This document shows positions 1 to 41,039 of a stretch of DNA of 41,039 bases, piece by piece. The position numbers and the translations under genes were made by a program. Under the pieces are notes generated by a model. That model did no database searches and was not told the origin of the DNA. It saw only the letters and a list, made by a program, of their open reading frames with translations. Within the stretch, counting starts at the first letter, position 1. Each line of letters opens with the position of its first letter. This DNA is from Comamonadaceae bacterium (GTDB lineage: Bacteria; Pseudomonadota; Gammaproteobacteria; Burkholderiales; Burkholderiaceae_C), in assembly GCA_947455935.1 (NCBI GenBank), contig CANGPV010000009.1, positions 1 to 41,039 on the forward strand. The letters run 5' to 3'.

Positions 1-60
1 CACCGATGCGTCGATAAACCCTGCCAATGCAGATGCCAGGGTAATGAAGACGGTGTCCAT
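1..60 (-). CDS. N-terminal fragment of a TauE/SafE (TSUP) family permease, truncated by window edge
   Basis: Reverse strand from 60 reads MDTVFITLASALAGFIDASV, resembling TSUP N-termini (..AGFIDAxVGGGG). GAGAGA lies about 9 nt upstream of this ATG; an alternative ATG is at 69. Confidence 0.45.
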   Translation of the reverse strand, partial: MDTVFITLASALAGFIDASV

Positions 61-146
61 GCGGGGCATTCTCTCAGTCGCTGAGGGGTGAAAAAAAAGC
101 ACCGTTGTGAACTGACCCCATAAAGTTGGACGGTTTAAGGGGCTGA

Positions 147-947
147 TTAGGCCATAGAGGGCTGAGTTCTGTATTGCACAGGACTCAGCCCTTTTAATTT
201 GGTCTTGATCCGATCGTTGTTGTAGTAGTGGATGTACTCCTTCAAGCCCATCTCGAGTTCCTTAACAGTCCCGAATTTGTTCAAGTAGAAGTACTCCGAT
301 TTGAGTGTGCCAAAGAAGCTTTCCATAGCCGCGTTGTCCAAACAATTGCCTTTTCTTGACATGCTCTGCGTCAAACCTCTTTGCGCAAGCTGGCGTTGGT
401 ACGAAGCCATCTGATAGTGCCATCCCTGATCTGAATGAAGCAGTGGCGTTTCGTCGCTGCCAAGCGTGCTCAACGCTTTCTTGAGCATCTCGCTGACCAG
501 AGGCATCTTGGGAGCCTCTTGTGTCTCATAGGCAACGATCTCCCCGTTGTACAGATCCAGCACCGGCGAGAGATACAGCTTCTCGCCATGAACATTGAAC
601 TCGGTGACATCCGTCACCCACTTGCTGTTTGGCCTGTCAGCGCAGAACTTTCGGTCTAAGATGTTGGGAACAATCGCATTGAACTGGCCGCGGTATGAGC
701 GGTACTTCTTGGGGCGTACCAGCGACTTCAGGCCTTGCAGTTGCATCAGGCGCTGAACCGCCTTGTGATTGACCTCGCAACCACTTCGGCACAACTCAGC
801 CGTGATGCGCCGATAGCCATACCGCCCCTTATGCCAGTCGTAAATCTCACGAATGCGAACCTTCAAAACGGCGTTCTTGTCGTCCCCTTGCAGCGCCTTG
901 ACTTGGTAATAGAACGTGCTGCGCGCAAGCTCAGCCACCTGGAGCAA
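147..947 (-). CDS. IS3 family transposase OrfB (DDE integrase core)
   Basis: HTH_21 region (IYDWHKGRYGYRRITAEL) and rve core (SKWVTDVTEF, LHSDQGWHYQ, SRKGNCLDNAAMESFFGTLKSE). Confidence 0.93.
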   Translation of the reverse strand: MLQVAELARSTFYYQVKALQGDDKNAVLKVRIREIYDWHKGRYGYRRITAELCRSGCEVNHKAVQRLMQLQGLKSLVRPKKYRSYRGQFNAIVPNILDRKFCADRPNSKWVTDVTEFNVHGEKLYLSPVLDLYNGEIVAYETQEAPKMPLVSEMLKKALSTLGSDETPLLHSDQGWHYQMASYQRQLAQRGLTQSMSRKGNCLDNAAMESFFGTLKSEYFYLNKFGTVKELEMGLKEYIHYYNNDRIKTKLKGLSPVQYRTQPSMA

Positions 948-979
948 CGTGGCTAATGGGTGCTGTTGCCTTAGTTCGA

Positions 980-1540
980 TCAGGGCTTGCGTTTTTTCTG
1001 CGCCGCCTGCTTTTTGGCTCGAACTAAGGCATCCAACTTTTTTAGATAGGCCACCTCCGCTCGCAAGTACTCGTTTTCTCGCTGTAGCTCTTGCAGAGTT
1101 TTGGCCTCTGTTGGCTTCTCGATTGGCTTTGGGGGTTCGAGAGACTTCATCTGTTTAGGTCGCCCTCGAGGTTTTGGGGCTAATGCTGTGATACCACCCT
1201 CATGGTACTTACGCTGCCATGCTGAAACAACACCTCCACCACCGCGCAGATCAAATAAGTGAATGGTCTGGGTGAAGGACAGCTCTTCTCGCCACATGTG
1301 CTCAAGGATATGAAGCTTAAATTCAGCGCTGTAGTGACTGAATTTCTTTGTTAACCCCTTATCTCCGTTCAGGCGATAAAAGCCAACCCAATTCCGTATC
1401 TGACCAGAAGTGACACCATATTTGGAAGCAAGCCCTTTGTAACCACCACCACCCGCTAAGTAATCTTGAACTACAGATCTTTTAAATATCTCGTCGTACT
1501 TCGCCATGAAAAACACCCCAAAGGTTGGATTGGTGTCCAA
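980..1540 (-). CDS. IS3 family transposase OrfA (helix-turn-helix)
   Basis: HTH protein with C-terminal leucine-zipper-like LQELQRENEYLRAEVAYLKKL, directly upstream of OrfB. Confidence 0.88.
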   Translation of the reverse strand: MDTNPTFGVFFMAKYDEIFKRSVVQDYLAGGGGYKGLASKYGVTSGQIRNWVGFYRLNGDKGLTKKFSHYSAEFKLHILEHMWREELSFTQTIHLFDLRGGGGVVSAWQRKYHEGGITALAPKPRGRPKQMKSLEPPKPIEKPTEAKTLQELQRENEYLRAEVAYLKKLDALVRAKKQAAQKKRKP

Positions 1541-1589
1541 CTTTTGGGGTGCAGTTCACTCGGGTGCCTTTTTTTATGTCAACGCCTCA

Positions 1590-2678
1590 TCAGTATTTTT
1601 TCGCTGCTGGCAACTCTGCAAAGGCCTCATGGATAGTAGACACCTGACCACAATGCGCAGCGGTGTAACCCGGCAATTGGTTCACAGCAAACTGAAATTC
1701 ATCGCCGTTGAGCACCTTGAGCACGGCTTGCAAATGAGGACGCTCTAAGTCGGATTGGTTGCACAACAAAAAATAACGCTCGGTGGCCAAGGGCAAAAAC
1801 TCCAACTTAAAGCGCCTGGCAGGCGTTTCCACGCCAAAGCCCACATCGGCCATGCCACTGGCCACAAATGCGGCCACCGCAGCATGGGTGAACTCAGCTT
1901 GCTCGTAGCCGGAAATTTGGGTGGGGTCAATCTGCGCTTTCTTCAAAAAGCATTCCAACAAAAACCTTGTACCACTGCTGGGTTGGCGGTTAACAAAGCG
2001 AATGCCTTTGCGGGTGAGGTCTTGCACCTCATAAATTTTGTGCGGGTTGCCACTGGCCACCATGAAACCCTGACGGCGCGTGGCCACGTGGATGATGCGG
2101 CTTTCCTTGGGAATCAACCACCGGGCGTAATGCTTGAAGGCGATATCCTCAAACTCGCCTTGCGGAATGTGAAAACCTGCAATCTCACAAGCACCCTCAT
2201 ACAAAGACGCCACCGCTTCAATGCTGCCCACATACTTGCGCTCCACACGCGTACCTGACAGCGCCAAAGTTTGGATCAGTTTTTCCACCGCAAAACCATG
2301 GCTGGCATGGACCCTCAGCGCTTCACCAGCGGCAGACAGCACCCGCCCAATTTCACCTTCTAGCTCGGAGGCCAAGGATTCCAACATAGGGGTGAGGCGT
2401 GCGGAGATACGGTGTCCTGCCCATACCAATTTCTCGGCCAAGGGCGTGAGCGTGGAGCCTTTGCCCCGCTCCATATTAAGCAATGGCATGCCCAGTTGTT
2501 CCTCGCCTTGGCGAATCAAGCTCCAAGCATGGCGATAAGAAGCCCCCGTTTTTTTGCAAGAACCGGACAAACTGCCGTGCCCCTGCACCTCAGAAAGCAA
2601 TTCCAGCAATCGGGGAGCCAGGTTATGCCCCTTGGCGTCGCTGATGGTCCACTGGGGTTTGATAGAGACTTTATGCAT
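1590..2678 (-). CDS. ModE-like N-terminal HTH plus PBP-like (molybdate/substrate-binding) domain transcriptional regulator, putative regulator of the fds operon
   Basis: LLELLSEVQGHGSLSGSCKKTGASYRHAWSLI matches ModE-type winged HTH; C-terminal PBP-like SSGTRFLLECFLKKAQIDPTQISGYEQAEFTHAAVAAFVASGMADVGFG. Divergent from the formate operon. Confidence 0.8.
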   Translation of the reverse strand: MHKVSIKPQWTISDAKGHNLAPRLLELLSEVQGHGSLSGSCKKTGASYRHAWSLIRQGEEQLGMPLLNMERGKGSTLTPLAEKLVWAGHRISARLTPMLESLASELEGEIGRVLSAAGEALRVHASHGFAVEKLIQTLALSGTRVERKYVGSIEAVASLYEGACEIAGFHIPQGEFEDIAFKHYARWLIPKESRIIHVATRRQGFMVASGNPHKIYEVQDLTRKGIRFVNRQPSSGTRFLLECFLKKAQIDPTQISGYEQAEFTHAAVAAFVASGMADVGFGVETPARRFKLEFLPLATERYFLLCNQSDLERPHLQAVLKVLNGDEFQFAVNQLPGYTAAHCGQVSTIHEAFAELPAAKKY

Positions 2679-2748
2679 GGAAGTTTAGGCTTTTCAGAGC
2701 ATATTAGTTGTGTTGACTGAATCTAGCTTACCTTACCTTCATTGTCAT

Positions 2749-2759
2749 ATTGCCGCAAT
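2749..2759. promoter_or_regulatory. Small perfect inverted repeat ATTGC-C-GCAAT in divergent promoter region
   Basis: Read directly from the sequence; lies between divergent regulator and transporter genes. Confidence 0.35.
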
Positions 2760-2780
2760 GCAGTGATTTCCCTAGACTTT

Positions 2781-2801
2781 CATGTGCTTCAAAAGCATAT
2801 G
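2781..2801. promoter_or_regulatory. Candidate operator: near-perfect inverted repeat CATGTGCTT-CAA-AAGCATATG
   Basis: 9-bp arms with one mismatch and a 3-nt spacer, 53 nt upstream of the antiporter start. Confidence 0.4.
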
Positions 2802-2854
2802 TTCGGGTAAAGTCGAGAAGTTAGTGAAGAACTTATTCCAAGAACGGAGACACC

Positions 2855-4501
2855 ATGACAACCCTAGACGAAACCCCTGGCTTTTTGTCCAAAGAGCGCA
2901 TCGTTGCGCCTGAAGGATTTAACCGCTGGTTGGTGCCACCAGCCGCCTTGGCCATCCATTTGTGCATTGGCATGGCCTATGGCTTTTCGGTTTTTTGGCT
3001 TCCCTTGTCCAAAGCCTTGGGCATCAAAGAGGCCATCAAATGCGGACCTGAGATAGGCTTTTTCCAAGAACTCTTCATCACCACCTGTGACTGGAAAGTT
3101 TCCACCTTGGGTTGGATGTACACCTTGTTTTTTGTGCTGCTAGGTAGCTCCGCCGCTTTATGGGGCGGTTGGTTAGAGCGTGTGGGTCCCCGCAGAGCCG
3201 GTGTGGTCAGCGCTTTGTGCTGGTGTGGTGGCATGCTCATTTCTGCAGTGGGTGTTTATTACCACCAGTTTTGGATGATGTTGCTGGGTTCGGGCTTCAT
3301 TGGAGGCATTGGTCTGGGCTTGGGTTACATCTCTCCGGTCAGTACGCTTATTAAATGGTTCCCCGACCGCCGTGGCATGGCAACTGGCATGGCCATCATG
3401 GGCTTTGGTGGAGGCGCCATGATTGGCTCGCCTTTGGCGGCCGAGTTGATGAAAGTGTTTGCTTCAGACACCCAAGTCGGCGTCTACCAAACCTTTGTCT
3501 GCATGGCCTTGGTTTATTTTGTGTTCATGATGTCGGGTGCTTTGGGTTACCGCATTCCCGCCACCGGCTGGAAACCTGCGGGCTGGACACCACCGGTGCA
3601 ACAACAAGCCAACGCCATGATCACCCAAGGCCATGTGCATGTCAGCAAAGTCTGGGGTATTCCCCAGTTTTGGATGGTGTGGGTGGTGTTGTGCATGAAC
3701 GTGTCAGCCGGTATTGGCGTGATCGGTATGGCCAGTCCCATGTTGCAAGAGGTTTTTGGTGGCACCTTGATGGGTATAGACGCCAAGTTCGTCGACCTTG
3801 ATAAAGCCCAGCTCACCACCATCGCAGGGATTGCCGCAGGTTTTACGGCTTTGCTGAGTCTGTTCAACATTGGCGGTCGTTTTGTCTGGGCGAGTTTGTC
3901 CGACAAACTCGGTCGCAAGCTCACCTACATCATCTTCTTTGTCTTGGGTGGTGCTTTGTACGCGTCTGTCCCTGCCAGCGCCATGGCAGGCAACAAAATG
4001 CTCTTTGTCGCTGCGTTTTGCATCATCTTGAGTATGTACGGCGGCGGCTTTGCCACCGTCCCTGCGTATTTGGCTGACTTATTCGGCACGCAAATGGTGG
4101 GCGCTATCCACGGTCGCTTGTTGACCGCATGGGCCACAGCAGGCATTTTGGGCCCCGTGGTGGTGAATTACATGCGTGACTACCAACTCGGTTTGGGCAT
4201 TCCTCGCGAGCAGGTTTACAACCAAACCATGTTCATCTTGGTGGGCATGTTGGTGGTGGGCTTGATTGCCAACCTGATGATCAAGCCCGTGGACGCCAAG
4301 CACTTCATGAACGCTGAAGAACTGGCGCATGAAAAGAAACTTGCACACGAAAAAGCAAGTGCATCCGAAGTGGGCACTGCCCACGGTGGCAGCGGCGAAT
4401 CCAATTCCCTGTGGGTGGTGTTCGCATGGACGGCCGTCGGCATCCCCTTGGCCTGGGGTATTTATCGCACGCTCTTGAGCGTAGGCAAATTTTTCAACTG
4501 A
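2855..4501 (+). CDS. OFA family MFS transporter, oxalate/formate antiporter-like
   Basis: MFS protein with LAIHLCIGMAYGFSVFWLPLSKALG and GGRFVWASLSDKLGRK; immediately upstream of formate dehydrogenase genes. Confidence 0.85.
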   Translation: MTTLDETPGFLSKERIVAPEGFNRWLVPPAALAIHLCIGMAYGFSVFWLPLSKALGIKEAIKCGPEIGFFQELFITTCDWKVSTLGWMYTLFFVLLGSSAALWGGWLERVGPRRAGVVSALCWCGGMLISAVGVYYHQFWMMLLGSGFIGGIGLGLGYISPVSTLIKWFPDRRGMATGMAIMGFGGGAMIGSPLAAELMKVFASDTQVGVYQTFVCMALVYFVFMMSGALGYRIPATGWKPAGWTPPVQQQANAMITQGHVHVSKVWGIPQFWMVWVVLCMNVSAGIGVIGMASPMLQEVFGGTLMGIDAKFVDLDKAQLTTIAGIAAGFTALLSLFNIGGRFVWASLSDKLGRKLTYIIFFVLGGALYASVPASAMAGNKMLFVAAFCIILSMYGGGFATVPAYLADLFGTQMVGAIHGRLLTAWATAGILGPVVVNYMRDYQLGLGIPREQVYNQTMFILVGMLVVGLIANLMIKPVDAKHFMNAEELAHEKKLAHEKASASEVGTAHGGSGESNSLWVVFAWTAVGIPLAWGIYRTLLSVGKFFN

Positions 4502-4508
4502 TTGATGT

Positions 4509-4991
4509 ATGAATTCAACCCAAGCTTTGCCTGAACAGGCGCTTATCGACCAACTGGTGCAACAACACGCCTCTGAACCAGGGTCGTTATTGCCCTTGTT
4601 GCACGACATTCAGGACAAGCTCGGGTTCATTCCCGCCAGCAGTGTGCCCTCCATTGCGCAGGGCTTAAATCTGTCGCGTGCCGAGGTGCATGGCGTCATC
4701 ACTTACTACCACCACTTTCGCAGCACCGCTCCCGGTAAACATGTCATCCAAGTCTGCCGTGCTGAGGCTTGCCAGTCTTGTGGCAGCGAAGAACTCTGGG
4801 CCTTGGCAGAAAAACTGCTGGGTTGCAAAGGACACGAAACCAGTGCGAATGGCATGTACTCGCTTGAACCCGTTTACTGCTTAGGACTGTGTGCTTCGTC
4901 GCCTGCGGTGCAAATCGATGATCGCTTGCATGCCCGTGTGAATGAAGCCAAGCTGACCCGCTTGGTTCAAACCTTGGAGGCTGCAGCATGA
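4509..4991 (+). CDS. fdsG: NAD-dependent formate dehydrogenase gamma subunit (NuoE-like 2Fe-2S)
   Basis: LLPLLHDIQDKLGFIP, VCRAEACQSCG, EPVYCLGLCASSPAVQID; operon position. Confidence 0.93.
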   Translation: MNSTQALPEQALIDQLVQQHASEPGSLLPLLHDIQDKLGFIPASSVPSIAQGLNLSRAEVHGVITYYHHFRSTAPGKHVIQVCRAEACQSCGSEELWALAEKLLGCKGHETSANGMYSLEPVYCLGLCASSPAVQIDDRLHARVNEAKLTRLVQTLEAAA

Positions 4992-6544
4992 GCATCACCG
5001 TGTATGTTCCCTGCGACTCAGCAGCACTGGCCGCCGGTGCCGACGAGGTTGTTGACGCCATTCACAAAGAGGCCGCTGCGCGTGGTGTGTCCGTTGATGT
5101 GCAGCGCAACAGTTCACGCGGCATGTTTTGGTTGGAACCTTTGGTCGAGGTTGTCACGCCCCAAGGTCGCATGGCTTACGGCCCTGTGGCGTTTGAAGAT
5201 GTGCCCTCCTTGTTCGACGCTGATTTTTTAACCGGCGGCCAACATGCTTTGGGTTGGGGCATCACAGATTCCATTCCTTATTTGGCCAAACAACAACGTC
5301 TGACCTTTGCCCGCATGGGTATCACCCGCCCCTTGTCGCTGGATGACTATGCCGCTCACGGCGGATGGGTAGGCCTGAAAAACGCCGTGGCCATGGATGG
5401 TGCTGCGGTGGTGCAAGAGCTGTTGGACTCAGGTTTGCGTGGTCGCGGTGGCGCTGCTTTTCCTGCAGGCATCAAATGGCGCACCGTGCGAGGCACCACA
5501 GCGGCACAAAAGTACGTGGTGTGCAACGCAGATGAAGGTGACTCGGGTACCTTCTCGGACCGCATGACCATGGAGGGCGACCCCTATATGCTGATTGAGG
5601 GTATGGCCATCGCCGGTTTAGCGGTCGGTGCCACCCAAGGCTATATCTACATACGTTCTGAATACCCGCACGCCATTGCCACCATGAACACGGCCATCGC
5701 CATGGCCGAGTCAGCTGGCTACTTGGGTGCCAACGTGATGGGCAGCGGCCAAGCGTTTGTCTTGAAGGTGCGCAAAGCTGCAGGCTCTTACGTGTGTGGC
5801 GAAGAAACCGCCATGCTGGAGAGCATCGAGGGCAAGCGTGGCGTGGTGCGTGCCAAACCACCCTTGCCTGCGTTGGAAGGTTTGTTTGGCCAACCTACCG
5901 TCATCAATAACGTCATCACCTTGGCGAGCGTGCCCATCATCATGGCCAAGGGTGCAGCTTTTTACAAAGACTTTGGCATGGGACGTTCCACCGGCACCCT
6001 GCCTTTTCAAATCGCTGGCAATATTTTGCAAGGTGGTTTGGTCGAACGTGCGTTTGGTTTGAGTTTGCGCGAACTCTTGTTTGATTTTGGTGGCGGTAGC
6101 CGAAGCGGCAAACCCATCAAAGCGGTGCAAGTCGGCGGCCCCTTGGGCGCTTATGTGCCTGAATCGCAATGGGATGTGCCTTTGGACTATGAAGCCTATG
6201 CCGCCATGGGTGCGGTCGTGGGACATGGTGGCATCGTGGTGCATGACGACAGCGCCAACATGGCCAAGCTGGCTCGCTATGCCATGGAGTTTTGCGCCAT
6301 CGAGAGTTGCGGCAAATGCACCCCTTGCCGTATTGGTTCCACACGCGGTGTGGAAACCATAGACCGGATTGGCACTTCCAACAACAAAGAACAACAAGTG
6401 CATTTGCTACGCGATTTGTGCAACACCATGTTGCACGGCAGCTTGTGTGCCATGGGCGGGATGACACCCTATCCCGTGTTGTCCGCTCTCAACCATTACC
6501 CCGCTGACTTTGGTTTAGAAACCAAAGAGGCTCAAGTGCTTTAA
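4988..6544 (+). CDS. fdsB: NAD-dependent formate dehydrogenase beta subunit (NuoF-like)
   Basis: GLRGRGGAAFPAGIKW, CNADEGDSGTFSDR, ESCGKCTPCRIGSTRG. Confidence 0.95.
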   Translation: MSITVYVPCDSAALAAGADEVVDAIHKEAAARGVSVDVQRNSSRGMFWLEPLVEVVTPQGRMAYGPVAFEDVPSLFDADFLTGGQHALGWGITDSIPYLAKQQRLTFARMGITRPLSLDDYAAHGGWVGLKNAVAMDGAAVVQELLDSGLRGRGGAAFPAGIKWRTVRGTTAAQKYVVCNADEGDSGTFSDRMTMEGDPYMLIEGMAIAGLAVGATQGYIYIRSEYPHAIATMNTAIAMAESAGYLGANVMGSGQAFVLKVRKAAGSYVCGEETAMLESIEGKRGVVRAKPPLPALEGLFGQPTVINNVITLASVPIIMAKGAAFYKDFGMGRSTGTLPFQIAGNILQGGLVERAFGLSLRELLFDFGGGSRSGKPIKAVQVGGPLGAYVPESQWDVPLDYEAYAAMGAVVGHGGIVVHDDSANMAKLARYAMEFCAIESCGKCTPCRIGSTRGVETIDRIGTSNNKEQQVHLLRDLCNTMLHGSLCAMGGMTPYPVLSALNHYPADFGLETKEAQVL

Positions 6545-6553
6545 GGAAACACC

Positions 6554-9442
6554 ATGTTGATGTACCTGAAACAAGAGCGCGACCACGGCACCCCAGCGCG
6601 CACCTCTTCTGAAACTGTGCAGCTGAACATTGACGGCTACGACGTCAGCGTGCCCAAAGGCACCTCGCTCATGCGAGCTGCCGTGGAAGCTGGCATTCAA
6701 GTGCCCAAGCTCTGCGCCACCGACAGCTTGGAGCCCTTTGGTTCTTGCCGTTTGTGCTTGGTGGAAATCGATGGTCGCAAAGGTTTTCCTGCCTCTTGCA
6801 CCACACCCGCCGAAGCTGGCATGGTGGTACATACCCAAACCCCCAAGCTGCAAGACTTGCGCAAAGGCGTGATGGAGTTGTACATCTCTGATCACCCTTT
6901 AGATTGTTTGACCTGCAGCGCCAACGGCAACTGCGAGTTGCAAGACATGGCTGGTGTCACAGGCTTGCGCAATGTGCGCTATGGCGTGGGTGAGGCAGCC
7001 GGTGCCCATCACTGCGACGCCAAGAAAGACGAGTCCAACCCCTATTTCACCTATGACGCCAGCAAATGCATTGTGTGCAACCGCTGTGTGCGTGCCTGCG
7101 AAGAAACACAGGGTACCTTCGCCCTCACCATCTCGGGCCGAGGGTTCGAGAGTCGTGTGTCGCCTGGTCAAGACCAGCCTTTCATGGACAGCGAATGCGT
7201 GTCTTGTGGTGCTTGCGTCGAGGCCTGCCCCACTGCCACCTTGCAGGAAAAATCCATCATTGAACTCGGTCAACCCGAGCACAGCCTGATCACCACCTGC
7301 GCTTACTGCGGCGTGGGTTGCGGCTTCAAAGCCGAGATGAAGGGCAATACCGTGGTGCGCATGGTGCCTTGGAAAGACGGCAAAGCCAATGAAGGTCACT
7401 CTTGTGTGAAGGGCCGCTTTGCTTGGGGCTACGCCACCCACCAAGACCGCATCACCAAGCCCATGATTCGCGCCAAGATCACCGACCCTTGGCAAGAAGT
7501 AAGTTGGGACGAGGCCATCAACCATGCAGCGTCCGAATTCAAGCGAATCCAAGCCAAGCACGGCAAAGATGCTGTGGGCGGCATCACCTCTTCACGTTGC
7601 ACCAACGAAGAAACCTACCTGGTTCAAAAATTGGTACGCGCTGCTTTTGGCACCAACAACGTGGACACCTGCGCCCGTGTGTGCCACTCACCCACAGGCT
7701 ATGGTTTGGGGCAAACCTTTGGCACCTCTGCTGGCACACAAACTTTCAAATCGGTGGAACACACCGACGTCATGTTGGTCATTGGTGCCAACCCCTCGGA
7801 CGCTCACCCTGTGTTTGCCTCGCGCATGAAGCGCCGTCTGCGCGGTGGGGCCAAGCTGATCGTGGCTGATCCGCGCAAAATCGATTTGGTCAGCAGCCCC
7901 CATGTGAAAGCCCAACACCACTTGGCCTTGAAACCTGGTACCAATGTGGCGCTTATCAACTCGCTGGCCCATGTGGTGGTGACCGAAGGCTTGGTTGCCA
8001 AAGACTACGTGGCGCTGCGTTGTGACGACAAGAGCTTCAAAGAATGGTGCGACTTCGTTGCCAAGCCTGAAAACTCTCCCGAGGCGTTTGAAGCGGTGAC
8101 TGGCGTTCCCTCCTCTGAAGTTCGTGCAGCAGCCCGTATGTACGCAGCTGGTCCTAATTCAGCGATTTACTATGGTTTGGGCGTGACCGAGCATTCACAA
8201 GGTTCGACCATGGTGATGGGCATTGCCAACTTGGCCATGGCCTGTGGCATGGTGGGACGTGAAGGCGTGGGCGTCAACCCCTTGCGTGGTCAAAACAATG
8301 TGCAAGGTGCCTGTGACATGGGCAGCTTCCCGCACGAGCTGCCTGGCTACCGCCACATCTCTGACACCACCACCCGTACCTTATTTGAAGGCGCTTGGGG
8401 TGTGCACTTAAGCCCCGAACCAGGCTTGCGAATTCCCAATATGTTTGACGCAGCCATGGACGGCTCGTTCTTAGGCTTGTATTGCCAAGGCGAAGACATT
8501 GTGCAGTCCGACCCCGACACACAGCACGTGGCTGCCGCTTTGTCCGCCATGGAATGCATCGTGGTGCAAGACATCTTCTTGAACGAAACCGCCAAATACG
8601 CCCATGTGTTTTTGCCCGGTTCTTCGTTCTTGGAAAAGGACGGCACTTTCACCAACGCCGAGCGACGCATCTCTCGTGTGCGCCAAGCCATGCCGCCACT
8701 GGCAGGAATGGCCGATTGGGAAGTCACGGTCAAGCTTGCCAAAGCTTTGGGCTACCAGATGCATTACAACCACCCTGAAGAGGTGATGAAAGAAATTGCC
8801 GCACTCACGCCCAGCTTTGCGGGTGTCAGCTACGCCAAGATTGACGAGCACACCAGTTTGCAGTGGCCATGCAATGACGACACGCCAGACGCAGGCATGG
8901 ACATCATGCACACAGCAGGCTTCATGCGCGGAAAAGGCAAGTTTTTCCCGACGCAGTATGTGGCCAGCCAAGAAAAAGTCACCCGCAAGTTCCCCCTCTT
9001 GCTGACCACGGGCCGTATCTTGTCGCAGTACAACGTGGGAGCACAAACCCGCCGCACCGACAACAACCAATGGCACAACGAAGACCGTTTGGAAATCCAT
9101 CCCCACGATGCCGAAGAACGCGGTATCAAACAAAATGATTGGGTGGGTATCGAAAGCCGTGCAGGCCGTACCGTGTTGCGTGCAGAGATCAGCGAGCGCA
9201 TGCAAGCAGGTGTGGTCTACACCACCTTCCACTTCCCCGAGTCGGGTGCCAACGTCATCACCACCGACGCCTCCGACTGGGCGACCAACTGCCCCGAGTA
9301 CAAAGTGACTGCGGTACAGGTGGTGGCAGTGAGCCAACCTTCCGAATGGCAGCAAAACTACCAGCGCTTTAACAAAGACCAACTTGGCTTCTTAGCCCAA
9401 GCCCAGCACAAAACCGAAGCCCTTGAGGTGATGGGCAAGTGA
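6554..9442 (+). CDS. fdsA: NAD-dependent formate dehydrogenase alpha subunit (molybdopterin, Fe-S)
   Basis: 2Fe-2S N-terminus (PFGSCRLCLVEIDG), ferredoxin clusters (CIVCNRCVRAC, CVSCGACVEACP), 4Fe-4S CAYCGVGC, active-site region DTCARVCHSPTGYGL. Confidence 0.96.
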   Translation: MLMYLKQERDHGTPARTSSETVQLNIDGYDVSVPKGTSLMRAAVEAGIQVPKLCATDSLEPFGSCRLCLVEIDGRKGFPASCTTPAEAGMVVHTQTPKLQDLRKGVMELYISDHPLDCLTCSANGNCELQDMAGVTGLRNVRYGVGEAAGAHHCDAKKDESNPYFTYDASKCIVCNRCVRACEETQGTFALTISGRGFESRVSPGQDQPFMDSECVSCGACVEACPTATLQEKSIIELGQPEHSLITTCAYCGVGCGFKAEMKGNTVVRMVPWKDGKANEGHSCVKGRFAWGYATHQDRITKPMIRAKITDPWQEVSWDEAINHAASEFKRIQAKHGKDAVGGITSSRCTNEETYLVQKLVRAAFGTNNVDTCARVCHSPTGYGLGQTFGTSAGTQTFKSVEHTDVMLVIGANPSDAHPVFASRMKRRLRGGAKLIVADPRKIDLVSSPHVKAQHHLALKPGTNVALINSLAHVVVTEGLVAKDYVALRCDDKSFKEWCDFVAKPENSPEAFEAVTGVPSSEVRAAARMYAAGPNSAIYYGLGVTEHSQGSTMVMGIANLAMACGMVGREGVGVNPLRGQNNVQGACDMGSFPHELPGYRHISDTTTRTLFEGAWGVHLSPEPGLRIPNMFDAAMDGSFLGLYCQGEDIVQSDPDTQHVAAALSAMECIVVQDIFLNETAKYAHVFLPGSSFLEKDGTFTNAERRISRVRQAMPPLAGMADWEVTVKLAKALGYQMHYNHPEEVMKEIAALTPSFAGVSYAKIDEHTSLQWPCNDDTPDAGMDIMHTAGFMRGKGKFFPTQYVASQEKVTRKFPLLLTTGRILSQYNVGAQTRRTDNNQWHNEDRLEIHPHDAEERGIKQNDWVGIESRAGRTVLRAEISERMQAGVVYTTFHFPESGANVITTDASDWATNCPEYKVTAVQVVAVSQPSEWQQNYQRFNKDQLGFLAQAQHKTEALEVMGK

Positions 9443-10209
9443 ACCCAAGCCACAGCAGCTATTTAGCCTTGGCTGAAGAAGTGCCTGTGGCGCTGGTGTT
9501 CAACGGTATATCGCACGCCGTGATGATGGCCAGCCCTGTACATCTGGAAGATTTCGCTTTGGGTTTTGCCTTGACCGAAGGTTTGATTGACCAAGCATCC
9601 CAGTTGTATGGCGTGGAGGTCATCCATCAACCTCATGGCATTGAATTGCAACTCGACGTCGCGGCCCAAAGTGAAGCCAAACTCAAAGAGCGCAGGCGCA
9701 GCATGGCGGGCAGAACAGGTTGTGGGGTGTGTGGTGCTGACAGCTTGACGCAAGTCAAATTGGCTTTGCCACAAGCACCCTTGGTGCATATCGATGTTGA
9801 CGCTATGCACCGTGCCCATGCCCATATGCGAGCTTTGCAACCCTTGAAACAGCAAACTGGTGCCACTCACGCTGCCGCTTGGTCTGACCCTCAGGGAGAA
9901 ATTACCTTGCTTCGCGAAGATGTGGGCAGACACAATGCTTTAGACAAGTTGATCGGTGCCTTGAGCAAAACCTCCACGGATATGCAGCAAGGGTTTATCT
10001 GCATCACCAGCCGCGCCAGCTTTGAGATGGTGCAAAAAACCGTGATGGCCGGTGCAGGCGTCTTGACCGCCGTTTCTGCCCCAACCCGTTTAGCTGTTGA
10101 ATTGGCTGCACAACACAACTTGGCATTGGCAGGGTTGGTTCGCGACCAGACCTTCACGGCTTATAGCCACATTGCTCGCTTCCACTCTTCGCAACCCATT
10201 TCGGCATAG
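9439..10209 (+). CDS. fdhD: Formate dehydrogenase accessory sulfurtransferase FdhD (FdsC)
   Basis: GRTGCGVCGADSL, EDVGRHNALDKLIG, ITSRASFEMVQK. Confidence 0.94.
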   Translation: MNPSHSSYLALAEEVPVALVFNGISHAVMMASPVHLEDFALGFALTEGLIDQASQLYGVEVIHQPHGIELQLDVAAQSEAKLKERRRSMAGRTGCGVCGADSLTQVKLALPQAPLVHIDVDAMHRAHAHMRALQPLKQQTGATHAAAWSDPQGEITLLREDVGRHNALDKLIGALSKTSTDMQQGFICITSRASFEMVQKTVMAGAGVLTAVSAPTRLAVELAAQHNLALAGLVRDQTFTAYSHIARFHSSQPISA

Positions 10210-10216
10210 GTTCAGC

Positions 10217-10453
10217 ATGAATATAGACAACTTGGTTCACATGGCTAATCAAATTGGTGAATTTTTCTCAGCCTACCCTGATCGACAAGAAGCCTTAGAT
10301 GGCATTGCCAACCACATCCACAAATTTTGGGAACCGCGTATGCGGGTGAGTTTGTTGGATGCACTGCTAGCAGGCAAGGTGGACGAGTTAACGCCCCTGG
10401 TCAACGACGCCCTGCTTGCGAATCAAGCCAAATTAAGGCCAATGGCTTCTTAA
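10217..10453 (+). CDS. fdsD: Formate dehydrogenase delta subunit
   Basis: MNIDNLVHMANQIGEFFSAYPDRQEALDGIANHIHKFWEPRMR is a typical FdsD. The ORF-track start at 10097 overlaps fdhD; the ATG at 10217 is preferred. Confidence 0.9.
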   Translation: MNIDNLVHMANQIGEFFSAYPDRQEALDGIANHIHKFWEPRMRVSLLDALLAGKVDELTPLVNDALLANQAKLRPMAS

Positions 10454-10860
10454 ACCTCTGGGGTTCCCGTATCAAGATTTCCCAATCGCAATTGCTCTCT
10501 GGCAGCTTTTGCCAGCGTCAGGTATTTGTTTTTAAAGGCATGCAAATTTTCTTGCTCTAACTCTTCCAAATCTAATAAAGCGTTATGGGCACCTTGGGTA
10601 GCTCGTATGAGTTCATCAAGCTTTAATTGAATAGCTTCGGTATCTCTGTTTTGGGTATTTTGAATCAAGAAGACCATTAAAAATGTGATGATGGTGGTGC
10701 CTGTGTTGATCACCAATTGCCAGGTGTCACTGAACTGGAAATAAGGTCCTGTCACCAACCATACCAAGATGATGCCTACCGCCCCTGAGAAAACAAACGA
10801 GCGGCCGCAAATGGCCGCTGTATTTTTGGCAAAGCGGGCATACAAGTTTTGTTGTGCCAT
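10450..10860 (-). CDS. Low-affinity iron permease family protein
   Basis: FSDTWQLVINTGTTIITFLMVFLIQNTQNRDTEAIQLKLDELIRA motif. Confidence 0.85.
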   Translation of the reverse strand: MAQQNLYARFAKNTAAICGRSFVFSGAVGIILVWLVTGPYFQFSDTWQLVINTGTTIITFLMVFLIQNTQNRDTEAIQLKLDELIRATQGAHNALLDLEELEQENLHAFKNKYLTLAKAAREQLRLGNLDTGTPEV

Positions 10861-11049
10861 GATTTTTTCCTTGGAAAAATGGTAATTACTGAAGTTATTT
10901 TTACTTTACGCAAATCGTTGCACTGCATTTGAATTCTTCTTTATTCATCTCCTACTCAAAGGCATTGCTTTAGATAACCATGGCAATAAAGCGTCAACTT
11001 TGCAGGTTCAGCATTTGCTTTAAGGCTCCCCATACCAAGGAGCAAAGCA

Positions 11050-11526
11050 ATGACATGGATTCCATTACCCATCGTACGTCAGTTACCCGCGCTAGGCATT
11101 GCCCTGCTCTGCCTCACACTCTGGCAAGCCAAGGCAGAAGAATCCACCACACTGGGCCTGCATACGTTCAGCTACCACAACAGCGGTAATTACAACGATA
11201 TAACCCCAGGGCTGTATCTAGAAAAAAATAATTATGTGATTGGTGCCTATCACAACAGCATTCGCCAAACGTCGGTTTACGCCGGCTACACATGGAGCTG
11301 GCCCTTACCCGTCAACCCCATCTTTCAATCGGTGGCATTCACTGGGGGCTTGGTAACGGGATACCGACACAGGGGTTACAACAGCGACGTTGCTTTATTG
11401 GGTGCGACGAGTTTCCGCCACGATATCGACGAGCGACAAGCACTTCGCTTGTCGATACTGCCACTGCACAAGAGCAGCACAGCCACCTATGTGCTGCATC
11501 TAAGCTATGAAACCAAGTTCAAATAA
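11050..11526 (+). CDS. Secreted/outer-membrane beta-barrel-like hypothetical protein
   Basis: Signal peptide, alternating beta-strand pattern, aromatic C-terminus. Preceded by AAGGAG RBS. Confidence 0.6.
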   Translation: MTWIPLPIVRQLPALGIALLCLTLWQAKAEESTTLGLHTFSYHNSGNYNDITPGLYLEKNNYVIGAYHNSIRQTSVYAGYTWSWPLPVNPIFQSVAFTGGLVTGYRHRGYNSDVALLGATSFRHDIDERQALRLSILPLHKSSTATYVLHLSYETKFK

Positions 11527-11532
11527 CCAACA

Positions 11533-12642
11533 TCAAGAATTGATTTCTTTGGAGGTAATTCGGTACTGAAAATCATCGGGGGAATAAGAATTCATACGGC
11601 CTTCATCATCTTCTGCGATGGGATACATCAAAAATGAAATTCGCTTGCGTGAGAACTGAGGAAGCGCTAAATCATGAGCGGTATTGAAGCCCATCCAGTT
11701 GCCTTCCCATCCGCCAAACAACCCTTTGTACACAGGATTGACAACAGCGTGTTCTGGGCTACGCAACCACTCTGGAGTTTCTTGCCGCATGACTTTGGCA
11801 ACATCTGCGGGGTCCATGGCGACCCAACCTTTGTCATTCAGATAGACCTCTGCTCGGCAATGCTGCGCTGATTGCAATTTCTCTGGCTTGCCAGACAGTT
11901 CTTTATAGCCAAATGCTGAAGGCGCTAAGCGCAAGCCGTACACATCTCGTGCAGGGATACCTACTGCGCGACACAAGCCGACAAACAAGGCATTGATATC
12001 TGCGCATTTGCCCCCCAGGTTGCCAGACTCCAACATGGTTTGCACATCACCCTCACCACAGCCTTTCACCTTGGGTTCGCGCCATGCATGAAGGACCACC
12101 CAGTCATAAATTGCCCTGACTTTATCTACCTCGGTTTTAGCGGACTGCGTGATCTGCAAAGCCGTGGTCTTGACAATGCCATCAGTGGGAATGAGTTGCG
12201 TAGAACGGGTGAAATGTTTGAGCGCATTGGGGTGCTCTGATTTAAAGGGCTCGGATTGCTCCCAACTTCTGTTTTGGGTCACCACCCTGCTGGTGATTTC
12301 CACATAGGGTTTGTCTACTGTGGCATCAAACTCTGAAAAAAGCATCAAGGTGCCTTCGAAGACATCTTTGTGAATTCGAGTGTTGCCATTGCTTGAATGG
12401 GAATTGGCCAAGGTTTTTTGCCATGCCGTGTTCAAACTGGGCACGGGTAACCACACGCGGGTGGTTCCCGTTTTTTTCAAAATATCAACACGTGTCGTGA
12501 CATCAAAAGTACGCCATTGACCTGCTTTAGGTGCAAACTCAGTTGGACTGATGGTGTTGGTGGTTTGTGCCCAAAGAGGCAGTTGCACAGCAGCCATTGC
12601 GCTGGAGAGGGTCTGTAAAAAATGTCTACGCTTAAAGTACAT
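11533..12642 (-). CDS. Exported transglutaminase-like domain protein
   Basis: N-terminus KRRHFLQTLSSAMAAVQLPLWAQ (Tat-like); GKCADINALFVGLCRAVGIPARDVYGLRLAPS and AQHCRAEVYLNDKGWVAMDPADV (Cys/His/Asp triad context). Confidence 0.85.
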   Translation of the reverse strand: MYFKRRHFLQTLSSAMAAVQLPLWAQTTNTISPTEFAPKAGQWRTFDVTTRVDILKKTGTTRVWLPVPSLNTAWQKTLANSHSSNGNTRIHKDVFEGTLMLFSEFDATVDKPYVEITSRVVTQNRSWEQSEPFKSEHPNALKHFTRSTQLIPTDGIVKTTALQITQSAKTEVDKVRAIYDWVVLHAWREPKVKGCGEGDVQTMLESGNLGGKCADINALFVGLCRAVGIPARDVYGLRLAPSAFGYKELSGKPEKLQSAQHCRAEVYLNDKGWVAMDPADVAKVMRQETPEWLRSPEHAVVNPVYKGLFGGWEGNWMGFNTAHDLALPQFSRKRISFLMYPIAEDDEGRMNSYSPDDFQYRITSKEINS

Positions 12643-12684
12643 CAGTGGCTGTCAGAGTTGTCGACTAGATTATCTCTGTGCAAT

Positions 12685-13425
12685 TTATTCTTGCCCAAAG
12701 CCGTATTTTTTCAGTGTTAATTGTGCCAGCGGTGATTGAAGAAATTGAATGAACTTGACAGATAAATTTTTGTTTGCGCTACCTATCACGGGGGCAATGG
12801 GATATTGAATGGGGGTAACTGTTGCTACTTGCATGGTCACTTTGACTTTGTCTTGCATCAACTGCGCATCACTGGCATACACAAAACCCGCATCCACTTC
12901 ATCGCGTGCGACGTAATCCAAAGCTTGGCGAACATTGGTGGTGTTGATGATTTTGTCTTTCACTTCATTCCATATGCCTGCTTTTTCCAAGCTACCTTGG
13001 GCATAGTGACCAGCAGGCACGCTGGCGGGTGTTCCTATCGCAATGCGCTTGATGTCAGGTTTCTTTAAATCAGCAAGTTGCTGCAAAGTTGTTTTGGATT
13101 GAAGAGGCATGATCAATACCAACTTGTTGGTAGTGAAAACTTTGACATCTGTAGCAACCACACCTTTGGCAACAGCTTTGTCCATGGTGTCGGTGTCTGC
13201 ACTGGCAAACACATCCACGGGTGCACCATTGGCAAGCTGCTGCATCAAGGCGCCGGAAGCTCCAAAGTTGAATTTCAACTTGGTGCCTGGGTTTTGGTTT
13301 TCAAATTGAGCGCCAATCTCTTGAAATGCCTGCGTCAAACTGGTAGCCGCAGAGACTGTCAAGTCTGTTGACCACGCCAACGACTGCCAGAATACAAGGC
13401 TAAGAAGCAAAAGTTTTTTCATCAT
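12685..13425 (-). CDS. modA: Molybdate ABC transporter substrate-binding protein
   Basis: LTVSAATSLTQAFQEIGAQFE, FNFGASGALMQQLANGAPVDVFASAD, YVARDEVDAGFVYASDA. Confidence 0.9.
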   Translation of the reverse strand: MMKKLLLLSLVFWQSLAWSTDLTVSAATSLTQAFQEIGAQFENQNPGTKLKFNFGASGALMQQLANGAPVDVFASADTDTMDKAVAKGVVATDVKVFTTNKLVLIMPLQSKTTLQQLADLKKPDIKRIAIGTPASVPAGHYAQGSLEKAGIWNEVKDKIINTTNVRQALDYVARDEVDAGFVYASDAQLMQDKVKVTMQVATVTPIQYPIAPVIGSANKNLSVKFIQFLQSPLAQLTLKKYGFGQE

Positions 13426-13518
13426 TTGTCATATGGGTATAACGCAAGCATATAAAACCACGATCAAATAAGAGCCAAAAAGCGCTACATTAATCTCCTT
13501 GTTTTTCGAAAGTCTGAT

Positions 13519-13848
13519 ATGCGTCACACCAGAATTCGTCTTAGTCAGAGCTTGTTCACTGGCATTTTAGCGTTGGGTAGTTTTGTAGCTTATGCCCAAG
13601 ATGCTGAAAAGCTCCATCAGCGTGCAAACGCAGCCATGTGCGCCAATTGTCACGGAAGCGAAGGTCGCACTGTCGACAAATCTGCAGTCCCCCCTTTGGC
13701 AGGCCTGCCACGCGATTACCTGGTTCAACAAATGCAGTCGTTCAAAGACGGTTCTCGCAAAGCCACGGTCATGCACCAAATCAGCAAAGGTTTGAGTGAA
13801 GCGCAAATCGCCAGCATGGCTGACTATTTCTCCACCTTGTCCCGCTGA
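13519..13848 (+). CDS. fccA: Monohaem cytochrome c, sulfide dehydrogenase cytochrome subunit-like
   Basis: Signal peptide plus CANCHGSEG haem motif; PPLAGLPRDYLVQQMQSFKDGSRKATVMHQISKGLS; directly upstream of fccB. Confidence 0.75.
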   Translation: MRHTRIRLSQSLFTGILALGSFVAYAQDAEKLHQRANAAMCANCHGSEGRTVDKSAVPPLAGLPRDYLVQQMQSFKDGSRKATVMHQISKGLSEAQIASMADYFSTLSR

Positions 13849-13857
13849 AAGTAAACC

Positions 13858-15138
13858 ATGCAAAGAAGACATCTACTTCAAATCGGCTTGGCTTTAGGCT
13901 CCTCTGCAGCGCTTTGGGGACATACTGTTTTTGCACAAAACGCAGCCAGTAAAGCGCGGGTGATCGTGATCGGTGGCGGCTATGGCGGCGCGACAGCTGC
14001 GAAGTACATACGCTTGCTATCGGGTTACAACATACCCGTCACTCTGATTGAACCCAATACAGAATTTGTGTCTTGCCCCATGTCTAACTTAGTGATTGGT
14101 GGCAGCAAAACGCTTGCTGATCTGACCACACCCTACATTCACTTGGTAAAAAAACACGGTGTTAATCTGGTTCAAGACCGAGTCATCCGCATTGATACCG
14201 AGAAAAAAACCGTCACGCTTGCCAATGGTCCGACCTTGTCTTATGACAAATTGGTGTTGTCGCCAGGTGTAGAAATGATGTTTGACAATATTGAGGGGCT
14301 CAGAGCCGCCCACGACAGTGGTCGCATTTTGCAAGCTTGGAAAGCGGGTAAAGAAACCTCCGATTTACGCAAGCAACTGCAAGACATGCCTGATGGAGGT
14401 GTCTACGCTTTGACGGTGCCCGAGGCTCCTTACCGATGCCCTCCTGGACCCTATGAGCGTGCCAGCCAAGTGGCACATTATTTCAAACAAGCCAAGCCCA
14501 AGTCCAAGGTTATTATTTTGGATGCCAACCCTGACGTCACGTCCAAAGGACCTTTGTTCAAAAAATTCTGGTCGGACAACTACAAAGACATCATCGAGTT
14601 CCGGCCCAACCACAAAGTCACGGCAGTCGATGGGCAAGCTGGCCTCATCAAATTTGATGTGCAAGAAGCCGTGCGTGCCGATGTCCTCAATGTGCTGCCT
14701 GATATGCGTGCTGGCAGCATTGCACTTCAAACGGGTTTGGCAACCGCCAACAAACGTTGGTGCGGAGTTAATTATTTAACCTTTGAATCTACTGTGGCCA
14801 AAGATATTCACATCTTGGGTGACGCCCTGCTCGCCGCACCTGCCATGCCCAAGTCAGGCCATATGGCGAACTCCCATGCCAAAGTCGCAGCTTCAGCCGT
14901 GGTGGCGCAATTGAGCGGGTTGGACATTAACCCAGCGCCTTTTCTGACCAACACGTGCTACAGCTATGTGAGCGACAACATGGTGGTTCACGTCGCTTCG
15001 GTGCATCAGTTCAATGTGGATGAAAAAACCTACAAGACCGTGCCCGGCTCAGGAGGCGTTTCTGCGGAAGCCAATACGCTAGAGGCCACTTATGCTTGGA
15101 ATTGGGCTCAAAATATTTGGGCTGACAGCTTGCTCTAG
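13858..15138 (+). CDS. fccB: Flavocytochrome c sulfide dehydrogenase flavoprotein subunit
   Basis: Tat-like QRRHLLQIGLALG; FAD-binding VIVIGGGYGGATAAKYIR; FVSCPMSNLVIGG; PEAPYRCPPGPYERAS. Confidence 0.9.
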   Translation: MQRRHLLQIGLALGSSAALWGHTVFAQNAASKARVIVIGGGYGGATAAKYIRLLSGYNIPVTLIEPNTEFVSCPMSNLVIGGSKTLADLTTPYIHLVKKHGVNLVQDRVIRIDTEKKTVTLANGPTLSYDKLVLSPGVEMMFDNIEGLRAAHDSGRILQAWKAGKETSDLRKQLQDMPDGGVYALTVPEAPYRCPPGPYERASQVAHYFKQAKPKSKVIILDANPDVTSKGPLFKKFWSDNYKDIIEFRPNHKVTAVDGQAGLIKFDVQEAVRADVLNVLPDMRAGSIALQTGLATANKRWCGVNYLTFESTVAKDIHILGDALLAAPAMPKSGHMANSHAKVAASAVVAQLSGLDINPAPFLTNTCYSYVSDNMVVHVASVHQFNVDEKTYKTVPGSGGVSAEANTLEATYAWNWAQNIWADSLL

Positions 15139-15168
15139 CCCTGCCAGCTTGCGCTATAGCAAGCCAGG
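15138..15168. terminator. Candidate bidirectional hairpin between convergent fccB and pyrC'
   Basis: GCTTGC-gctata-GCAAGC stem (15147-15164) with outer CCTG/CAGG pairing via a bulge; overlaps the pyrC' stop codon. No long T-run. Confidence 0.4.
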
Positions 15169-16452
15169 CGCTTGGTAAGCCACACGACCCTCGACCAAAG
15201 TCGCTTTAACTTGTCCCGTCATTTCACTGCCACTTAAATCAAACGCAAAGGGCGTGTGTTTGCATTGGCTACGCAAGTTCTCAGGCATGACTTGCCAACT
15301 GGCCTGCGGATCCACAACGCATATATCCGCTACGCCGCCCTCCCGTAAGCAACCCAAACCTGCTTGTCCTAACCAAGACGCAGGCGCTCGGGTGATGACA
15401 TCAATAGCGCGAAGCGTATCCACCTTGTGATGTGCAGCCCACTTCAAACTGGCGCTGAGCAATAACTCCAGTCCTGTTGCACCTGGCTCAGCTTGGGCAA
15501 AAGGCAAAGCTTTGGCGTCGCCCTCCACAGGCGTATGGTCAGATACCAAGCCATCGATAGTGCCATCCGCCAATGCTTCACTCAGGGCTTGGCGATCACG
15601 CTGTTGTCGCAGCGGCGGCATCAAGCGCGCACGTGTGTCAAAGTAGCCAATGTCTGCATCTGTGAAGTGCAAGTTATGGATGCTGACATCGCAGGTTAAT
15701 GGCAAACCTTCAGCCTTGGCTGCACGCACCAAGTCGACACCTGCCGCGCTGGAGAGTTTGCTGATATGAACACGCGTGCCTGTCATGCGCATCAAGTTGA
15801 TAAAGGTATTCAGCGCAATGGTTTCAGCTGCTACGGGAATACCACTCAATCCCATGCGAGTGGCCAAGGGCCCACTGGCTACCATGCCCTGCCCCAAAAA
15901 ACTGTCCTGGGCTCTGAGCCATACGCAGTAACCAAAGGTCGCGGCATATTGCATAGCTCGCTGTAGGCCTTGGGTGTTTTGAATGGCACGCTCAGCTTGG
16001 GTAAAGCCCACACAACCTGCACCTGTCAATTCAACCATGGGCGTCAGCACCTCTCCTTGCAAACCACGTGTGAGCGCGCCCAAAGGAAATACTTTGGATA
16101 AATGCAGGCGCTCAGCACGAAATTTCAACATGTCGACCAAGCCGGGTTCATCTAGCACAGGCTGGGTATCAGGCATGCACACCACACTGGTAACGCCTCC
16201 GGCAACTGCTGCCCCTAACTCACTCTCCAACATGCCCTCGTGCTCATGCCCCGGTTCCCCTAGGCGTGCACAAGCATCTACCAGGCCTGGTATGACCCAA
16301 CTGTGGGCCGCATCCCAAAGAACATCAGGGTGAAAGTCAGATGAAATTGTGCCAATACCCACAATTTTTCCATCTGCCACGGCAACATCGGCTGGGGCGT
16401 TCATGCCGCTCGCAGGGTCAATCACATGACCATGTTGAATCAATATTTTCAT
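15154..16452 (-). CDS. pyrC': Dihydroorotase-like protein lacking the HxH motif (PyrC', likely non-catalytic ATCase partner)
   Basis: Dihydroorotase fold, but the expected DxHxHxREPG is [14 protein letters not shown]; overlaps pyrB. Confidence 0.85.
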
Positions 16453-17411
16453 GCATCGTTCCCAGACACAATGGACATTACCGCCATTCGAACAGCAATA
16501 CCAAAAGTTACCTGATTCAAAATTACGCTTTGGGGTCCATCCACCACTGCCGATTCAATTTCTACACCTCGGTTAATAGGTCCAGGATGCATAACGATGG
16601 CATCGGGCTTGGCAGCTTGCAAACGGGTTGTCGTTAACCCAAAGTTTTTGAAATACTCTTGACTAGAGGGCAGCAATGCGCCACTCATGCGCTCGTTTTG
16701 TAAACGCAAGGCCACCACCACATCACAGTCTCGTATACCGTCATCCAATGAATAAAACACCTTGACACCCAGTTGAGATAAATCGGATGGGATGAGGGTG
16801 CGCGGCCCCACGACACGGACTTCAGCACAGCCTAAGGTGGTGAAAGCATGTATATCCGAGCGAGCTACCCTAGAGTGCAACACATCACCCACGATGGCCA
16901 CGCGAAGGTTAGAGAAATCTTGCTTGAAGTGTCGGATGGTGTACGCATCCAACAGGCCTTGCGTAGGATGGGCATGACGGCCATCGCCCGCATTGATGAC
17001 ATGGACATGGGGTGCCACATGCTCGGCAATCAAATAAGGTGCACCCGATTCGCTGTGACGAACTACAAAAATATCGGCGGCCATGGCACTTAAGTTAGCA
17101 ATAGTGTCTAACAAAGATTCACCTTTGCTGGCCGAGGAACGCGCTATGTCCAAGTTGAAAACATCGGCACTCAGACGCTTGGCCGCAATTTCAAATGTGG
17201 TTCGCGTGCGGGTGCTGTTTTCAAAAAATAAATTAAAAACAGACTTACCCCGCAACAGAGGAACTTTTTTGACATCCCTGTCGCTCACCGACACAAACTG
17301 TGTGGCGGTATCCAAAATATGGGTAAGTATGTCTCGAGACAAACCTTCCGTGGACAGCAAATGGATGAGTTCACCGTTTTTATTGAGCTGTGGGTTGCGC
17401 TTGTAAAGCAT
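16449..17411 (-). CDS. pyrB: Aspartate carbamoyltransferase catalytic subunit
   Basis: [49 protein letters not shown]. Confidence 0.95.
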
Positions 17412-17414
17412 GGG

Positions 17415-17915
17415 TTAGCCTTCCACTGAAAACGCAAACTGACCTTGGGCATCACGCGTGAGTCGCAACGATTGGTGTGTGGGCAAACTGATGCGGGCAG
17501 CCGCCACATCTGCCTGGATGGGTAACTCGCGTCCACCTCGGTCAACAAGCACCGCCAAGTGCACTGCTTGAGGTCTTCCATAGTCGAACAGTTCGTTGAC
17601 GACAGCACGAATGGTGCGTCCCGTGAACAGCACATCGTCGATCAACCATATGACCGCGCCATCTATCTCAAAAGGTAATTTGGTGGCCACACTGTCAGCC
17701 ATACCGCGCTGAGAAAAATCATCGCGGTGCAAGGACGAAGACACCACCCCTAAAGGTTGTTGCCGAGACAAATCGTGCTGCAACCGTTCGGCCAGCCACG
17801 CGCCCCCAGAGGTGATACCGACCAAGTGATCTTGAGGACTGAGCATGCTTTGCAAACTGTTCAACAGTTGTTGGTACAAGGCTTGCGCATCCAAAGTCAA
17901 ATATCCGTTACTCAT
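17415..17915 (-). CDS. pyrR: Bifunctional pyr operon regulator / uracil phosphoribosyltransferase-like
   Basis: VGITSGGAWLAERL, IWLIDDVLFTGRTIRAVVNELFDYGRP, LAVLVDRGGRELPIQAD. Confidence 0.92.
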   Translation of the reverse strand: MSNGYLTLDAQALYQQLLNSLQSMLSPQDHLVGITSGGAWLAERLQHDLSRQQPLGVVSSSLHRDDFSQRGMADSVATKLPFEIDGAVIWLIDDVLFTGRTIRAVVNELFDYGRPQAVHLAVLVDRGGRELPIQADVAAARISLPTHQSLRLTRDAQGQFAFSVEG

Positions 17916-18331
17916 GTGTCTAAGCTTCGCAAAAATTGGTTCAAGATCACGCAGGCTGAGGCAGCATCCACGTCGGCAGCACTCAGACTGCGGGCCTCGG
18001 TGGTTGAATAACGTTCATCCACTTCATACACCGGCAAACCAAAACGGCTACGCAGTTGACGTGCAAATTTTTGTGCCTGCAATGTGTTGTCATGTGCAGC
18101 CCCATCAGGGTGGTAGGGCACGCCAACCACCAACGCCTCGGGCTGCCACTGCGCGATATGCTTGCTGATGGCTTCCCATTTCAGTTGGCCGCTGCCCCGC
18201 ACCGTGCCTTGTGGCTGGGCAAGGCCTAGCAAGCGAGAAGCATAGGCAACGCCAGTACGCTGTTGTCCAAAATCGAAAGCCAAAAACGATTGCAACTCGG
18301 TTGCTGCGGTTTGAGAGGCCGCAAGACTCAT
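17912..18331 (-). CDS. ruvX: Putative pre-16S rRNA nuclease / Holliday junction resolvase YqgF
   Basis: FLAFDFGQQRTGVAYA, LVVGVPYHPDG, VDERYSTTEA. The ATG at 18331 gives an ATGA overlap with algH and is preferred over 18361. Confidence 0.9.
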   Translation of the reverse strand: MSLAASQTAATELQSFLAFDFGQQRTGVAYASRLLGLAQPQGTVRGSGQLKWEAISKHIAQWQPEALVVGVPYHPDGAAHDNTLQAQKFARQLRSRFGLPVYEVDERYSTTEARSLSAADVDAASACVILNQFLRSLDT

Positions 18332-18933
18332 GCGTGGCCCGCCTGCGGCGAGAGCATCCATGCTTGCAAACCTAGCAGTGCCAAGGCGCGGTCGTAGCGT
18401 TGCTCTATGGGGGTGTCAAAAATAACGTGGGGATCGGCTTGTACTGTCAGCCAACTGTTTTCAGCTAACTCAGACTCAAGTTGTCCTTGCGCCCAAGCTG
18501 AATAACCCAGCGTGATGAGCACACGCTTAGGACCTGCCCCAGTAGATAAGGCTTCAAGCACATCTTTGGAGGTGGTCATCTCTAAGCCACCAGGGATAGA
18601 CAAGGTGGAGGCATAGGCAGCCTCGGTAAGCTCTGAAGTGGGAGGCGCATCAGACAAAGGCTCATGCAATACAAAACCACGCTCGGTGTGAACAGGCCCC
18701 CCCTGAAATACGGGGATTTCAATCAAGTCAGCGCGGCCTAAATTCAGTTCGACTTTTTCAAATAAGTCCTGCATACGCAAGGTGCTGGGTTTGTTGATAA
18801 TCAATCCCAATGCACCCCTGTCGCTGTGCTCGCACATGTAAACCACACTTCGTTTGAACGATTCATCCATCAAACCGGGCATGGCGATCAAAAAATGATG
18901 GGTTAGGTTGATCGGCGCAGAATCGAAGTTCAT
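18328..18933 (-). CDS. YqgE/AlgH family protein
   Basis: LTHHFLIAMPGLMDESFKRSVVYMCEHSDRGALGLIINKPS, FQGGPVHTERGFVLH. Confidence 0.94.
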   Translation of the reverse strand: MNFDSAPINLTHHFLIAMPGLMDESFKRSVVYMCEHSDRGALGLIINKPSTLRMQDLFEKVELNLGRADLIEIPVFQGGPVHTERGFVLHEPLSDAPPTSELTEAAYASTLSIPGGLEMTTSKDVLEALSTGAGPKRVLITLGYSAWAQGQLESELAENSWLTVQADPHVIFDTPIEQRYDRALALLGLQAWMLSPQAGHA

Positions 18934-18954
18934 GAAACTATTTTAAGGCTGAAG

Positions 18955-20439
18955 ATGAAACCTGCTTCTTCTGAGCGTTTTGACCGCTCACTGGTGTGGT
19001 TTAGACGGGACTTACGAGCCGATGATCACACGGCCCTACACCATGCACTGCAACACAGCAAACAGGTCTACTGCGTCTTTGTATTCGACAGCACCATTTT
19101 GGACAAACTTGCCCGGCAAGACAGGCGCGTGGCCTTTATCCATGGCAGTCTGGTTGACTTAAACCAACAACTTCAATCGCTCTCAGGCCATTCAGCGTCA
19201 GGGCTGATGGTTGTGCATGGTGACCCCTTGAAATGCATCAACGAATTAGCGCAAACATTAAACGTACAAGCGGTCTTCACCCACCATGACGATGAGCCCT
19301 ATGCCCTTAGCCGAGATGCCACCGTAAGGGGCACTTTGGCAGACAAGGGCATTGCATTTCACAGTTACAAAGACCATGTGGTGTTTGAGCGCAGTGAAAT
19401 ATTGACCCAAAATGGTCAGCCTTATGGCGTATTTACACCGTTTAAAAACAATTGGCTGAAGAAGGTCACAGCCGATGACTTGGCAGAGCGACCCGTCAAA
19501 CCTGCCGCAGGTCAACTGGCTGCTCTTCCTGCTTCGCTGAGACATCCCATACCCAGCTTGGCGGACTTAGGTTTTGAGCCAGTGGATTTGCATTCCCTGC
19601 ACATACAACCCGGGGCCAGCGGCGCTGACATATTGGTCAATGATTTTGTCAAACGCATAAGCCATTACCAACAAACACGCGATTACCCCGGCGTGAAAGG
19701 CCCGAGTTACCTCAGCGTGCATTTGCGCTTTGGCACGGTATCGGTAAGACGCTTGGCACGTTTAGCGCATCCGCTGGCACTCAAGGGGGACGCAGGAGCG
19801 CAAACTTGGTTGGGTGAGCTGATTTGGCGAGATTTTTATCACCAAATTTTGCACCACCATCCACGCGTGGTAAACCACGCATTCAAACCAGCTTATGACG
19901 ATATCGTGTGGGAAAGTGGCAAGGACGCCAAGCAATTGTTTGCGGCGTGGTGCGAGGGGCGAACGGGTTATCCCTTGGTCGATGCGGCCATGGCACAGAT
20001 CAACCAAACTGGCTATATGCACAATCGCTTGCGCATGGTGGTCGCCAGTTTTCTAGTTAAAGACTTAGGCATTGACTGGCGCTGGGGCGAGCAGTATTTC
20101 GCCCAGCATTTGATTGATTTTGACTTGGCCGCTAACAATGGCGGTTGGCAATGGGCAAGCTCCAGCGGTTGCGATGCGCAACCTTATTTTCGTATTTTTA
20201 ATCCTATCAGCCAGAGTGAGAAATTTGATCCTCAAGGTAAATTTATTCGGCGCTATGTGCCTCAACTGGCTGCCCTGCCCGACGATGCCATTCATGCGCC
20301 TTGGCTAGCCAAACCTGTGGTGTTGGCTGCCGCCCATGTCAAGCTGGGAGAAACTTACCCTCTTCCAGTGGTGGATCATGCCAAGGCGCGTTTAAAAACC
20401 TTGATGCGCTACAGCGTTGTGAAAAGCAAAGCCCAATGA
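18955..20439 (+). CDS. phrB: Deoxyribodipyrimidine photolyase
   Basis: RSLVWFRRDLRADDHTALHHAL, FIHGSLVDLNQQL, WLGELIWRDFYHQIL, YMHNRLRMVVASFLVKDLGIDWRWGEQYFAQHLIDFDLAANNGGWQWASSSGCDAQPYFRIFNP. Confidence 0.96.
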   Translation: MKPASSERFDRSLVWFRRDLRADDHTALHHALQHSKQVYCVFVFDSTILDKLARQDRRVAFIHGSLVDLNQQLQSLSGHSASGLMVVHGDPLKCINELAQTLNVQAVFTHHDDEPYALSRDATVRGTLADKGIAFHSYKDHVVFERSEILTQNGQPYGVFTPFKNNWLKKVTADDLAERPVKPAAGQLAALPASLRHPIPSLADLGFEPVDLHSLHIQPGASGADILVNDFVKRISHYQQTRDYPGVKGPSYLSVHLRFGTVSVRRLARLAHPLALKGDAGAQTWLGELIWRDFYHQILHHHPRVVNHAFKPAYDDIVWESGKDAKQLFAAWCEGRTGYPLVDAAMAQINQTGYMHNRLRMVVASFLVKDLGIDWRWGEQYFAQHLIDFDLAANNGGWQWASSSGCDAQPYFRIFNPISQSEKFDPQGKFIRRYVPQLAALPDDAIHAPWLAKPVVLAAAHVKLGETYPLPVVDHAKARLKTLMRYSVVKSKAQ

Positions 20440-20449
20440 TGGTCTTTAC

Positions 20450-20617
20450 TTAAATCTGCACCATTTCAAAATCTTCCTTGCGAGCACCACATTCAGGGCA
20501 AGTCCAGTTCATAGGCACTTGTTCCCACGGTGTTCCAGGGGCAATTCCCTCTTCAGGCGCGCCAGCAGCCTCGTCGTAAATCCATCCACAAATCAAGCAC
20601 ATCCAGGTCTTGTTCAC
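20450..20617 (-). CDS. Rubredoxin (55 aa, GTG start)
   Basis: Not in ORF track. Reverse strand reads VNKTWMCLICGWIYDEAAGAPEEGIAPGTPWEQVPMNWTCPECGARKEDFEMVQI with both CxxC motifs; purine-rich RBS GGAAAG upstream. Confidence 0.93.
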   Translation of the reverse strand: MNKTWMCLICGWIYDEAAGAPEEGIAPGTPWEQVPMNWTCPECGARKEDFEMVQI

Positions 20618-20664
20618 AGTTATTTCTTTCCAATTAATCAGGTAAAACCCGCTAAAGCGGTGGC

Positions 20665-20685
20665 ATAGAATGATTCAGATTCTAT
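20665..20685. promoter_or_regulatory. Inverted repeat ATAGAAT-gattcag-ATTCTAT upstream of thiD
   Basis: Perfect 7-bp arms in the divergent rubredoxin/thiD intergenic region. Confidence 0.35.
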
Positions 20686-20694
20686 AGATGGCTC

Positions 20695-21627
20695 ATGAAC
20701 ACACCCACACCCCTGCCTGATGAAGGCCAATCTCAGGAAATGGCGCATCCTTGCGTGCTGTGTTTCAATTCCAACGATCCAAGCGGTGCAGGTGGCTTAA
20801 CCGCAGATATCTTGGCCATGTCCTCCGTCGGTTCGCATGTGTTGGCCATCTCTACAGGCAGTTATGTGAGAGATACCGCGGAAGTGTTTGACCATGTAGC
20901 GGTTGAGGATGACACCGTCGATGAACAAGCGCGAACCATCTTGGAAGACATCGCTGTGCAAGTCATCAAGATTGGTTTTTGTGGTTCAGCAGATGTGCTC
21001 TCTACGGTTGCAGAAATTTGTGCTGACTATGCCGATGTGCCTGTGGTGGCTTACATGCCCAGCCTGTCTTGGTGGCAAGACGAACCCATCGATGCCTACC
21101 AAGATGCTTTCATGGAATTGGTCTTGCCACAAACGACCGTCTTGGTAGGTAACCACAGCACCCTGTGGCGCTGGTTATTGCCCGACTGGGGCAGTGATAG
21201 CAATCCCAGCGCCAGAGATTTGGCCAAAGCTGCCGCTGAAAAAGGCGTTCCCTACACATTTGTCACAGGCTTGCCGCAGGCGGGTGGACAGCATTTGGAA
21301 AACGCCTTAGCTACACCGCTGAATGTGCTGGTCAGTGAGAACATCGAACGTTTTGACGCCGTCTTTACAGGTGCTGGCGACACTTTGAGCGCAGCCTTGG
21401 CCGGTTTGCTCGCCATGGGCGACGATTTAGAAGCTGCTGCAGGAGAGGCGCTGGGTTATCTGGATGGCAGCTTAGATGCAGGCTTTCGCCCCGGCATGGG
21501 TCACGCCGTAGCAGACCGATTGTTTTGGGCTCACAGCGTGGACGACAGCGCAGAGTTTGAAGATGACGACGACACCAACGTCACTGCCGACGATTTCTCT
21601 TTGCCAGGACACCAAACCCGTCACTGA
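20695..21627 (+). CDS. thiD: Hydroxymethylpyrimidine/phosphomethylpyrimidine kinase (ThiD-like)
   Basis: NDPSGAGGLTADILAMSSVGSHVLAISTGSYVRDT, AVFTGAGDTLSAALAGLLA; acidic C-terminal tail. Confidence 0.85.
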   Translation: MNTPTPLPDEGQSQEMAHPCVLCFNSNDPSGAGGLTADILAMSSVGSHVLAISTGSYVRDTAEVFDHVAVEDDTVDEQARTILEDIAVQVIKIGFCGSADVLSTVAEICADYADVPVVAYMPSLSWWQDEPIDAYQDAFMELVLPQTTVLVGNHSTLWRWLLPDWGSDSNPSARDLAKAAAEKGVPYTFVTGLPQAGGQHLENALATPLNVLVSENIERFDAVFTGAGDTLSAALAGLLAMGDDLEAAAGEALGYLDGSLDAGFRPGMGHAVADRLFWAHSVDDSAEFEDDDDTNVTADDFSLPGHQTRH

Positions 21628-21648
21628 TTTTTTAACCGTATTCCTACC

Positions 21649-22944
21649 ATGACCGATCTGAACCAAACCCTTTTCGACCGCGCGCGCCAAGTCATCCCTG
21701 GCGGTGTCAATTCCCCTGTTCGCGCTTTCCGCGCCGTGGGTGGCACACCGCGTTTTGTCAAACGCGCCCAAGGGGCGTATTTTTGGGACGCCAACGACAA
21801 GCGCTACATCGACTACATCGGCTCGTGGGGCCCGATGATCTTGGGCCACGGCCACCCCGCCGTGGTCGAAGCCGTGCAAAAAGCGGTGCTCGAAGGTTTC
21901 TCCTACGGCGCCCCCACCGAACGCGAAATTGAACTCGCCGAAGCGCTGTTGAAACTCATGCCCTCGATGGACATGGTGCGCTTGGTCAGCTCGGGCACCG
22001 AAGCCGGCATGAGCGCCTTGCGCTTGGCGCGTGGTGCCACTGGCCGCAGCAAGATCATCAAGTTCGAAGGCTGCTACCACGGCCACGCCGACGCGCTGTT
22101 GGTGAAAGCCGGCTCCGGCTTGGCCACCTTTGGCAATCCGACCAGCGCTGGTGTGCCGCCTGAAGTGGTGCAACACACCTTGGTGCTCGAGTACAACAAC
22201 ATCCCCCAATTGGAAGAAGCCTTTGCCCTGCACGGCAAAGAGTTGGCCTGTTTGATGATTGAGCCCATCGCCGGCAACATGAACTTTGTGCGCGCCAGCG
22301 TGCCCTTCATGAAGCGCTGCCGCGAGCTGTGCAGCCAGCACGGCGCGCTGCTGGTGTTTGACGAGGTGATGACCGGCTGCCGCGTGGCCTTGGGCAGTGC
22401 GCAAAGCGTTTACGCGCAATCCATCCCTGGCTTCGAGCCCGACCTCACGGTGCTGGGCAAGGTGATTGGCGGCGGCATGCCCTTGGCGGCCTTTGGTGGC
22501 AAACGCGCCGTGATGGAGCAACTCGCCCCCTTGGGGCCGGTGTACCAAGCGGGCACTTTGAGTGGCAACCCCGTCGCCACCGCTTGCGGCTTGGCCACCT
22601 TGAAAGAAATTTCCAAGCCTGGTTTTTTTGACGCGCTCTCAGCCCGCACCCAAAGCTTGGTCGATGGCCTCAAAGGGGCCGCCGCCAAAGCCGGTGTGCC
22701 TTTCAGCGCCGATTGCCAAGGCGGCATGTTTGGCTTCTTTTTGCTGCCCGAGTTGCCGCAAAACTACGCCAAGGTGATGACCAGCGACAGCCCCAAATTC
22801 AACACCCTGTTCCACGGCTTGCTCGACCGTGGCGTGTACATCGCACCGGCTTTGTACGAGGCTGGTTTTGTCAGCGGTGCCCACACGGCAGACGACATCG
22901 CCGCCACGGTGCAAGCCGCGGCCGAGGTGTTTGCCACCTTATGA
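21649..22944 (+). CDS. hemL: Glutamate-1-semialdehyde 2,1-aminomutase
   Basis: [62 protein letters not shown]. Confidence 0.97.
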
Positions 22945-23447
22945 ACCGACCGCTGCTAAAGCTTTGGGGGGTGTCGCTTTGCCTGATGGCTTATACACAC
23001 ACAGCTCGAGCTGAGAGCGAGTTGTCAGATACTTTTTCAAATCTAAGTCATCCGCAAGCAATTTGGATCAATGCTGGTTTTTACACCTCCCACTTCGATC
23101 ACGACAAAGGCTTGCGCAACGCCAACCCTGGACTTGGAATTGAATGGACTTTGAATGACACTTATGCATTGACTGCAGGTGAATTTAAAAACAGCGATAA
23201 CCAGCGTTCAAATTACCTAGGTATGTATGTCATGCCTTGGAAATGGGAGTCCTTCAAACTCGGTGCTGTGGTGGGCGCGTTTGACGGCTACCCTCGGGCC
23301 AACCAAGGCGGCTGGTTCCCAGCCCTTGTGCCCATGGTGTCTTTCGAAAACCAACGCTGGGGATTGAACACTGCCGTGATTCCCACGCTCAAAGATAAAC
23401 TTTACGGTGGCATCAGCTTTCAATTGAAATACAAACTCAACCACTGA
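22941..23447 (+). CDS. Secreted/outer-membrane beta-barrel-like hypothetical protein
   Basis: ATGA overlap with hemL; signal peptide; [39 protein letters not shown] pattern. Confidence 0.7.
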
Positions 23448-23451
23448 CACC

Positions 23452-24702
23452 ATGACCCATTCCACAAGCAATCGAAGACAGTGGCTCAAGCAATCCAGCG
23501 TGTTAGGACTTGCATCGGCAACCGCAGCCAGCGCCATTGCGGAATCTGCATCCACTGGCTTACCACCTCAAGTTCCCTCTTGGACCACATCCCTCGGAAA
23601 ACCTTTTTTAAGTCCGGCTTATGGGGTGCCCTCAGAGCACGAAAAACACGTCAAACGCGCCTTGTTGCCCAACCCGGGGCCTTACCCCACAGCCTCACGC
23701 ACGCCTTTGCAATCTTTGCACGGCACTGTCACGCCTAACGGCTTGGTCTTTGAGCGACACCATGCCGGCTTTCCTTCTATTGCATCACAAGATCATCGCT
23801 TGATGCTGCACGGCATGGTTGATCGTCCCTTGATCTTCACGATGGAAGATATTGTTCGCTTTCCTTCGGAGTCCAAGGTGTATTTTTTGGAATGCTCAGG
23901 CAACAGTGCTTTGGAGTTGAAGAAACCGACGGGGGTTACGGCGCAAGATACCCATGGCATGTTGTCTTGCTGCGAATGGACTGGGGTACGTCTTTCCACT
24001 GTGTTGCAAGAGGCAGGAATTCAAAAGCAAGCCACGTGGCTACTGGCTGAAGGCGCAGATGCCGCGGCCATGACACGCAGCATTCCCATGGCCAAAGCCT
24101 TGGATGACGCCATGTTGGTGTATGCCCAAAACGGTGAAATGCTTCGCCCCGAACAAGGCTATCCGCTTCGCCTTTTCTTGCCTGGCTTTGAGGGCAATAT
24201 GAGTGTCAAGTGGTTGCGGCGCCTCAAACTGGGCGACGCTCCTTGGCAAAGTCGCGAAGAAACAAGCGCTTACACCGACTTGATGCCTGATGGCTCAGCG
24301 CTGCAGTTCACTTTTCATATGGACGTCAAATCGGTCATCACTTCCCCCTCGGGTGGGCAAACTATTCAGAGACCTGGTTTTTATGAGATTCAAGGCTTGG
24401 CGTGGTCCGGGCGAGGAAAAATTCGTCGTGTCGAAGTAAGTGTGGATGGAGGGAAAAACTGGCAAGACACTGCATTGCAAGAGCCCATACAAAGTAAAGC
24501 TGTCGTGCGGTTTCGCTTTCCTTGGCAATGGCAGGGACAAGCCGCTTTGCTACAAAGCCGCGCCACCGACGAGTATGGGCATGTACAACCTTCGCGAAGT
24601 CAAATCATTGCTGATAAAGGCATGAACTTTTATTACCACAACAATGCCATTCAAACATGGCAAGTCTCAGCACAAGGTGAGGTACGCAATGTCCACGCTT
24701 AA
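23452..24702 (+). CDS. soxC: Sulfite dehydrogenase, molybdopterin subunit (SoxC-like)
   Basis: FLECSGNSALE (Mo-Cys region), GVRLSTVLQEAGI, LRLFLPGFEGNMSVKWLRRLKL, Mo-co dimerisation domain GRGKIRRVEVSVDGGKNW. Confidence 0.88.
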   Translation: MTHSTSNRRQWLKQSSVLGLASATAASAIAESASTGLPPQVPSWTTSLGKPFLSPAYGVPSEHEKHVKRALLPNPGPYPTASRTPLQSLHGTVTPNGLVFERHHAGFPSIASQDHRLMLHGMVDRPLIFTMEDIVRFPSESKVYFLECSGNSALELKKPTGVTAQDTHGMLSCCEWTGVRLSTVLQEAGIQKQATWLLAEGADAAAMTRSIPMAKALDDAMLVYAQNGEMLRPEQGYPLRLFLPGFEGNMSVKWLRRLKLGDAPWQSREETSAYTDLMPDGSALQFTFHMDVKSVITSPSGGQTIQRPGFYEIQGLAWSGRGKIRRVEVSVDGGKNWQDTALQEPIQSKAVVRFRFPWQWQGQAALLQSRATDEYGHVQPSRSQIIADKGMNFYYHNNAIQTWQVSAQGEVRNVHA

Positions 24703-25237
24703 GTTTTCTCGCTTTGCACTTGGTTGGTGTCTTGGCTTTGTATGTCTTGCACCTTTGCATTCACAGACTCAGCAGCGACTGGGTCTGGGTCAAAACCTTT
24801 CCACAGAAACCTTAAAGGGGTGGGACATTGACATTGATGCCTATGGCAACGGTCTGCCTGCGGGTCAAGGCAATGCCACCCAGGGTGCCGTGATTTATGC
24901 TGAAAAATGTCAAGCTTGCCATGGCGAAAAAGGTGTAGGTGGTCCAGCCAACAAATTAGCAGGGGGCGCAGGTTCTTTGAACAGCACGACGCCTTTGAAA
25001 TCGATTGGAAGTTTTTGGCCTTATGCCACCACCTTGTTTGATTACATACGACGGGCCATGCCGCTGACCGCGCCCCAATCACTGAATGCCGATCAGGTGT
25101 ATTCGTTGTCAGCGTATTTGCTCTACCTCAACGGCATTGTGAATACCACCTACACAGTGGACGCCCAGAGTTTGCCGGCAATCAAAATGCCAAATCTTCA
25201 GGGCTTCAAACCCATTGTGGACAGTTTGCCAGAGTAA
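24689..25237 (+). CDS. soxD: Monohaem cytochrome c, sulfite dehydrogenase subunit (SoxD-like)
   Basis: Signal peptide and CQACHGEKGVGGPANKLAGG; overlaps soxC. Start revised to the ATG at 24689 (MSTLKFSRFALGWC). Confidence 0.8.
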   Translation: MSTLKFSRFALGWCLGFVCLAPLHSQTQQRLGLGQNLSTETLKGWDIDIDAYGNGLPAGQGNATQGAVIYAEKCQACHGEKGVGGPANKLAGGAGSLNSTTPLKSIGSFWPYATTLFDYIRRAMPLTAPQSLNADQVYSLSAYLLYLNGIVNTTYTVDAQSLPAIKMPNLQGFKPIVDSLPE

Positions 25238-25269
25238 CGGCGCTGATGTCCTAAATTTCAAGAGAATAT

Positions 25270-25527
25270 TTATTTTTTCTCTGCAATAGTATGGGCATGT
25301 GTGGCCATATCAAACGCCTTGGCCTTGCCTATGTAAAAACGATCAATGCGCCAATCTTTCAGAACTTCAATAGCCAAATCAAAATCAGCGGTATCCAAAC
25401 TGTAAAGATCTTTAACTGAAAATTGAATATCGGACTCTAGGGAAAGAATAAGCTTGGAAAACGTTTTTCCGACAGAGGAGTTTGGGTTTTTTTCGATCAA
25501 TTTTTTAGCTTGCTTGATGGCACGCAT
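25270..25527 (-). CDS. Conserved-looking hypothetical protein (85 aa)
   Basis: Intact ORF with plausible context; no recognised domain. Confidence 0.55.
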   Translation of the reverse strand: MRAIKQAKKLIEKNPNSSVGKTFSKLILSLESDIQFSVKDLYSLDTADFDLAIEVLKDWRIDRFYIGKAKAFDMATHAHTIAEKK

Positions 25528-25608
25528 GAATATCCCCTTTAATATCGGGAAATCTTACAGTATTAAATATCAATCTTTTATGTCAATAGTGTGACAACTT
25601 GATCTGCA

Positions 25609-27183
25609 TCAATGACGGAAATGACGCACACCCGTGAAAACCATGGAAACGCCTCGCTCATCAGCAGCCGCAATGACTTCTGCGTCCCGCATGGAGCCTC
25701 CGGGTTGAATCACACAGCGTGCACCTTCATCAACCACCACATCCAAGCCATCTCTGAAGGGGAAAAATGCATCGCTGGCAACCACAGAGTCTTTAAGCGA
25801 CAACTTGGCATGACCCGCCTTGATGCCAGCCATTCGCGCTGAATCTAAACGGCTCATTTGGCCCGCACCTACACCCAATGTCATGCCGTCACCTACAAAC
25901 ACGATGGCATTGCTTTTGACATATTTGGCCACCTTCCAAGCGAACAACATGTCTTGAAGCTGAGCAGCACTGGGTTGGAGCTTGGTAACCACTTGCATGT
26001 CTTGCAGGGTCAATTGATGGTTGTCGGCTGTTTGCATCAGCAAGCCTGAACCAATACGTTTGACATCCACAGTATTCAAACCTTGTGACCATGCATCGTC
26101 CCCACCAGGGGGAAGAGCGATTTGCAAAACCCGCACATTGGCTTTGGTTTGCAGAAGTTGAAGTGCTTCACCGGTGAAAGAAGGTGCCATCAGCACTTCA
26201 ACAAACTGTTGTCCCAAAGCCTGTGCAGTTGCAACATCAACGGGGCAGTTAAACGCAATGATGCCGCCGAAAGCAGAGGTAGGGTCAGTTTGGTAAGCCT
26301 TGAGGTAAGCTTTCAGCGCATCTTCACCAAGGGCCACGCCGCAGGGATTAGCATGCTTGACGATCACGCAAGCTGGTGTATCAAAACTTTTGACGCACTC
26401 CCAAGCGGCATCGGCATCGGCAATATTGTTGTAGGACAACTCTTTGCCTTGAAGTTGCTTTGCAGTAACCAATGAACCAGGAGCGGGGTGCGCATCTCTG
26501 TAAAAAGCAGCGAGTTGGTGTGGGTTTTCACCATAGCGTAAATCTTGTAGCTTGATAAATCGTCCGTTAGCTTGACCAGGAAATACACTTCGCTGCTGCG
26601 TAGACAAATCTAAGGAAGACAAATAATCGCTGATGGCGCCATCGTAATGACTGATACGATTAAATGCACTTACGGCCAATTGGAATCGGCTCAGCTCGCT
26701 AATTGCGTGGTGTTGCTCTAGCTCACTGATCACCCAGTTGTATTGGGTTACATCTGTGATCACAGCTACATGCTTCCAATTCTTGGCAGCACTGCGCACC
26801 ATGGCTGGACCACCTATATCGATATTTTCAATAGCATCGTCCAAGGTACATTCAGGTGAAGCCACCGTGGCTTCAAAAGGGTAAAGATTGACCACCAACA
26901 GGTCAATGGCATGGATGCCATGGTCTTGCAATGCCTGCATATGCAAAGCCATATCGCGTCGCGCAAGCAACCCCCCATGCACCATGGGGTGCAAGGTTTT
27001 AACCCGACCATCCAGCATTTCAGGAAACCCCGTCAGATCTGCCACTTCTTGAACCGGCAAACCTTGCGCATGCAGCAACTGTGCAGTACCCCCGGTTGAG
27101 ATCAACTCAATGCCCAGTTGATGTAACGATTGGGCGAATTCAACAATGCCAGTCTTGTCAGAGACTGAGATCAGGGCTTTCAT
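25609..27183 (-). CDS. purH: Bifunctional AICAR formyltransferase / IMP cyclohydrolase
   Basis: [59 protein letters not shown]. Confidence 0.97.
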
Positions 27184-27223
27184 AGGAATCCTTTTTCTGC
27201 CAGCACGGGGGCACAGCAGTCCA

Positions 27224-27457
27224 TCACAGTAATTTATGCTCAGTAAGTTTCTTGCGCAAAGTATTACGATTCAAACCCAACCAACCCGCTGCGCGAGACT
27301 GGTTACCTTCTGCATGCTTCATGACAACATCCAGCAAGGGTTTTTCCATCACATTGATCATCATGGTGTGAAGTTGATCAGGATCTTCCCCGCGCAAATC
27401 TTTGAAATAGACCTCAAGGCTGTGGCGAACAGCTTCTTCTATTTGTTTCTTGCTCAT
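27224..27457 (-). CDS. fis: Fis family DNA-binding protein
   Basis: [40 protein letters not shown]; 4-bp overlap with dusB. Confidence 0.93.
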
Positions 27458-28485
27458 TCAATGGTCTCCATCTTCGAAAAAGATGTGGTGTAGATCAATC
27501 GATCAGACAACTGCCCCACCTCATCTAAAAAATCCGCTACTGCTAAAGCCTGCAAACGGCAGTCTTCTATCGCATTTAAGTGTTTTCTGAATTCACTGGC
27601 GCCTGGCAATCCTTGGATATACCAGTTAATGTGTTTGCGAGCTGTTCTAACGCCCATGAAGCTGCCATACAAGCTGTAGTGATCTTCAAGGTGATGCATC
27701 ATCAAACGCTTGACCTCAGCCACCAAGGGAGGTGCTAACAAGGTACCCTGCGATAAAAAATGATGTATTTCACGAAACAGCCAAGGACGACCTTGGGCTG
27801 CGCGCCCGACCATGACAGCATCGACACCCGTCATTTGTAACACCTGTTGTGCCTTGTGAGGCGAATCAATATCGCCATTGGCCACAACGGGAACAGCAAC
27901 AGCTTGCTTGACTTGCGCAATGGTGTCGTATTCAGCCTCGCCTTTATAACCTTGATCGCGGGTACGTCCGTGAACCGTAATCATTTGCACGCCTGCTGAC
28001 TCCGCTTTGCGAGCCAAAGTAACAGCATTGCGATGATCGCTATGCCATCCTGTGCGCATCTTTAGCGTGACAGGTGCGCCAAAGGGGCGGGCAGCTTGAA
28101 CCACAGCATCAATAATCGACAAGGCCAAAGACTCGTCTTGCATCAAGGCAGAACCAGCCCATTTGTTGCATACCTTCTTAGCAGGGCAACCCATATTGAT
28201 GTCAATGATTTGCGCACCTCGCTGGAGGTTGTAGGTGGCGGCTTCAGCCATCATGGCAGCATCCGTACCCGCTATTTGAACGGCAATGGGGCCGGTCTCG
28301 CCACTGTGATCTAGACGGCGTGACGTTTTCAAACTGTCACGCAAATCTTGTCTTGCAGTGACCATTTCAGAAACAGCGTACGCAGCACCCATTTGCTTGG
28401 CCAAACTGCGGTATGGCCTGTCTGTGACCCCAGCCATAGGGGCGGCGAAAACACAGTGGGGTAATTGGTAAGGGCCAAGACGCAT
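27454..28485 (-). CDS. dusB: tRNA-dihydrouridine synthase DusB
   Basis: APMAGVTDRPYRSLAKQMGA, DINMGCPAKKVCNKWAGSALM, TVHGRTRDQGYKGEAEY. Confidence 0.96.
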   Translation of the reverse strand: MRLGPYQLPHCVFAAPMAGVTDRPYRSLAKQMGAAYAVSEMVTARQDLRDSLKTSRRLDHSGETGPIAVQIAGTDAAMMAEAATYNLQRGAQIIDINMGCPAKKVCNKWAGSALMQDESLALSIIDAVVQAARPFGAPVTLKMRTGWHSDHRNAVTLARKAESAGVQMITVHGRTRDQGYKGEAEYDTIAQVKQAVAVPVVANGDIDSPHKAQQVLQMTGVDAVMVGRAAQGRPWLFREIHHFLSQGTLLAPPLVAEVKRLMMHHLEDHYSLYGSFMGVRTARKHINWYIQGLPGASEFRKHLNAIEDCRLQALAVADFLDEVGQLSDRLIYTTSFSKMETIE

Positions 28486-28629
28486 GAGAGGATTGAAATT
28501 AGCGGTCTGCTGAAAAACGAGGCACGATTCTAGCGGCGCATCTGCTTTGACAGGATCTTTTTTTTTGGTTTTTTTATGTGTGGAGCTGTGTGTTTTAAGT
28601 CAAGAAACATCGGATTACACTGGTCATAC

Positions 28630-29124
28630 ATGGAGATTTTTTTTCAAACCCTATTGACAACCTTGGCCTTGCCACAGTATGGGTTGACAACACTTTTCCT
28701 TGTCTGCTTTTTGGCAGCAACACTCTTGCCCATGGGGTCAGAGCCAGTGTTGTTAGTTTTGCTAGCGATCAATCCTGAATTGGTTTGGTGGGCCTTAGGG
28801 GTTGCAACGCTGGGCAACACCTTAGGCGGAATGGCGGGTTGGTGCATGGGTTGGGGCGCAGAGCGTGCGTTGGCTCACCATCTGCATCAAGACCACGTGA
28901 CATTGCATATGCGAGCTTTGCGATGGCTTGAACGAATGGGCCCTGCAGCCTGTTTAGGGGCGTGGTTGCCCCTTATTGGCGACCCTTTGTGCGTCGTGGC
29001 AGGTTATCTGCGCATGCCTTTTTGGCCTTGTGCGGCTTATATGGCTTTAGGCAAAGGTTTGCGTTATGCCATATTGGTGTTCGGATGGCAGACGCTAAGC
29101 TGCGGCTTTAGCTACATCGGTTAA
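28630..29124 (+). CDS. YqaA/DedA (SNARE-associated) family membrane protein
   Basis: LVCFLAATLLPMGSEPVLL, GVATLGNTLGGMAGWCMGW, WLPLIGDPLCVVAGYLRMPF. Start at 28630 (MEIFF) preferred over 28576. Confidence 0.85.
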   Translation: MEIFFQTLLTTLALPQYGLTTLFLVCFLAATLLPMGSEPVLLVLLAINPELVWWALGVATLGNTLGGMAGWCMGWGAERALAHHLHQDHVTLHMRALRWLERMGPAACLGAWLPLIGDPLCVVAGYLRMPFWPCAAYMALGKGLRYAILVFGWQTLSCGFSYIG

Positions 29125-29132
29125 GCGCGGCT

Positions 29133-30224
29133 TCAAGAACTGAACAAAAAGTTCATCACATCGCCGTCTTTGACCACGTACTCTTTGCCCTCGGCGCGCA
29201 TCTTGCCAGCGTCTTTCGCACCTTGCTCACCTTTGAACTGGATGAAGTCATCAAAGGCAATGGTTTGGGCGCGGATATAGCCCTTTTCGAAATCGGTGTG
29301 GATCACGCCTGCCGCTTGCGGTCCCGTGTCGCCCACATGGATGGTCCAGGCCCGCACTTCTTTCACGCCAGCGGTGAAGTAGGTTTGCAATCCCAGCAAG
29401 GTGTAGGCCGAGCGGATCAAGCGGTTCAAGCCCGGTTCGGTTTGGCCCAACTCGCTCAAGAACATATCGCGGTCTTCGTCGCTCATCTCGCTCATCTCGG
29501 CTTCGAGCTTGGCGCAAATCGCCACCACCGGCGCGTTTTGTGAGTGGGCGTAAGCGGTGAGTCGGTCCAGCAAGGGGTTGTTCTCAAAGCCATCTTCCGA
29601 CACATTGGCCACAAACATGGCGGGCTTGGCGGTGATCAAGAAAAACTGTTTGAGCAGCGGCTTTTCTTCCTTGCTGAAATCAATGGTGCGCACCGGCTTG
29701 GTGTCGTTCAAGGCCAGTTGGCATTTCTCCAAAATGGCCACCAACTTGGCGGCCTCTTTGTCACCCGAGCGAGCGGTTTTTTGCACCCGGTGCAAGGCTT
29801 TTTCCACGCTGTTCAAGTCGGCCAAACACAACTCCGTTTGAATCACCTCAATGTCAGAGATGGGATCGACCTTGCCCGCGACGTGGATGACGTTGTCGTC
29901 TTCAAAGCATCGCACCACATTCACAATCGCATCGGTTTCGCGGATGTGGGCCAAAAACTGGTTGCCCAAACCCTCGCCGGTGCTGGCACCTGCGACCAAG
30001 CCAGCGATGTCGACAAACTCCACAATCGCGGGGACGATACGCTCTGGAGTGATGATGCTAGCCAGTTGCTGCAAGCGCGGGTCAGGCACCTCGACGACAC
30101 CCACATTGGGTTCGATGGTGCAAAAGGGGTAGTTTTCTGCGGCAATGCCCGCCTTGGTAAGCGCATTGAACAGGGTGGATTTACCGACATTGGGCAGGCC
30201 GACGATGCCGCATTTCAAACTCAT
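29133..30224 (-). CDS. ychF: Redox-regulated ATPase YchF
   Basis: [43 protein letters not shown]-terminal TGS-like domain. Confidence 0.97.
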
Positions 30225-30308
30225 GAGAATCTTTCAATCTATAGCTGGGGCTAGGGTTACGCGAAGTTGCGCAAATTCTACGTGCAGGCAACTTCTACAA
30301 TGCAAGGC

Positions 30309-31439
30309 ATGACAACTCCTTTCAATGTATGCATACGCGGCAGCGGCATGGTGGGCAGCACACTTGCGCTGATGCTGGCCAGACAACGCTTGCGAGTTGC
30401 CTTGGTAGGCGCACCTTCCCCTATAGACGATATGAGAGCTTTTGCACTCAATACACGCTCGCAAGAATTACTCAGTGACTTGCGCTGCTGGCCTGATAAC
30501 TCGTTTGCTACTCCTGTACATAGTATGCGCATTTGGGGAGATCAAGGCGGCGCTGTCAACTTTGAAGCACCTTATGGGCAAGTGTTAAACCATATCGTAG
30601 ATGTTGGCGCTCTAGAAAAACTGCTGCACGATGCGGTCAACTTCCAACACAGTATTGAACGCTTCAGCGCCCCTGTTGAAGCCACACTGACGGTCATATG
30701 CGAAGGTCATCAGAGTGCCACACGACAAGAACTGGGCATTGATTTTCAATCAATGCCTTATCCTCAACATGCATTAGCAACTCGCGTGCGTTGCGAACGT
30801 AACCATCTTCAACAAGCATTGCAATGGTTTAAACATCACCAAGGCGATTTGTCCATCTTGGCATTGCTTCCCTTGGGTGGTCCACAAGGTCAAGAGGCTG
30901 CTGTCGTGTGGTCTTTGCCCAGCGCGCAAGCACACGCATGGTCGACAGCTACAGATGAAGACTTATCTTTGGCCTTAAGCCAAGCCAGCCAGTACAGCTT
31001 AGGCGCCTTACACGTATCAACGTCCAGACATATATGGCCTTTGCAAACCGCGCAAGCAAAACAATGGTGTGGAAGGTTTGCTAATGGCAACAGTTGGGTA
31101 CTTGCAGGAGATGCAGCCCATGCCGTGCACCCCCTTGCTGGCATGGGTCTGAACTTGGGCATTGCTGATGTTGCAGCACTCAGCCATATATTGGCTTTGC
31201 GTGAAGGCAATGACTATTGGCGAAATGTTGGCGATATGTACTTCTTGCGTCGATATGAGCGTGAACGCAAAGCAGGTCTCATGCCCACATCCATGGCATG
31301 CGACGGTTTACAGCGTATGTTTTCCCATCCTCATACCCTTGCGCAATCCCTTCGCAATTGGGGAATGAATCAATTTGATCATCTGTCACACCTGAAACAG
31401 TGGACAGTTCATCAAGCCATGAAACCCACTTTTTCTTAA
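30309..31439 (+). CDS. UbiH/UbiF family FAD-dependent hydroxylase
   Basis: IRGSGMVGSTLALMLARQRLRVALVG, DMRAFALNTRSQELL, VLAGDAAHAVHPLAGMGLNLGIADV. Confidence 0.9.
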   Translation: MTTPFNVCIRGSGMVGSTLALMLARQRLRVALVGAPSPIDDMRAFALNTRSQELLSDLRCWPDNSFATPVHSMRIWGDQGGAVNFEAPYGQVLNHIVDVGALEKLLHDAVNFQHSIERFSAPVEATLTVICEGHQSATRQELGIDFQSMPYPQHALATRVRCERNHLQQALQWFKHHQGDLSILALLPLGGPQGQEAAVVWSLPSAQAHAWSTATDEDLSLALSQASQYSLGALHVSTSRHIWPLQTAQAKQWCGRFANGNSWVLAGDAAHAVHPLAGMGLNLGIADVAALSHILALREGNDYWRNVGDMYFLRRYERERKAGLMPTSMACDGLQRMFSHPHTLAQSLRNWGMNQFDHLSHLKQWTVHQAMKPTFS

Positions 31440-31447
31440 AGGCTCGC

Positions 31448-32170
31448 ATGCGTCCATTTCACCTCATCATCGCGCTGTCTTTGTGCAACTTCTTGGTCTC
31501 AAGCGTCTGGGCTCAAGGGGAAGAAGCCATGATTCGCAAAACGCTTAAAGATCGCATGCCCCACATCCACCCTATCGATGAGATCAAGCGAACACCCATG
31601 CCAGGCTTGTTTGAATTGCGGGTAGATGGTTCTGAAATTTATTACACCGATGCAGCAGCCAACTTTCTTATCCAAGGTCATTTGATAGACACCAAAAGCC
31701 AGCGCGACTTGACTGAAGACAGGCTTCAAAAAATCATGGCGGTTGATTTCAAGTCCTTACCTTTCAAAGATGCCATTGTAATTGTGCGCGGTAAGGGCGA
31801 GAGAAAAATGGCCATGTTTGAAGATCCAAACTGTGGCTATTGCAAGCGCTTTGAGCGCGAATTGCAAAGCATCGACAACGTGACGGTCTATCTTTTTTTA
31901 TATCCCATCTTGGGTAAAGATTCTATTGATAAATCCAAAGCCATTTGGTGCTCTAAAGATCAGGCCAAAGCGTGGCAAGACCTCATGCTGCGGGATATTC
32001 CTCCCGCTCCTACAGGTTGCGACACAACTGCACTCAAACGCAATGTAGATTTTGGCCAAAAACAAAGAATCAGTGGCACTCCAACCACCATCTTTCCTGA
32101 TGGCTCCCGGGTATCTGGCGCAGTAGAGATCGCTCAAGTTGAAAAATTGCTATCTCCAGCCAAACCTTGA
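31448..32170 (+). CDS. dsbC: DsbC/DsbG-like thiol:disulfide interchange protein
   Basis: Signal peptide; MAMFEDPNCGYCKRFERELQSIDNVTVYLFLYPI. Confidence 0.9.
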   Translation: MRPFHLIIALSLCNFLVSSVWAQGEEAMIRKTLKDRMPHIHPIDEIKRTPMPGLFELRVDGSEIYYTDAAANFLIQGHLIDTKSQRDLTEDRLQKIMAVDFKSLPFKDAIVIVRGKGERKMAMFEDPNCGYCKRFERELQSIDNVTVYLFLYPILGKDSIDKSKAIWCSKDQAKAWQDLMLRDIPPAPTGCDTTALKRNVDFGQKQRISGTPTTIFPDGSRVSGAVEIAQVEKLLSPAKP

Positions 32171-32173
32171 CAC

Positions 32174-33958
32174 ATGATGCGCATAGCAACACAAGGTACA
32201 GCCTCTGCTGAGATTCTTTACCAAGTCAAGGTGGAGAATGCCCATGCGCATAGATGGCAAGTCACTGTGCATGTTCCCCTGCCCAGTGCCAAACAGCGTT
32301 TTCAACTGCCGGTGTGGATACCAGGCAGTTATATGGTGAGAGAGTTCTCCAAGCAGTTCAGTGGCATGCAAGCGAACCAGCTTGGCAAAGCTTTAGGCAT
32401 CCGACAATTAGACAAATGCACTTGGGAAATACAAGGCAAAGCTAAGCAGCCCATGGAGTTGACTTATTTTGTCCATGCGCATGACCATTCAGTTCGAACG
32501 GCTTGGCTGGATGCGCAGCGTGGGTTTTTCAATGGCACCAGCATGTTTGTTCAAGTCGTGGGGCAAACGCAGCAGCCCTGCAAAGTGCAGCTACGCCCTC
32601 CCGTGCACACCTCCCAGTGGCAAGTGGCGACCTCACTCAGGCCCGTTCGCGTTGATGCTGCAGGTTTTGGGCTTTACCGCGCAGACCACTATGACGAACT
32701 TGCAGACAGTCCTGTCGAAATGGCTTCATTTGATCGCCGTTTTTTTTCTCTTCAAAAGTCCAAACACCAGATCGTCGTCACAGGTGCCGCGCCTTCGTTT
32801 GATGCTCAGCAACTGCAAGCCGATGTAGAAAAAATCTGCGCCACCATCTCGAATTTTTGGCATCCACATCACCCTCCCCCTTTTGATCGGTATGTGTTTT
32901 TACTCAACACCGTCAACGATGGCTATGGAGGTCTCGAGCACCTCAACAGTACCGCTTTACTTTGCCAAAGAAAAGATTTGCCACGCTTGGCTGACAAAAA
33001 TCGTAATGAGGATTACATCGGACTGTTGGGGCTCTTTAGCCACGAATATTTTCATAGTTGGAATGTCAAACGTTTGCGGCCTGCCAATTACGAACACTAT
33101 GACTACCAAAGCGAGCAGTACACCGAGATGCTTTGGTTTTTTGAAGGGTTTACAGACTATTACGACAACCTGATGCTGTGTCGCGCTGAATTAATATCTC
33201 CTGCGCAATATCTCAAGTTACTCAACAAATCCATACAGCAATACATTCAGACACCTGGAAGACATATACATACGGTCGCTCAATCAAGCTTTGAAGCGTG
33301 GACCAAGTACTACCGACCTGATAGCAACACGCCGAACATCACAGTGAGCTACTACACCAAGGGTTCATTGATCGCGCTATGCATTGACCTATCTTTAAGG
33401 CAAATGGGTTTGAGCCTGGATAAAGTCATGCGTGCTCTTTGGCAAACCAACCAAGGTGGTCCTATTAGCGAAGAGGATTTCCTGCGCGTTCTGCAAGATA
33501 TCAGTGGCAAATCATGGCGAAAACAACTGCACCAGTGGGTTCACACTTTAGAGGAATTGCCTTTAAGTGAGCTTCTTCAACAACAAGGCATTGATGTTCA
33601 ATTTGAACCCTCACCCTTGGCGCAACAACTGGGTTTGCGCGTGAAAGAAGACCACAGCGTTCATATTCAAACTGTTTTTACCGACAGTGCTGCTCAGCTT
33701 GCTGGCTTTGCTGCTGGCGATGAGTGGTTGGGTGTGGAGTTTGGTAAAGGTAAAACGCTTCAATCATGGCGGCTACAGCGTCTTGATCAACTGCCGCTGC
33801 TGTTGGGCAAGCACAAACAATGCACCGCATGGGTATCTCGCGATGGTCAATTGCTTCGGTTGTCATTGCAATTACCGGTAACTGATCCCACGCCTTTATG
33901 GCGTTTAAGCATCAAAGACGCTGGCAAAGTTGGCCGCTGGCTTAGCGCAAGTCAATAA
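32174..33958 (+). CDS. M61 family glycyl aminopeptidase-like metallopeptidase with PDZ domain
   Basis: GLFSHEYFHSWNVKRLRP (HExxH), YGGLEHLNST, ENLMLCRAEL-like region; C-terminal PDZ AQLAGFAAGDEWLGV. Confidence 0.93.
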   Translation: MMRIATQGTASAEILYQVKVENAHAHRWQVTVHVPLPSAKQRFQLPVWIPGSYMVREFSKQFSGMQANQLGKALGIRQLDKCTWEIQGKAKQPMELTYFVHAHDHSVRTAWLDAQRGFFNGTSMFVQVVGQTQQPCKVQLRPPVHTSQWQVATSLRPVRVDAAGFGLYRADHYDELADSPVEMASFDRRFFSLQKSKHQIVVTGAAPSFDAQQLQADVEKICATISNFWHPHHPPPFDRYVFLLNTVNDGYGGLEHLNSTALLCQRKDLPRLADKNRNEDYIGLLGLFSHEYFHSWNVKRLRPANYEHYDYQSEQYTEMLWFFEGFTDYYDNLMLCRAELISPAQYLKLLNKSIQQYIQTPGRHIHTVAQSSFEAWTKYYRPDSNTPNITVSYYTKGSLIALCIDLSLRQMGLSLDKVMRALWQTNQGGPISEEDFLRVLQDISGKSWRKQLHQWVHTLEELPLSELLQQQGIDVQFEPSPLAQQLGLRVKEDHSVHIQTVFTDSAAQLAGFAAGDEWLGVEFGKGKTLQSWRLQRLDQLPLLLGKHKQCTAWVSRDGQLLRLSLQLPVTDPTPLWRLSIKDAGKVGRWLSASQ

Positions 33959-35237
33959 CGCGTTTGGCTTTACCCATGCTTCTTTCTACGCCACCCTCGT
34001 TGCATAACTCCACTTTCAAGCTGGTGCCAATATAAGCTTTGGCCTCATGCTCCAACTGCTGGGCTGCTTGCTTGGCCTGGGCATCATCAGCCGACAAGCC
34101 CGAGCGAGTTTCCACCTTGACCGTCAAGGTATCTAAGGGTCCATCTTTGCCCAACACACACTGGTAATGGGCACTCAATGCAACTTGCCTCAGGATCAGC
34201 TCTTCAATTTGCGTGGGAAACACATTCACCCCCCTGACAATCATCATGTCGTCGCTGCGGCCTGTGATTTTTTCAATACGCCGCATGGTACGAGCGGTAC
34301 CAGGCAATAAACGCGTTAAGTCACGGGTACGATAGCGAATGATGGGCAAAGCTTCTTTGGTCAAACTGGTAAAAACCAGCTCTCCCAATTCACCATCTGG
34401 CAGCACAACACCCGTGTCAGGATCAATAATTTCCGGGTAAAAATGATCTTCCCAAATGGTCGGTCCATCTTTGGTTTCGACACATTCACTGGCAACGCCA
34501 GGACCAATGACCTCTGACAAGCCATAAATATCTACAGCGTCAATCGCCATTCTTTTTTCAATGGCTGAGCGCATATCGTTGGTCCAAGGTTCTGCGCCAA
34601 AAATACCGACACGCACACTGCTGTCCCGTGGGTTGAAACCTTGCCGCTCAAACTCATCAGCCAATGCCAACATATAGCTGGGTGTCACCATGATGATGTC
34701 AGGCGAGAAATCTTGTATGAGCTGCACTTGACGCTCTGTTTGTCCTCCGCCGAAGGGAATGACCGTCAAACCTAATTGCTCTGCGCCATAATGCGCACCA
34801 AGACCACCGGTGAACAAGCCATAGCCATAACTGATATGTACTTTATCCCCAGGTCTTGCGCCCGCGGCACGGATACTGCGTGCCACACAATTTGCCCACA
34901 TGACGATGTCATTGGCGGTGTAAGCCACCACCGTGGGCTTGCCGGTCGTACCACTGGATGCATGGATTCTGACCACCTGTTGTTGAGAAACAGCAAACAT
35001 GCCAAAGGGGTAACTGTCTCTCAGATCAGCTTTGGCTGTGAAGGGAAACTTCGCCAAATCAGCCAAGCTACGGCAGTCGTCGGGATGTACGCCCGCATCA
35101 TCAAATTTGGCCTTGTACACGCTTGAGTTCGCATAAGCATGGTGAAGTGTTGCCTTCAATCGTTTGAATTGCAACGCGCGCAACTCATCTAAACTGGCTT
35201 TTTCAATAGGTTCTAAAGGGAAAACCACATCACTCAT
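33942..35237 (-). CDS. paaK: Phenylacetate-CoA ligase
   Basis: FPFTAKADLRDSYPFGMFAVSQQQVVRIHASSGTTGKPTVVAYT, IYGLSEVIGPGVASEC, GRSDDMMIVRGVNVFPTQIEE. Confidence 0.96.
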   Translation of the reverse strand: MSDVVFPLEPIEKASLDELRALQFKRLKATLHHAYANSSVYKAKFDDAGVHPDDCRSLADLAKFPFTAKADLRDSYPFGMFAVSQQQVVRIHASSGTTGKPTVVAYTANDIVMWANCVARSIRAAGARPGDKVHISYGYGLFTGGLGAHYGAEQLGLTVIPFGGGQTERQVQLIQDFSPDIIMVTPSYMLALADEFERQGFNPRDSSVRVGIFGAEPWTNDMRSAIEKRMAIDAVDIYGLSEVIGPGVASECVETKDGPTIWEDHFYPEIIDPDTGVVLPDGELGELVFTSLTKEALPIIRYRTRDLTRLLPGTARTMRRIEKITGRSDDMMIVRGVNVFPTQIEELILRQVALSAHYQCVLGKDGPLDTLTVKVETRSGLSADDAQAKQAAQQLEHEAKAYIGTSLKVELCNEGGVERSMGKAKRVIDLR

Positions 35238-35674
35238 ATTGACACCACAGTCCCTTGGATTTGTGCGCTTTTACCTCTGAACAGGGCAATGATGTCATCA
35301 TGCTGGTTGCGCACAACCATGTCATACACGCCGTGTCGACCACTCAACACTTGTTCTTGGCCGTCGCATAGCAATACATCATCTAGATGGGCTGGTTTTA
35401 GAAACTCTATAGATGCAGACGCCGCTACAGCCACTTTGTTATGGCTATTGCAGGCGAATGCAAAAGTAGAGTCTGCCAAGGTAAATATAAAACCACCATG
35501 GCAAATCTGGTGGCCGTTCAAATGTGCAGCAGTAACGCGCATTTGCATACGCGCTTGGCCAGGTTTGCAAAAAATCAACTCTATACCCAAGGTTTGCCGC
35601 GAGGCCACATCGGCAGCCAGCATATGTTCACCTACTTGTTGCGCAAGCTGTTCTTCTGGCGTGACAGATAACAT
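35234..35674 (-). CDS. paaI: Hotdog-fold phenylacetyl-CoA thioesterase
   Basis: LNGHQICHGGFIFTLADSTFAFACNSHN; between paaG and paaK. Confidence 0.92.
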   Translation of the reverse strand: MLSVTPEEQLAQQVGEHMLAADVASRQTLGIELIFCKPGQARMQMRVTAAHLNGHQICHGGFIFTLADSTFAFACNSHNKVAVAASASIEFLKPAHLDDVLLCDGQEQVLSGRHGVYDMVVRNQHDDIIALFRGKSAQIQGTVVSI

Positions 35675-35676
35675 CG

Positions 35677-36471
35677 TTATTGCCCTGTAAATTGGGGAGG
35701 ACGTTTTTGTAAAAATGCGCTCACACCTTCAATATAGTCATGGGTTTTACCTAGCGCAGATTGCGTGTCTCGTTCCACATCCAATTGTTGGTTCAAGCTT
35801 CTTTGACCTGCACCGCACAACAAAGCACGTGTTGCGACCAACGCTTGGGTGGGCATAGAAGCCAAACGTTGAGCCATTTGCATGGCAGCTTTGACAACAT
35901 CATCTGCAACGTCCCAAATCAAGCCCCAATCCTTGGCCTGTTGAGCCATCAACTTATCCCCGGTCATGGCCAAGGCCATGGCACGTGCCAAGCCTAGACG
36001 TTCTACCAAAAACCAACTGCTTCCTGCATCCGGTATCAATCCAATTTTACTGAACGCTTGAATAAATGATGCATTGGGTGAAGCAATGGCAATGTCACAC
36101 GCCATCACCAATGATGCGCCTGCACCTGCAGCAACGCCATTGACCGCTGCGATGGTAGGCATACGAAGTTGCTGCAAGCGTCGAGTGGTCGGATTAAAGG
36201 CTTGGTCAATGACAGGGCCTGGGTCTGCGCGTTCGATCAAGTGAGGACCCTCTGCAAAATCAAACTCAGACAAATCGGCGCCGGCACAAAAACCACGTCC
36301 AGCGCCCGTGATCACCATGGCACGAATATGTAAATTGGCTTCAGCTGCATCCAATGCTTCCCATAAATGATGGTGCATTTGCCGCGTGAAACTGTTCAGA
36401 GCTTGGGGGCGGTTAAGTGTGACCCAGGCTACATCATCACGCTCTTCATATAGTACGGTCTGGTCTGTCAT
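35677..36471 (-). CDS. paaG: Ring 1,2-epoxyphenylacetyl-CoA isomerase, crotonase fold
   Basis: Crotonase GAGRGFCAGADLSEFD, AVNGVAAGAGASLVMACDIAIAS; cluster position. Confidence 0.92.
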   Translation of the reverse strand: MTDQTVLYEERDDVAWVTLNRPQALNSFTRQMHHHLWEALDAAEANLHIRAMVITGAGRGFCAGADLSEFDFAEGPHLIERADPGPVIDQAFNPTTRRLQQLRMPTIAAVNGVAAGAGASLVMACDIAIASPNASFIQAFSKIGLIPDAGSSWFLVERLGLARAMALAMTGDKLMAQQAKDWGLIWDVADDVVKAAMQMAQRLASMPTQALVATRALLCGAGQRSLNQQLDVERDTQSALGKTHDYIEGVSAFLQKRPPQFTGQ

Positions 36472-36559
36472 AACATCTCCTATAGGGGTAATTTATCATC
36501 TCCTTTGAGAGTTAAAGCTTGGGTATAGTACCTAGCACCTAACAGATCAGGAGACATCC

Positions 36560-37339
36560 ATGAGTGAGCAATTGATTCAAGTACGAATCGAAGCTGAAAA
36601 AGTGGGCGTGATAACGCTTAATCGTCCTAAGCAATTGAATGCGCTGAACAGCGAGTTGATGATTGAATTGGGTGCCGCACTCAAAGCGTTTGATGCTGAT
36701 CCCCAAATCGGTTGCATTATCTTGACTGGCAATGAAAAAGCCTTCGCTGCAGGTGCTGACATAGGTGCCATGGCCACCTATTCTTACGCCGATGTTTACA
36801 AAGCGGACTACATTACCCGAGATTGGGAAACCCTTCGCAGTATTCGAAAGCCTGTGATTGCTGCTGTGGCTGGTTTTGCTTTGGGTGGTGGTTGTGAAGT
36901 TGCCATGATGTGCGACATCATCATTGCAGCAGACAACGCCCGTTTTGGACAACCAGAAATTAAATTGGGCATCATCCCCGGCGCTGGGGGTACACAACGA
37001 CTGCCACGGGCCATCGGTAAAGCCAAGGCTATGGATTTGGTTTTAACAGGCCGAATGATGAATGCCGAGGAAGCTGAACGTGCTGGACTGGTCAGCCGCG
37101 TTGTGGCACTTGACGCATTGATGAACGAAGCACTGGCAGCCGCGCTGATCATTTGTGACTACTCTCAAATAGCTGTGATGACTGCTAAGGAATCCATTAA
37201 CAGGGCTTTTGAAAGCGGTCTTTCTGATGGCGTGATGTTCGAGCGTCGCATGTTTCACGCGCTGTTTGCCACAGAAGATCAAAAAGAAGGCATGGATGCT
37301 TTCGTCAACAAACGAAAAGCTGTATTTCAAAACCACTAA
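36560..37339 (+). CDS. paaF: Enoyl-CoA hydratase
   Basis: [76 protein letters not shown]. Confidence 0.88.
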
Positions 37340-37354
37340 ACCCTAAGGCAGACC

Positions 37355-38374
37355 ATGACAACGAATTCCAACGCCATTCAAAATGTAAACAAAAGCTGGG
37401 CGATGTCAGTCGTCAAAGTCTTGCTTGGCATCATTGTTCTCTGTGTTGCTGCATTTTTTGCAGGCCCAGTGAATGATTTTGGTAGCTCTACCCCCACTAC
37501 GAGGATGGAGTCACCCACTGACTTGAGTGCATTGGATGCTTGGCTAGAACAATCGGAGGCCAGCGTGGGGGGGGTGAAACCTGGCACCGCCAAAGGCATT
37601 GTGTGGGCCAATGCGCAGAAACAAAAAACACCTTGGTCTGTGGTGTATGTACATGGATTTTCTGCCAGCAGAATGGAAACCGCACCTGTAGCAGATTTGG
37701 TGGCCAAACAATTAGGGGCTAATCTTTTTTATACCCGTTTAAGTGGCCATGGCTTGCCAGGTGAAGCTTTGGGCAAAGTGTCTGTGCAAGATTGGATGGC
37801 CGATACCTTGGAAGCTGTTCGTATTGGAAAAAGCTTAGGCGATAAAGTTTTGGTGATCAGTTGTTCTACCGGTTCTACGCTTTCTACTTGGCTGGCCAGC
37901 ACTGAACAGGGTAAGGACGTACAAGCCTATGTGTTTATCTCCCCCAACTTTGGACTCAAAGACAAACGTTCTGAATTGATCAATGGCCATTGGGGTAAAC
38001 AAATCGCCACAGCCATCACTGGACCAGAGCTTAAATTTCCAGATGTAAATGAACGCGAAGCCGCCGCTTGGACCAAAAGTTATCCTACAGCCGCATTGTT
38101 CCCCATGATGGCATTAGTGAAGAAAGTTCGCGAAAGCGATGTGTCAACTTTCAAGACTCCGTTGCTGGTTTTATACAGCGCAGATGATCAAACAGTGGAC
38201 CCTTTGGAAACCAAACAAATTTTTGATCGCATGGGCTCTGCGAATAAAAAACTTGAACTGGTGGCGTACAGCAAAAGCAGCGGTCAGCATGTGCTTGCAG
38301 GGGATATACGTGACCCGCAGGCTACAGAACCTATGGTTAGAACCATTGTTACTTGGATGCAAGCATTGCTTTGA
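37355..38374 (+). CDS. Membrane-anchored alpha/beta hydrolase
   Basis: N-terminal TM segment; VVYVHGFSASRMET oxyanion region, SCSTGST nucleophile elbow, LLVLYSADDQTVDP and SGQHV. Confidence 0.8.
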   Translation: MTTNSNAIQNVNKSWAMSVVKVLLGIIVLCVAAFFAGPVNDFGSSTPTTRMESPTDLSALDAWLEQSEASVGGVKPGTAKGIVWANAQKQKTPWSVVYVHGFSASRMETAPVADLVAKQLGANLFYTRLSGHGLPGEALGKVSVQDWMADTLEAVRIGKSLGDKVLVISCSTGSTLSTWLASTEQGKDVQAYVFISPNFGLKDKRSELINGHWGKQIATAITGPELKFPDVNEREAAAWTKSYPTAALFPMMALVKKVRESDVSTFKTPLLVLYSADDQTVDPLETKQIFDRMGSANKKLELVAYSKSSGQHVLAGDIRDPQATEPMVRTIVTWMQALL

Positions 38375-38720
38375 GTTCACCAGACGCTAGCAACGCCTTC
38401 ACATCCTGTGCGCCACCAAGCAATTTTCCATCCAAAAATACCATGGGGAACGTGGGCCATCCGGTCCACATTTTGAGTGCAAGGCGACGTCGCCACTGGC
38501 TGAAATAGCTGCCATATTCCAAATAGACATAGGCAACGCCAGCTTTTTCTAAGCACTGCTTAACAGTTTTAACAACGGGATTTTGCGTCATACCTATCAC
38601 TACCACTCGATGGACTTGGATGGCTGACTGCACTTCTGCAATGATCTCGTGTTGAAAGTTGTTGATTTGATCCTCAATTGCCGAATGAATATGAGAATGA
38701 GCCAAGACAGGACGTGTCAT
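38349..38720 (-). CDS. Glutaredoxin-fold protein lacking the CxxC/CGFS active site
   Basis: Grx-like VVVIGMTQNPVVKTVKQCLEKAGVAYVYLEYGSYFSQWRRRLALKMWTGWPTFPMVFLDGKLLGGAQDV. Confidence 0.75.
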   Translation of the reverse strand: MTRPVLAHSHIHSAIEDQINNFQHEIIAEVQSAIQVHRVVVIGMTQNPVVKTVKQCLEKAGVAYVYLEYGSYFSQWRRRLALKMWTGWPTFPMVFLDGKLLGGAQDVKALLASGELKAMLASK

Positions 38721-38793
38721 GCATGCACCTTTAGGAATGAAATATCGTTTAAAGAAACTGGTACAGTTTCACTGTCTTTCATTATGCATTCCT

Positions 38794-39138
38794 ATGAGAT
38801 ACGGACTATTTTTTATTTTGATTATTCAATCTTGGTGTAGTTCAGCCCAAATAGTGTCTCCCCCTTTGAGTTGTGGAAAACACTTTTTAGGCTTTGAATT
38901 TGACGTCCACTTTCAAAGCGAAAGAGTTGAATTGAACTTCAAGGATGAGAAACATATTTTGCCTTTCAACAGATCTTGGGTGACGACCCAAGGGGAGCAC
39001 TGGAGCGATTACACCGATGGTCACCTTATCGTTGCTAGCAGCTATCCTGACGAGCCTTATGTGGCCATCAGTCTAAAAAATCAGAAAAATTCAATGGCTT
39101 CTTGCGATGTGGTTCAAAAACCTGCACCGAACAAGTAG
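38794..39138 (+). CDS. Small secreted hypothetical protein
   Basis: Signal peptide MRYGLFFILIIQSWCSSA; two mature cysteines. Start at 38794 preferred over 38719. Confidence 0.55.
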   Translation: MRYGLFFILIIQSWCSSAQIVSPPLSCGKHFLGFEFDVHFQSERVELNFKDEKHILPFNRSWVTTQGEHWSDYTDGHLIVASSYPDEPYVAISLKNQKNSMASCDVVQKPAPNK

Positions 39139-39167
39139 CCAACATATGCCGATGGCATTTTGTTTTG

Positions 39168-39428
39168 TCATTCCTCTTCAGATTTTTTTGAATCCGGTTT
39201 TTTAATTTGATAGGCGTTGTTTCGTTGAATTTTCACGACCATGAAATAGCAGTCACGTTTTTTCTCACCGTTTTTAATCATGTCACAAAAAGTTGCACTC
39301 CCCGCAAATGATGCCTTGCAGTAGTTCATTTCATCTGGGTTCTTTTTCAATGTGCAAGAACTCAAATCTTCAGCAAAGGACAATGAGTGTGCAACCACCA
39401 TCAGTACTAGACAACAACCGACTTTCAT
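39168..39428 (-). CDS. Small secreted protein with C-x11-C-x10-C-x11-C pattern
   Basis: Signal MKVGCCLVLMVVAHSLSFA; mature SCTLKKNPDEMNYCKASFAGSATFCDMIKNGEKKRDCY. Confidence 0.6.
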   Translation of the reverse strand: MKVGCCLVLMVVAHSLSFAEDLSSCTLKKNPDEMNYCKASFAGSATFCDMIKNGEKKRDCYFMVVKIQRNNAYQIKKPDSKKSEEE

Positions 39429-39647
39429 GACACGTCCTTGTGTGAGTTTGGTGCATATTACCTAACAATTAGAGTTCGTTATTGACGCAGGTGCATAGGA
39501 CTTGTTTGGGTTACCAGAGCGAGATTTCCGAACAAATCTTGGCAGTTACACAACTTCATTTTTATGAATATTTAAGTATTAATAAATTAATTTTTCCAGC
39601 TATATACAATTATTAAGTATGATTATTTATATTTTATTTGATAACAT

Positions 39648-39857
39648 ATGTATTTAAGTACTCTTTTTTTCATATGCATCGAATTTTATTTAAATGTTTG
39701 TGGGCATGCAATCTCAGACGGTCATGACCACTTGGATACGTCAGACGCAGAAAGTTGTTTACGGCGTGTAAGTGTTAATCTTGACATGAATTCTTCCCGT
39801 TCCACATCAATGTTTCGCAATTGTCTTATTGAGAAAGGATATCAACTTATTCAATAA
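39648..39857 (+). CDS. Tiny exported protein (69 aa), copy 1 of a tandem pair
   Basis: Hydrophobic N-terminus and tail TSDAESCLRRVSVNLDMNSSRSTSMFRNCLIEKGYQLIQ, matched 20/39 without gaps by the downstream copy. Confidence 0.55.
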   Translation: MYLSTLFFICIEFYLNVCGHAISDGHDHLDTSDAESCLRRVSVNLDMNSSRSTSMFRNCLIEKGYQLIQ

Positions 39858-39906
39858 ATATCCATCCCATTTTTTAGCCCTGTCCAGAGAGGGATATTAT
39901 TTATTG
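39852..39906. repeat. Imperfect inverted repeat between the two tandem copies
   Basis: CAATAAATATCC (39852-39863) versus reverse complement of GGATATTATTTATTG (39892-39906), i.e. CAATAAATAATATCC. Confidence 0.4.
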
Positions 39907-39933
39907 AAAAGAAATATATGGTAAATTATATAA

Positions 39934-40208
39934 ATGAAATTGATAAATAATATCTTCGTTGTTGTGTGTGTCATGCGATGTTTAATTGCATGTCAAAACG
40001 TTGAGGTTAACGCAGCACTTTACCCACAAACGGAGTCTTTGTTTAACTATCAGCCAAAAGTCATTAAGAATGGTCAATCTGTACTTGCCCTACCGACAAA
40101 GAAGATTGCATCAACCGCCTTGCTAAAGATGCAGATCTGAAATCTTCCAGATCTGCATCACAATTTCGACAATGTCTTATCGACAAGGGCTATACCCTCA
40201 TAGACTAA
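39934..40208 (+). pseudogene. Frameshifted second copy of the tiny exported (lipoprotein-like) protein
   Basis: ORF 39934-40140 supplies a lipobox-like N-terminus (MKLINNIFVVVCVMRCLIAC). The homologous tail PTDKEDCINRLAKDADLKSSRSASQFRQCLIDKGYTLID lies in the -1 frame at 40089-40208. Confidence 0.5.
40128..40159. repeat. Perfect 12-bp inverted repeat with 8-nt loop
   Basis: GATGCAGATCTG-aaatcttc-CAGATCTGCATC read directly. Confidence 0.85.
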
Positions 40209-40214
40209 TGAGGT

Positions 40215-40793
40215 CTAAAATTTATAACGTATACCCATGCTAATCGCTGAAGATTTACTCTGTTCAGAATCTATTTTTTTAGACCGACTGACCTCAGTGG
40301 AAAGGCCCCATTTGTGATCTATGTTGTAGGAAACCCCCAAACCGTACACCGTATGCGCATAGGTTGAATCTGTAGGTTTTTGAACAATAGCTCGATTGAT
40401 GATCGTTGGTTGTATAGATTGTTTTCCGTATTGTCGACCTAACTTTGCATATCCACCCCATGATTCATTGAATGCGATGAATGGGCGCAGACCTAGGCTG
40501 TAGCCATTTTTTACTTCAACTGTAACTGTGCCAAGTCGAGAATTCAGTAGGGATGAATCACTGGTGCCATCAAACACATTGGCTTCTAAGGCCAAATTCT
40601 CTATCACCACATAAGCTAAACCCAAGCCCACAACGCCAGGCTTGAAAGTACCCAAGTTTTTGGATGACTCATCTTTGATGGAGATTTGTGAGTAAGTGAT
40701 TCCACCAAATATATCGCCAACGTTTTGCGCCAACAGATCACCCGCACTGATAGATAACAGCGTTAACAAAACTACTCTCAGATCATTTGCCAT
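40215..40793 (-). CDS. Outer-membrane beta-barrel (OmpA/OmpW-like) protein
   Basis: Signal peptide MANDLRVVLLTLLSISAGDLLAQ; repeated beta-strands and C-terminal aromatic ISMGIRYKF. ATG at 40793 likely rather than 40817. Confidence 0.7.
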   Translation of the reverse strand: MANDLRVVLLTLLSISAGDLLAQNVGDIFGGITYSQISIKDESSKNLGTFKPGVVGLGLAYVVIENLALEANVFDGTSDSSLLNSRLGTVTVEVKNGYSLGLRPFIAFNESWGGYAKLGRQYGKQSIQPTIINRAIVQKPTDSTYAHTVYGLGVSYNIDHKWGLSTEVSRSKKIDSEQSKSSAISMGIRYKF

Positions 40794-41039
40794 GTTTATT
40801 TGAAAACCTAAAGGCACTGGTAAATCTTTGTTTTTTACTTAAACTTACTCAACTCTATAGCAAAACCTACACTAGGCTAATTCCTCAATTTTCACACTAA
40901 TACTTTGGTATGGCAATCCCAACTGTACGAGTTGGCCACAGTTAGACACAGCTGAAAAAATTACTTGGCTTAACGCCTTTTTGGTTCCTCTGAACTTAAC
41001 CAATGTTTCAAGAAACAAACCTAAAGTCGATAAATTCAG

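What the first reader, a model, noticed from the sequence alone, without database searches (positions are those of the whole stretch)
39648..40208. Tandem tiny exported proteins sharing a novel C-terminal module
Copy 1 ends TSDAESCLRRVSVNLDMNSSRSTSMFRNCLIEKGYQLIQ. The downstream copy encodes PTDKEDCINRLAKDADLKSSRSASQFRQCLIDKGYTLID: 20 of 39 positions identical without gaps, including two Cys, SSRS and FRxCLIxKGYxLI. The N-termini differ: a signal-peptide-like segment in copy 1 and a lipobox-like LIAC in copy 2. A conserved C-terminal Cys-pair module on different export signals suggests a small secreted family that is duplicating and diversifying.
Basis: seen in the sequence. Interest (0 to 1): 0.6.

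Follow-up and report, generated by a model that had tools for sequence, protein, structure and literature searches.

The report
Frameshifted tandem pair of mini-lipoproteins
Two neighbouring tiny genes in a freshwater Limnohabitans bacterium are old duplicates of a small surface-lipoprotein gene; one has lost its lipid-attachment signal and the other is split by a frameshift, so this is mostly ordinary gene decay within a minor, previously unnamed lipoprotein family.

Summary
The 39-residue repeat is real: 20/39 identical, far beyond chance, with a codon pattern of purifying selection (dN/dS about 0.26). Both halves match one family profile in the right order, so copy 2 is a full-length lipoprotein gene carrying a net one-base frameshift (recent mutation, or assembly error). 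Copy 1 is open but lacks a lipobox, a charged n-region and the PxVxxxG block. The module is not free-standing: eight other genomes of the genus, and three more distant Comamonadaceae/Betaproteobacteria records, encode it once each as the C-terminus of an 82-95 aa lipoprotein with no Pfam, NCBIfam, PHROG or PDB match. This family is homologous at both ends to common glycine-zipper lipoproteins, with the zipper replaced by a short loop. Likely product: an outer-membrane lipoprotein whose two cysteines close a helical hairpin (inferred). 'A secreted family duplicating and putting one module on different export signals' is not supported: there is one old duplication, now decaying.

The parts
39648..39857 (+). 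Copy 1: 69-aa ORF, hydrophobic N-terminus without lipobox, followed by the two-Cys module
   Evidence: ATG-to-stop ORF; leave-window-out family HMM matches residues 31-68 at 23.4 bits, the N-terminus only at 0.9 bits
39738..39854 (+). Module of copy 1: TSDAESCLRRVSVNLDMNSSRSTSMFRNCLIEKGYQLIQ (invariant D, C, C, L, K, G, Y, L all kept)
39934..40088 (+). N-terminal part of copy 2 in frame 1: lipoprotein signal with lipobox LIAC, then NYQPKVIKNGQSV, which matches the family's NYxPxVNLxGxAL block. The mechanical ORF continues out of the family frame to 40140
   Evidence: family HMM 10-11 bits, none of about 5,000 shuffles as high; 51 codons free of stops, P about 0.02
40089..40208 (+). Module of copy 2 in frame 0: PTDKEDCINRLAKDADLKSSRSASQFRQCLIDKGYTLID plus stop; no in-frame start codon
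   Evidence: HMM 26.4 bits alone, 38.7 bits when read after the frame-1 part
40128..40159 (.). 15-nt near-perfect inverted repeat (93%, 2-nt spacer) inside the module of copy 2; absent from copy 1

Best explanation
This is a tandem pair of paralogous genes for a small outer-membrane lipoprotein, in a Limnohabitans genome. The ancestral protein (82-95 aa in relatives) has a type II signal peptide with a lipobox, a short PxVxxxG...Y linker, and a C-terminal helical hairpin whose helices carry the conserved cysteines of Dx3C and CLIxKGYxL. It is a shortened form of the glycine-zipper lipoproteins common in Burkholderiales: the zipper between the two Cys elements is replaced by about 20 residues. 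Inferred working: it is exported by Sec, lipidated by signal peptidase II, sorted to the outer membrane by Lol, and a Cys-Cys disulphide made in the periplasm locks the hairpin, giving a small lipid-tethered envelope protein (structural or stress role) rather than a membrane-inserted one. In this genome the pair duplicated long ago and was under purifying selection; now copy 1 has lost the lipobox and the linker, and copy 2 carries a net one-base frameshift between linker and module, so it is probably a recent pseudogene (or, less likely, an assembly error). Shown: homology, family architecture, frames, selection, single-copy relatives. Inferred: localisation, disulphide, role, pseudogene status.
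For: Both modules match a profile built without them (23-26 bits); copy 2's two frames read in order give 38.7 bits over model positions 1-90. Eight other genomes of the genus carry one intact member each; named records are Limnohabitans sp. B9-3 and Comamonadaceae/Burkholderiales/Betaproteobacteria MAGs. The family N-half matches glycine-zipper lipoproteins by hhalign (E = 2.6e-9; mature part only, E = 4e-12). Limnohabitans zipper proteins have YRPIIDTQGVDFNRYEADLRDCQ...RNIIRRCLAGRGYRVLQ, and the zipper-less G024 member YRPAIIENSVDMNQYEKDRSDC is intermediate (BLAST E = 3e-7). C-terminal blocks match: 3 of 20,000 column shuffles reach the family score, 0 of 20,000 for the window copies. AlphaFold of a relative gives helices 48-74 and 76-88 at pLDDT about 90, placing Cys61 and Cys85 on opposite arms; copy 1 gives helices 31-44 and 50-62 with Cys37 and Cys59 on opposite arms at lower confidence. 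The window copies are sisters (100/95), dN/dS about 0.26.
Against: No reads or expression data, so a frameshift mutation and an assembly error cannot be told apart. The N-terminus of copy 1 is open for 30 codons, which AT-rich DNA gives by chance about 11% of the time, so its true start is unsure. No neighbour is conserved that would point to a function.
Confidence: 0.62

Rival explanations
1. The frameshift in copy 2 is an assembly or sequencing artefact of the metagenome bin; in the living cell copy 2 is an intact 91-aa lipoprotein working beside copy 1.
For: Every invariant residue downstream of the frameshift is intact and the upstream half still fits the family, so the break is very recent or not real; the genome is an 85%-complete bin of 151 contigs.
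Against: The other genes of this window read as long uninterrupted ORFs, so small indel errors are not common in this contig.
Confidence: 0.25
2. Two functional tiny exported proteins sharing a module on different export signals, a family that is duplicating and diversifying.
For: The modules are under purifying selection; copy 1 is an intact ORF with a hydrophobic N-terminus.
Against: Copy 2's lipobox is in another frame from its module; copy 1 lacks a lipobox and a positive n-region; relatives carry the module behind a lipoprotein-type signal, once per genome.
Confidence: 0.08
3. Programmed ribosomal frameshifting joins the two frames of copy 2.
For: Net shift of one base with both halves conserved in family register.
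Against: Inspection of the overlap shows no canonical slippery heptamer in the right frame (sequence); all relatives are encoded in one frame.
Confidence: 0.03
4. A two-peptide bacteriocin pair of the Cdz kind (tandem small exported proteins).
For: Tandem pair of small exported proteins; distant homology to zipper lipoproteins.
Against: [quoted passage not shown] none is seen near either copy, and the relatives are single genes among housekeeping genes.
Confidence: 0.02

Closest known systems
Glycine-zipper lipoproteins of Burkholderiales (hits near Gly-zipper_YMGG PF13441 / Rick_17kDa_Anti PF05433, all below the curated cut-offs; e.g. L082, L085, L125-L129)
   Same: Lipobox, RPxVDxxG...YxxDxxxCQ block, and C-terminal RxCLxxRGYxVL element, in the same order
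   Different: The glycine zipper is absent and replaced by about 20 residues; the window copies also lack the full N-terminal half in one frame
Zipper-less mini-lipoproteins of Limnohabitans and other Comamonadaceae (defined here, L071-L080 and L005)
   Same: Dx3C...RxCLIxKGYxL with all invariant residues; copy 2 also has the lipobox and the PxVxxxG block
   Different: Relatives are single copy and in one frame; copy 1 lacks lipobox and linker, copy 2 is frameshifted
SlyB (E. coli outer-membrane lipoprotein, described as encapsulating TolC-like proteins under stress; PMC13082787 citing Janssens et al. 2024; its glycine zipper is from my own knowledge)
   Same: Functional analogy only: small outer-membrane lipoprotein
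   Different: SlyB relies on a zipper that this family lacks; no sequence homology was tested

Membership tests
Zipper-less Limnohabitans/Comamonadaceae mini-lipoproteins (defined here) | C-terminal module Dx3C ... CL[IV]xKGYxL | tested here: met
   All invariant columns kept in both copies; leave-window-out HMM 23-26 bits
Zipper-less Limnohabitans/Comamonadaceae mini-lipoproteins (defined here) | Lipobox and PxVxxxG linker in the same reading frame as the module | tested here: not met
   Copy 1 lacks both; copy 2 has both but in another frame. The copies are derived, degenerate members by descent
Glycine-zipper lipoproteins (PF13441 / PF05433 / PF13488 type) | Glycine zipper between the two Cys elements | tested here: not met
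   No Pfam hit for the window copies and no zipper domain hit for the mini relatives
Glycine-zipper lipoproteins (PF13441 / PF05433 / PF13488 type) | Flanking blocks RPxVDxxG..YxxDxxxCQ and RxCLxGRGYxVL | tested here: met
   Met for the mini family: hhalign E 2.6e-9 to 4e-12 for the N block; C block 3 of 20,000 shuffles, window copies 0 of 20,000
Bacterial lipoprotein (signal peptidase II substrate) | Positive n-region, hydrophobic core, lipobox | tested here: inconclusive
   Met by the frame-1 part of copy 2 and, strictly or loosely, by nearly all relatives; not met by copy 1; lipidation itself not testable here
Cdz two-protein bacteriocin | Glycine zippers, type I secretion system and immunity gene next to the pair | tested here: not met
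   None among the window ORFs or homologue neighbourhoods read (PMC5380434)

The most novel reading that the evidence does not exclude
A lineage of lipoproteins has shed its glycine zipper and kept only the disulphide-clamped hairpin as a free-standing periplasm-facing domain; in this genome copy 1 has gone further and become a non-lipidated, soluble version, so that tethered and soluble forms of the same redox-closed hairpin once worked side by side.
Probability: 0.1. Interest if true: 0.4.

Novelty: new variant of a known kind. Interest (0 to 1): 0.22.

Why it matters
It defines a small unnamed lipoprotein family that current libraries miss and ties it to the widespread glycine-zipper lipoproteins, giving a natural comparison (with and without zipper) for testing what the zipper and the flanking Cys pair do. 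It is also a caution: a motif read by eye across two frames looked like an export-signal swap but is a frameshift.

Tried and rejected
Pfam, NCBIfam, PHROGs and PDB sequence searches of the copies: nothing at meaningful E-values. Plasmid and phage tblastn with an intact relative: no match; IMG/VR scan: no relative confirmed. PHROGs on relatives: only chance-level hits. Foldseek of the relative's model against the PDB: best E 2.1, meaningless for a helical hairpin. Weak genus hits L006, L007, L010-L015 were read and rejected as chance or wrong frames. The short G006 hit (L027) was judged chance. DNA homology between the copies upstream of the module: no better than shuffles. An alternative frame of copy 1 (ATG 39674, MHRILFKCLWAC) carries a lipobox-like LWAC that would echo copy 2's CLIAC, but it gets no profile support (0.3 bits), so it stays a lead. 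Mutual exclusion of the zipper form (11 genomes) and the mini form (9) among 84 genomes is within chance (expected overlap about 1). Literature searches found no paper on this family.

Full report
Check of the observation. Copy 1 is an ATG ORF at 39648-39857. Copy 2's 39-residue module is at 40089-40205. They share 20 of 39 residues; shuffles reach 10 at most, and nothing else in the window exceeds 10. The genome has these two copies and no more. Differences fall 18/8/24 on codon positions 1/2/3, with dN 0.48 and dS 1.84: two protein-coding paralogues, long separated, under purifying selection.

LIAC belongs to the ORF that starts at 39934 and runs in frame 1 to 40140; the module is in frame 0, where the last upstream stop is followed by no ATG, GTG or TTG before the module. 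To ask whether the two frames are one gene, I built a profile from eleven relatives without the window copies. The frame-1 segment aligns to the profile's first half (MKL...LxAC...NYxPxVxxxGxxV; none of about 5,000 shuffles scored as high), the module to the second half, and the two in order give 38.7 bits against 10.6 and 26.4 apart. Copy 2 is therefore one ancestral gene with a net one-base frameshift between linker and module. Because every invariant residue beyond the break survives, the break is recent or an assembly error; the other genes of the window are unbroken, which makes error somewhat less likely. Copy 1 has no lipobox, no K/R at its start and no linker block.

Relatives. The window is contig C9 of a 2.1-Mb, 85%-complete bin. 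Profile searches found one intact member in each of eight other genomes of the genus out of 84 and nothing convincing outside the genus in a sample of 401 genomes of the wider family. A scan of named genomes gave Limnohabitans sp. B9-3 and several Comamonadaceae, Burkholderiales and Betaproteobacteria MAGs, including three more distant members; the genus name Limnohabitans for the window rests on that one named isolate being held in the same genus group (G002). All have the same plan: lipoprotein signal, linker, Y/FxxDx3C, short loop, [LFV][RK]xCL[IV]xKGYxL[LM]. No library has a model for them. Neighbourhoods differ and are mostly housekeeping genes.

Deeper origin. Weak hits in the order and phylum samples turned out to be glycine-zipper lipoproteins with the same two ends. 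Profile comparison of the N-terminal halves gives E = 2.6e-9 with the signal and 4e-12 for the mature block alone; the C-terminal block scores are reached by at most 3 of 20,000 column shuffles. Limnohabitans itself has zipper-type members in 11 genomes at E below 0.001; the five read in full show the complete layout, and the zipper-less G024 member is an intermediate. The mini family is thus a zipper-less form of this kind of lipoprotein; the direction of change (loss or gain) was not tested.

How it probably works. A relative is predicted as two helices, 48-74 and 76-88, at pLDDT about 90, with Cys61 and Cys85 on opposite arms; copy 1 keeps the hairpin at lower confidence. The fold search gave nothing. 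I infer a periplasm-facing, lipid-tethered hairpin closed by a disulphide, with a structural or stress role in the envelope; SlyB is an analogy only (PMC13082787). A Cdz-type bacteriocin pair was considered and rejected (PMC5380434).

Verdict. Real homologous pair, real minor family, but the central claim of different export signals is a frame error for copy 2 and probable degeneration for copy 1. The copies form a sister pair (100/95), so this is a single old duplication. At the matching place in two related genomes the small-gene neighbour (window 39168-39428) is followed instead by a polyphosphate-kinase-like gene (named by eye), and no module copy is found in the stretches read.

Noticed in passing
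window 39168-39428 (-): 86-aa predicted exported protein with several conserved Cys (DLSSCTLKK-PDEMNYCKASFAGSATFCDMIKNGEKKRDCYF), 65-73% identical in four related genomes, no Pfam, NCBIfam or PHROG match.
   Followed up: partly
window 38719-39138 (+): 139-aa predicted exported protein, conserved next to the 86-aa gene in four related genomes (63-73% identity) and also found in a fifth, G057 (56%); no family match.
   Followed up: partly
window 40128-40159: 15-nt near-perfect inverted repeat with a 2-nt spacer inside the coding module of copy 2, absent from copy 1.
   Followed up: no
window 39638-39727 (+): Alternative frame over copy 1's N-terminus reads ...MHRILFKCLWAC, a lipobox-like end that resembles copy 2's CLIAC; it may mean copy 1 is also frameshifted, but there is no statistical support.
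   Followed up: partly
L065, L066, L069 and window 36560-37339: In three relatives the mini-lipoprotein gene lies about 0.1-2.2 kb downstream of the paaG-like enoyl-CoA hydratase gene, as in the window (2.3 kb), although the genes between differ.
   Followed up: partly
L064, L067, L079: In three genomes the mini-lipoprotein gene sits directly beside a small gene whose product resembles DUF1330 (by eye), in different orientations.
   Followed up: no
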